64,000 nt of DNA, from positions 3,100,001 to 3,164,000 of the forward strand of contig NW_008805064.1 in NCBI RefSeq assembly GCF_000004825.1, given 5' to 3'. Positions 1 through 64,000 of the stretch are shown piece after piece; the first letter of the stretch is position 1, and every line of letters begins with the position of its first letter. The translations under genes were made by a program, and so were the position numbers. The stretch comes from Heterostelium album PN500 (lineage: Eukaryota; Evosea; Eumycetozoa; Acytosteliales; Acytosteliaceae). Under the pieces are notes generated by a model. The model was given only the letters and a program-made list of their open reading frames with translations. It had not been told where the DNA came from and searched no databases.

Positions 1-826
1 AAAAATAATTTGAAATAAACTGATTTATTTTTAGCAATTCAAACAACAGTCTTTGTACACATTGTTCTTTTTTGTTGCTGGATATGAGTAAATGAAATAG
101 CTCTGTTTCCTTGGTCATGCATAATGGATTGATCAACTTTGCATTGGATTTCAGAAAAAGGTTTCTCTAAGAGAAGTGGTTAAGAGTTTTAATCCTTGTG
201 TTCTGAAAGAAGAACGAACTATAGTTCGTATTCTCTCAAATCCCATAACTATATTGATATGTATCATGTAGATAAACCCACTAATATAATTAATAAACAA
301 CTCACCTATCAAGCGACATTGTATTTCTAGATTGTTCATAGTTTCTATTGTCATGTCTCTGTGCTATCCCAGATGACAGTTTGTGCAAACAAGCTGTTGT
401 CCGTCTAAGGACAATGAGGTAGCCGCCAAGGCAATGCCGGCACCCATCAATCAACATCAATAATATACACCAGCCAACATTTAGTAATAGTCAATTATAA
501 TTAATTAAATTAATTAAATCAACTAAATAAGTAATAGTTCAAAACAACAGATCGAAATAATAATTAAATTAGAATCTGTTGTTTCTGAATTAAGTATTCA
601 ACACTCAGCCGTCAAGCTTCTCAATAATGAATATATTGAGTTTAACGCGACGTTAAAGAGGGAATTCAAGTTTTATTCAATTGATTCAATCTATTCAAGA
701 ATTAATTAGATTATTGGAACAAAGATTAATAAATAAACAAAAGAGAAAATAAGAGTTAAATTTAAATTATATAAAGACATTATTAAAAACATTATTTATT
801 ATTATTAATTATTATTTGAATAAGGA
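1..826. other. Intergenic DNA with a GC-richer island and a short inverted repeat
   Basis: No gene is recognised. Positions about 390-455 are clearly richer in G+C than the surroundings and contain a small hairpin (TTGTCC / GGACAA near 398-415) and a CCGCC..GGC stretch. A perfect 11-bp inverted repeat, AAACAACAGAT at 542-552 and its complement at 574-584, could form a stem with a 21-base loop. A minus-strand open frame at 151-354 looks non-coding: it has low complexity and no recognisable family. The last 100 bases are an A/T-rich leader to the small gene that begins at 827. Confidence 0.4.
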
Positions 827-1138
827 ATGCCAGATCCAACCGATCAATCAACAACAACAACAACCACAACAACCAGTAGTGCAGCAGCACCTACTGCTAC
901 AACAACCACAACAAATGATCTTACGATGAATGATCTCGAGAACAACAACGATAATGATTCAATCCCATCAACCTCTATGTTATTCCCGGATGTTACTCCC
1001 AACAACACTCGTCCAGACCCACTCCCATCCGATTTATTCAAATCTACTCTGGCTGCTTCCAAATTACCGATCTCCTCTGCTGTCGCTCCAAGCCAGTCGG
1101 ATAAAAAACACAAGCTTACAAAGAAAGTGATTCTTTAA
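827..1138 (+). CDS. Small Thr/Asn-rich protein with a C-terminal motif shared with a transposon terminus
   Basis: 103 codons, starting at an ATG after a long A/T-rich leader and ending in TAA. The N-terminal half is low complexity (Thr runs, Ala, Asn). The C-terminal part, roughly residues 64-95, reads DPLPSDLFKSTLAASKLPIS and continues to QSDKKHK. Almost the same peptide is encoded by the terminal inverted repeats of the 709-bp element at 24925-25633 (DPLPTDLFQSSLASSKLPIS). The DNA also aligns along this stretch and the match stops at the same place as the element end, near position 1106. It may be a host gene whose end was captured by the element, or an old element terminus now lying in an open frame. 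No family is recognised and expression is unproven. Confidence 0.45.
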   Translation: MPDPTDQSTTTTTTTTSSAAAPTATTTTTNDLTMNDLENNNDNDSIPSTSMLFPDVTPNNTRPDPLPSDLFKSTLAASKLPISSAVAPSQSDKKHKLTKKVIL

Positions 1139-1741
1139 ATTTTGGTTGTTGTTGTTATTCATTTGTATAATAGGATATAATAAGTATAATAGATATTAAG
1201 TTTTACAGATGGTAGAGACTTTATTTGTATTTAATAAAATATATTTTTGTAACAGATTTGTTTATGATGAATTTTATTATAAGATTGATAATAAACTGAT
1301 TTATTATGTACAATTACAGAAAGGTGATTAACTAGTTAGCCTATGGAAGTTTAGATTTTTATACTATTTCATTTCTCTTATTTTCATATATTACTATTTA
1401 TTGCAACCTAATTATCATTATCTATTACCTCTTATGAAATTTAATAACTCCAAAAAGTTAATAATAACAAATAATATCATTATATTATTTTGAAATGATA
1501 ATATATGAAAGTAGAACAGTGAATATATTTATATAAGTTGGGATAAATGTATATTATAATATCAATTAAAATATTAATAAAGAGTATAGTTTATTTGTAA
1601 TATGGATTGAGTTGATGAATGGTTTTAGTTCACTATCTTTAATTCACTTTTAACAATTGATTGCTTATTGACAATGATTGGTATTGATATAAAAATAATA
1701 ATTGCTATTCTTAAAGTGTATGTTTAGAACAATCATATTAT
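1139..1741. other. A/T-rich intergenic spacer
   Basis: No gene is seen. It holds 3' flanks of the small plus-strand gene and, at its far end, of the minus-strand repeat relic. The two are convergent. Confidence 0.6.
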
Positions 1742-3187
1742 TTATTCTCTTGATTTTTTAATTAGTTGTCTTCTTGATATTTGTTCGCAATTTGGGAGTG
1801 TAATCGTTTGTTTGTTGCTCAAAAGTGTGAATCCAATAAGTTTATAAATCCATGTTTGTTTATGACCTAGTCTTAGCGATTCCAATAATAGTTGTTGTTG
1901 TGTCATTTGAACCCTATTGTGGAGTTCGATTGTTTCATATCGAAATAGTGTCTAATATAGTTCAAAATTGGTCGGATCCCATTCAATTAATTTCAAGATT
2001 AGTTGTTGTTGTGTCATTGATCGTCCATTATTAAGTGTGATTGATTCACCTCTTGAAAGTGTCATTGCAAGGTTATAATATGAATTGAAATTGGTTGGAT
2101 CTAATTCTATTGATTTCAAGTATAATTGTTGTACAGTCATTGATTGTCCATTATTAAGTGTGATTGATTCACCATTTGAAAGTGTCATTGCAAGGTTATA
2201 ATATGAATTTGAATTTGGTTGGATCTAATTCTATTGATTTCAAGTATAATTGTTGTACAGTCATTGATTGTCCATTATTAAGTGTGATTGATTCACCTCT
2301 TGAAAGTGTTGGTTGCAAGGTTATAATATGAATATGAATTGGTTGGATCTAATTCTATTGATTTCAAGAATAATTGTTGTTTTGTCATTGATTGTCCATT
2401 ATTAAGTGTGATTGATTCACCTCTTGAAAGTGTCTTTGCAAGGTTATGATATGAATATGAATTGGTTGGATCACATTCTATTGATTTCAAGTATAGTTGT
2501 TGTTGTGTCATTGATTTTCCATTATTAAGTGTGATTGATTCACCTCTTGAAAGTGTTGTTGTAAGGTTATTATATGAATTTGAATTGGTTGGATCACATT
2601 CTATTGATTTCAAGTATAATTGTTGTACAGTCATTGATTGTCCATTATTAAGTGTGATTGATTCAAATCTTGAAAGTGTTGTTGCAAGGTTATAGTATGA
2701 ATTGAAATTGGTTGGATCTAAATTCTATTGATTTCAAGTATAGTTGTTGTACAGTCATTGATTGTCCATTATTAAGTGTGATTGATTTCACCTCTTGAAA
2801 GTGTTGTTGCAAGGTTATGATATGAATTTGAATTTGGTTGGATCTAATTCTATTGATTTCAAGAATAGTTGTTGTGCAGTCATTGATCGTCCATCATTAA
2901 GTATGATTGATTCACCTCTTGAAAGTGTCATTGCAAGGCTATCATATGACATGGAGTTGGTTGGATTACAATCAATTGATTTCAAGTATAGTTGTTGTTC
3001 TGTCATTGATTGTCCATTAATAAGTGTGATTGATTCACCTCTTGAAAGTGTATTTGCAAGGCTATAGTATGAATATGAATTGGTTGGATCTAATTCTATT
3101 GATTTCAAGTATAATTGTTGTTGTGTCATTGATTGTCCATTATTAAGTGTGATTGATTCACCTCTTGAAAGTGTCATTGCAAGGCTA
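1742..3187 (-). pseudogene. Decayed 3' part of the protease-repeat gene (about 12 further repeat units and C-terminal cap)
   Basis: Downstream of the stop of the fused protease-repeat gene the same 117-bp units continue, but the reading frame is broken repeatedly. Relative to intact units I see one-base insertions near 3207, 2834, 2787, 2721, 2311 and 2214, and an in-frame TAG at about 1952-1954. After that stop the frame continues to TAA at 1744-1742 and encodes a terminal cap with TLLSNKQTITLPN and SRRQL. The same cap closes the second repeat locus (near 53940-54060, NNKQTIKLPNGQQMSRRQLL), so the original gene must once have run to 1742. Either the array has been truncated by decay, or the assembly carries indel errors in a region that is hard to sequence. 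Segments 3222-2815, 2634-2293 and 2188-1952 are the surviving open pieces. Confidence 0.75.
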
Positions 3188-5500
3188 TCATATGACATGG
3201 AGTTGGTTTGGATTACAATCAATTGATTTCAAGTATAGTTGTTGTTCTGTCATTGATTGTCCATTATTAAGTGTGATTGATTCACCTCTTGAAAGTGTAT
3301 TTGCAAGGCTATAGTATGAATATGAATTGGTTGGATCTAATTCTATTGATTTCAAGTATAATTGTTGTTGTGTCATTGATTGTCCATTATTAAGTGTGAT
3401 TGATTCACCTCTTGAAAGTGTTGGTGCAAGGTTATAATATGAATATGAATTGGTTGGATCTAATTCTATTGATTTCAAGAATAGTTGTTGTTCTGTCATT
3501 GATTGTCCATTATTAAGTGTGATTGATTCACCTCTTGAAAGTGTTGTTGCAAGGTTATGATATGAATTTGAATTGGTTGGATCACATTCTATTGATTTCA
3601 AGAATATTTGTTGTTTTGTCATTGATTGTCCATTTGGAAGTGTGATTAATTCAAATCTTGAAAGTGTCATTGCAAGGTTATTATATGAATTTGAATTGGT
3701 TGGATCACATTCTATTGATTTCAAGAATAGTTGTTGTACAGTCATTGATTGTCCATTATTAAGTGTGATTGATTCACCTCTTGAAAGTGTCATTGCAAGG
3801 CTATAGTATGAATTTGAATTGGTTGGATCTAATTCTATTGATTTCAAGTATAGTTGTTGTACAGTCATTGATTGTCCATTATTAAGTGTGATTGATTCAA
3901 ATCTTGAAAGTGTTGTTGCAAAGCTATGATATGAATATGAATTGGTTGGATCACATTCAATTGATTTCAAGAATAGTTGTTGTTGTGTCATTGATTGTCC
4001 ATTATTAAGTGTGATTGATTCACCTCTTGAAAGTGTTGTTGCAAGGTTATAATATGAATTTGAATTGGTTGGATCTAATTCTATTGATTTCAAGAATATT
4101 TGTTGTACAGTCATTGATTGTCCATTATTAAGTGTGATTGATTCACCTCTTGAAAGTGTATTTGCAAGGCTATAGTATGAATATGAATTGGTTGGATCTA
4201 ATTCTATTGATTTCAAGTATAATTGTTGTTGAGTCATTGATCGTCCATTATTAAGTGTGATTGATTCACCTCTTGAAAGTGTTGTTGCAAGGCTATAGTA
4301 TGAATATGAATTGGTTGGATCACATTCTATTGATTTCAATAATAGTTGTTGTACAGTCATTGATTGTCCATTATTAAGTGTGATTGATTCACCATTTGAA
4401 AGTGTCATTGTAAGGTTATAATATGAATTTGAATTGGTTGGATCTAATTCTATTGATTTCAAGTATAATTGTTGTTGTGTCATTGATTGTCCATTATTAA
4501 GTGTGATTGATTCACCTCTTGAAAGTGTTGTTGTAAGGTTATTATATGAATTTGAATTGGTTGGATCACATTCAATTGATTTCAAGTATAGTTGTTGTTG
4601 TGTCATTGATTGTCCATTATTAAGTGTGAATGATTCACTTCTTGAAAGTGTCATTGCAAGGTTATAATATGACATGGAATCACATTCTATTGATTTCAAG
4701 TATAGTTGTTGTGTCATTGATTGTCCATTATTAAGTGTGATTGACTCACCTCTTGAAAGTGTTGTTGCAAGGCTATTATATGAAATTGAATTGGTTGGAT
4801 CACATTCTAATGATTTCAAGAATATTTGTTGTTTTGTCATTGACTGTCCATTATTAAGTGTGATTGATTCACCATTTGAAAGTGTCTTTGCAAGGTTATG
4901 ATATGAATTTGAATTGGTTGGATCACATTCTATTGATTTCAAGTATAGTTGTTGTACAGTCATTGATTGTCCATCATTAAGTGTGATTGATTCAAATCTT
5001 GAAAGTGTTGTTGCAAGGCTATAGTATGAATATGAATTGGTTGGATCACATTCAATTGATTTCAAGAATAGTTGTTGTTTTGTCATTGATTGTCCATTAT
5101 TAAGTGTGATTGATTCACCTCTTGAAAGTGTTGTTGCAAGGTTATGATATGAATTTGAATTGGTTGGATATAATTCTATTGATTTCAAGAATATTTGTTG
5201 TGTCATTGATTGTCCATTATTAAGTGTGATTGATTCACCTCTTGAAAGTGTTGGTGCAAGGTTATGATATGGATATGAATTGGTTGGATCATAATCAATT
5301 GATTTCAATAATAATTGTTGTTTTGTCATTGATTGTCCATTATTAAGTGTGATTGATTCACCTCTTGAAAGTGTTGTTGCAAGGTTATAATATGACATAG
5401 AATTGGTTGGATCACACTCTATTGATTTCAAGTATAGTTGTTGTACAGTCATCGATTGTCCATCATTAAGTGTAATAGATTCACCACTCGAAAGTTTCGA
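1955..5500 (-). repeat. Tandem array of about 30 units of 117 bp (39 codons)
   Basis: The unit is 117 bp; successive copies of GATTGATTCACCT fall 117 bases apart. On the minus strand each unit encodes a TPR-like helix pair of the form LYLKSIE.DPTNS.SYYNLA, followed by an insert of the form RGESITLNNGQSMTQQQ. Units are nearly identical at the DNA level with changes concentrated at a few codons (for example QQQ/VQQ/KQQ/EQQ, ECD/ELD, SNSYYN/SYSYHS). A two-unit block near 2931-3165 is repeated almost exactly at 3170-3400, so copies have been duplicated recently. A few units lack one codon or more (around 4673 and 5195). Confidence 0.9.
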
Positions 5501-7929
5501 TCCAAAATTATTACTCTTAGAATATATAAAAAAATCACTTTTAAAAAATTTAGGTTAATATTTGGGGCTGTAAGATTGTTAAAATAGTTGTTATTACCTT
5601 TCAAATATATTTTCATAGTATTCTTTGTTATCTAATGTTGAATTACTCAAAGGGATCTTTGATTCCCTACCCTTACCGAATGTTCTGATATCTCCAATTG
5701 GTATATCTTTAGTAATTAAAGTAGAGAGTTTGAATGGTTGGAAAAAAGACATATAGGGTTCCAACATGGAATTATTGTCTTTGATGAACACTGAATCATT
5801 CAAAACATAATCATGATAGGCATTCCAAAATAGAGGATTGGTCACAGAGAGAGCAACATTTTCTGAGTTTGACCATCCACCAATATGTATTCCTGAGAAT
5901 GTTCTTTGATGTTTTGAGTTTGATAGAACACCACCAGAAGTACCTGGGAGAGCTTGGCAATGATGAAGCAATTTGATTTCCTTGATATCTTTGATATTCG
6001 ACGTTTGATTGAATATCGTCTTGTGCTGAAAACCACGAGTATTCATTATGATACTAATCATTATTTGTCCTGCATCCAGATGTCTGAACTCATCGACAAA
6101 CCTGTCGAAATCAATATGGTTTGGATATCCGATAACAAAATGATTAGAAGATAAATCATTGGTTGGAATCATTGGTAATAGATATTCTTGATCGAGTGGT
6201 GGTTCACTTTTAAATTTGAGGATATTGACATTGGAGTTTCCGAAAACTAACTCCAACTCAAAGACACCTTCATTATTGTCAATATCATCCAAAAATATTT
6301 CGCTTTCAATGGTGGCATCATATCCAAAGTAAATATATATCTTATCATGTTCGAAGATCTTAGATTGATCTTGATATTGGAGAAGGTGACCAGAAGTTAC
6401 AACAGTATCATTCTTCACACAAAAACCAGTTCCAAAATTCCATTCTTCAATATTGCCTGGTAATAAAAATCTGATAAAAAGTAAATAATAATGTAATGAT
6501 CATGATTTTAATGTATTAATAATTATTTACCTTACAAATATTCTTCCAACTGCTTTTGATGCTGTTTCATAATTTAGACGATCAGGGAGTTCCGTGTCAG
6601 GTAGGTTAATCTTTGATTCACTATTTAATGTAAATATTTTGTCTAGATCTGAACCAAGAAAAAATCTTTCATCAATGAATGATATAGATTCATTTTTATA
6701 TTTAAAATAATTCAGATATTGTTCCAAATGTTGAAGGTTTTCGTTGATGAATTGATCATCAAGAACAAAAGTATGATAAAAATGCCAGAACAATGGGTGT
6801 GTCACTGAGAGTGCAAAATTACCATTGGTTATTTCTGAATTTCCACCGAGATGAACCCCAATGAACTTTCTTTCGGATTTGTAGTTGGCCAAAATACCAC
6901 CTGCAGCACCTTTGAGTGTTGGACATATATGTGAAATTACATTATCTTTTAAACTGACAACTTTGCCAATAAAGATAGTCTTTTTCTGGCAAGTTTCAAT
7001 GATATCCTCCAATTGATTGCCAATTTCTTTCACAAATTCATCTGGATATCCTACAACATAGTGATCAAACTTTGGCTGTTGATTGGAAGATTGATGAAAT
7101 GTATAGTCGTCAATCTCTTGGCCATTAGTTGGAATCATTGGAAATAGAATGTCTATGTCTGTTGGTTGTATTCCTTTGAATCTTAGAATCTCCATATCGT
7201 TGTTGGTGTTCCAGACGTATCTTTGATCGTCTACAGGGTATACAGCTTTGTCTTTAGTCAGATAATAGTTCGTTGTCTTATCAAAATCACTACCACTTGA
7301 CTCCGACTCCAAATCAGACGATTTACCGTTATCTCCAGACAAAGAATCGTTAGGTGTATGATCACTTCCACTTGACTCAGTATCAGTATATTGGCTGCGG
7401 TTAGGTCTAATATTATCACCAGTGATAATCAAAGGATCATTAAACGTATGATCACATTCTCTGCCACATGACTCCAACTCGTACATTGGGAAGTCGGGAT
7501 CATCCCCTACAGTGGCATCGTCATCAAAGTATATAAAAATCTTTTCGTATTTAAGATTTCTCTGCATCTCTTGGGTTTCTTTTGATGCAGATGTATCTAC
7601 AGGGAATGATAGCACATGAGCAGCAGTCATAACAAGATTACTCTTCACGCAAAAACCAGTGCCACACGACCAAAATGCCTTCTCTTTTCCTGGTACCTTA
7701 AACCTATGTGGTAAATTAAAAAATGTTAAAGTTTTTGTTTTTCCCAAAAATAATACAATAAAACATACCTTACAAATATTCTTCCAACAGCTTTTGATGT
7801 ATTTTCATACTCAATGTGCGACAAGTGAAATGGTTTTTTGTGTATTGCTACGATTTGTTCGACTAGACTATTATCGAGAACCACTCCTTCAGCAGAGTCG
7901 GAACTCAAAGGAATGATAATATTAGACAT
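3188..7929 (-). CDS. Tandem trypsin-like (pseudo)protease domains fused to about 20 TPR-like repeats
   Basis: Four exons: 7929-7769, 7703-6531, 6470-5598 and 5537-3188, all joined in phase 2; about 1518 aa. Exon 1 is an N-terminal leader ending in NTSKAVGRIFVR. Exon 2 is a chymotrypsin-fold domain with GTGFCVK, TAAHVL (His83) and NNDMEIL (Asp223), but GAAGG where GxSGG is expected, so the catalytic Ser is Ala321. Exon 3 repeats the domain with SGHLL (His473) and GTSGG (Ser623), but the Asp position is Asn525 (NVNILKF). Exon 4 holds the 39-residue repeats. Its stop comes from a frameshift inside a unit, after which relic repeats continue. The single-domain neighbours at 8931 and 10428 keep full triads. 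By family rules neither domain here should be a normal protease; a sensor, scaffold or inhibitor role is inference. The exon 3/4 junction (60-bp intron, AAAAG acceptor) is the least certain and is chosen because it alone opens the repeat frame. Confidence 0.8.
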
Positions 7930-8930
7930 TCTTTTTCAAAACTATGATGACTAGTTTTTTAAAGTAGTTTATTAATAGTTATAACAGAGCCAAAAAAGTT
8001 TTAAATTTTACAAAAAATAATTGAAATGCTTTTTAGTTTTGTGGTCTATAGAAAATTAAAAAAAAGCAAAAAAAATTTGAAATGAAAATTTTTGTGGACA
8101 TTATTAGTGGTGACCATTGATTAAATTTTGTTACTATCAACTTTTTTTCTATCTGACCTCACTCCTATGATTTGTTTTGTTTCATTTAAAAAAAAAATTA
8201 TTTAAAAATATCTTATTTTGTTGTTATAAACTTAGTTTTTTTTTTATTTCTCATATTTTTATTTTTATCAAAACAATTTTTTGGAAACTACAAATGTATG
8301 ATCAGATTGTATTTTTTTTTAATATTTTTTTCTTAAATCATTGTAAGATTTATTAGATTTCATAAAAAAAAAATTATTTAAAAATAATAGATTCGATCAC
8401 ACAAACATATATAGATATCCATTATATCCATTTATAGAAAACTAAAGTTCAAAGATATTTAAATCTTGAAAACTAATTAAATTGAGTAATATCTTTAAAC
8501 TTTTATCTATTTTTATTTCTTTAAACTATCTCTTTATTAAATATTTTGATCTTATTGATTTAGCGCACTGTTTGATCAATCCTATTTACTAATATGATGT
8601 CTCACCCCACCAAAAAAAAACTCACCCCACCACACAGTTTTTCAAACCATATGGTTTTTTATAAACAACCATATATTTTTCACATTACAAACACACATTC
8701 AACCCTTAATTCACGATTTTTAGTATGAAGTAATGCCTTATGAATAAAGTAATAGTGGTACTGGTGGTCCTGATTCATAGCAATTTAAATTTAGCTTGGC
8801 TGACAATGGCACGATCATTGTTTTATACGGTGCCATGATTCTTATTCTTTATTTATATCTGTTCACAACTATTACTTTTGTACTCCTATCACCGTCGTTG
8901 TTGTTATTAAATCACAGACTGCTTCTATTA
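7930..8930. other. A/T-rich intergenic region
   Basis: Upstream region of the fused protease-repeat gene and 3' flank of the next protease gene. It contains poly-A/T tracts and a direct repeat of CTCACCCCACC around 8600-8630. No coding region or RNA gene is seen. Confidence 0.6.
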
Positions 8931-10112
8931 TCAGTTTATTGTTGTTTGTTGTAGAAGATTCTGCAGTTGTTGTTGTAGTTGGTGTAGTTGTTGATTTTGT
9001 TGTAGTTTTTGTAGTTGTTCTAGTGAATATTTTAAATAAGGTTCTAAAAGTACATAATTTTGTTTGGTGAACTCTTCATCGAGAACATACGTCGCATAAA
9101 CATATATAAAAAGTGGGTGAGTGACTGACAACGCTATATTTCCTGTTAATGTGTTACTTCCAAGGTGTATTCCAATAAATTGGTCTTTGAATTCACTGTT
9201 TGCCAATACACCACCAGAGGTACCTGGAAGTGTCGGACATTGATGTGTCAATACCTTTTCATTGGAACCTGTTACTTTACCAATGCAAATAGTCTTTCTC
9301 TGAAATCCTCTGTAAGCTGAATAAAAGTTATAAATATTTTTGTTGATCTTATTATCAACTCCAGAAAGCTTCCTAATGAACGTATCCAAATCTGCGTATC
9401 CTGGGTAACCCATTACATAATGAACTTTGCTAGCTGTGGGGCCACTCGGTATCATTGGGAAGAGATAGCCTTGTTTGATTGGTGAATTGTTGTTTTCGAA
9501 TCTAAGAACCTCTAGATCGTTGTTAATAAACCAATTGTATTGTTTATCCTGACTTTTATCGACTCCGGGTATCAACAATGGTTCTTTGAATTGATTGTCA
9601 AACTCTCTTCCGCATGATTTCAATCTAAAGACGCCACGAGTATTATCAATGCCACACATTGCAATCTCTCTCTCAATGTGGGCATCATTACCAAAATAGA
9701 TATATATTGAAATATTTTTGCTCTTTGGGTTTTGAAGTACATGTGCTGCTGTGATGATGATATCTTTCTTCACACAAAAACCTGTTCCATATTTCCATTC
9801 ATCTTTCTCATCCTCTTTTGACAATCTTGTTTATTTGTTAATTTCTATAGTGATAACAATAATATATATTTATATATCATACCTCACAATGATTCTACCA
9901 ACAGCTTTACATGCTGATTCATAGTGTTGTTTATATTCCAAATTCGGTGGGGGTACCTCTAAACGACTATTAAATATTCGAACATCTTTAGATTCTGCCT
10001 GTGAACGATTATTAATTACTCCATCATCTTTCGAAAATTCTCCATCTTTTATATTCAGAGATATACTTATATCATCTCTCTCTTGTTCCAACGTTTCAAT
10101 TGTTTTTGTCAT
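8931..10112 (-). CDS. Trypsin-like serine protease, single domain, Gln-rich tail
   Basis: Two exons, 10112-9883 and 9825-8931, giving about 374 aa; the acceptor after AACAAG is the one that keeps the frame open. Exon 1 is a divergent leader ending in ACKAVGRIIVR, matching the leader end of its neighbours. Exon 2 begins at the protease fold: GTGFCVK, TAAHVL (His105), NNDLEVLRF (Asp180) and LPGTSGGVLAN (Ser280). All three catalytic residues are present, so activity is likely. The last 30 residues are rich in Gln and Leu. There is no signal peptide, so a cytosolic role is suggested. The fold resembles trypsin-like peptidases of the HtrA/S1C type, but no PDZ domain follows. It is a tandem paralog of the genes at 3188-7929 and 10428-11570. 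Confidence 0.85.
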
Positions 10113-10427
10113 AAATAATTATAAAATCTGTATTCTTATAAAAAAAAACAAAGTAAATTGAAGATTCTTTTTGTTTTTTTATTTTTTTTGTTCAAAAAAA
10201 ATTGGTCCACACATATCGCAGACACAATTGTGCAATTTTTTTATTTGAAAAGAAAAGAATTGGAAACCATGCATAAAATTAAATCTGTTCAATTGAGAAA
10301 TAATAATTGAATTAAAGATTAATCAAAAATTATTGTTGATAACTTACAAAATTCAAATCTCTTTTGTCGTTCATTTTAATAAAGAGTTAGATACGACTAA
10401 CATAAATCGATATTGAGTATAATGTGT
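10113..10427. other. Short A/T-rich spacer between protease paralogs
   Basis: About 315 bases with A/T tracts. It serves as promoter of the 8931-10112 gene and 3' flank of the 10428-11570 gene. Nothing else is seen. Confidence 0.6.
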
Positions 10428-11570
10428 TTATTTAGCTGGATATGATTTTTGACAAAAATTTAAATAAGGTTGCAAATCTTCAAGGTTGTTTTGAATGAAT
10501 TGATCATCGAGCACATAGGTTCTATAAACATCCCAGAATAATTGATGTGTCACCGATATCGCAATATTTCCTGCTTCTATATCGCCACCGAGATGAACTC
10601 CGATAAACTTCTTTTCGTGAAGGCGATTGCCATTCGCAAGAATACCACCCGATGTACCTTTTAGTGTTGGGCATTGGTGTGACAATACATTATCGAAACT
10701 AACAACTTGTCCGACATAGACTGTTTTTTTCTGAAAACTAGCAGAATCTTGGACCAGATCGTCATAGAGCTTCGTTAAATGTTGGTCCAATGCACCCTTG
10801 TAATCCAATACAAAGTGATCCAATTCTACGTGGCCTGGATATCCCATGACATAGTGTGAGTCATGCTCTGCATCGTTTGTTGGAATCATTGGAAGTAGAA
10901 TTTCAATGCCCGCTGGTGGTGTTCCTTTGAATCTGAGAACCTGTAAGTCGTTGAGTGTATGCCAGGCATATTTCTGACCGTTTTGTCCAGTGGAAATCAA
11001 TTGATATTTCGGATAACTAAAATTTCCACACGACTCTAACTCATACATTGATTTGGGGTCAATCTCTGAAAGGTTGATCTCATCATTGATAGTGGCATTG
11101 GTGCCAAAGTATATATAAATCTTATCGTATCTAAGATTTTCCTGTATCTCTTTAATCTCTTTCGATGCTTTCGAATCAACAGGATATTGAAGGACATGAG
11201 ATGCAGTCATAACAAGATTACTCTTCACACAGAATCCAGTTCCACAAAACCAAGATAGCTTTTCTTTTTCTGGCTCATTATTTGAAATTTTGCTAATATT
11301 ATAACTATAGATAATAAAGAATAATAATAAAAAGATTTAGTGTTAGATTGATTATAAACCAACTAATGTTCATATTTCCTCACATCCATACCTTACAAAT
11401 ATTCTACCAATGCCTTTTGATGTATTTTCATAGGTTAGTTTGTGTTGCAAATGAGGTTTTCCTAAGATCTTTGAATAACTATTCAATGTGGCGATGTAAC
11501 CAATTTTATTTCCTTCCACATGAAACACACATTCAGCAGAGTCTGAACTCAAAGTAGTAACTGGCTCCAT
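10428..11570 (-). CDS. Trypsin-like serine protease, single domain
   Basis: Two exons, 11570-11392 and 11304-10428, about 351 aa. Exon 1 starts SSDSAE close to the leader of the fused gene (both contain LSSDSAE) and ends in NTSKGIGRIFVR just before a phase-2 intron. Exon 2 has GTGFCVK, TASHVL (His96), LNDLQVLRF (Asp179) and LKGTSGGILAN (Ser278), a complete triad. There is no signal peptide or membrane segment and no repeat domain. Closest in sequence to domain 1 of the fused gene (shared SNLVMTA, LLPMIPTN, GVHLGG). It is the most upstream gene of the three-gene minus-strand cluster. Confidence 0.85.
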
Positions 11571-11917
11571 TCTTAATTAAATAAAAGTGATAAACAAATA
11601 AAAAAATATTTTGAAATAAACTATGACAACTAAATTGATTTTGTTTTTGATAACACTTCACTGATCCCAGAGAAAAAAATAATGGTGTATTATTGACAAA
11701 CTTTAGCGATATATTTAGTTCCACAACAAAACCTCAAGTCATTTTGATTTAATAAAAAATTTTTATGAAATTGTGATAACCCTAGTGTGGTGCACCACCA
11801 GTAAAATAAAATCTTTTTTGATTGGGTTTCAAAGAATTAAGTGTTGTGGAGAACATTTTCGCTTATTTTGTAACATGAACACTTTTTAAGTAAAAAAATC
11901 AATCTCCCCGAAATGAA
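11571..11917. other. Divergent promoter region
   Basis: Spacer between the minus-strand protease gene and the plus-strand adenylate-forming enzyme. A/T-rich apart from a GC-containing palindrome at 11787-11798, listed separately. Confidence 0.6.
11787..11798. promoter_or_regulatory. Perfect 12-bp palindrome in a divergent promoter
   Basis: GTGGTGCACCAC is its own reverse complement and sits about 220 bp upstream of the protease start and 120 bp upstream of the enzyme start. It is conspicuously GC-rich for this spacer, so it could bind a dimeric factor. Function is not shown. Confidence 0.35.
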
Positions 11918-11939
11918 ATGGTTTCATCGAAAGATGTAA
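11913..11939 (+). promoter_or_regulatory. Overlapping upstream ORF
   Basis: An ATG five bases before the main start opens an 8-codon frame that ends in TAA inside the main coding region. It could reduce initiation at 11918 or favour the in-frame ATG at 11945. Confidence 0.35.
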
Positions 11940-13708
11940 GTAAAATGAATTTTTTTTCTGTTTCCCAAGAGAATAATCAATTTTTAGATTTATATTTATA
12001 TATGGATTCTTTATATAATAGATTAATTAATAGATATAAAAATAATAGTAATAGTAGTAGTAAAGAATGTATTATCTGTGTTGAAAGTGGTTTGATTGGA
12101 AAGAATGAAGATAGAATATTTAATCAGAAAGATCTAATCGATAGATGTAATCAGTTTATAGATGATATCAAACCATTGATATCGAATCAAACGATCATAC
12201 CATACTTTGCACTATTTATGTCGAATTCGTTTGATTCACTTTGTTTATTGATAGCACTGTCCGCTCTCTATAAAACAGTTGACCAAGCGACTGGTAGTGA
12301 AACTAATTGCTATTGTTCGACCATTTTGATGCCACCCAATTTAAAACGTGATGAAATCACTACATTGATGAACAGATCGAAAGTCTCCACAATAATTATA
12401 CCTAATGATATTGGTATAAACCACGATACTTTTATACAAACAACAACAACAACAACAACAACACCTTCATCATCAATAACAACATCAAAAATAACATTAA
12501 TATACAGTAATAATAGATTTTCAATATATAAAACTGAATATATAATGAATAGAGTTGGTGAGGTTGTAGCGGATGAACCGACTGTCTGTCAATTGACAAG
12601 TGGATCTACCTCACCGTCATCAAAGATATCAATTAGAACTTGGAAATCGATTATAGAAGAAGCAGAGGTGGTTGCCAAGCAGTTAGACTATACAGCAGAA
12701 GATACGATTTTAGTTAATTCCGCTATATCGCATTCCTATGGCTTGGTAGGTGGCATCGTTTCATCATTACTATCAGAGTCGTTGATCATTCTACCGATTT
12801 CACTAGATCATTTATACCAGATAGATAACTTGTCAATCGACAGTAACAACAACAACAACAAATTAAAAGTCAACATTATGTTTGGTGTTAGAAGTTCCTA
12901 TCATTGGCTAGCAGAGAGAGTGTTACTTCCGAGATGCCTGTTTGAATCTTTGGAGGCTAGTACTTTGAGATATGCAATGTGTGCAGGCTCGATGATACCC
13001 GCTGACCTCATAGTTCAACTGCGATCAAAGACAGGCATACAACTACGTTCAAACTATGGCACAACTGAGACTGGCACCATTACCATCGATACAACAACAA
13101 CAGGTAACAGATCTGACGATGAAAATGACAATGTTAATGTTAGTAGTGTTGGTATTCGTCTAGGTCAGTTATTACCACATTTTCAATATAGACTATCATC
13201 AACTGAAATCAATCAAGACGAACTGCTTTTGAAATCGACATGTCTCTCTAGAGGTTACATCAAAGACGATCACATTGAATTAGCAACAGATAAAGAAAAT
13301 TGGTTTCACACCAAAGATCATATAACTATAGCATCATCGAAAGAAGATCAACAAATTAATATATTTTATTATCAAAATAGAATAAGATATTATAAATATA
13401 AAAATAATAGTAATAATAATGATGTATTTGATCCAGTTCTTATTGAAAAACAATTGTTGGTTCACTTTAATAATATAATATCGGATATAGTTTTAGTGGA
13501 AGATAAAATCTTTAAATGCTATATAACACTTGTGAACAACAACAACCAATCTAATAGTAATGATATTAATAGTTTCAAAAAATCAATAACTCTAGATATT
13601 GAACAATATATATCAGTTCACCAACCGTTATTGACACCGATAACCATAGTAATAGAAGAGATTCTACCATATTCACCCGCTGGCAAATTACTATTAAAGT
13701 ATTTATAA
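11918..13708 (+). CDS. Adenylate-forming (AMP-binding) enzyme, acyl-CoA synthetase-like
   Basis: One exon, 596 aa. The core motifs of the ANL superfamily are visible in order: a P-loop-like TSGSTSPSSKI (about residue 227), RSNYGTTETG (about 383), a degenerate HTKDHITI in place of TGD (about 467), and near the C-terminus YSPAGKLLLKYL with the Lys normally used for adenylation. An insert of Thr and Ser (residues 170-190) and Asn runs are dictyostelid-type low complexity. The substrate cannot be read from the sequence; a carboxylic acid activated to an acyl-adenylate and then a thioester is the family reaction. The altered A3 and A7 motifs suggest specialised or weak activity. There is no obvious peroxisomal tail. 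Confidence 0.75.
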   Translation: MVSSKDVSKMNFFSVSQENNQFLDLYLYMDSLYNRLINRYKNNSNSSSKECIICVESGLIGKNEDRIFNQKDLIDRCNQFIDDIKPLISNQTIIPYFALFMSNSFDSLCLLIALSALYKTVDQATGSETNCYCSTILMPPNLKRDEITTLMNRSKVSTIIIPNDIGINHDTFIQTTTTTTTTPSSSITTSKITLIYSNNRFSIYKTEYIMNRVGEVVADEPTVCQLTSGSTSPSSKISIRTWKSIIEEAEVVAKQLDYTAEDTILVNSAISHSYGLVGGIVSSLLSESLIILPISLDHLYQIDNLSIDSNNNNNKLKVNIMFGVRSSYHWLAERVLLPRCLFESLEASTLRYAMCAGSMIPADLIVQLRSKTGIQLRSNYGTTETGTITIDTTTTGNRSDDENDNVNVSSVGIRLGQLLPHFQYRLSSTEINQDELLLKSTCLSRGYIKDDHIELATDKENWFHTKDHITIASSKEDQQINIFYYQNRIRYYKYKNNSNNNDVFDPVLIEKQLLVHFNNIISDIVLVEDKIFKCYITLVNNNNQSNSNDINSFKKSITLDIEQYISVHQPLLTPITIVIEEILPYSPAGKLLLKYL

Positions 13709-14039
13709 ATAAAATAAAAACTAAAAGACAACCAACCAACCACACAACTAATTTAATTATTCAAGTGTTAAATGAACAACAACCCTAAAAAGTTAAATGT
13801 TACAGACTGTGGTAATAGTAACAAACAACAAACACCTTTTTTAAATATTTTTTTTAAATTGTTTTTTTTTTTTGTTTTTTTCTATGCACATTTGCTCAAC
13901 AACATGTAATTATAATGTGTTAAATTCTGTCATGTAACTTATTATTATGTTTATTTTATAAATCATTATAAATTTTTGTTTAATAGTTTCATTTATTTAT
14001 TTATCAATTAATTATTAGTTTAAGCTTTAATTATAAATA
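13709..14039. other. A/T-rich intergenic spacer
   Basis: Terminator of the upstream enzyme gene and promoter of the aldolase gene, with T tracts near 13860-13880. Nothing else is seen. Confidence 0.6.
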
Positions 14040-14921
14040 ATGAATAACTTGTCAATTGCAGAGGTACACGTTGCTCAAAACGCAAAGAAATGGAGTGATG
14101 AGGAGAGAAAGATAAGAATTGATTTGGCTGCTGCCTATCGTATGGCAGCGATGTTGGGTTGGAATGAATTGATATTCAATCACTTCACCGCTAGAATACC
14201 AGGTACCGATCATATATTATTGAATCCATTCGGTCTTGGATTCGAAGAGATAACTGCATCATCATTAATTAAAGTAATAACACTTTATTATTATTATTAT
14301 TATTGCTGTTTTAAGAATAAATAACTTATTGAATATATTTATTTGAAATAGGTTGATTTAGATGGAAATATAATTGAATTCGGTTCGACTGAACACGGTA
14401 TCAATGTCACTGGCTATGTGATTCACGGAGCTATACATCGATCGCGACCTGAGATCTATGCGACGATGCACATTCACAATACTGCAGGCGTTGCTGTGTC
14501 ATCGATGAAATGCGGTTTGCTCGAGAATCTCTGTCAGAACTCGATGATCTGTGGCGAGGTGGCTTATCACGACTACGAGGGTATCTCTGTGGAGATGGAC
14601 GAGCAGAAGCGTATTCAGGCGGACTTGGGAGCTACCGCCAAGAACCTGATTCTTCGTAATCACGGTCTGTTGACTCTCGGTGCCACCATGCAAGAGTGTT
14701 TCCTACATATGTTCCTGCTGGTGAAAGCCTGTGAGATTCAAGTGATGTCTATGAGCGCTGTTGGCGGTGATCTGAGCAAGTTGAACTATGGCGACGACAA
14801 ATACAAAGAACAAGCAAGAGTGATCTCAAGCAAATCTTTAACACACAATGCCTACGGAGTCAAAGAATTTGAATATCTTAAACGTAAATTGGATAAAACT
14901 GATCAATCTTATAGATATTAA
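14040..14921 (+). CDS. Class II aldolase / adducin-head family protein
   Basis: Two exons, 14040-14273 and 14352-14921, phase 0, 267 aa. The fold is that of class II aldolases and the adducin head: FNHFTARIPG near residue 50, then HGINVTGYVIHGAIH, a metal-binding HIHNT (residues about 117-121) and RNHGLLTLG with the further His ligand. The length fits a stand-alone class II aldolase rather than adducin, since no tail is present. The expected role is Zn-dependent cleavage or epimerisation of a sugar phosphate; the substrate is unknown. The GC-richer second exon with many C-ending codons suggests decent expression. Confidence 0.85.
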
Positions 14922-15879
14922 AAACAACTCCTCTTCTTCTTCTCCTCCTCTTTCATTCAGATCAAACAAACATTGTGCTGCACTTGCACCAAAATAACAA
15001 ATAAAAAATGATATCTTTTTTTTTGTATAAATACTAATTTATTATTATTTTGAACAATGAACCACAAAAAATGTAATCATTGTTCATTCTTCAACCAACT
15101 AATGTTTTAGTAAATACCTACACTAAAGTAAATAGCAAAACCCCAAACATGAACATTGTTTCATCATGGGTTTTGCGTTATAATTTTTGATGATGTTGTT
15201 TTAAATTTTTATCACTATAAAGATATTTTTGAAAGTTCTTTAACTATTTTTGATGCTTGAAGAAAAAGCAAAATAAAAACAAGAAAATCAATATTAACTT
15301 AAGGACCTCGGGTTCAAAAAAAAATGATGCGAAAAATAAATTGAAAATTCGTGGTGGGGATTCAAAAAAACCTCCGATCAAAATATAGTTTGAAAAAAAC
15401 AAAAAATAAAACAAATAAAAAAAAAAAAAAGAAAAAGGAAAAAGGAACCAAGTTTAAAGAAACATATCAAAAAAAATATCAAGTTGTTTTGGATGAATCA
15501 GACCATCATATTTATATTTATAATATTTGCAAATACATAAAATAATATATTTATTTTATTTTTATATTTATTTTTTTTAATTGTTTAAACCAAGTCCTCA
15601 ACCCATATCAGATCAACCCCCACAACCCACACCTTTTTACACCAAACAACCACCCAGTTTCAGAGTGTTTCGAGTCAGAAGAAAAGACTTTATTTTATCG
15701 ACTGTTTTTTTGCTCAAAAACAAAACAAAAATATCAATTTGATATTTCTATATACTTTTTTTGTATTTTTTGTTTAATACATTTTTGTAGTTTGGGTAGG
15801 TGAGCTGAGATTAGTTAATATACAGATTTATATATCTCTATCTATATATAAAATATAGGTGTGATAAAGATATAAAGAA
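14922..15879. other. A/T-rich intergenic region
   Basis: Contains poly-A tracts near 15420. A Lys-rich open frame at 15351-15545 is an artefact of them. Promoter of the exchanger gene that follows. Confidence 0.6.
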
Positions 15880-18460
15880 ATGTCAGAGATCAACTTACTC
15901 TCAAAAGAGGAGAGAGAAGCTGATAAAGTTTATTATCAATCAATTGCTGACAATCATATTATAAATCAACATCCAAATTCTACAGTAGTATCCAACAACA
16001 ACAACAATAACAATAGTAATAATAATAGCAATAATAATAGTAGTACATTACATGGAAGTGGAAGTTATGCAAATATAACAGTTGATGGAAATAATTATAA
16101 ATCACCACATAGTAGCGGTACATATTTAAATAACAATAATAGTAATAGTGGAAAAGTAGTAAAGAGAGTATCTGTATTTCATGCTGAACCCGACCAACCA
16201 ATTGCCTATGAGGATCTAGGAATTGCTCCGGGAACCAATGCACTCGAAGCGAAACACATCATCCAGAATCACATGTTTGGATTCCGTCCATTCAAGAGTC
16301 ATATCACAAAGCGAAAATTCGAGGAGCGTTCTCCAGAGACACGTAGACTTTACACAGAGAATGCAGTCATTGAAAAGGGTGTCAATTCATTTGGAAACTA
16401 TTTCTATTCGATTTTTATTGGTAGTTTTTTATATTTGGTTTTTGCACTTGTCAGTATATTATTATTGTATGTATAATTATTAACAATAGCTATAGATAGC
16501 TATTCAAATTTGGAAATCTATCATCTTACTTATTTATTCCCTTTTCTTCAAGTATTACATATATAGGTATTCCATTTGGAAAGATAACATGGAGTTTAAA
16601 GGATTTTGTGTTGTGGCCATTTGGAAAATATTTACAGAAATCGTTTGGAGCTAGATCGCCTGATGGTGAGAAAATGCCACTTCGTGGTGGCGGTGGCGGT
16701 GGTGGAAAATCATCGAAAACAACTACATTTAGTTTTGGTTTAGTTATTTATTATTTAATAGGTGCACCATTTTTAATTTTATTCCAAGGATTCTTTATTA
16801 TATTTACTTGGGAGTTTGTTGTTGGAATTCCAACTGCAAAGGTATGTTATTTATTTATTAAAACATAATAATTTATAATTCAATTATTTATATTTATTAA
16901 TTTTATTCATTTTTTATTATTTTTTAGATGCTTAATAAAATATTATATAATTTATTGGTTGATCCATTGGGTCTTAAAGTTGAATTCCATGTTCCAAGAT
17001 CAGACTATGAAATTCTATTGTATCCTGTGGAAGCATTCAACTATCAATATTATAAATTCAATGTCAGTGGTATGAATGTATGCTTGGTCAATTTGCTACC
17101 ATTTGTTGTATTATCACTTGTATCTGGTTATTTCTTTGAGAAGTATATTCATCCAGTAAGTACTAGTATTTAGAAAAAAGAATTATCAAAAAATAGAAAT
17201 AATTAATTTATATATTTACCAATTCTATTTTATTTTAAAAGGTATTTATATTTTTATGTTGTGTATTATCTACTATTCCACTTTCATATTATAATTGTAA
17301 AGCGATTGCATCGCTTTCGGCTCAAACAAGTTTTGCACTGGGTGCACTTATTAATGCTAGTTTTGGTTCCATTATCGAGTTGATTCTCTATGTGGTGACT
17401 CTCTACGATGGACAGGAGGAAGTAGCGAGATCAGCTATTACCGGTTCACTACTGGGCGCAATGTTGTTGATTCCCGGATTGGCAATGGTAGTCGGTGGAA
17501 TCAAGCACAAGGAACAGCGATTCAATCATTCGGTGATGGGTGTAAACTCTGTTCTGTTGATGGTCGCCATCGTTGGAATCTTCGCACCGACAATCCTCTA
17601 CAAAACCTTTGGAAACTATCATTTGTCGTGTTCGGAGTGCACCGACGTCAGTGGAACAATCGCTTGCAACGTCTGTAAATATGTACAAGAGGATTTCGGA
17701 AGTGATCCAGTCTACACCAAGAAAGCGAGAATCCTACAGTATGCAATCTGCACTGTTCTGCCGATTGCCTATATTATCGGTCTGCTCTTCACACTCAAGA
17801 CTCACACTCACATTTTGAATCCACCCGAGAAGGATGGTACTGCAACTGGAGGACATGGACACAGTCACGGATCCGATTCAGAGGGTGAGTCGGAATGGTC
17901 GAAAGCTCAGTGCATCGTGATTCTCTGTGTTTGTACAACGATGTTTGCTCTGGTCTCTGAGAAGCTGGTAGGAACGATAGATCCTGTGGTGCAAGCATTT
18001 GGATTGACACATGAATTCCTTGGTATCACTATTCTTGGTATTGTTCCAACCGCCGCTGAGTATCTCAATGCCGTCCAATTTGCACTTCACAACAATATGC
18101 CATTGGCATTGGAAATCGGTGCATGTGGTGCAGTACAAATTACACTATTCCAAATTCCTGTTTTATTATTCATTTCAGTAATAATGGGTCATTTGTAAGT
18201 ATTATTATTGCTATTATTCTTTTTTGTTTGAAATGGTAAAATTAACATTTATATTAATATCATTTTTATATTATAATAGCACCAATTTAGCATCATTTAA
18301 TTTAATTTTCCCAATGATTGATTTCTATGCCATTTTCTTGGGTGCTGTAGTAATGAATATTGTATTCTCCAATGGAAAGACCAATTATTTCATTGGATCA
18401 ACACTCTGCATTGTTTATTTAATCATCGTATTTTTATTCTTCTTTACTCCATCCATCTAG
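15880..18460 (+). CDS. Cation/proton exchanger of the CaCA/CAX superfamily (VNX1-like)
   Basis: Five exons: 15880-16466, 16553-16841, 16928-17155, 17242-18194 and 18280-18460; about 745 aa. A long Asn/Ser-rich cytosolic N-terminus is followed by several hydrophobic segments. The CAX alpha-repeat signatures are recognisable: GALINASFGSIIELILYV (alpha-1) and GIVPTAAEYLNAVQFA (alpha-2), each with the acidic residue used in cation exchange. Between them lies an acidic, His-rich loop (GGHGHSHGSDSEGES). A Cys-rich stretch with two CxxC-type pairs (SECTDVSG..ACNVC) lies before it. The extended N-terminal membrane region and length resemble fungal VNX1-type vacuolar Na+ or K+/H+ (or Ca2+/H+) exchangers more than the short plant CAX proteins. 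Vacuolar or contractile-vacuole location is inference. Confidence 0.85.
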
Positions 18461-19999
18461 ACAGAATCTTCAAAACAAAATATAAATAATATTTTAAAAA
18501 AGATTGAAAAATAAAGAAATGATGGTAACAAATAACATATATATTTAAATGTTTTTCTTATATTAAAACTTTTTTTTTTTTTTTTTGTTGATCTTTTCAG
18601 TTTTAAATTTGAAAATAATTTTGTGAAATTAATAAAGTAATATCAACAATTGTCCCAATACATATCAATATTGATATTAGATAAACCAATAGAAAAAAAT
18701 TATTATCTTCTATTGATTTTCATGTAAAGAAACTATTCTAAAAATTACAAAATTAAAATCATTTTTTATTAAAAATTGTTTCTCTTTAAATATCAATATC
18801 TTAATCAGATCCTATGAAATTAAATCATTTTTTAATCTAATAAGATTACATCCTAAGGTTATATCACTCCAAACTAAGGATTCTAAAAAATTGGTCAGTT
18901 TTTGCCAAAAAAAAAAATTTTGCTTAGCCTTTTCATTTTTATAGATATTTTTATTCTTTAAATTTCGAGCGACATAAATCAAAAAATCAAAATAAATATT
19001 TTTTTTTTAAAAAGTTCCATTTTTTTAAACATTATCTATTGATACTCTAATTACTGTTCTATTTATATATTTGTATATTAAAAGAAAAAAGTTTAGAAGA
19101 GTATTATTAATATATTCATAATAGTTGAAATAGAAGAAAGAAGAAAGAAAGAAGAAGAAGAAGATTAATATATACAACAAGTTATTTAAATAGTTAGATA
19201 GATTGATATATATAAATATATATGATATAATATTAGACCTTACATTGATCACTTGCAAAGACAGGCGATATTAGATCATCATTTAGAAGTGAATCGATTT
19301 AAACAAAATCTAAAACAGTAAGAGCAACAACAATGCAAAGCAGAGACGTTGATCATCAACCAAAATCACTTTTCATTTCATTAGTAAAACCAAGATGTTA
19401 CCTTGCGAAATGCAACATCTTCAAACCAGTGACTCATTCATTTAAAGTTTAAAGACACAGAACACAAGTCATTGATTTTTTTACAAATTCCCCTACAATT
19501 CACACCACCATCTTCGAAAACACAGAAAAACTGAAAAAAAAAACTACTTTACTTTATTGTTTTTTTTTCACCACATTTAATTAACACTGGTTTTCGAAAA
19601 AATTAAAACAAAACAAAACAAAAATAATATCAATACAAATAACCCTATCACATTCACATTTCACAATTATATATCTTGAAAATAATAATAATAAAATCAT
19701 AATAACAGTTAATGTGGATGGACAAATTAATTAAACAGTTTGTTTTTTAAAAAAAAGAAATTTTTTCACTTTACTTTTTTTTTAAACTTTAATTAAAAAA
19801 AAGACAAAAATACAAAAATTTCTTGAGATTTTAATTTATTGTTATCATTCTATTATTATTATTTTACAGATATATATAGATAAATATATTACATATGGTT
19901 GTTTTGTTATAATATTATTAAAAACAAAACAATACAAACAGATAGTTTAAAAACAATATTCACTATTTAATATTTTAAATAATAAATTTTAAAAGATAG
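18461..19999. other. Long intergenic/leader region before the P4-ATPase
   Basis: About 1.5 kb of A/T tracts, plus a purine run of GAA repeats at about 19130-19165. The missing first exon of the P4-ATPase probably lies here: the ORF at 20000 has no ATG and begins just after GATAG, a plausible acceptor. A candidate ATG at about 19712 could not be tied to a donor in the right phase. Confidence 0.5.
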
Positions 20000-22900
20000 C
20001 TTCACTTTTCAATTATTTGAGTGGACTGAGAGGAGGACAGTCACAACAACAGTCACCTTCTTTTTCCACAAACAATAATAATAACAATAATAATAGTAGT
20101 ACTTTAAATACAAATAACAATTTACAGCAACAACAGCAAAATCAACAACAACATCAAGAAAAGTTAACTTCTCCAGCAATAATACAACAGGATTCCAAAA
20201 TAAATTTATTATTAAGTCCATTAAAGAAAAAAGAATATTCAAAAAAGAAAAAAAAAGACGATATTGAAATCGATTCAAACAATAATAATAATCTTCAAAA
20301 TCAAGATTTAGAATCATCATTGTTTAATTCAACATCATCTAGATATAGACGAAAATCTACACCTCTTAACGACAGTCATCATCATCATAACAATAATAAC
20401 AATCGTAGTAATAGTAATAGTGATATACCATTGACTACATTTTCTTCGAATACATCAATTGAAGACGACAACGACGACGATAACAACAACATTCATCACA
20501 AAGAAATGTCATCAAAAACCTTTTCATACTCTGCTCACTCACCGCCACCCTCAACATTAAACTACAACAAAGATACTAATGCCAATAACAATAACAATCT
20601 AAACAGAAGTTGTAGCAACTACATTGAAATTGAGGAGTTTGGTGATAATATAGACGAAGCTGGTTCTCCTCTAATGTCTGATTCAAGCATACCTCTCTTA
20701 ACTGTATGTAAAAAAGATAATATCAAAATTAACAATAATCACTGACCGAAATAAACTAATTTGATATAAAAATATCAATATAGGAGGTAGATAATAGAAC
20801 AGTATTACAAAAAATAATAGATTTTATCAAAAGAAAACATATCTATCTACCAAGAACAATTAATTTAGAATTAGAGGAACAAACTAAACAGTAATTATTC
20901 GACTACAAAACAAAAAAAAAAAACAAATAGATCAATAATAATTCTTAATACTAATTATAACCAATTCTATAGATTCCCACCAAACGTTGTTAGAAATCAA
21001 AAATACAATGTCTATACTTTTATATTTGTAATTCTATACGAACAGTTCAAGTATTTTTTCAATCTATACTTCCTTATTGTAGCTTTATCACAGTTTATTC
21101 CACCATTACAAACTGGTAAGTTTGGATTTTTCATTGATCAATAGGTTGTGATTGTTGAATCAATTTCATTTATTAACAAAAATGAACAATTATGATTGAT
21201 TGATTCATTCATTCATTCATTTCTATTATTGTTATTTAATTAACTATAGGATATCTATTTACATATGTTTCACCATTGGTATTTGTATTGTCGATCACCA
21301 TTTTGAAAGAGGCATACGATGATTTTCAGAGATATCGTCGTGATAAAGAAGCGAATTCACAGCACTACCAGCGATTGACAAAGAATGGATTCATTTCGAT
21401 ACCGAGCTCCGATATCAAAGTCGGACATTTCATCAAGGTCGAGACCAACCAGAGAGTACCGTGCGATATGGTATTCTTGAGAACCACTGAGAAGAGTGGT
21501 GCCTCGTTCATTAGAACCGATCAACTCGACGGTGAGACCGATTGGAAACTAAGAAGATCCATTCATATCACTCAGAAGCTGCCGAACGACGAAGCACTAC
21601 TCAATATGAGCGCATCGATCTTTGCCGAACAACCAAAGAAAGACATCTATTCGTTCATCGGTAACTTTACAAACAATCAGCCGGCAGAGACAGAGTCGAT
21701 CAGCGTTGAGAATACGCTCTGGGCAAACACTGTCGTTGCCAGTGGTAATGTTATCGGTTGTGCTATCTACACTGGAAGAGAGACTCGTTGTGTTATGAAT
21801 ACATCGATTCCATCGACAAAGGTGGGTCTGTTGGATCAGGAGATCAATACTCTCTCGAAACTGCTGTTTGTTTTACTTTGTTTCCTCTCATTTGTTATGA
21901 TCGCTGTTAAAGGTTTCCGTGGATTATGGTACATCTATCTCTTTAGATTCATTCTTTTGTTTTCATCTATCATTCCCATCAGTATGAGAGTTAATCTCGA
22001 TCTTGGAAAGACTGCCTATTCATTCATGATGATGAGAGACAAACAGATTCCAGGTACTGTTGTTAGATCCTCAACAATCCCAGAGGAACTTGGTAGAATT
22101 GAATATCTTTTAACTGATAAAACTGGTACATTAACTCAAAATGGTAAACAATCAAATCAAATCAAAAACAACAAATCAAATCAAATTCATCCAGTTTTAT
22201 TAACTTTTTTATTGTTATTATCTAGATATGGTTTTCAAGAAATTACATTTAGGATCTATTTCTTATACAAAAGACAGTCTTTCAGATTTACAACAAGAGT
22301 TGAGATCTTCTTATCAGATTCCATCATCGTCTTCCAACAGAAATTCAGTCGCGCCAAGTAGAAGTAGAAGAAATTTAGGTACAAAGATAAAGGAAGCAAT
22401 CACTGCTATCGCTTTGTGTCACAATGTGACACCGGTTGTCACCGATGACACTCATGGCGATAGTGAAGTCGATATTCACGAGGATCAGAATATTCAGGTC
22501 GGTAGTCAATCAAAGTTCAGTCAATTCTTCAAGACCAAGGGTGGCTACGAGAAGATCACTGATAAGAAGAAAGTTGAGGAACCAGTCTCTTCGTATCTCG
22601 ACGATGAGGAAGAGGAAGAAGATTCATCGTCGTCGTCGTCCTCCTCGCCAAAAGGAAAGAGTCAAAACTACCAAGCTTCGAGTCCCGACGAGATTGCTCT
22701 CGTCAAATTCACTGAATCCATTGGGCTGGTGTTGTCCGGTCGTGAACTGGCATCGATCACCCTGAAGAATCCACTCGATGAATTGGAGAGCTATGAGATT
22801 CTCAATATCTTCCCGTTCACTTCGGAAACCAAGAGAATGGGTATCATTGTTCGTGACACCGACGGTATCATTACCTTCTACATGAAGGGGGCGGATGCTA

Positions 22901-24590
22901 TCATGGCGAAGCTCGTTCAGAACAACGATTGGCTCGACGAGGAGTCTGGAAACATGGCGAGAGAGGGTCTGAGAACACTCGCCTTTGGCAAGCGTGTTAT
23001 GACCGAGGAGGAATACCACCAGTTCTTGAATCGTTACAATCAGGCAAAGACCTCGATTGCCGATCGTGCTGCCAAGGTACAAGACGCCATCTCCACCATC
23101 GAGAAGGATCTCGAGTTGATTGCGCTCTCCGGTGTCGAAGATAAGCTCCAAACCAATGTAAAGATCACTCTGGAGCGTCTGAGAAATGCCGATGTCAAAG
23201 TCTGGATGTTGACAGGTGACAAGATTGAAACTGCAACTTGCATTGCCATCTCCACCAAGCTGGTATCACGTACTCAATCGCTCTTTACCATCTCTGTAAA
23301 CGATAAGGCACGCGCATTCGAACGACTCAATCAATTCTCGAGAATGAGAGACACCTGTTTGATTATCGATGGTCCATCACTCCAGATGTGTCTGGACAAC
23401 TACAAAGACCAGTTCATCGAGTACGTCTCGAAGGCTCCATCCGTCGTTTGCTGTCGTTGCTCGCCAACTCAGAAAGCAGACATTGTCAGACTGATCAAAG
23501 AGAAAACCAAAAAGAGAACCTGTGCAATCGGTGACGGAGGTAACGACGTCAGTATGATCCAAGCTGCCGACGTAGGTGTCGGTATCGTCGGTAAAGAAGG
23601 TAAACAAGCATCGCTTGCCGCTGACTTTTCAATCACCCAATTTAGTTATCTCAGTAGACTGATATGTAAGTGTTAATCATTATCTTTGTTTCTCATTCAA
23701 ATTTAATCTTAGACTAATAACGTTATCATTTAAAAACAAACAATATAGTATGGCATGGAAGAAATTCATACAAAAGATCAGCTAGTCTTTCACAGTTTGT
23801 AATTCATAGAGGTCTTATCATTTCATTCATTCAATGTGTATTCTCTGCAATCTATTATTTCGCAGCACTCTCAATCTACAACGGTATGCTCTTGGTTGGT
23901 TACGCAACTGTCTACACCAATGCACCCATCTTTTCGCTGATTCTCGATGAAGATGTATCCGAGGAGATTGCATTTAAATTCCCTGAGCTTTATCATGAAT
24001 TACAAAAGGTAAGAAATTATTATTAACTATCATAATATTGTTTTGTTTTAATCAAATCTTTGTTAACATTGTTTTTATATAAATAGGGTCGATCACTATC
24101 TTATAAAACATTCTCTATATGGGTGCTTAAGAGTGCCTACCAAGGTGGAATCATTATGTTACTTTCAATCATCCTTTTCGAAAGCAGTCTTAACAATATC
24201 GTATCGATTACATTCACAGCGTTGATTCTCTGCGAACTTTTGAATGTTGTTGTTGAGATTCATAGATGGCACAAATACATGATACTTTCACTGCTTGGTA
24301 CTTTATTGATTTATGTTATTACAATGATGATTCCTCAGATTACTGCATTTGGTAAGTTTATATATATTTAAAAACAAGATATATAAAAATTATTTTAATA
24401 ATTTCTAGAATATCATCTAACTCTTTTATCTTATTTATTTATTTTTATAGAACTTTCATTTATTTTATCATGGGAATTCGTATGGAAGGTATCAGTCATT
24501 ACACTTGTCAGTTGTTTGCCACTTTATGTAATTAAATTCATTAGTCGAAAAGTAGATCCACCCTCATACACCAAGTTATCATCTTCATAA
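20000..24590 (+). CDS. P4-type ATPase, Neo1/ATP9 class aminophospholipid flippase (5' end unresolved)
   Basis: Visible exons are 20000-20703, 20784-20890, 20973-21115, 21250-22143, 22226-23665, 23749-24008, 24087-24351 and 24451-24590, about 1310 aa without the start. The N-terminal 240 residues are Asn/Gln/Ser-rich. Then come [23 protein letters not shown], the phosphorylation motif DKTGTLTQN (split by an intron right after it), a KGADAIM segment, and [19 protein letters not shown] of the P-domain hinge. The last exons carry the C-terminal membrane helices. Wording such as [33 protein letters not shown] and VMNTS is specific to the Neo1/ATP9A class, which works at Golgi and endosomes without a CDC50 subunit. 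An acidic Ser-rich insert lies at about 22610-22660. The ATG exon was not found. Confidence 0.85.
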
Positions 24591-24924
24591 TAATAATAAC
24601 GATAACGATAATAATAATAACAACCAATCCATTATATTAAAAACAATCAATATGCATATGTATTGCACCTCAATAAACTTTAAATTAATTTTTTAAACAA
24701 TTTATTATATATATTGTTGTTGATGATTATTAAACAATGTTTATTATTATATTAATGCACGTTTGTTATTTTTGCAACCACCAACCATATAGATATGATT
24801 GTCTCCGTCGTAGCATATCGAAACAGAAGCGTAACGTGTTAGATTCTCGATGTTTCCCACAACGCTAAACGATTTAAAATTGATATTGTTATTTGATAAG
24901 CATGCCACTCTCATCTTTGACACC

Positions 24925-25009
24925 TGTTTTCCATCCGGTTGGCCTGGCACGATGGTAGAGGAGATCGGGAGCTTGGAAGACGCTAGGCTAGACTGAAAGA
25001 GATCAGTTG
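24925..25009 (+). repeat. Left terminal inverted repeat (85 bp)
   Basis: Begins TGTTTTCCATCCGG at the ACACC duplication. Read on the minus strand it encodes DLFQSSLASSKLPISST in the open frame that reaches into the broken B-box gene. Confidence 0.85.
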
Positions 25010-25548
25010 GAAGCGGATCTTGCAAGGAAACAGTCACTTTTTTTTTCCAAAATGCTCAGATTCCCTAATTGCTGATCCTTACAGTTTGGGAATTTGGAAA
25101 AAAAAGAAATCGCAGCCGTGATAATCCACAATAGTTCTCTACAGAATCATGAACCATTGCAATACCACTCTCTGTTGTTGTGTAATAACCCTAAAGTATA
25201 GCTAACTAGAAAAAATGAAAACAGAGAATTAATACATTAAAAAAATGAAATAAATTTAATTTTAAATATAATAAGTTTACTTACATCGATTGTTGTCCAA
25301 AAAAGCTTTAGCTGATAAAGCGATAGGTGATTGCTTCGGGTCGTTTATAATTTTTTCGGAGACATCCAATAGTTGATTGTAGAATGGCATTGCTATTGAT
25401 AAGTTGGAGTCATTAGATTGAGCTGTCAGAAAGACCGGCCGCCGAACTCTGGAAGTAGGTATCGAAAATTGCACACCTTTTCCTATCAAAACAATAAGCG
25501 GTAGCTTAAATTGTCATTCTTTCGTTAATCTAGAATTTACTATTAAAA

Positions 25549-25633
25549 CAACTGATCTCTTTCAGTCTAGCCTAGCGTCGTCCAAGCTCCCGATCCCCTC
25601 TACCATCGTGCTAGGCCAACCGGATGGAAAACA
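25549..25633 (-). repeat. Right terminal inverted repeat (85 bp)
   Basis: Complement of the left repeat with three substitutions. Ends CCGGATGGAAAACA at the second ACACC copy. Confidence 0.85.
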
Positions 25634-26661
25634 ACACCACTGAATATATAGATGTCTTCACCTACCAATGTCAATGACATGGTTGTACGTCGAAACAAGT
25701 CTAGTTTATGCCCGATAGCTTGAGGAAGCTCTATCTCCTCGGTATGAAAGAGATTTTCATCTATGAAACGAATCAATGTTGCACCGTATCTATGTAGAGA
25801 GAAGAGAGTGTTTCGACAGGATGGTGCTGTGACACTAATCGATCTATGGATCATAGATCTGAACAAGTCGACATTGAAGTCTATCTTATATATATTGAAT
25901 GGTTGAACTATTTGCAATTGATGTTGTGGATTGAATTGTTTTGAATATTGATAAATGCTATCCAATAACCATAAATCTGAATTACTTTTATAATATTGAT
26001 CAACAATAAAAGATGTATGATCTTTTTGATGTTGTTGACGTTGTTGATGTTTTTGCTGATGTTGATTAAATATTAATCTATTATTTTCTATGAATGACAA
26101 TGTTGAATTCTCATTGATAGATTTAACAATTGTAGATAATGAATAATCATCGGTTGTTATATGATCTTGTTTGATTTCTTCAACATCATCAATATTATTA
26201 TCACTATCATTATTAATGATGCTATTATTACTATTATTTAAATTGATTAAATGTTTTAATTCATTTATTAAATGATTGACTTGTTGATTGTGTGTGTCAA
26301 TGTCATTGTTGATTGATTTCTTTAATTTGTGTTCTAAAATTCTCAAATATTCATGTGATATCTCTGATTCTTTAGATGTTAATGATTGAATATGTAGTGA
26401 TGATTCTTTTATCACTAACCATATAGATTTTATTCTTTTATAGATAAATAAAACATTATCATTATTATTATTATTATTATTAATTATTCTATCAATACAC
26501 AGGATACTATTTAGATCTGATTTGAATTTATCTATATGATCACAAAGATCTTGGTGCTCTCTATATTGATCATTATGAATGATCAAACAAGATAAACACA
26601 TCAATTTTGTGCATTGATAACATACTATCCGATAGTCACAATCATGCTTTTGACACTCCAT

Positions 26662-28308
26662 TTATTATCTGTTATAATTAATTATTAAAATAACAAGAAA
26701 AAAACAAAAAAACTTGAGAAAATATATGAAAGAAAGGTTTGTCACTTAGTGATTACTTATTAAGTTTTGGTGATGTATTGGTTTTCTGTACCCTAATATT
26801 CTTACTACCCAAATCAGGTGTGTTGAAGGAGTTCCCAAATTGATCCAATTCTCAGACTAATGTTGTTAGTCAATGATTAATTATAATTTAAAGGTGGAAA
26901 AAAAAAAACTATTAAACATTGGATAGATTCACATCTCATTATATTAATTTATGATTTACAAAAATTATGGACCATTTCTAAAGTTTATTCTTTTTTTATA
27001 AAACTATTAACCTACTATATATCAATCTTTAAATTTAAAAATAAAAATGGTACTATTGATAAAACTGAATCTAAAACTATTAATAAATTTAAACTTTGAA
27101 TTTCAAAATAAATTTAAATTGAATTGGGGATGAAGCTGGCTATCTAGTTTACAAGATGATTAATCAAAGTTTAACACACAACAACCATTTTTTACAAAAA
27201 ATAAAAATTAAAAAAAAATATCTATTTTTTTTTTTTCAATCAAAAAAAAAAACAAAATCAAAAAAAAAAAATTAACCACTGTCTAAAAAAAAAAAAAAAA
27301 ACAAAAAAGAAAAAATAATTGTTGTTGGTAAATCACATCACACAACATACACAAATATAAATATATAAATATATATATATAAAAATATAATATATTAAAA
27401 TTTAATTATTTAATAAATAATTAATTTATTTAAATTTTATATTATTTATTTATTTATTTATTTATCTTAATACAATACATACACTTACATTCACACACAC
27501 ACACTTCCTCACACCCTCTAATATCTCACACCCACATCACTCACTCAAATCACATAGATAACTAACTAACAAACAAAACATAATATAACATAAATAATAA
27601 AAGTAACATTCTATTCTCAAATCAACTCAACAACAAAACAAAACAAAACAAACAAATAAAAACAATCAAATCACCCACACAACACTTAACCTCCTACTAA
27701 ATTTATATATATGTATATTTATTTTTTTGATGATTTTGATTGTAAAAAAATAAATAATAATAATAATAATAATAATAGTAATAGTTATCACAAAGTATAA
27801 TCCTAATATTATTATTATATTATTAATAAATAAAAAATAAATATAATAAAATTTATATTTTTATTTATTATATTAATTATATATAACTAAAAATCAGTCA
27901 GTCAGTCAGTCAATAACGTCAAAAAACAAAACAAAACAAAACAACCTCTTGTATATCTTTCATTCACTCATCATCACTCATCACATTAAAAACAAAACAA
28001 ACTCTTTTAAACTCTTCTTCTTCTTTTAAATTTTTAAATTATTATTATTATCATCATTTCTTCTTCTTCAGTTCAGTGCTCAGCTTAACAACAAAAACAA
28101 AAACAAAAAAAAAAAAAAGTTAAATCATTTCCGATAAAGTGATAAGGTTTATTGTAGATAAGATTAGATAAGAAGATCTTTAAGTCATTTTGTCAGCATT
28201 ACACATTTTGTAAAAACATCACAATCACTTTTTATTTATTAAAAACAATCAGATCAGATCAATAATAGTAGTAATAGTAGTACAATAACAACAATACCAC
28301 CACCAAAA
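26662..28308. other. Long divergent intergenic region and GSK3 leader
   Basis: 1.6 kb of strongly biased sequence: long A and T tracts (27190-27310), a TAA microsatellite at about 27752-27777, and five tandem TCAG units at about 27894-27913. CT-rich and CAC-rich leader DNA follows up to the kinase start. No coding region or RNA gene is seen. Confidence 0.6.
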
Positions 28309-30442
<2,134 letters not shown>

Positions 30443-31611
30443 TACCAAACCAAACAATAACAATAACAACATAACAACATAACAAACCAATAATAATAAT
30501 ATCAACAATACCTTAACAATGACAATCAAAACTAAAAACCAAATACTTAATTTAGCAAAGCAAAACAAACTTAACTTAAATTATAACAAATAATTAATTA
30601 AATCAAATACTTTTCAAACCAAAACAAAAAAAACTATAAAAACAAAAAAGCTTTTAAAAAAAACAAAGAAAATATAAAAAAAAAAACAAAAAAAAAAGAT
30701 AAAAGAAAAAGAATAATGATGAAAATAACAGTAAATGTTCAACAATTACAACACACATCATAATCAAAATATAGATAGCCAATAGTAAGACGACAAAATT
30801 TCGATGACCTTGAGTGGTAATTGAAATTCAAAATCAATCATTGAATGGTCCAGCTAAATCCGAAGATGCTCCATCCATCCAATATCCAAAACCTTTTTAA
30901 ATAATATTATTTATTATTTCACATCCACACACAGATCATTTAAAACCAACTCGCCACTACTTTCTCTCTCTCTCTCCACTCTATACATTCACCAGATCAA
31001 CAAATCCACCTTTTTTGTATTCACTATTGTTTGCATCAGTAATAACTTTATATATAATATGTGAAAGTGATAATCACACTCCCCTTCCTCCTTTCTACTC
31101 TATCTATCTATTCCTATTCTACTTCTTTGCTTACAATACATATTTTTTAAAACAATTTATTATTATAAGAGTTGCTACACAACTTGGTGTAAATCATTTA
31201 AAAAAACAAATAAAAATGTTTATTATAATTAAAAAAAATATAAATAACAATGTTATTATTGTTTAATCTAGATTGATTTGGTTTGAATTGAATTATATTG
31301 AAGTCCTTTTGATCTTTTGCACAAGAAAGTATAAAACTAAAACAAAAATATAAATAACATATTTTTACAATGTTATTAATAATGTATAAATAAAATTATC
31401 TTTATTTATTTGATTTGATAATAATTGAATATAAAAATAAAAATAAAAGATTAAAAACTAAACAAAGAAAATCATGATACCAACTATATTTTTGATCAAA
31501 AATAAATAAAAAAAGATTTACGATTATATGCTTTTTATATAATTTTATATATTGCCTTTAATAAAACATCAGAGAAAATAGGTCAATTTATTTTTGAGCA
31601 GTTAAATTAAT
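30443..31611. other. A/T-rich region between convergent genes
   Basis: 3' flanks of GSK3 and rps29. It contains A tracts near 30650-30710 and a short CT run near 30965. The 31015-31266 open frame has no support as a gene. Confidence 0.6.
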
Positions 31612-32088
31612 TTAACGGTACTGTAATTGGTAGATAGAAAGTAAAAAGATGAATTAGTTTTTGTTTAATTATAAATAATTATGTTTCGTTTATACATACT
31701 TTGTGGAAACCGATGGCTTCAGCGTTAGCACGGAAACAACGTCTGCACATCATGAGGGCATACTTTCTGATGATACCGTGGTGATTACCGCAAGTACGGC
31801 AAACACGGGAACCTGGTCCCATTTCTCTTGGGTGACTTAACCACAATTCTCTGGCCTATTTTATTCTTATTTTTTATTTTAATAGTAGTAATAGTAGTAA
31901 TTATAAATCAAAATTAGTTATTAAAATTCTTTATATATAAATTTAAATTGCTTTTTTTTGTTTTTTTTGTTTCTTTTTAAAAATAGATATATAAATAAAT
32001 AAAATTTGATGATAGATCTATATCTTAAAATCAAATTCTGATAGTTTGTATAAATCCATAACTAAATAAATATTCTAACATTAACCAT
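31612..32088 (-). CDS. rps29: 40S ribosomal protein S29 (uS14)
   Basis: Three exons: 32088-32086 (the ATG alone), 31855-31700 and 31620-31612 (Tyr, Arg, stop); 55 aa, the usual S29 length. The middle exon reads [17 protein letters not shown], then the zinc ribbon CRTC...CRRC, and GFHK. The last exon gives the expected YR end after a TTACAG acceptor. The second and third exons fit exactly; the first is inferred from the need for a Met before ARELW and an ATG followed by GT, with a rather weak donor (GTTAAT). The protein is part of the small ribosomal subunit head near the decoding region. Confidence 0.88.
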
Positions 32089-33017
32089 TTTCTTCTTAAA
32101 TTGTGCATCAATTTGTTGATATTTGATTTGATTTGATGATGAGTTCAAATATTCAAGTTATCTAATATCTCCTGTATTTATGCGTATTGATCGATGTATT
32201 TAAGATTATTTTTTTTTTTTTTTCTAATCTAAATTCTATAGCTAAATAAAAAGTAGAATGTAGTTTATTTAAATGATCATCTCTAAATAAATATAATATA
32301 GTATAATATAATATATAATAATATAAATTCTATTTAAAAAATAAAAAACAAAAAAGCGATTACAATAGAGTTTACACCTACACGTAGATACTGCTGGGGT
32401 GAAAAGCAAAAAGGGATGAGAAAAATGTTTCCAATACACTTTTGTTAGAGGAGCAACGAATCAAAAAAAATTGACCAAAAAAAAAATAAAAAAAAAATAA
32501 AAAAAAATAATTGAAAAAAATTTCGCTTTTAATTTTTTTTTTTTGACAAAACGTTACAGAGGTCCTCGCACACAACTTTAGATTTGGCTCTATTTAGCGA
32601 ATTTATATTATTGTTTTGATATAGATGACAAGAATATTATATTTTATTTATTTGATTTGATTTGATCAGTATAAATATTTGATTTTTAAATTCATATTAT
32701 TTACAAATAATTTAAATAAATAAAATAAAATAAAAAAAAAGCTAATTGATAATCAATTTGTTTGTAATTAATTGTCAATTGAATTGAGTACAATTAAATT
32801 GATTCAATCATCTGAGGGTGTATCTTAAAATATAAAGTTTGATTTTTATCACAATGTTTATGTGTGTTTGATGATTCAACTTAAAAAAATGAAAACAAAT
32901 TTTTTTTGTTTCAATGATTATATTAAAAAAATAAAAAAAATCTTAAGACTAAATTGTACATATAAAAATATAGACGAATAAAAATAGACAATAACATATA
33001 ATAACAAAGTTATAGCA
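32089..33017. other. Divergent intergenic region, rps29 and MOB promoters
   Basis: Very A/T-rich with tracts at about 32205-32225 and 32460-32545. A less biased patch lies at 32375-32420 and 32550-32580. Nothing recognisable. Confidence 0.55.
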
Positions 33018-33888
33018 ATGAGCATACAGAAGAGAAGGAATAGAATCGGAACAAAGAATGAGAATCTATATGATTGGCCACATCAAGAATATGAGAATAT
33101 AGAGAGTAACTATGCTACACAAGAATATATACAAGATAAAATAAGTATGTTATTGTTGGTTGCTTAGTTAGATAGATAGTTATGCTAATCAACGATAATT
33201 GAATTGTTATTATAAAGGAGAAGATATTTTAAATATAGATGCAATCATTGAACCACCGGAATCACACGATATCTATGTTTGGCAGTACGAGCAGATCAGA
33301 CAGTTCACATTGGAGTTGAATCATTTCGCGACACACTTGAAGGAGGTATGCAATGCAAAGACGTGCGATAAGATGAAAGCCACCGAAGATTGGTTATTCT
33401 TGTGTGCATCGCACAAACAGACTCAGCAATGCAGTGCCATCGATTATATTATACACACTCTCGATAGTACTGCAACTCTATTAAACAGTGACAAGAATTT
33501 CCCAAAAAGGTAACTTTACAGATCATGATCATTTTGATAAGATAATGTATTAACTTTACTTTTTTTTTTTGGATATGTAATGTAATGTTTAGATTTGAAA
33601 TATCAACAACTTCACGTAAACACTTCCCATCAATTGTTAGAAGACTGTATCGTTTGTTTGCACATGCACATTTCCATCACAAAGAGTTATATGATGAATA
33701 TGAGGTAAGAATTACCCTTCAAATCAAAACTTTATTCATTTCTCTCCAACTTTCCCTTCTAACATTTTTCATTTATGAATCATATATATATATATTTATA
33801 GAGTAAAACATTATTATGCAAAAGATTTGTTAAATTCAGTACAAAGTATGATTTAATACAAAAGAATTCATTGATTATCAAGGATTAA
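33018..33888 (+). CDS. mob4: MOB-family protein, MOB4/phocein-like
   Basis: Four exons: 33018-33144, 33218-33509, 33593-33704 and 33802-33888; 205 aa. The phocein hallmarks are all present: EPPES, VWQYEQIRQFTLELN, CNAKTCDKMKATEDWLFLCASHK, AIDYIIHTLDSTATLLNS, and AHAHFHHKELYDEYE. The Cys and His ligands of the MOB zinc site (C..C, H..H) are kept. MOB4/phocein is a core subunit of the STRIPAK phosphatase-kinase complex, which regulates Hippo-type signalling and membrane traffic. The gene symbol is assigned by orthology only. Confidence 0.92.
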
Positions 33889-34516
33889 ATCAAAATTGAA
33901 AAAAAAGAAAAACAAAACAAAACAACAAAATCAAATCAAACATTAATAATACAATAGTAACTTTTTTGATAGAGATTATAAAATAAAAAAACAAAATTGT
34001 ATAATATATAAATTTATGTTTTGTATGGTATGTCATACATTTTGTCTTTAAAAATAACTTTTTTAAATCAAAAAAAAAATTGAAAAAAAAAGAATTATAA
34101 AAAAAAAAAAAAAAAAAAATTCATGAGTTTTTAAAAAATTTAAAATAAATTGGTTGTTTTCATATCTCATGATTGTTTTAATGTTACAATACTATTTTTA
34201 ATATATACATTTCCAACAACCTAACATTGGTTATTGTTTTTTATAAACATTACATATTTATTTATTTATTATATCATATCATCATATTTGAGAGAGAGAA
34301 AAAGAGAATAGAATCGTTTATAGATAAACAAATAGTTTTGTTTTGTTTTGTTTGTTTATTTGATTAGTTTAGTTTAGAATAGAATAGAATAGATAGGTTA
34401 GTTTACTTTGTTAGTTTGGAGTAAAGTATATTATTTAAATATATATAAATAGATAGATACATACAGAGAAAGTAAGAAAGAGAAAAGAAAAGAAAGTAAA
34501 AAAAAAAAAAAGAAAA
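33889..34516. other. A/T-rich intergenic spacer
   Basis: Poly-A tracts at about 34070-34120, then a GA-rich leader (34290-34515) ahead of the kinase gene. Nothing else is seen. Confidence 0.6.
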
Positions 34517-37500
34517 ATGACAAAAAAGATTGGAACTATATTTATTGGTGGTATGTTTTCTGAAACGTTTAATTAGAATTCAATGATAATGATTATTGAT
34601 CATTGTATTATTATCTATATATTCTATATAATCAATCAATCAATCTATTTTTAGTTATGGAGGGTAGGAATCTGGTTGCAATGGATAGCGATGGTCATAG
34701 TGATCCATATTGTGTGGTAATCGTTGGTGACAAGAAAAAGAGAACCAAAGCAGTCAGACACAATCTAAATCCAAAGTGGGAAGCTGAGAATTTTGAATTG
34801 TAAGTTTTTAATTTAGTAAATTTCACATTCATATGAATATTTGGATGGTTTGAATGTTCGAAAATGAATTGATTTGGTTTTAATCAATTTTGATTTTGAA
34901 TATACATATATATAAACATAACAAACAGTTCACTTGATCCATCGATTCATAATGTTGTGGTAGAGGTATTCGATTGGGACAGATTCAGTACGGACGATCC
35001 AATGGGTATGGTTGTGATCCCGGTTGCATCGGTCATCGACACCATGGTCGATACCATAAAGTGGTATCCACTGGTGCCGATGAAGCAGGACGACAAGGTA
35101 TCGGGTGATCTACGTCTGCGTGTCCGCTACGAAAAGGAGAAGGCCGAACAAGAGAAGAATCCACTGATCAAAGCTATCAAGGACCACGATATCGTAGGTG
35201 TAGAACATCTACTCTCCAAATCAAAGACCGACATCAACGTGTGCGATGCCGAAGGTTCACCTGCAGTACACATCGCCGCCACCACCAATAACATTCCACT
35301 TTTAATGTTATTACTAAAAGCAACTGAATTAAAAGTAAGTAATTTTAGAATAGAATAGAGAGTTATAACAGATTAGAAATATATTAGCAACTAAACTAAA
35401 CAACTCTCTCTCTCTCTCTCTCTCTCTAACACTTAATCTATTTCTATAGATAACATCAAAAGATCCACATGGAAATACACCACTTCATATATTCAGTCAA
35501 AAGTGCTTAGTGTTGACTAATGAAGATCCAGTTACAAAGTTGATTGAAAAAGGTTGTTTTGTCAATACTGAGAATGCAATCGGTGAGATTCCACTTCACA
35601 AAGCATGTCTATCGACTACACCAAAGACAGTGACGCTCGAAGTCTTATTAAACAAAGGTTCAAATATTAATCAGTAAGTAGTTTACGATCTATTTAAGAT
35701 TTCAAAATTTATACATATATAATTAACAACAACAACAACTTATTATAGTAAAACAAAAGCAGGTGAAACACCACTACACTATGCAATAAAGATGGGTAGA
35801 AATGAGTTTGTAAGATTGTTGATTCAACGTGGAGCAGACTTTAATGTGGAGGGTGGCAAACCACCAAAGAAACCGAGTGATCTCGCTCGAGAGTTGGGTC
35901 ACACTGCCATTCTCAATAGAATACAGCAGTCACAGGAGATCAGTGAGTGGCTATCCAATCTACAACTCGATGCACTCGTACCAACATTTATAGAGAACGA
36001 TATGTTCCTCGATGTTCTACCGGATGTCGATGAATCCACCCTTGACAGTTTGAAAATAACTGTATCCGGTCAAAGAACAAAACTATTAAGAGCTGTTAAG
36101 AAATTGAAATGTAAATATCTGATCAGATTATCTATAGTTCTAATTAGTTAGTATATTAACAATATTGTATATTGCAGCTGGATCATTATCTAGTTCAAAT
36201 TCATCATTCTCAGCAAGTACATCTGGTTTATCAGAGTCGATGGCTTCTACTACCATTTCTATGAGTGGAAGTATGAGAGGATCAGCAATCAACACTAGCA
36301 GTGGTAACTTAAATATCTCATGTAACAACAGTGGTTCAACACCAATAAACTTAAGTAGCAGCAGTGTAGATGCAATTAGCAGTAGCGGTAATAATATAGT
36401 AAACAGCAACAATTCAGAACCAAAATTAAATGGAAGCACCAATTCAACTTCACCTGTGGTTGCTTCACCTATAAATGATAATAATAATAATAATAATAAT
36501 AATATAGTAAATAATAACAAACCAACAACAACAACAACACCAATAGACGATAAAAATAATAGTAATAATAATAATAATAAAAATAGTAGTAATGATGATG
36601 ATAATAATAATAATAATACACCAAAAGATTTAGAGATACCAGATGCAAAAGGAAAAGAGATAAATATAAACTATCAGGATTTAGCACATTTGAAGCATAC
36701 ACATTTAGAAGATAATACATCGTGGGTCATTGATGAATCCAGTCTTAAATTCCTGAATCTACTGGGTGTTGGTGCAAGTGGTAAAGTTTACAAGGGAACT
36801 TACAATGGTACTGTAGTTGCAATCAAAGTTTTGAAAGCTTTCACAGATGCCAAAGATATTCAAGAATTTAAAAAGGAATTTCAAATTGTTAGGTAATTAA
36901 TTAATAATCATTGTAATTATTATGTTATCAAATATATTAATCAACATGTATTATAGTGCATTGAAAGCACCTGGAGTTGTATATTTTTATGGAGCAGGTA
37001 TTAAAGATAAATTATGTATAGTTATGGAATTTTGTTCGAGAGGTTCACTATATCATATTTTGAAGGATGAGACAGTACAATTCACTTGGAATAATTTGTT
37101 CCATCTCGCAGTGCAAGCCATCAGCTCTCTCAATTCTTTGCATACATGGTCGCCACAGATCTTACATAGAGACTTGAAGAGTCTGAATCTGTTGGTCACC
37201 GAGGACTGGGTCGTCAAGATTTGCGATTTCGGTCTGTCCAGATTCGACACTGGTAGTAACCTCGAAACGCTAGGCAAGCTCAGAGGTACCTATGCATACG
37301 TCGCACCCGAAGTCTACTTTGGTAACAAATACACTCTGAAGAGCGATGTCTACTCGATGGGTATGATCATCTGGGAGATGATCTATCGTTGTATCAACGG
37401 TGCACATCAATTCCCCTATCAAGAGTATCCGAATCTCAAGTTTGACTACCAGATCCTGATTGCCTCGGCCAAGAAGGACATGCGTCCAACGTTCCCGCCC

Positions 37501-37839
37501 TCCACTCCACAGTGTCTCGTCGATATCATCTCCAAGACTCTTCTTAAGGATTCAACTCTGAGACCGACCACACAGGAGCTCTACGACGAGATGACCAAGT
37601 GCAGAAACGAATATCTCGCCAATCAAGAGGAGTGGGATGCCAAGAGAACCATCCCAGAGCAACAAAAGTTCCCCAACAGCCAGCCACCCCCACCACCAAC
37701 AGCAGCAGCATCACCAGTTTCACCAGATAAACCAGCGAGTGCATTACCAGATCATCTAACTCGTAGTCGTTCCAATTCATCCCCTGTAGAGCCTTCTCTT
37801 CTTTTAAAGAAATCATCAAAGAATTTAATTTTACATTAA
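34517..37839 (+). CDS. C2 - ankyrin - SAM - TKL protein kinase
   Basis: Seven exons: 34517-34550, 34655-34799, 34929-35334, 35450-35673, 35749-36110, 36178-36892 and 36957-37839; 922 aa. The order is an N-terminal C2 domain (residues about 5-115, DSDGHSDPYC and DWDRFSTDDPMG carry Ca2+-binding acids); ankyrin repeats (about 130-310, GNTPLHIF, GEIPLHKA, GETPLHYA); a SAM domain (EWLSNLQLDALVPTFIEND); a Ser/Asn-rich linker; and a TKL-type kinase (LGVGASGKVYKG, VAIKVLK, HRDLKSLNLL, DFGLS, GTYAYVAPEV). The kinase keeps all catalytic residues. A Pro- and Ser-rich tail follows. The domain build resembles dictyostelid ankyrin-repeat kinases, and Ca2+/membrane recruitment by C2 is likely. An intron carries a (CT)12 run at 35406-35428 before its acceptor. 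Confidence 0.9.
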
Positions 37840-37928
37840 TTTAATAAATAAAAAAAATATTATATTGATTTAGAAATGTACAAAATTATAATTTATTACA
37901 ATAAAAAAAAACTATTGTTATTATTATT

Positions 37929-38658
37929 TTAGAAATTATATGTATAAGGAGTATTCATTTGTGTATTATTTGATGACTCTGTTAAATCTGCTAATGTTGT
38001 ACAAAGTGATGATCTTCTTCTATTATTTCTCTAGTTATTCCATTTTAAAAAAACAATAAGAATTTTTATTAAAAAAAAAAGTAATAAAATATAATATTAT
38101 TTTACTTACAGTATGTTGATCTCTTGAACTTGGAAGTGAAGGTGAAGATCTATTCAAGAAAAGATTGTTATTTCCTCCTGAACTGGTTTGTTCATCTTGA
38201 ATTGATTCTATTTCTTGATTTTCTCCTTCATGAGGATAGTTATTCTTCATTTGATCATGATAACTATGATTGAACTGAGTACCAAGATAAACTGTCAATA
38301 GGTATATCAAGAGAATATTGATTCCACCAAGTAGAAAAGTTAAGAGTAATCCCAAGAAAACATAACCACATTTAATCTCCATACCATACAGTACAGCTTT
38401 AACTTGCAACGGTTTAAATTTATCTTTGAACTTTTCCATAGAGGTTTTGTTTTCTCTATCCAAATGTTCTCTCTCTAAATGGTTTTGATGGACTCTATTA
38501 TGATTCTTATTATGATTATTGTTTCCCCATGGATATTTAGGAAAGTCTCTGTGACCTCTTAGGTCTCCAAGAGATGATAGAGAATGTCTTCGCTTTGTAA
38601 AGAATGAAGTTGATGGTAAAGTTTCTCTAATTATATTTCCATTTACTATTTTAACCAT
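37929..38658 (-). CDS. Single-pass membrane protein, function unknown
   Basis: Two exons, 38658-38110 and 38030-37929, 216 aa. The second exon is read from a GTAAGT donor and CTAG acceptor and ends in TAA. The N-terminal 95 residues are basic and His/Asn-rich. One strong hydrophobic segment follows (residues about 98-125: YVFLGLLLTFLLGGINILLI). The C-terminal part is polar and Ser-rich. No signal peptide is present, so a type II or tail-exposed orientation is possible. No family is recognised. Confidence 0.65.
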
Positions 38659-39340
38659 TTTATTCTTATATTCTATTTATATATTTCTAGAAATCCTATT
38701 CTTTGGTAATGGATAAATTATCTCTATTTCCAAAAGCAATCATTTTATCAATTATCTTAAAATTAAATTAATAAAAAAATAATTTTAAATGAAATTCTAA
38801 AATAGGAAAAACTAAAAACTTTTTTTCCTTTTTAATAAAAAAAAAAAAAGAAATTGGTTGGTAACAAACAAAAACGTGTGGGGTAATAACATACTTCATC
38901 CCTTTCAATTAATTTAGAAAAATAATCAATTGAATTTATTAATTTTTCAAAACAACAAAATAAAAATAAAAAAATAATTACATAAAATAAATTTAACTAA
39001 TATAATTATTATTATTTTGCTTTTTGTTTGTTTCTAAATTTTTAGTATACATTGTAGTAAATGATTGGTTGATTGTTTGTTTGTTGTTTGGATTGCAGGT
39101 TGGTTTTGTTGGAATTTGATTTGGTTTGTTAGGTTTTTTTTTTTGTTGGTTTTTTTTTTTTTTTTTTTTGTATGTTTTGATTTTGTTTGTTTTGTTTTGT
39201 TTTTTATGTTGATTAAAATTTGGTTGATTGGTAAAACCCTATCTTTCTCTTTTGATCTCTCTGGAATTGAATAGTTCATTGTTGTTTCATTTTGATGGTT
39301 CATTGTTGTTGATGTTGTTGCTATGCTATTGGTTTTAATT
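38659..39340. other. A/T-rich region with long T tracts
   Basis: Promoter of the membrane-protein gene and 3' flank of the RRM gene, with T runs at about 39125-39175. Open frames here (39034-39366 minus and 39065-39274 plus) are low-complexity artefacts. Confidence 0.6.
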
Positions 39341-40758
39341 TTAATGACTGTTTGGTTTACTACCATTGTTATTGTTGTTGTTTGTGGTGGAAGTTGAAGA
39401 TCTCGATGGTTGTGGCAAAACGGAGGAGTTGCTGAATGAAAGACGAATGTTAGAGTGGGTACCTGGGATTTGGGCGTTGTTGACGTAGACCAAAGCCTCT
39501 AATGCGTGTGAAGGTGAGCTGAATTCTAAAAGACCAACAATTTTATCGGTTGGCTTGGTGGTGTCTGGAGCACCGCCGGCGCTGCCCGATGAGTGAGTAG
39601 GCTGTGAAGTAAAGTTTTTGATTCCGATCGGTTTGTGAGTGTTCAACGACGAGAACAACTGAAGGAAAGAGACCTCAGTGAAGTCCTTGGGCACATTCGA
39701 AAAGTACAATGTTTGTGATGGTTTGTAGATGTGCTTGTAGGTTGTGATGGGATGGGTGAAACGGTTGAGACTGGTGTGGGTAAAGTCACGGCTGTGCGAT
39801 TGAGTCTCTGGGTTGTGCGAGTCGGTGATCGATTGATGCTTCGAGTACTGGATCAAGAGGGTCTGGCCGAACAGCGAGATCTGATTGTAGTACTTGATGA
39901 TGGTGTCGGCCTGTTGGGCATCCTCCATCTGGACCATGGCGGCACCCTTCTTGTTGGGCAGAATCTTGATCTTCTGGATGTTGCCGTAGACGCAGAGCAA
40001 GTTGAAGAGACGGTCGCATGTGATGATATTCTCGTCGAGACCGTACACCATTAGGACGGTGGTACGAGTGGGAACGGAATTCGAGGGTGGGAAGTACGGT
40101 GGCAAGATGACTGGCAACGATTTGGTGTAGTCTTTGGTGCGGTCGGTGTTGTTGGTGACGTTGAGTCGCTCCGACTTGGAGATCTCGATCTTGAGAACAC
40201 AAGCACCACCCTGGTAGAGCGAGACGTTGTGCAGGTGCTTCTTGGCGTTGAAGGCACTCTCTGGGTTGGCAAACTCGACCAACGCTTGCAAGTCACTCTT
40301 GGTGAAAATGACAATACGCAAAACCTCGCCGTAGAAGCTGAAAAAGTGGTGAAGAATGTCGACGTTGATGTTCATCAACGGATTCTCAATGGTACAAAGC
40401 AAAACATTGCCAATTGGACGTTGATTGATTGTCTTACTCTTTGAATATGAGATCTGAATTGGTTTACCATGGAGGAGCAACGGTGTTTCCAAAGCATATT
40501 TAATCACTCTAGATGCAGTGTCTACAGAATCCATTTCAACCAATGCTTGTTGATATTTCTCAAGTAATCTTACTATAATTTATAATAATAATTATTATTA
40601 TTATTATTATTTTAATTAAAACAATTTCAAAGAAACAACATACCTGCAACAGCTGGATTTCCAAAGGAATATTGTGAAATACATTGAATCAAATCATTTT
40701 CAGTGGCTTCGGGTGGTACATTACGAATGTGCAATACTGGTGATGAAGCACTAAACAT
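39341..40758 (-). CDS. PTB/hnRNP-L-type RNA-binding protein with four RRMs
   Basis: Two exons, 40758-40644 and 40572-39341, about 448 aa. RRM1 (about 8-80) is split by the intron: VLHIRNVPPEATENDLIQ then VRLLEKYQQALVEMDS. RRM2 begins at NVLLCTIENPLMNINVDILH. RRM3 contains TTVLMVYGLDENIITCDRLF. RRM4 starts SQTLYFSNVPKDFTEVSFLQLF. This order and wording match the PTB/hnRNP-L family of splicing and mRNA regulators. The tail is Ser/Asn-rich. The ATG at 40758 lies directly after a stop, but TTTAG at 40753-40749 could instead be an acceptor used by an upstream exon near 40893-40867; the true start is open. Confidence 0.85.
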
Positions 40759-42657
40759 TTAATAAATAATAATTTGATAGTTTAGTTAGTTAGTTACTAC
40801 ATAAATTACTTTTTTATTTGTTTAACTAATTAATTAGTTTAAAAAAAAAAACTTAACTTTTCAAAAGTCATTTTGTTGTTCATTTTTGGTTTGTTTGGTT
40901 TGGTTTGATGGTTTAAAATTGACAGGAAGTATGTAAATTTGATGTTGATTTGTTATGATATATGTTTGCTGGAGTTGAGAGGTGATTTCTTTTACTAAAA
41001 AAAGATGTGATGTTGTTGTTTATATTTGCTGGAATTTAATGTTATATGCTGGATGTTTTGTTGTTGTGCTGTTGCGAAATGCTGTATGTCTCTCTAAGTT
41101 ATTAGATTAGAAAAGACAATGAATGATGAGAGAAGTTGAAAGAAAGAAAAAAAAAAAAAAAAAGTAATCTACAATAGTGATTTGAATTTAAACTAAACTA
41201 TACTATTAATTATAAATATATATTATATATAGAAATTGTTTTTTTTTTTTTTTTTAATTTAATTTGATTTGATTTGATTCTGGTTGGCTTTGGCAAAGAT
41301 CTATATAATCAAATGTCTAATGATGTTTTGTTTGAAAGCTGTGATGAAGCTGAGATGAAGTTGAAGTTGAAATGAAGTTGAAAGGGTGATGAAGTTGTTT
41401 GTTTGTAATCGTTCTTCTTGTCTTTGAAACTTTCTAAAAAAATCAAAAATCAAAAAAAACTAATAAACTAAACTCTAAAATAAACTAGAAAATAAAAAAG
41501 AAAACAAGGGAAAAAAAAAAAAATCGATTTTTTTCAAAACAGAAAGGAAATGCAAGACTTGTTTAAAAGTTTGTTTATCTGTTGTAGAAATAGAATTGTG
41601 GTTGGCTGGCTGGCTGGTTGTTTTTATATTGTGGAGTTGTTGGTGATGCTGTTGTTTTTGTTGTTGATGTTGCTGTTGCTGTTATTATGTTGGACTGTTA
41701 TTTGTTTGTCGCTCGTTCCTTTATTTTTTTGTTATCGAATTTTTCTTGGTTGTCAAGTTGTAAGTAGTAGTAAGTAATGTAGTAGTAGTAAAGTTGATGA
41801 TGGCGAAGGATGAAAGAGAGGTGAATGCTTGAAAGGAAAGGGAAGGTGACTGTAAATTTTTGGGTGAAGAAAAAGAAAGAAGTCGAATGAATAAAAAGGA
41901 TGAGTTTTTTTTTTTTTTTTTTTTTTTTTTTGAACACACACTAATTTTTGATCCAGTTAAAAGTTTTTTCAATCATTTTTTTTGTTTTCTATCATTAAAT
42001 TTTGCACTAAACATCACAATAGACAAAATCAATATGATTTTGTAGTTCAAATTTTGTTTTTTGTTTTTTTTTGGGTTTTTTGAAACAAACAATTTTTTTT
42101 TTTTTTTTTTTTGGAGTGAGCCATTTTTTTTTAAAAAAACAAAATAAAAATATTATTTTTTGAAGTTGTTAGTGTTCAAGGTGATGTGACACATTTTATG
42201 AAAATATCTTTGTAAACTTAAAAAAATAAAAAAATAAAATAATAATTTTTTTTTTTTTGATTTTTCATTTTTTTTTTTTTTTTCTATAAACTCAACTTTT
42301 TTTGATCAAAATCATCATTGTAATCACACAACCGAGTCAAAAACGATTTGATTTCTTTTTTCAAAAAGCACCAACAACTCACACAGCTTTCCCATCTTAA
42401 AATTATAATTATATATTCATATATTTATATATCTATACAAATACTTCGACCTATTTATTTCTGATTTACAAAAATTACCGTACAAAGTTTTTCGTAAATT
42501 CAATTATTTAATTTTGGTTCATTAAAGTTTATTTTATTATATATAATACTAATTTAATTATAATTAATTTGATCATATCACCTTCCTCAACTCTCTCTTC
42601 AAACAACAACTTTTTTAAATTACTTTTTTTTCATTACAAATAAATAAATAATATAAA
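40759..42657. other. 1.9-kb divergent intergenic region
   Basis: Between the RRM gene and the sterol methyltransferase gene. Many T and A tracts (41907-41931, 42090-42112 and others). It may hold an upstream exon of the RRM gene near 40867-40893. Three overlapping minus ORFs at 41698-41972 arise from a poly-A run and are not supported. Confidence 0.55.
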
Positions 42658-44153
42658 ATGGTTCAAATTCAAACTACCTACTCCTCAAAGCCAGTTGAAG
42701 TTGCCGTCAGTGCTGAAAAGTTGATTCAATTCCTCTTGGATGTCCAACAATGCGCCAAATGCTACCCATTCGTCGACAAGGTCGAACAAGTTTCCGCCGG
42801 TGTCTTCCGTTGGACCATGCAAGAGCGTAAGGTCGGTAGCATTCAAATGAAGGCTGTCCACATCACCAAATACACCCGTTCCGGTAACAGCATCACATGG
42901 GAGAACCTCCAAGGTGGTAACATGTCATCCACCGGAAAGTGGACCGTCAACGGTACCGGTAACAAATCTACTCTCCAAGTTGAGGCTACCGTCGAGACTG
43001 ACATTGAAATTCCAAAGTTGTTGGTCGGTTTCGCCAAGACCATGGGTCAACGTGAAATGGCTCAATCATGGGATGCCTATCTCATCTCGCTCAAAAAGAC
43101 CGCTGAATCCGGTAAGATCACCAAGGTTGCTCCAGTTGAAGATGTTGTCGTCAAGGATCAAGTAAGTTATAAATATTTCATCAATTGCTTATTAATCAAG
43201 TTATATATTTTGAACTAACAAATAATGTTTTCTATTTTCTTTCTTTTTCCATTTTTTTCTTTTTTCAGAAATTCGAAAAGGTCCGTCTCCAAGAAAACTT
43301 GAGAACTGAAAACTATAACACTATGGTTTCTGATTATTATGATATCGTTACTGAGACTTACCAATCTGGTTGGGGTAACCATTTCCATTTCGCTCCATTC
43401 AAGACTCCAACTGAGACTTTGGAGGTTGCCGTCACCCGTTTGGAACACGAAGTTGCCGATTCCGCCAGAATCACCAAGGACAGTTTTGTATTGGATGTCG
43501 GTTGCGGTGTTGGTGGACCAACTCTCGAGATCGCCAAGTACACCGGATGTCGTATCCGTGGTCTCAACATCAACAAGAAGCAAGTCGGTATTGCCACTGA
43601 GCGTGCAAAGAAGTTGGGTCTCTCTGAGCGTGCCGGTTTCGACCACGGTGATGCCATGAAGATGCCATACGCCGACAACACCTTTGACGTCGTCACCTTC
43701 TTCGAGTCAACCTGTCACATGCCAGACAAGCAAGCATTCATCAAGGAGTGTTACCGTGTCTTGAAGCCAGGTGGTCGTCTCTCTGGTTCCGAGTGGCTCC
43801 AATGCGAGAAGCCAACCGAGAAGGATATCATCCAATTCATCGAGCCAATCTGTGCCCATCACTCTGTCCCACACATGGGTTCACTCTGCTCATACCGTTC
43901 CATGATGGAGAAGGCTGGTTTCTACGTACACATCGCCATCGATCTCACTCAATGCGGTGACATCCTTCGTAATTGGGAGATCTTGGACAACAAGACCATC
44001 AACACCTTCAAAGCTTTGCCAAAGGGTTCAGTCGATCCAACCATTGAAATGATGATTTCCGGTGCTATCGCCTTGTCCGAAGGTGCTCGTGCTGGTGCAT
44101 TCGTTTTGGGTAGATTCATGGCTTCAAAGGATATTCCAAAGGCCAAACTTTAA
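42658..44153 (+). CDS. smt1: Sterol C-24 methyltransferase with N-terminal SRPBCC-like domain
   Basis: Two exons, 42658-43161 and 43269-44153, 462 aa. Exon 2 is a full sterol SMT: YYDIVTETYQSGWGNHFHF, the SAM motif VLDVGCGVGGPTLEIA, GLNINKKQVGIA, DHGDAMKMPY and FFESTCHMPD. It transfers a methyl group from SAM to C-24 of cycloartenol-type sterols. Exon 1 encodes about 168 residues that look like a polyketide-cyclase/START-like (SRPBCC) fold: VQIQTTYSSKPVEVAVSAEK, CAKCYPFVDKVEQV, and GKWTVNGTG. As I recall, plant and fungal SMTs of about 350-380 aa lack it. The phase-0 intron lies exactly at the domain junction. Strong codon bias with C-ending codons implies high expression. Confidence 0.9.
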
Positions 44154-44276
44154 ATTGACTCTTACTTTCAAGTTTTGGAAAATAATAAAAAAATAATATA
44201 TTTGTAATAAATTTTGTCAAATTAAGTTTTTGTTTATTATTGTTATTGTAATTCTTTCTTATTTTTGAGCAGTAAT

Positions 44277-46050
44277 CTAATCTTTTTCTAGTATTCCTAC
44301 AACTTCTCTTAGCTTGCCAATGCTTTGTTTTAAAAATTCCTCCAGGAACTCCATGTGGTTTTGGGGTGTAGACTCTCGAAGCTTGAGCTGAACCAATCCG
44401 TTAGGATCAATATCATTACTTTTTTCGAAGGCAAATGCAACTCTGAATAGCAACTCACCTTTAAGTGGTCGGCGTGGGGTGTCAAGCGGAACAACAGAAC
44501 TGGTTGATGTTAAAATCGTGAGAATGGTACAATAAAAAATATTTCTGTCGCGCAGACTATTGTGGACTACAATTTGGGGATATTCATTATTCTGGTCATC
44601 TCTGTGGGTCTTAAGATCTTTATCAGTGGTGTCAAAAAGATATAGTTTGGGGTTACAGAGTGGATGTAATCCAAATACTCCAATATAAATTGTTGTCAAA
44701 GGGCCTTTGACATTTGGAGATGGTGTGAGTTTGCTGAGTTGACCATCTTTTCCACCTAGATGAAATCCCATGATGTGACCTATCACATCCCACTTAGTAC
44801 TGTCTAAGGATACTCCACATATCGATTGATCATCTTTGGTCCAAATACACTTTGTTTTATTTACGCCGGAAATCAATTCGGTGGATAGGTGATCCTTCAT
44901 GTGTTTCTTGAAAAGACCAAGTATAACATCGGGGTTTTTACAATCTTTCCATCGGCATGTAACTGGGTTTCTATCATTCCACATTAAAAAGTCTTGTTGA
45001 AGCTGTTGATGATCAGCAGGTGTCATCTTTGATTCCTGTCCTGTCATCAGTTTTAATGCATACCATTCAACATTGTTATCGACCAATGAAAAAGGACCGG
45101 GTGTCAATGATAGGCAACCAGGTTGGATCACAGTTGTCCCTCATGAAATTAAATAAGAGAAAATCTCCGGTATATCTCTGTCCTAGGTAGAGATGAAGTT
45201 CGAACTTTGGTTCCTCGGCGACTTTGTTTACAAAGTTAAGAAGAAACTTCCTAAGATCAAGAAATGAAGCATGAGTGTAAGCTCCATTAATGCACATAAT
45301 TCGGAAAGATGAAAATGCCAAAGCATGAAGAAGCCATTCTTCGTACTCTATCTCAGATGTCTCTGGTTTCTCAATTTTATTGATAATACCCAAAATGCTG
45401 GCCAGTTTTGCTTCTGAAGAACCAAAGGTGTTGTCGCAACTGTAAAAATAGAGTTAGCTAGAGTATCTCACATATTAATAGCATATTACATTACTTTTGG
45501 CAATATAGTCGAAGATAAGCATCTTTAACATTTGTATCATTCTTCAAAAGACCAGTGGGATCTTTAAATTGGTTTTTCACATGGTGAACTTTAAGAGAAG
45601 AGGTATTTTTGAAGAGAATAATCTCCTTAATAATACAAGCACTGACATAGTGGCTTTTTATCAATTTTTTTTTCTACAATTATAGAAGTGAATATATTTG
45701 TATTAGTTTCTATCGGTTTATATTCCTACTAGTAGTAGTAGAAGCTCAAATTATTAGTCTCGTACATTTAGACACAAAAGACATCTAGGTGGCTTTACAT
45801 CTGACTTAATGTGCTGATACAAACAATTATACATTTCTGTATGATTTGAATGGTTCTCTTCATTCCAATTATCACCTCCTAAGCTGATATAAAGGTCTTT
45901 TAGTTGCTGAGGAGTCATGAGGTGGGGATTATTATTCGGAACATATGTATTAATGGTATCATCAATTCTTTTATGATCCTCAGGATATTTTTCTTTAAGT
46001 AGTTGGCCTAAATCAATAAATACCTGGCATTCCTTTGTGTATGAAGACAT
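44277..46050 (-). CDS. HNH-like zinc protein with an internal frameshift
   Basis: Exons are 46050-45766, 45673-45495 and 45439 onwards. Residues around 90-112 read CLLCLN...LIKSHYVS, and a later CQNCDNTFGS pair follows. The pattern CxxC plus SH followed by CxNCD is common in bacterial proteins related to HNH nucleases. The third exon is open to 45076 in one frame and 45131-44277 in another; the two overlap near 45125, so a one- or two-base lesion breaks the gene after FNFMRDNCD. The second half (from 45131) contains further Cys/His pairs (CRWKDC, HMKDH, GHIMGFH). If the break is real, only the first ~275 residues are made. No function is claimed. It neighbours sterol and peptidase genes with no link. 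Confidence 0.6.
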
Positions 46051-46640
46051 TACGTATATTGATATCTAGATAAAAAGATTGTTAGTTGTTATTGTTATTT
46101 ATTGAAACGAAATTTAATAGACTGTAGAAATAAAAAATTGAATAAGAACAATATTTTATAATTAAAATATAACTTGAAAATGAATATATACAGTGTTTAA
46201 ATCTATTTAGCTTATAAGTATTTTTAATTTTACTCTTAAAAAAAACAATAATGTTTGAAGTTTTATCTATAGTTTACAAACTTTTGGTTGTTTAATAAAT
46301 AAAATCACTTCTATTTATGATGTATTTATTTAAAATAAATTTGAAAAATGGCGCCATTTTGATCAATTTAGTATATCAGCCTTAAATTAAAACTGTGAAA
46401 ATATTTAGAAAACTTGAAATTTAAGTTGTTAGAATGGATTTTTTGATTGATTAATCGGATCGGAGGTCGTTGACCAGAAGGAGTATGTGGTGAATTAGTG
46501 GATTGCTTTATATTTTTTTTTTTAAAAATTTCACACTCATATTCAATTAGTTGATCTGTCAGATTTAAATTGAATTTAATTTTATTTTCTCTCAATCGAT
46601 CAATTTAAATCAGATATTAATCAACATATATATTAATAAG
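46051..46640. other. A/T-rich intergenic spacer
   Basis: Divergent promoter region between the HNH-like gene and the peptidase gene. Nothing else is seen. Confidence 0.6.
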
Positions 46641-47518
46641 ATGGAACAATCAAATAAAGTAAAATTTATATTAACAGGATTTGGAAAGTTTAATGGTGTT
46701 TCAGATAATCCTACTACTCATTTGATGAAAAATATCACAGAGTATGTTAACAAAGAGAGACAGCAGGTTGATAGATTGATTGATTTCGAGATTCTATCGA
46801 ATGATATTGTTGAAGTTTCAGCTGTTAGTTCAAAACGTACCGTTGATACAATTGAAAGTTTATACTCAGATCATCAACATCCTATTTATATTGTAAATAG
46901 ATTATATTGAATTGCTTTTACAATTAAATTAATGATTGTGCTTATTAATACAATAACCTACTACCTACTATTAAATCAATCAATTAACAGATTCATTTCG
47001 GTGTAAATGCAAGTGCAAAATGTATTAATTTAGAAAGATGTGGATGGAATGGTATGTTTTTAATTCTATAACTTCACTTCATTCAATGAAATAGTTAAAT
47101 AATCATTCAATTCAAATGTTTAGATGCAAGTTTTAGAGTTCCAGATGAATGTGGATACTGTCCAAATAATGAAAAGATCGATCTATTGAATCCAGAATGT
47201 GTTAATATTCCAACTTCATTGCCAATCGATCATCTCATTGAAAAGTTATGTACATCTCATAGTGTAGAGCCATCAACTGATCCAGGTAGATTTGTTTGTA
47301 ATTATATTTAGTATGTACTATTTAAAGTTAATTCATTATATTATCCAAAGCACAACAATACTAATAATGTATTTAGTTATAACTCATTAATGTTATCAAA
47401 GAAATCAAGTGATAAATTCAAATCACTGTTTGTTCATGTACCACCTTTCACAGTTGTATCGATGGAAAATCAATTAAAGTTTGTTGTAGATTTACTTTCA
47501 TTAATATCAAAACTTTAA
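46641..47518 (+). CDS. Pyroglutamyl-peptidase I (peptidase C15)
   Basis: Four exons: 46641-46892, 46991-47051, 47124-47310 and 47377-47518; 213 aa, the usual size of the enzyme. Family landmarks are TGFGKFNGVSDNPT at the N-terminus, IHFGVNASAKCINLER, ASFRVPDECGYCPNN, the nucleophile in DPGRFVCNYIYYNSL and the catalytic His in LFVHVPPF. The enzyme removes N-terminal pyroglutamate from peptides in the cytosol. Spliced short introns of 67-98 bp are typical of this window. Confidence 0.9.
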
Positions 47519-47601
47519 TCAGCCAATCAATTAGTTATTTTAGTGCACTAAAATAGTTATAGTAATAATATGTATACATAAGATTTCTCTCTTTTTTTAT
47601 T

Positions 47602-48231
47602 TTATTTTAATAAACTATAATATTTCTCTAAGAATTCCAATTCTTCTTGTTGGTTCTGACATGGTACTACTGGGTATTCTTTACCTTGATAGTTAAACTT
47701 TGATTGGAAGAGTTTGTCTAGTGCTTCTTCAAGACCTTTGTTTACATTGCGGAGTTGGTGACAAACTTGCTTGCCCCAGACAAAGTAACCTTGGATGATT
47801 TCCAATGACCACGAGGGTGGTGCATTGCTTACCATATCGGTGAGATTGTACAGCTTGTCGGACATCTTTACGATTTTCGCTTCGGCAGAGATATGACTGG
47901 CATGCTCGATTTGCAAACGTTTTCGCTCGACCTTCGAGAGAGACTTGTCATCGGTGACGTCCATGACGATGTTGGCGACGTGCTCACCAAACTTATCGAC
48001 CAACTCTTGCTTGGTGGTAGCGGTATCCTCGACGGTGTCGTGTAGTAGTGCAGCTTGAATAGTGGCGACATCGTAAACCTTGCCAATGTTAATAACATTC
48101 ATTGCAACACCAATTGGGTGATTGATGTATGGTGTTCCATGTTGATCTTTTCTTCTCTGATCTCTATGTTTGAGTGCTGCAAACTCTACAGTACTCATTA
48201 AATCTAATATAATTAATTGTGATTTATCCAT
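47602..48231 (-). CDS. MESH1/HDDC3-like HD-domain hydrolase (SpoT homolog)
   Basis: One exon, 209 aa; the start at 48231 (MDKSQL) is preferred because the upstream extension is hydrophobic low complexity. HD-domain signatures: HRDQRRKDQHGTPYINHPIG, the metal-binding HDTVEDT, and KIVKMSDKLYNL. This is the set seen in metazoan SpoT homolog 1. It hydrolyses ppGpp, and in animals NADPH 2'-phosphate. The gene converges with the peptidase gene only 83 bp away. Confidence 0.9.
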   Translation of the reverse strand: MDKSQLIILDLMSTVEFAALKHRDQRRKDQHGTPYINHPIGVAMNVINIGKVYDVATIQAALLHDTVEDTATTKQELVDKFGEHVANIVMDVTDDKSLSKVERKRLQIEHASHISAEAKIVKMSDKLYNLTDMVSNAPPSWSLEIIQGYFVWGKQVCHQLRNVNKGLEEALDKLFQSKFNYQGKEYPVVPCQNQQEELEFLEKYYSLLK

Positions 48232-48732
48232 TTTTTTAGTTGTTTTTTTTTCTAAAAAAATAAAATATATAATAAATTGATAAGCAATAATAATAATAAA
48301 AACTAGTATAATTAATTTAAACAAATTCAAGTTTAAAATTAACAAAAAAATATCAAATTTATAATCTTTTTAAATTTAATTTTCTGATGCAACCATCAAA
48401 AATTTCACATTCTGTGAAAGTTAACTAAAAAAAAAAGTATGGATTTTCTATCTGTTTCTTTTGTCGTCATGATAAATTTGCTTTTGTTTTGGGTTAGCTT
48501 AGATGAATTTACACACAATGCGACGTAAATTTGACACCGAGGTTGAATCAGTCTTATAAGAACAAAGTATTTTTTGTTTTTAATATTCAATTTAATTGTG
48601 TTAAATTTAAAGAATAGTTGTTTTTTTAAAAATTTTTTGGACATTAAAATTTTGATTTAATTTAATTGTTTAAAACATTTTTAATATATATATATATTAA
48701 AAAAATAATATATATTAAGATATCTCTTAAAA
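48232..48732. other. Divergent promoter region
   Basis: Between the MESH1 and LU7TM genes. A/T-rich with a slightly GC-richer patch at 48495-48550. No other feature is seen. Confidence 0.6.
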
Positions 48733-50836
48733 ATGAGGAATCTAAATGTTTCCTTAAAAGTTAAAATAGTGATATTCTCACTTTTATATCTAACTTGTAT
48801 AATAGGTCAGAGTAATGCTCTCAAATATAAATTCGGGTTTTCAACTGTATGTTATTATTTGTTTGTTTGTTTGTTTGTTTGCTTGTTTGTTGTCGTTGTT
48901 AATGTTTATATAAACATTTTGAAGATAATTGTTGAATTTTAGTTAACAACAATATTGTATTACTTTTATTGGGTTTACAATTCATACAGGATACAGATGG
49001 TAATGGTATCATATTTAGAGCGGCACAATATAAACCGAATTCATTTAATACACCACCTGGAAATGGAAAATCGTATGCTTTGTTCGATGGAACTTTCGAG
49101 GTGAAGAGTAATGACAGTGACAGTGGTAGCAGCTCAATAAAAGACGATCCAAAGAAGTTGGCACCTATCGATTTGGTATTCTACAACTCGGACGATGACA
49201 GTAGAATAGGATACAGCGATGACGGTGTCTTCTCGCTGTGCTGCACACAGGCGCTGTACAACGCCGGCAAGTGTTCAGAGGTAGGATCGATCATTATCGA
49301 CACCGCTGCCAAATCGACAATCTCTGACTTTACCACCTATACACAATCGGACATCACCGACAACACCATATTCGCTGTGAATCTAGATTTCCAGCCACTC
49401 TCATTGAACTCACCCGTTCAACTTCCAATCGTAAGTTTGTTTGTTTCAAATCGTTACAAACTAAACTTGTAGAGAACTAATCAAATCCGATATCTATTAA
49501 TATAGCAATATAATGTAACAAAAGAAGGTGTATATTATTTGATGGTAGTCAGTTGTAAAGCAATCGTTTTCAAGAACTACACTAATATCTATACAAGTGG
49601 AGTGGTTTCTTTTATGAATCCATTTGGTTATCTTGGTGGTGAGAGATTCCCATTACTCTATGTATGATGTTTATTTCGATGTCAATGTTTATAAATATAT
49701 GTATTAATATGGTTATTATATTTTGCAGTTTGATTTAGTTTTGGCAATACTCTATTTGTTAACATCGTTGTTATGGTTGGCATTGTCATTCCGATTCAGA
49801 AAGACATTACTTCCACTTCAATATTGGATTGGATTGGTGATTAGTTTAGGATTCCTAGAGATGATCACCAGCTACGGTGTATATAGCACTGCCAATAAGA
49901 AAGGATCATTCAGTAAGGCAGCTCTATTCTTCCAATTCCTATTCTTCACGATTGGACATGCATTTGCCAGACTTTTAGTTTTAATAGTATCAATGGGTTA
50001 TGGAATATTAATGTAACTATCAATCAATTATACATTTAGTTTGGTATGTTTACTAACATTATATATATATATATATATATTTATACGTATTAGTCCAACA
50101 TTGACAAGAATAACAAAATATAAAATAGGTGTGCTAACAGCACTTTATATATTCTTTAGATTCCTGATGAGCTATGCCGATACATCTATCTCTGGTATTA
50201 TTCTATCGATACCAGTCTCAGTAATCGATACGGTCTACTACTATTGGATATTTATCAGTCTCATCAATATATTCAACAATCTCAAGTTAAAGAGACAACA
50301 GGCAAAGTTAAAGACCATTAAAAGTTTTTGTATAGTTTTAGTGATATCTGCAATCATATCAGGTTTGCTTTTAATAGTATCTTTGTAAGTATTATTATTA
50401 ATCATTGCAAATTGAATATTGATTAATATTAATAATGTATTGCATTATTATTTTAAAAAGAATTGTATTATCAAGACCAAGAGATAAAGTATGGAAGAGT
50501 TTATGGATTTGGGATGCAGTCTGGGATATGTTGTACTTTTTAATTCTATGTTCGATCGTTTGGATTTGGAGACCGTCAGAGATCAGTCATACTCTTGGTT
50601 ACAATGAGATTACCGATATCGATGATGAGGACGTCACTCTCGAGCCTATAGGTGGTGTGTCAATTACACACAGACTGTCGGTGCTGCGTGAGAACGACGA
50701 TGGTGAACAAATAGGTGTCACCCAAGACAAAGAGGAACTCGAAGAACAGAAACGAGAAAGAGAACAAGCAATGAGTGAAGCAGATGAATATGAACAATAC
50801 AAGAAAGATGTTGCAAATACATTTGAATTTAATTAG
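48733..50836 (+). CDS. Lung-seven-transmembrane (TMEM87/GPR107-type) protein
   Basis: Six exons: 48733-48846, 48990-49430, 49506-49661, 49729-50012, 50094-50384 and 50461-50836; 553 aa. A signal peptide (residues about 10-30) leads into a lumenal domain with a Cys pair (SLCCTQ..GKCSE). Seven hydrophobic helices follow from FDLVLAILYLLTSLLWLALS to ILCSIVWIWRP, with the family motif around GYGI..PTLTR between helices. The acidic cytosolic tail has coiled-coil character (EELEEQKREREQAMSEADE). The exon 4/5 junction was chosen because a single 81-bp intron (with an AT microsatellite) gives the conserved GYGI-PTLTR text. The family works in Golgi traffic and has GOLD-domain lumenal parts. An unspecific receptor role is possible. 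Confidence 0.85.
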
Positions 50837-50964
50837 ATTTTATAATTTAAATTTATAAGTAATAAGTAATAATAATAAAAAAAGATTTTTGTTATTTTTT
50901 AAAAAAAACTAAAACTATACTATAATCTATAACTATAAACTATTTTATATATTTATTATTATTA

Positions 50965-51925
50965 TTATTTCTTTAATGGTATGTTTCTCATGTATTTATA
51001 ATAGATGAATGATAGACAACCTGAAAGAGAATACCAGGTGAATATATAGGACATATGCTTGTTGTAAAAGTTTGATTCGATGTTTGTGTTGAATCGTTTA
51101 AGTGAGTTGTTAAACTCTCTAGTTAGTTGTTGATCACCTACAAATGTCTCATCGAGCGCATTGACAATGATTGGTGCCGATGCACCTGATTCTCTTGCCA
51201 TCTCCTCAGCGTTAATATAATACCATTGATTCTGTGCAGGTTGATTATCAGGTGTAAAAGCACTTCCAGATTCCTTAAACTTTCCAACCAATCCCTCGAT
51301 TTCAACCAACTTATCTTTTATATTCTTATTACTTTCCTAAAATAGAACATATATATATATTAATAAATATCTATATATCTTATTAGATTAACGATAACAT
51401 TTATGTGATATTTACCTTATTTGATGCTAATTTATAGTTTGGTACCCAACCTCTATTGACCAAGATAGTTGAACGTGAATTGTTGTTGTTGTTGTTGTTT
51501 TCATTGTTATCGCCTGAATCCAAAATGAAAGGTGTGATCAGATAGTAACCAACGTTGTTATCGTTGGTTCTTGGTCCTAGATGCATGTTGTTCTCGGCAT
51601 TTGCATATTGACCTTTGAGTTGTACTCTTCGGAATTCGAGTTGTGATGCACCGACCATATGTGAATCCTTAGAGGCCATAATAGCATTGACTGTATTCTC
51701 GTTAAATACGATCGGATCTTTAGCTACGTTTTCCTTTGCCTTCTCGATCAGATCTTTCTTCCATTGATATCTATAGACCTGCCATGTACCCAAACCAGCA
51801 GCGATGCAAGGGAATACTATAAACCATTTGAAGCTTTTCTTAATTAATTATTAACAAACGACAAGTTCATTTATAATAATTAATATTGATTATATTGTAC
51901 ATACGGGTTTATTACTTATATTCAT
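50965..51925 (-). CDS. surf1: SURF1/Shy1 cytochrome c oxidase assembly factor
   Basis: Three exons: 51925-51905, 51838-51416 and 51336-50965; 271 aa. Family text: first membrane helix WFIVFPCIAAGLGTWQVYRYQWK, LEFRRVQLKGQY, LVNRGWVPNYKL, QWYYINAEEMA, and the C-terminal helix YIFTWYSLSGCLSFIYYKY. Two helices and an intermembrane domain are the SURF1 build; it is an inner mitochondrial membrane protein needed for heme insertion into Cox1. The first exon encodes just seven residues. A five-codon upstream ORF (51939-51922) overlaps the start as ATGA. There is an Asn run in the loop. Confidence 0.92.
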
Positions 51926-52350
51926 GATGATATTTTCATACAATATAAAATTAACTGCGATGATGATATCAAATTTTCTGTTTTTCAAGAGAATAAATCA
52001 TTTTCACAGTGAACTTTTTTTTTGTAAAAGTGACATAATGATTAAAATCTTTTGAGTTTAATTAAATAAGTTTGTTTTTAATATAAAATTTTTGATTGTT
52101 ATTATTTCAATATTCTTTAATCATTATAGATAGTTATATTATCAATCTTTATATAAACAAAAATTTAAAATACTCCAAGAATATAATTTAAATTATCTTT
52201 ATAAAATAGGTACCGTTTTAAATAAAACAAGATAAATAGATAGGAAATCCCAAGAAGAATCCTTTTATATCAAAATTAAACAAATTAATATTATTTCTCT
52301 AATCTAAAAGTTTATTTTTTAATAATAGATATAATTTTTATTTAAATCAT
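51926..52350. other. A/T-rich intergenic spacer
   Basis: Promoter of the SURF1 gene and 3' flank of the CBM49 gene. Nothing else is seen. Confidence 0.6.
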
Positions 52351-52806
52351 TTAGCACAAATGAACGTTCTTAATGTAGAGGTTGGCTTGACAATTCTTGT
52401 TGATATAACCAAAGTTGAAGGTTTGTCCAACATTGATGATTGGGGTTGCAGATGGGAGAGTGAAGTCATTCGAACTGAGACATTGGATGTTCCAGATTGA
52501 ACCATTGGTTTGATCTCTTAAATTCAAAGTACCATCAGCAGCACCAATAATGACATTGTTGACTTTGTGTGGACCATGGTTGGTGATTGAAACTTGAACT
52601 TGAACAAAGTGTTGGGAGTCTACATTCCATTCATTGACAACACGTTGGGTGAGAGTGACCATTTCACCACATCCGTAGATACATCCGTGATTGTGTCCAT
52701 CAAAAACACAACTGTAATTTGGATTACAAAAGTTTGGACCACAAATGTAGTGAGCATTTGAAAGGGCAACTGTCATCAAGACAAAAAGAGCGAATACAAT
52801 CTTCAT
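52351..52806 (-). CDS. Secreted CBM49 carbohydrate-binding protein
   Basis: One exon, 151 aa. A clear signal peptide (residues 1-18, ending SNA) is followed by a Cys-rich N-terminal segment (CGPNFCNPNYSCVF, HGCIYGCG) and a CBM49-like domain: VTLTQRVVNEWNVDSQHF, VSITNHGPHKVNNVIIG, GSIWNIQC, and a final Cys pair. CBM49 proteins of dictyostelids bind cellulose and are secreted in stalk, spore coat or sheath; this one carries no catalytic domain. Good C-ending codon use suggests high expression. Confidence 0.85.
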   Translation of the reverse strand: MKIVFALFVLMTVALSNAHYICGPNFCNPNYSCVFDGHNHGCIYGCGEMVTLTQRVVNEWNVDSQHFVQVQVSITNHGPHKVNNVIIGAADGTLNLRDQTNGSIWNIQCLSSNDFTLPSATPIINVGQTFNFGYINKNCQANLYIKNVHLC

Positions 52807-53398
52807 TTTTTTTTTATTTAGAAATAAATATTTTAATTGATTTAGGAATTTAAATAATTTTTATTTTGTATTATCCTTTTAAAATTTCTTCCTATTTATA
52901 GTTCTTTCTTCAATTTTAAAAAATAATATCTAAAAGATAAAGTATGATAAAAAATTAGCTAATTATAAATCTCTTTTGAATAGATGGTTTTCATTCAGTA
53001 TTTGTGTACACCAAAAAAATAATAGATAATATATATTTTTAATTTTAATATCTATTTTGGAGATTGTTTCAAGGGATTTAGAGATATGTAAATAATATTA
53101 GATGAGGGGTTAGTTGTAAATTTGTCTGTTTTAAAAAACAAAAAATGAAGATAAGTTTTAAGTTATAATGTTACAAAGAATTACACTAAATACAGTTATT
53201 TAATATGAATAAAATTATATAAGACGACTTTTTTAGTTACAAATGTATGATATTTATAGTGTTTGTGATTAGTTAGTATGCTTGATAGTTTCCATATTAG
53301 AAGGTATTTCTTATTCTTGTATATTTCTGTAACATCAATAATTTTTTCTCCAAAAGTGAAACCAGGCTCACTAAATTTTTTTCTTGATATCATAATGT
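52807..53398. other. A/T-rich intergenic spacer
   Basis: Upstream of the CBM49 gene and of the tRNA. A minus-strand open frame over the tRNA (53196-53495) is not a gene. Confidence 0.6.
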
Positions 53399-53479
53399 GA
53401 CAGCTTAGCCAAGTGGTTACGGCGACAGACTTGAAATCTGTTCCCTTCGGGGGCGCAGGTTCGAACCCTGCAGTTGTCG
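53399..53479 (+). tRNA. tRNA-Ser (anticodon UGA)
   Basis: Acceptor arm GACAGCT pairs with AGTTGTC at the 3' end (one G-U). A-box TAGCCAAGTGG and B-box GGTTCGAACCC are complete. The anticodon stem CAGA/TCTG encloses CTTGAAA, anticodon TGA, and the long variable arm (CCC TTCG GGG) is the class II form expected of Ser. The final G is the discriminator base. No intron is present. Confidence 0.95.
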
Positions 53480-53869
53480 AAACATATAAAAGCATATGTC
53501 CGCCTGCGGTAAGGATTAAAAAAGTTATTTATTGTAGAAATGTCATGGATATTTCAGTGAAAGCCCCTTAGGATAGTACTCTATGGTCTCAGAGTCGACT
53601 CTCCCAGAGAAGGTGACACTTTTTTCTTGGCGGTAATAAAACACACTATCTTGCAATATTGCTCGGAAAGATTCAATTCACTTTATCTTAATTGTTAAAA
53701 ATGTATGCCACTTTAGTTATTAAAAAAAAAAATTTGTTAAAGTATTCTACATTTTAAAATCATATAAAGATAAATGTTAAGATATCTATATACATTAAAG
53801 ATCAAATAAAGTTAAAACTTAAATCTTTACAATATTTATTAACTTTGTTTTTAATGTATTTAATTATAC
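53480..53869. other. GC-richer island downstream of the tRNA
   Basis: About 53500-53640 is distinctly richer in G+C than the flanks and holds a CCGC..GCGG hairpin (53500-53515), ATAG..CTAT, and the perfect palindrome AGAGTCGACTCT (about 53591-53602), then a T run near 53620 of the type used by RNA polymerase III. It could be an unrecognised small RNA gene or a remnant of a tRNA-targeting retroelement. Neither can be decided from the sequence. Confidence 0.3.
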
Positions 53870-55455
53870 TTATTTTTTGAATATTATTCGTATTTGAAAA
53901 TATAAATTGTAAATCAGGAGAATTATATTTTTATTTACCTCTTGTTTTTGAAGTAGTTGTCTTCTTGACATTTGTTGACCATTTGGAAGTTTAATCGTTT
54001 GTTTGTTGTTCAAAAGTGTGAATGCAATGTGTTTGTATGTCAATGCTTGTGTATGATCTAATCTTATAGATTCCAATAATAGTTGTTGTTTTGTCATTAT
54101 AACACCATTTTTGAGTGTAATAGATTCATCTCGGTATAGAGGAATTGCTAGTTTAAGGTATGTATCGGATTGGGTTGGATCACATTCTATTGATTTCAAT
54201 AATAATTGTTGTTGAGTCATTGATTGTCCATCATTAAGTGTGATTGATTCACCATTTGAAAGTGTGGTTGCAAGGTTATAATATGAATCAGAATTGGTTG
54301 GATCTAATTCTATTGATTTCAAGTATAAGTTGTTGTTCTGTCATTGAATTGTCCATTATATAAGTGTGATTGATTCACCACTTGTAAGTGTCAATGCTAG
54401 GTTATGATATGAATTTGAATGTGTTGGATTGCATTCTATTGCTTTCAAATAAAGTTGTTGTACAGTCATTGACTGTCCATTATTAAGTGTTACTGAATGA
54501 CCTTCTGGAGTTAAATTTGCAAGGTTATTATATGAATTTGAATTGTTTGGATCACACTCTATTACTTTTAAGTATAGTTGTTGTTGTGTCATTGATTGTC
54601 CATTATTAAGTGTGATTGATTCAAATCTTGAAAGTTTCGTTGCCAGGTTATAGAATGATTTTGAATGTTTTGGATCACATTCTATTGATTTTAAGTATAG
54701 TTGTTGTTCTGTCATTGATTGCCCATTATTAAGTGTTATTAATTCACCACTTGAAAGTGTCAATGCTAGGTTAAAATAAGATTTTGAATTTGTTGGACCA
54801 CAATCTATTGCTATTAATAGTAATTGTCGCTTTGTCGCAGATTGTCCATTTGGAAGTGTGATTGATTCACCACTTGAAAGTGTATTTGAAAGGTTAAAAT
54901 ATGAATCTCTATCCGATGGATCACACTCTAATGATTTTAAGTATAATTGTTGTCGTGTCATTGATTGTCCATTATTAAGTGTGATTGATTCACCATTTGA
55001 AAGTATCAATGCAAGGTTAGAGTATGGAATAGAAAAGGCTGGATCACATTCTATTGATTGCAAGTATAGTAGTTGTTGTGTCATTGATTGTCCATCATTA
55101 AATGTGATTGATTCACCACTTGAAAGTGTCATTGCAAGTTTATGATATGAATTTGAATGAGTTGGATTACATTCTATTGATTTCAAGTATAGTTGTTGTT
55201 CTGTCATTGATAGGCCCGATGGAAGAATGATAGATGATCGATTTTCATTTTTAAGAATTAATGCCAACTTGTAATAAGAAATAGCATAGTTAGATGATGA
55301 TCGATGACTTTCAATAAAAGTTGTTCTTTCGTTGTTGATTCACCAGATGGTAGTACAATTGCTTTTTGCTCTTTATCATCATGATCATCGAGTGTCATGA
55401 CAAGTTGGAGTAGTACATTATTATCATTTGAAGTAATACTATGTTTTCTTATCAT
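53870..55455 (-). pseudogene. Second 39-residue TPR-like repeat gene, without a protease domain, frame-broken
   Basis: Ten or more units of the same repeat as the 5-kb array occur here, but more diverged from one another (about half the residues vary). The head (55455-55258) starts MIRKHSITSNDNN without any protease or AVGRIFVR leader. The frame changes at about 55290-55300. A second break at 54320-54365 holds three separate one-base insertions relative to sister units (TATAAG, ATTGAATTG, ATTATATAAG), whose net effect is one codon, yet a stop falls between. The last units and cap (NNKQTIKLPNGQQMSRRQLL) match the end of the relic at 1742. The gene is therefore a paralog of the repeat part of the fused gene, and is either damaged or misassembled. 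Confidence 0.75.
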
Positions 55456-55689
55456 TTTTAAATAATCAAAGAATAATATTAGTGGTTTTTAGAAAAAAAG
55501 TTATAAAATAAAATTTATCTAATTTGCTGCTGAACTAATTTAAATTAGATAAAATATCATTCGAATTTATATAAACTATTACTAAGACAGAATTTTACTA
55601 AATTAAATAAAAAAATTTGAAAATAAAATAAATTTTGAAAAAAAAACTTAATATTTATTTAATTTCATGATGATAGTTAGATACTAAAG

Positions 55690-56425
55690 AATCAAGTGCT
55701 TAAACTTTGATGGACAAACTCATCTAATTAGACCAACATTAGTTTGGTTCAACTATTTATCTCTTCCTGAAGCCAACTCTACTATTACTCTCCCAAAAGG
55801 ATTGTTTCAACTACTCTTTCAGGATAGACTCCATGAAACCTCTATATTCATACCAGAGTCATACCTTCGACTAATTGAACCTATTTAGACTCTCTTTACA
55901 GATAATGTGCTAGTGACAGGTAATAGTGATATAATGGCTAACCTTATTGAATACTTGTCTAGAGAAACAATAATAGCAAAATCTATTGGATGAGTACATG
56001 GTCAATTGAGGAGATTAAACTTGCTAAAATATTGGTTTTTCCATCAATGAAGATATTGTGATGTTTAACTATGAGCATTGGGGAGGTATACCGAGATACG
56101 TTTTCAAAACCAACAAAAGTATAGATTGTCTTGATAATGCTAAAATAGAATGTGATTTACAAACAGTGAGAAGCTTTGTTGGAGAATCAGCATCTTCAAA
56201 TACAGTCACATGATTCTACAACAAGAGAATTGAATTTGGTTCGCAATATATCTCCCAAAAAGTATCGACTTTACTTGTTGGACAAAACCAAGACTCAGTG
56301 CTAACATTTATCCTCTCGACAGTTCGGGTAGCAGCAAATCAGAAAATATTCGCAAGAGACAAAGAACAGACCATTGAAACGAGAATTGAAAAAATGTATC
56401 TGTTCTCAATCTATAGCAATTATTA
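55690..56425 (+). pseudogene. Crinkler-like (CRN/RHS-type) relic
   Basis: A degenerate coding stretch, readable only by switching frames several times with in-frame stops (near 55888, 55992 and 56211). The most telling segment, EHWGGIPRYVF (56073-56105), matches the GGxPRY core motif of Crinkler-family proteins, known in oomycetes, arbuscular fungi and dictyostelids. An upstream block with LPKGLFQLLF is compatible. There is no start codon with an intact frame. Presumably an old copy of an expanded family. Confidence 0.5.
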
Positions 56426-56636
56426 ATATAGGTAGAATTATTTTAATTTTATTATTTATTATATTTCATCAAATTTATAAAATAAACTATTATTTATCCT
56501 ATTTCATCATATTAAAAAGATAAATACATAAAATAATTGATAGAGAGCTATTTAAAATAAGTAATTAGGATTATAATATCATTAAAATAATCAAAACATA
56601 TAATTATTTTAAAACTACCTATCCAATAATTACTTA

Positions 56637-57382
56637 TTACCATAATAACCAAATTATTGCAATGAAAAAGATACAACCGCCTGTGTAGATACGACCGGCC
56701 CCACTACAAGTAGTTGAAGTTGTGTTTGGGTTGGAAATTGGACATGCCAATGGGCTGCTCATTTTAATTAAGTATTGACAATAAGATACACCTTCAACAC
56801 TTAATACCTGAGTATTTCCAGTTCCACACAACATCATAATCTCAGTGGATCTAACAGTTCCATTTGGACACATCTCCATCATAGTATTTAATTGAACCAC
56901 CTTTAACACCATTGTCTATAATTTATTAATGAATATAAATTACAAGTAGTTAGTTAGCTACACAACAAATTCAATATTATTGATCGTAATATACCTACGG
57001 AGTGGAGAAATTGTTTGATTGGCTACACCAAGATTAAAGGTAAGTGTATAAGGCTTGTAATACTGACACACAGCGCTATTTGTACCTGTTACTGCACACT
57101 TGGCTGAAGCAGCACATATATTAAAGTAATAGTAGAAATTATCGGAACCCAAGATAGACCAAGAATCTTTATTTGCTCTGAATTATAAAAGACAAAGAAA
57201 GCATAAGTTAGTAAGTTAATAACGAAAAGATTAAAAGAAATGATCAATATTTACAATGCACTAAATTCATAGTAGTCATTTCCAGAAAATAAATTACAAC
57301 AAGAGTGGGCTGATGACCCTTTGATCATTAAACAGCCTAAAACCAAGAGTGAAAAAAATAATAATGATTTAATTTTAAACAT
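56637..57382 (-). pseudogene. Secreted MRH-domain gene, frameshifted copy
   Basis: Exons are 57382-57255, 57177-56999 and 56915-56637, parallel to the intact neighbour at 58185-59030. It has a signal peptide (MFKIKSLLFFSLLVLG), then the mannose-6-phosphate-receptor-homology pattern FNICAASAKC, CQYY, and TLTFNLG. In exon 3 the neighbour has GATGTGTGTCC where this copy has GATGTGTCC, a two-base deletion near 56875. The frame then runs to a TAG within a few codons. Beyond it the alternative frame still carries CPNGTVRST, YCQYLIKMSSPLACP and a hydrophobic tail (IFFIAIIWLLW), so the loss is recent. The intact frame would have ended in a membrane anchor or GPI-type tail. Confidence 0.7.
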
Positions 57383-58184
57383 TTTACTATGGAGAATGAT
57401 GAGTTTGATCATCTTTTATTTATTTTACTACTCTGTTCCCTCATTTTTTAAATGAGGGATCACCTGATTAACAGGACCAAAATTTGCTTATTGGAAAGTT
57501 GTTGTTTTTGTTCAAAGAAGTAAAATTGCTCTTTATTTCTTCTTAAACTTTGACCAATAGATTTGATCAATCAAAATGAAAAGAAATAAATTTTTTATTT
57601 AATTATATAAAAGCAGAGGAAAATGTTAATGTTTTTTTAAAAATTTTAGATTTTCAAGAAACACCACTCTTTGTATTCGAACCAAATTTCTGGAAACAAT
57701 GTAAATGTTGATGGCTAGGCTAAGGATAATCCGATCCTGAAAGTGTTCCAAAAAATTATTAAACTTGCTTGTTGATTGAAGTTTAAAACTCATTTGTTAC
57801 TAAATTTGATGTATTGGAACAACACCGGGAGGAATTAATATCCAAAAAAAAATACACAATGATATTGTGGATTCATATGATTTGAAGTCTAATAAGAGAA
57901 ATTATTAATATTGATAATTTTTCTCAAAAAATGAAAGACATATTACTATTTACAAATTATATTTAAAAATACTTTAAAAATTGAGACGATTTTCAAATAG
58001 TGGATAAAACAAAGCGAAAATAGCGTCTGTAACCTAAATTATAAATTAAAAACAAAGCTCCAGGTCATAAATTGTAATTTGAAACTTATTTACAATTTAA
58101 ACTCTGTCTTTAAAGATTACATATAAATCTAATGAGCAACCATTTATTTATTATGAAATTGAAGTAGATCTCTATTTTAGGTTA
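57383..58184. other. Intergenic region between the MRH copies
   Basis: Holds the upstream hairpin of the frameshifted copy (57437-57459) and A/T-rich flank. No further gene is seen. Confidence 0.6.
57437..57459. promoter_or_regulatory. 10-bp-stem palindrome upstream of the MRH copy 1
   Basis: TCCCTCATTT, TTT, then AAATGAGGGA: a perfect inverted repeat 55 bp upstream of the ATG, followed by TCACCTGAT. The identical element lies at the same distance before the intact copy. Confidence 0.5.
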
Positions 58185-59030
58185 TTATTGATTGGAATAG
58201 ATACCCCCGCTTGTTGAGATACGACCAGAACTGGTACCGATGGTACCTGTTGTAGAAACACCCTTGTTTGTGATACTTCCAGTTGTTGTGATAATGTTTT
58301 GATCGGTTGTACTACCACCTGTTGTCGAGAATGCACCACTACCACCAGTAGTTGAAGCTGTGGTTGGCTTTGTAATTGGACATGCCAATGGACTGCTCAT
58401 TTTAATTAAATATTGACAATAAGATACACCTTCAACACTTAATACCTGAGTATTTCCAGTTCCACACAACATCATAATCTCAGTGGATCTAACAGTTCCA
58501 TTTGGACACACATCTCCATCATAGTATTTAATTGAACCACCTTGAACACCATTGTCTATAATTTGTTAATGAATATAAATTACAAGTAGTTAGTTAGCTA
58601 CACATCAAAATCAATCATTTAATCGACGATCAAAGTATGCTTACCGAGTGGAGAAATTGTTTGATTGGCTACACCAAGATTAAAGGTAAGTGTATAAGGC
58701 CTGTAATACTGACACACAGCGCTATTTGTACCTGTTACTGCACACTTGGCTGAAGCAGCACATATATTAAAGTAATAGTAGAAATTATCGGAACCCAAGA
58801 TAGACCAAGAATCTTGATTTGCTCTAATTTATCAAAGACAAAGGAAACATAAGTTAGTAAGCATTCAAGAACAAAAAGGTAATAGAAATGATCAATATTT
58901 ACAATGCACTAAAGTCATAGTAGTTACCTTCAGACAATAGCTTACAACCAGAGTCAGCTGATGACCCTTTGATCACTAAACAGCCTACAACCAACAGCGA
59001 AGCAAATAATAATGATTTAATTTTAAACAT
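58185..59030 (-). CDS. Secreted MRH-domain protein (mannose-6-phosphate receptor homology)
   Basis: Three exons: 59030-58903, 58823-58645 and 58555-58185; 225 aa. A signal peptide (residues about 1-24) is followed by an MRH-like domain: FNICAASAKC, SAVCQYYRPYTLTFNLG, GGSIKYYDGDVCPNGTVRST, then CGTGNTQVLSV and CQYLIKMSSPLACP, with the paired Cys typical of the fold. The C-terminus is a Thr/Ser/Gly-rich, probably glycosylated tail, lacking the membrane anchor of the neighbour. MRH domains bind mannose or phosphomannose in the secretory route; the key sugar-binding residues cannot be assigned with certainty here. Confidence 0.7.
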
Positions 59031-59446
59031 TTTACTATGGAGAATGATGAGTTTGATCATCTTTTATTTATATTTTGAACACTGATACGTGTTCCCTCAT
59101 TTTTTAAATGAGGGATCACCTGATCACACTGAAAATCTAAATATTGGAAAGTGTTGTTTTTTTTATTCAAATTACATTGTTTGGTCCTTTTTTTTCAAAG
59201 ATTCTTAAAATTTCGAAATTTTTAACTCAATAAATTCTATTTTTTAGATCCTTAATTTTTTAATTAATTTGAGAGGTTACAGAGCATTTTGGTCTACCAG
59301 CAGAAACCCCCTCATGAAATCCATTTTTCACATTTTTTTTGCAAATTTTTTTTTTCCACTAAACCCATATTAAAATAAATCAAAAATTGAAAAAAAATAA
59401 AATTGCAGAAACCCTTTTTTCTTCTACAATAACTATTCTTTATTAA
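59031..59446. other. A/T-rich upstream region
   Basis: Promoter of the intact MRH gene with the conserved hairpin at 59093-59115, then T/A tracts. No gene is seen. Confidence 0.6.
59093..59115. promoter_or_regulatory. 10-bp-stem palindrome upstream of the MRH copy 2
   Basis: Same TCCCTCATTT / AAATGAGGGA element and TCACCTGAT follow-on as before copy 1, about 63 bp upstream of the ATG. Conservation between the two copies supports a regulatory role or recent duplication of the promoter. Confidence 0.5.
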
Positions 59447-60420
59447 AATGACACGCTTTGCAACTCCAACATTAAAAGCAGGAAACTATGTTTGAGAAAC
59501 TTCGAGAGGCAATCGAGGCCAACTCTAATATGAGCAAGCCAACAACCTTTTCTTCTATACTATGGCAAGGAAAGCTATGATTTGTTTGTGACAAATGAAT
59601 AAAGGGGCAATCGACATTTGGAGTCTCTTAAGAGACTACAGTTCAAATGTAGAGGTTGGCGATGTCAAGTTCAAACTTGAACCTCCAGGTAGTAAGATAG
59701 TTGGTCACGATGACAGTCTTTTCACCGAAAGCATTGAAGGATCTTGGTGGAGAAGTCAATGGTAAGCTATATGGCCAAGTGCAACCTCCTATTTTCGAAT
59801 GTGATTCAAAGATACAGTATCCTTGCTTTCTGCATGTGTTCATTGCCCTGTTCAAACAGATGTTTAAGAATACGGTGTTGTATTCAACCACAGACAGTAA
59901 ACTTCGGTATGACCAATCCAACGCTACTATAAAAGAAAAGACTGGGCAGATGGTCAAGTTGATGTCTATAGACTCCTTTAACATGCAATCTAAGCATGGC
60001 TACTACCGTAACTATTGCAAGCACATTATTAAGGTTTTAAGAGAGATTGATGTTGACGAACCTACAATTAGACGACTATTTGACGATAACTACAAGCGTC
60101 TTAGTTTATCAAATCAGGATAAGGCCACTCTCCACGAAAAGTTCATTGCCAAATCCCAAACGATGTTTGGAAATGTACAAACTCCAACACTTGAACCTGC
60201 ACCTGCAAAGCGTGGAAGAACAAGAAAAACAACTACTCTCACCTTCTCTATCTGTTACTCTTGCTCTAACTGCTACACCTGTACCAAACTCTTCTTCAAA
60301 TGCTTCAATAAAATATTTCATCTAATACAAAGAACACTTGTTCTATTAAATCAAAATGAAAATTTGGAAAAGAGAATCAGAGATATTGATTTTGCTTTAA
60401 ACCCTACTATTCTATTCTAA
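59447..60420 (+). pseudogene. Unrecognised coding remnant with basic tail
   Basis: The longest open piece is 59701-60420 (239 aa), and a coding-like upstream stretch from 59447 in shifting frames (MTRFATPTLKAG and GDVKFKLEPPGSKIV) suggests that a longer protein has been broken by indels. The 239-aa part has a FLHVFIALFKQMF hydrophobic patch, a helical middle and a nuclear-localisation-like AKRGRTRK. The last 60 residues are Cys-rich and may be frame-shifted. No family is recognised. It lies in the accessory zone beside the MRH pair and Crinkler relic. Confidence 0.4.
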
Positions 60421-60562
60421 AATCAATAAAGAATATTCTTTGTGTATCCAAGTTTGAATTTGTTGTTATTTTTACGGTATTGTAGATGGTTCAAGTGAAG
60501 ATGTTAGCTTATAATTAATCGATAGCTATTTTAAAATTATTAGATCTAGTAGTGTACAGATT

Positions 60563-62844
60563 TTATGGAGATATAACTTTTGTGCCTGATGTTGAGGTTT
60601 CTGTTGTGGTAGTGGTAGTTGCTGTATTTTCATTGTTTGTTGTTGGTGGTGAAGGTGGTTGTGGTGCTACTGGATCCAGTACCAGTGAGGAAGTAGGTGG
60701 AGTTGGTTGTTGTGCAGGAATTGGTGCTGCTGGCTCCAGTACCGGTGAGGAAGTAGGTGGAGTCGGTTGTTTTTCTAAACTAACAGGCTTCTCAAGTGAT
60801 ACAGGTTGATCACCAGAAGGATTGATTTGAATATTTGCAAACTGTTGCTGTAATGGTTGTTGCTGTTGATCAACAAACACCATCGATGGCTGTGGTACAT
60901 ATTGTCTTGGTGGATTTGGTTTGATACCATGCTTTCTCATATATTCTATGAATTGAGTTGGAATCTCCTTGAGTGTTTCCTCAGCCAATAAATGGAATGG
61001 CTTGTCCTTGTAATTATTGTGTGCCACAAACTGTACAATGTCTCTGCTGGCAGTGTTTATTCCATTGGTAAGTGCTTGATCATCACCATCCAATCTAACC
61101 ATACTTGAGAAATCTGCATTACCAACACCAACACTTATAAAATAAAATGAATACTATTAGATTATTTCTTCTTTTTTTCAAATTATTAAAACAACTTACA
61201 TAACAATTGAAATTGGTTGAGAAGTTGCTTGAATGATACTATCGATAGTTGCTTCCATATCCATGATTTCACCATCTATTTTGATAAATAAATAATTAGT
61301 TTATACTATCAATATTTGATATTTAATAATTATATTTACCAGTAATAATTAAGAGAATTGTATATTTTTGGTTGGTTTGATTCGATCCTGATGCCAACTG
61401 AGTTGCATGTCTAATGAGTGGACTGAATGATGTTGGACCACTGAAAGTTACATTGTTTATGTTCTGGTAGTATACGTTCATGATTCCATCGACACCACGT
61501 ACCTCTGGGTAGGTATCGTTGAGTGTCATGGCAAAACAGTGGTTGACTCTGGTAGTTCCTGGAAGCAGAGCACCGAAACCATAGACTGGAATGTTTCCAT
61601 CAGAGTCGTAAGGTGCCAGCACATTTCCAATCGAAAGGATAGCATCACCATACGGATTCAATCTGTTTGGATCCTTGTAGTGCAAACTCTTTGTGTTGTT
61701 TGGAGGTAAATTCGATGCGGTACAATCGATACCAACGATCAACGAGATCTCACATCCACCAATCAAATAATCAGTGAACTCTGGTGGACGATATAAATAT
61801 GCACGAATAATATCGACAACACCTGAATTCTTATAGTTTGATTTCTTATCTTTCTTCTTTTGATTGATCAATGCAAATTCCACTTTCTCAGCTGATAATA
61901 ATTGTTCAACTGTTGTCTTATATTTTTGAAAAACAAACAAGTTAGCAAACTATTTGTTAACTTGATAATTATTTAATACATACAGTAAAACAACCAATGA
62001 AATCATGTTTACCAATTTTATCATAATCATAGAAATTGAATAGTAACTCTCTTTTCATGTCTCCACCGGTTAGTTCATCGATGCTGAGATCGGCAGGTCT
62101 AAAAACGGGATCCAATGTTTTGAAATGAGTTTCACTTTTGAATACCTGTCCGAAACCGGTCGGTGTGTTCTTTGAGATGGTGTAGTAGGGATCAGACTTT
62201 CCGAAAAAGTCTTTTTTATCGAGATGGTGACCACAGATATCGAAAGAGATACGCTGTTTCGATTGACTGATGATCTCTGCCGTTATTGTGATGTTACCGG
62301 CGTGATGACCAGTCTTTGACTTTAGCATCGCAGTAAAGGTCGAGCCTGGACTAGCAATGATCGATGCCAAAGAACACTCGGTATCACCAATGAAATCGTT
62401 GTTTACATCGAACACACCATCATCGATATCATATACAACAAATCTAAGATATTGTGCAATTTCAAAATAATAATCTAAAAAAATAAAAAAAATATTAAAA
62501 CCTTTGTTAATTGCAACTATTCAATTGATTGATTGTTTGCTCTCTTTTTCAAATTGATAAAACATACCAACGAAAACAGGTGTTTTAAATACAGGATTCA
62601 AATTATTATCAATCTGTTCTGTTTTTCCAACAAGTGTTCTTTGATCTTGACCTATTCTTTGAAATACCTATATATATTAATGTATTTATTTATAAATATA
62701 AATATATAAACTATCTAATAATGATAAAGATCGAAGAAATGAATAGTACATACATGAATTTGAGGATCTGATTTAGAGAATGTATCTTTATTTGTTAATC
62801 CTTTACATTGAAATCTTAATTCAACTTTTGAAATTGGATTCATT
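60563..62844 (-). CDS. Copine (C2-C2-vWA), with a one-base lesion near the start
   Basis: Six exons: 62844-62754, 62667-62568, 62474-61984, 61916-61340, 61275-61200 and 61133-60563; about 634 aa. Two C2 domains (KDTFSKSDP, DVNNDFIGDTE, KKDFFGKSDPYYTI, YDYDKIGKHDFIG) precede a copine/vWA domain with a MIDAS-like DCTASN. The C-terminal tail has NPPRQYVPQ followed by Pro/Thr/Gln-rich repeats (PVSLEKPVSLEK and two PTPPTSS blocks). Exon 1 is 91 bases where 90 are needed: GTTGAAATTAAG has one extra A (about 62821), which stops the frame after 13 codons. Elsewhere the phases fit perfectly. The lesion may be a sequencing error. Copines are Ca2+-dependent membrane-binding proteins. Confidence 0.85.
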
Positions 62845-63218
62845 TTTTTATAACTTTTATTATTTAGTTAAAGTTAACTTTAGTTTAGTTGTTTAAATAA
62901 ATAAGTAATATAATATTAGAATAATAAAGTGTTTGTTTTTTTTTGTTTTTTAAAAATAGAGTGATTAATTATCATTATCATCTTAACGGTTTTGTGTTTT
63001 TAGTGAAATCAAAAATCAGAAAGATTAAGAAAATAATACAAAAAAAACACACAGCAAAATGCAGGGGTCTGACATGACACAGATCATCAAAAAATCGAAT
63101 GAAATTTAACTATTACCAAATTTAGATCTTAAATTTTTTAAAAAAAATATTCAAATTTTATTTTTGCCTAGCTTGTCCAAAATCTAAAAAATGAAAATAT
63201 TGAATATTCTTTGATCTT
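62845..63218. other. Intergenic region between tandem copines
   Basis: A/T-rich. Contains the promoter of the first copine and the 3' flank of the second. No other feature is seen. Confidence 0.6.
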
Positions 63219-64000
63219 TTAAGACGATGATGATACAGAAACAGATACTGTTGTTGTTGTTGTTGAGTTGTCTTGTTCAACACAGTCTGATGGTGGTGGG
63301 ATCTCAACAGCTACGACACCATCCTTATCGAGTGAAATCACTGGGTTCTCCGGAGTGGTGACAATGCCTGGTTTATCGAGTGACACAACTGGATTGTCAA
63401 TCGATGTCACAATACCTGCTTTCTCTAATGATACAATTGGATTATTATTATTATTATTATTAGAATTGTCTGATGGGTTAATTTGTTGTTGTTGTACATT
63501 GTCGTCTGTTTCTGCTGGTTGAGGTTGTTCATCTATTTCCAAAGTGGAAACAGCTTGAACTAAATCTGTTGGTGGTGGTGGTGGTGGTAGTGATGTAATA
63601 GCTGATTCGTTGGCTACTACTGGTGTAACTACGGGGACTGGTTGAACTACTGCAACAACCTCTGGAACTACAACTGGCATCTGTTGTGGGACGTATTGTC
63701 TTGGTGGGTTTGGCTTGATTCCATGACCCAACATGTAATCCATAAATTGTCTTGGAATCTCCTTGAGTGTTTCCTCTGCCAACATGTGGAATGGTTTATT
63801 CTTGAAATCTCTGTGAGCAACAAACTGCACGATATCTCTAGATGCTCTGGATGTCGAATTCGAAAGCAGTCCATCGTCACCATCCAATTGGACCATACTA
63901 TCGAAATTAGCATTTCCTACACCAACAATAACAATCGATAATGCTTTCGAAGATGCATTTATGATTGCCTGAACTGTTGCTTCCATATCCATAATTTCAC
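63219..64000 (-). CDS. Second copine, partial (5' part beyond the window)
   Basis: At least 260 codons of the C-terminal half: EIMDMEATVQAIINASSKAL, VIVGVGNANFDSM, LDGDDG, SRASRDIVQFVAHRDFKNKP, and NPPRQYVPQ as in its neighbour. In the neighbour this stretch is interrupted by an intron after SIV; here the exon is continuous, so an intron was lost or gained. The tail is Pro/Gln/Val-rich with three related blocks of the form NPVVSLDKPGIVT. Tandem duplicate of the copine at 60563-62844. Confidence 0.9.
   Translation of the reverse strand, partial: EIMDMEATVQAIINASSKALSIVIVGVGNANFDSMVQLDGDDGLLSNSTSRASRDIVQFVAHRDFKNKPFHMLAEETLKEIPRQFMDYMLGHGIKPNPPRQYVPQQMPVVVPEVVAVVQPVPVVTPVVANESAITSLPPPPPPTDLVQAVSTLEIDEQPQPAETDDNVQQQQINPSDNSNNNNNNNPIVSLEKAGIVTSIDNPVVSLDKPGIVTTPENPVISLDKDGVVAVEIPPPSDCVEQDNSTTTTTVSVSVSSSS

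What the first reader, a model, noticed from the sequence alone, without database searches (positions are those of the whole stretch)
3188..7929. Protease-protease-repeat fusion beside single-domain active paralogs: possible sensor-effector cluster
Splicing signals join two trypsin-like domains to a long TPR-like repeat array in one gene, next to two genes with only the protease domain. Trypsin-like peptidases joined to repeat sensors are a known theme in conflict and cell-death systems of bacteria and fungi; a tandem-protease plus homogenised-repeat protein of this build is one I do not know. The sensor-effector idea is inference.
Basis: partly seen in the sequence, partly recalled or inferred. 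Interest (0 to 1): 0.85.

Follow-up and report, generated by a model that had tools for sequence, protein, structure and literature searches.

The report
Dead-protease pair joined to TPR array
In a social-amoeba genome, a gene carrying two trypsin-like domains that have each lost an active-site residue probably runs on into a long TPR repeat array, one of about fifty such arrays in that genome whose repeats are alike except mainly at positions expected to touch binding partners; the joint to the array is still unproven.

Summary
The two-protease part is solid: a paralogous tandem unit on contig C7 aligns through both domains and the linker. Both fused domains lack a triad residue (HDA, HNS), as in the C7 copy (HDA, HSS); neighbours G3 and G4 keep HDS. 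So the fused protein looks like a tandem pseudoprotease, not a sensor driving a protease. The joint to the array is weaker: its donor is the fossil first exon of a third protease gene, but an in-frame acceptor arises in 4,368 of 5,000 shuffles. Among 51 array loci in a capped listing, only this one coincides with a protease match. Bigger result: 250 units from 23 arrays carry 201 residue combinations at positions 2, 5, 9 and 13. Ligand-facing TPR positions have pN/pS 1.0-1.24, depending on numbering, against 0.50-0.56 elsewhere. That resembles high-internal-conservation TPRs of fungal NLRs, without a NOD part. 'Sensor-effector cluster' is not supported; 'diversified binding module' is.

The parts
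7769..7929 (-). Gene A exon 1 (start ATG at 7929), N-terminal leader of protease domain 1
   Evidence: Open frame, intron position shared with G3 and G4
7704..7768 (-). Intron 1, GT-AG, 65 bases
   Evidence: G+C 0.20 against 0.36 in exon 2
6531..7703 (-). Exon 2: Trypsin_2 domain 1 (triad H-D-A, serine lost) and a linker that resembles another family gene's first exon
   Evidence: linker resemblance by eye
6471..6530 (-). Intron 2, GT-AG, 60 bases, same place and phase as intron 1
5598..6470 (-). Exon 3: Trypsin_2 domain 2 (triad H-N-S, aspartate lost)
   Evidence: sister of C7 domain D2, support 100/99
5598..5695 (-). Fossil first exon of a third protease gene; supplies the donor of intron 3
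   Evidence: 5605-5695 is 78% identical to C7:648717-648798, which lies in exon 1 of gene C7_648
5538..5597 (-). Predicted intron 3, 60 bases; use unproven
   Evidence: in-frame acceptor expected by chance, 4,368 of 5,000 shuffles; 5514-5604 showed no similarity
3188..5537 (-). Exon 4: in-frame part of the TPR_17 array, 41-aa units, stop at 3188
   Evidence: TPR_17 620.8 bits; only 3-, 3- and 9-base indels from 5401 down to 3211
1738..3187 (-). Rest of the array in broken frame, with the family's usual 3' end at about 1738-1951
8931..10112 (-). G3, single-domain Trypsin_2 gene, triad intact, intron 9826-9882, 374 aa
   Evidence: sister of C7_658, support 100/99
10428..11570 (-). G4, single-domain Trypsin_2 gene, triad intact, intron 11305-11391, 351 aa

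Best explanation
Gene A encodes a tandem pseudoprotease that has probably captured a TPR array. Shown from sequence: two domains of a trypsin-like family form one unit; domain 1 lost the nucleophile serine and domain 2 the catalytic aspartate; a homologous two-domain unit with the same losses exists on C7, and both domains stay under purifying selection; here a third gene's first exon follows, and after that comes a TPR array without the family's usual start. Inferred: the unit arose by neighbouring genes running together, and the third exon's donor is spliced to the array, giving one protein in which two non-cleaving protease domains are tethered to an open TPR surface. Proposed action (inference): the dead domains hold, but do not cut, substrates, inhibitors or sister proteases, so tuning the active single-domain paralogues, while the array brings in a partner through its variable concave face. 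It would be an adaptor or decoy, not a cutting effector.
For: Spliced frame of 1,518 aa. Trypsin_2 and TPR_17 matches; Trypsin_2 in 17 of 17 family members scanned. Window 5822-7228 aligns at 72.6% through both domains and linker with C7:651622-653021. Domain 2 is sister of C7 D2 at 100/99. Triads HDA/HNS here and HDA/HSS on C7, against 13 of 21 aligned family domains with intact HDS. Ratios of Jukes-Cantor dN to dS worked out are about 0.40 (domain 1), 0.38 (domain 2), 0.40 (G3) and 0.45 (G4): the dead domains are about as constrained as the living ones. The fossil exon matches exon 1 of C7_648 and ends at a donor in the homologous place. The array has no MKRKH- or MENK-type start, and the window lacks the 5' flank seen before three arrays without a leader. 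Array indels are all multiples of three from 5401 down to 3211.
Against: No transcript. In-frame acceptors are common by chance. Translation without splicing stops at the donor. Framework pN/pS of this array is 0.81 (0.66-1.00), the highest of 20 arrays, which fits relaxed constraint. The C7 two-domain gene has no array match near it. Domain 1 is not resolved as sister of C7 D1 (not rejected either, AU p 0.172), and C7 D1 is closer in identity to C7_665 (70.0%) than to domain 1 (61.3%). Regulation of the paralogues is inference alone. The AlphaFold2 model of G4 failed (mean pLDDT 38.6).
Confidence: 0.48

Rival explanations
1. Two units, no fusion: the two-domain pseudoprotease ends at ENIFER-stop (the TAA inside the supposed intron), and the array behind it is a 5'-truncated, decaying pseudogene that arrived by ectopic recombination.
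For: Stop codon directly at the donor; acceptor frame expected by chance; framework pN/pS 0.81 in this array; frame breaks in the distal array; no array by the C7 two-domain gene; five other array loci lie within about 160 kb on this end of C3.
Against: About 2.3 kb of array without a frame break; all six breaks between 3210 and 2217 are +1 insertions that lengthen or double a base, and +1 insertions are common in some other arrays too, as base-calling error could give; proximal and distal parts have similar framework pN/pS, 0.81 and 0.77, so the distal part shows no extra decay.
Confidence: 0.32
2. The array is a working gene of its own that starts at an internal methionine of the first half unit (MTVQQLYLK), as some arrays elsewhere may.
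For: Three arrays (L014, L017, L051) begin close to MTEQQLYLK behind a similar 5' flank, seen by eye.
Against: That flank is absent from the window at up to 3 mismatches; bases 5514-5604 showed no similarity; only about 141 bases would separate stop and start; the half unit upstream is still readable as repeat.
Confidence: 0.12
3. One reading: the array senses something and releases protease activity in the same protein.
For: Fusion order protease-then-repeats; variable ligand-facing positions; trypsin-like effectors occur with sensors in bacterial conflict systems (PMC7159879, PMC10907252, passages read).
Against: Serine lost in domain 1 and aspartate lost in domain 2, in the C7 copy too; no NTPase or adaptor domain in the pieces scanned.
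Confidence: 0.04
4. The joint is an assembly error that placed an unrelated array behind the protease gene.
For: Long near-identical repeats are easily misassembled; P. pallidum, the likely species, was assembled from dideoxy and 454 reads (PMC5282741, passages read).
Against: The stretch around the junction, 5514-5604, looks unique and short enough for one read; no run of N in 1-12000.
Confidence: 0.04

Closest known systems
Trypsin_2 (PF13365) peptidases
   Same: 17 of 17 family members scanned match; H, D and S in place in 13 of 21 domains
   Different: No PDZ domain in the Pfam rows of the four window domains; signal peptides not tested; tandem domains with complementary losses; no relative confirmed in the pattern scans of the bacterial/archaeal and viral collections
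TPR_17 / consensus TPR repeats
   Same: Helix A and B motifs align with designed consensus TPRs
   Different: Seven extra residues between helix A and B in each unit, giving 41 instead of 34
High-internal-conservation TPRs of fungal NLRs (PMC4986451, abstract and passages read)
   Same: Much-alike repeats in arrays, with excess amino-acid change at positions expected on the concave side
   Different: No NACHT or NB-ARC match in the two arrays scanned; other arrays looked at have short or unmatched leaders; repeat-number change between isolates not tested
Bacterial trypsin-like/STAND conflict systems (PMC7159879, PMC10907252, passages read)
   Same: Trypsin-like domains occur together with sensor modules
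   Different: No NTPase or adaptor match in the pieces scanned; the fused protease domains lack triad residues

Membership tests
Trypsin_2 peptidase fold | Profile match above curated cut-off | tested here: met
   35.1, 27.9, 48.1 and 31.9 bits against 27.6
Trypsin_2 peptidase fold | Predicted chymotrypsin-type structure | tested here: inconclusive
   AlphaFold2 model of G4 exon 2 has mean pLDDT 38.6; the family profile against PDB sequences gives weak hits, mostly to chymotrypsin-fold proteases (25 rows at E up to 1, best 0.0066)
Active serine peptidase (fused domains) | Complete His-Asp-Ser triad | tested here: not met
   HDA and HNS
Active serine peptidase (G3, G4) | Complete His-Asp-Ser triad | tested here: met
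   HDS in both; activity itself not testable here
TPR array | Tandem TPR profile matches | tested here: met
   TPR_17, 18 stretches, 620.8 bits
NLR-type high-internal-conservation receptor | Repeats over 85% alike | tested here: inconclusive
   Mean pairwise identity 0.82 in this array, 0.55-0.87 over 20 arrays
NLR-type high-internal-conservation receptor | Excess replacement at concave positions | tested here: met
   Higher than elsewhere under each of five position sets (1.02-1.24 against 0.50-0.56, 20 arrays); clearly above 1 only in two of the five
NLR-type high-internal-conservation receptor | Central NACHT or NB-ARC NTPase and effector domain | tested here: not met
   None in the Pfam rows for gene A's pieces or the second window array
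NLR-type high-internal-conservation receptor | Repeat-number polymorphism between isolates | not testable with these tools
   One genome only

The most novel reading that the evidence does not exclude
This amoeba carries a genome-wide repertoire of TPR arrays that diversify their ligand-facing positions under selection while recombination keeps the framework alike, a non-NLR recognition repertoire for self/non-self or prey/pathogen proteins; gene A is the one member that has coupled such a module to a pseudoprotease pair that regulates a cluster of active sister proteases.
Probability: 0.1. Interest if true: 0.9.

Novelty: new variant of a known kind. Interest (0 to 1): 0.55.

Why it matters
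Diversified, recombining repeat arrays are a hallmark of recognition repertoires, as in fungal NLRs. A family of about fifty TPR arrays in a social amoeba with replacement-rich ligand positions would give a testable repertoire in an organism whose cells must tell kin, prey and parasites apart, and the gene here would show how such a module can be joined to a protease family. A tandem of dead proteases beside apparently living ones is also a clean case for studying pseudoprotease regulation.

Tried and rejected
Frame continuity as proof of intron 3: rejected, because 4,368 of 5,000 shuffles also offer an in-frame acceptor. Block duplication of the window trio from C7: only domain 2 and G3 have resolved C7 sisters; domain 1 with C7 D1 (AU p 0.172), G4 with C7_659 (p 0.263) and domain 1 with G4 (p 0.374) are neither shown nor rejected; domains 1 and 2 as sisters are rejected (p 5e-5), as is one clade of all four window domains. 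Relatives in the prokaryote and viral collections: 76 and 80 stretches matched a pattern, none confirmed. Structure: the G4 model was too poor to use, so no fold search was run; a model of the array could not be queued. phmmer of G4 against PDB: no match. Rfam: only the tRNA at 53.4 kb. The N-terminal module before the C25 array (L047): no Pfam match above its cut-off. Literature: searches for P. pallidum with tetratricopeptide (2 papers), dictyostelid genomes and family expansion (15 of 36 listed), conflict systems, genome assembly (8 of 1,859), repeats with heterokaryon incompatibility, TPR ligand positions (none), dictyostelid TPR tandem families (10 of 14) and P. pallidum with trypsin or serine protease (10 of 15,048): no listed title or abstract start is about this gene or the array family. 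A word search in PMC8535579 on dictyostelid family expansions found no 'TPR', 'repeat' or 'protease'.

Numbering and selection of positions. The four positions 2, 5, 9 and 13 were picked after looking at gene A's units. The seven TPR positions 2, 5, 9, 12, 13, 33 and 34 were noted from recall before the test and later found in PMC1261162 (passages read). The alignment with designed TPRs puts the seven-residue insert at unit 12-18 or 13-19 in several rows, so equating unit 13 with TPR 13 is uncertain. I lowered the novel case from 0.12 to 0.10 for this. Unit counts keep only complete ungapped 41-aa units found with a profile built from 14 gene A units: 511 matches, 250 after removing overlaps between loci, from 23 of 51 array loci. 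Three arrays with fewer than 5 units were left out of the per-array part and (identity rows). One search clustered the 150 listed matches, which said that more were not listed, so 51 is a lower bound.
Full report
The window is C3:3100001-3164000 of a 32.9-Mb genome in 39 contigs. Size, base composition and intron style suggest the dictyostelid Polysphondylium (Heterostelium) pallidum, described in PMC5282741 (passages read) as 41 supercontigs from dideoxy and 454 reads. The species name is inference.

The gene. On the minus strand, exons 7769-7929, 6531-7703, 5598-6470 and 3188-5537 join at GT-AG introns of 65, 60 and 60 bases into an open frame of 1,518 aa. Pfam finds Trypsin_2 in both halves of the protease part (the second just above the cut-off) and TPR_17 in the array; several unrelated families also pass their cut-offs on the array, best LapA at 59.1 bits, which I take as repeat artefacts. 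G3 and G4 next door are single-domain relatives, each with one intron at the same place and phase.

The family. A search of the whole genome with G4 gave 33 matches (only the best candidates are scored), all in two regions of C7 (one gene near 140 kb, a cluster at 646-676 kb) or at C3:3099073-3111570. I aligned 21 domains, leaving out one short piece (C7:668789-668899) and a decayed relic at C3:3098950-3099454: 13 of 21 keep His-Asp-Ser. The 8 that do not are domains 1 and 2 of gene A, D1 and D2 of a C7 gene, C7_646, and three divergent plus-strand C7 genes. All 17 members scanned with Pfam match Trypsin_2 (C7_665 and the three plus-strand genes were not in that set). A profile of the 17 against PDB sequences gives weak hits, mostly to chymotrypsin-fold proteases. 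The one structure model was too poor to use.

The two-domain fusion is well supported and not unique. On C7 the exon 652326-653351 ends with a similar linker and leads on to 651307-652284. Window 5822-7228 aligns as one piece to C7:651622-653021 at 72.6%. The losses match: domain 1 has alanine for the serine in both, domain 2 has lost the aspartate in both (Asn here, Ser there). Domain 2 and D2 are sisters (100/99), as are G3 and C7_658; domain 1 and D1 are not resolved (AU p 0.172), and D1 is closer in identity to C7_665. Jukes-Cantor dN/dS worked out is about 0.40 for domain 1, 0.38 for domain 2, 0.40 for G3 and 0.45 for G4, each against its assumed C7 counterpart, so the dead domains are kept about as strictly as the living ones.

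The joint to the array. Behind domain 2 lies a 98-base stretch that resembles the first exon of another family gene (5605-5695, 78% to C7:648717-648798), and its end is the donor of intron 3. This makes the donor credible. The acceptor is not tested by frame: 4,368 of 5,000 shuffles of the same bases also give an in-frame acceptor. Repeat homology stops at 5513 and protease homology at 5605, so the breakpoint lies in the 91 bases between. Unspliced, the protein ends at the donor. Base composition of the three introns is alike (0.20, 0.15, 0.23 G+C).

The array. It has 41-aa units, 28.8 copies at DNA level from 1966 to 5495, and ends like other arrays of the family near 1738. From 5401 to 3211 the indels are 3, 3 and 9 bases; then come six +1 insertions at 3210, 2836, 2789, 2723, 2313 and 2217, each lengthening a run or doubling a base; further indels below 1953 come from fitting the non-repeat 3' end to the repeat and are not counted. 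+1 insertions also occur in other arrays, for example 6 in a C12 array and 13 in a C25 array, beside deletions in several, so base-calling error is possible; decay is possible too. Framework pN/pS of this array is 0.81 (0.66-1.00), the highest of 20, but nearly equal in the intact and broken parts (0.81, 0.77).

The array family. A search with a 322-aa stretch of the array lists 150 matches that fall into 51 loci on 16 contigs, a lower bound. Apart from gene A, no array locus coincides with a protease match. I looked at the 5' side of 23 other array loci: an MKRKH-like leader in 10, a MENK-like leader in 4, no recognised leader in 8, and a cysteine-rich coiled N-terminus without a Pfam match above its cut-off in 1. 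The remaining 27 were not judged (not fetched, start not held, or fragments).

Variation. Alignment with designed consensus TPRs gives the numbering: unit positions 1-11 equal TPR 1-11 and 39-41 equal TPR 32-34; a seven-residue insert lies between the helices, beginning at unit 12 or 13 in different rows, so unit 12 and 13 are uncertain. Magliery and Regan report TPR positions 2, 5, 9, 12, 13, 33 and 34 as most variable and on the concave ligand face (PMC1261162, passages read). In 250 units from 23 arrays the most variable unit positions are 2, 9, 5, 13, 27 and 41. Taking 12 and 13 at face value, the seven positions have mean entropy 2.29 against 1.05 overall (p 2.5e-5 by random choice of positions); the other numberings give p 1e-4 to 1e-3. 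In 20 of 20 arrays with five or more units, replacement change at 2, 5, 9 and 13 exceeds that of the framework. Pooled with bootstrap over arrays, pN/pS is 1.24 (1.10-1.43) at the seven positions and 0.50 (0.46-0.55) elsewhere. With other numberings it is 1.10 (0.94-1.33), 1.02 (0.87-1.22), 1.07 (0.96-1.21) for 2, 5, 9, 40 and 41 alone, and 1.21 (1.09-1.40) for 2, 5 and 9, always against 0.53-0.56 elsewhere. There are 201 different residue combinations at 2, 5, 9 and 13 among 250 units, and 15 among gene A's 24. Not every number fits: positions 12 and 40 are fairly conserved, 27 and 20 are variable but not on the list, and pS at position 9 is as high as pN. So these positions are at least freed from the constraint on the rest; positive selection is likely but depends on the numbering, and gene conversion between repeats can distort such ratios.

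What it works like. Fungal NLR repeats with high internal conservation show a like pattern, with selected sites on the concave side of TPRs (PMC4986451, abstract and passages read). The amoeba arrays share it in part, but no NTPase or effector was found in the two arrays scanned, so I do not file them as NLRs. Bacterial conflict systems combine trypsin-like effectors with sensors (PMC7159879, PMC10907252, passages read), but there the peptidase is taken to act, whereas both domains here lack a triad residue.

Verdict. The tandem pseudoprotease is firm at sequence level; its joint to the array is about as likely as not; the sensor-effector reading is unlikely; the diversified array family is the finding most worth following.

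Noticed in passing
54101-55488 minus: A second array of the same family in the window, with an MIRKH-type start and frame changes near 55261-55339 and 54340-54359.
   Followed up: partly
395-1062: 76% identical to C7:655719-656361; the part 395-659 is 90% identical there, and 395-529 also resembles a stretch on C12 (L013), so it may be a dispersed element beside a small gene.
   Followed up: no
L045, C3:3098950-3099454: A decayed Trypsin_2 relic in several frames just left of the window, same strand as gene A.
   Followed up: partly
L047, C25:289439-291926: An array preceded by an ORF with a cysteine-rich, coiled N-terminus and no Pfam match above its cut-off: another possible array fusion.
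   Followed up: partly
arrays genome-wide: One-base insertions are the commonest frame break in several arrays: either base-calling error in repeats or a mutational bias.
   Followed up: partly
C3:2994586-3155183: Six array loci within about 160 kb, near the right end of contig C3.
   Followed up: no
11894-13708 plus: Long ORF that looks to me like an AMP-binding acyl-CoA synthetase (recalled, not searched).
   Followed up: no
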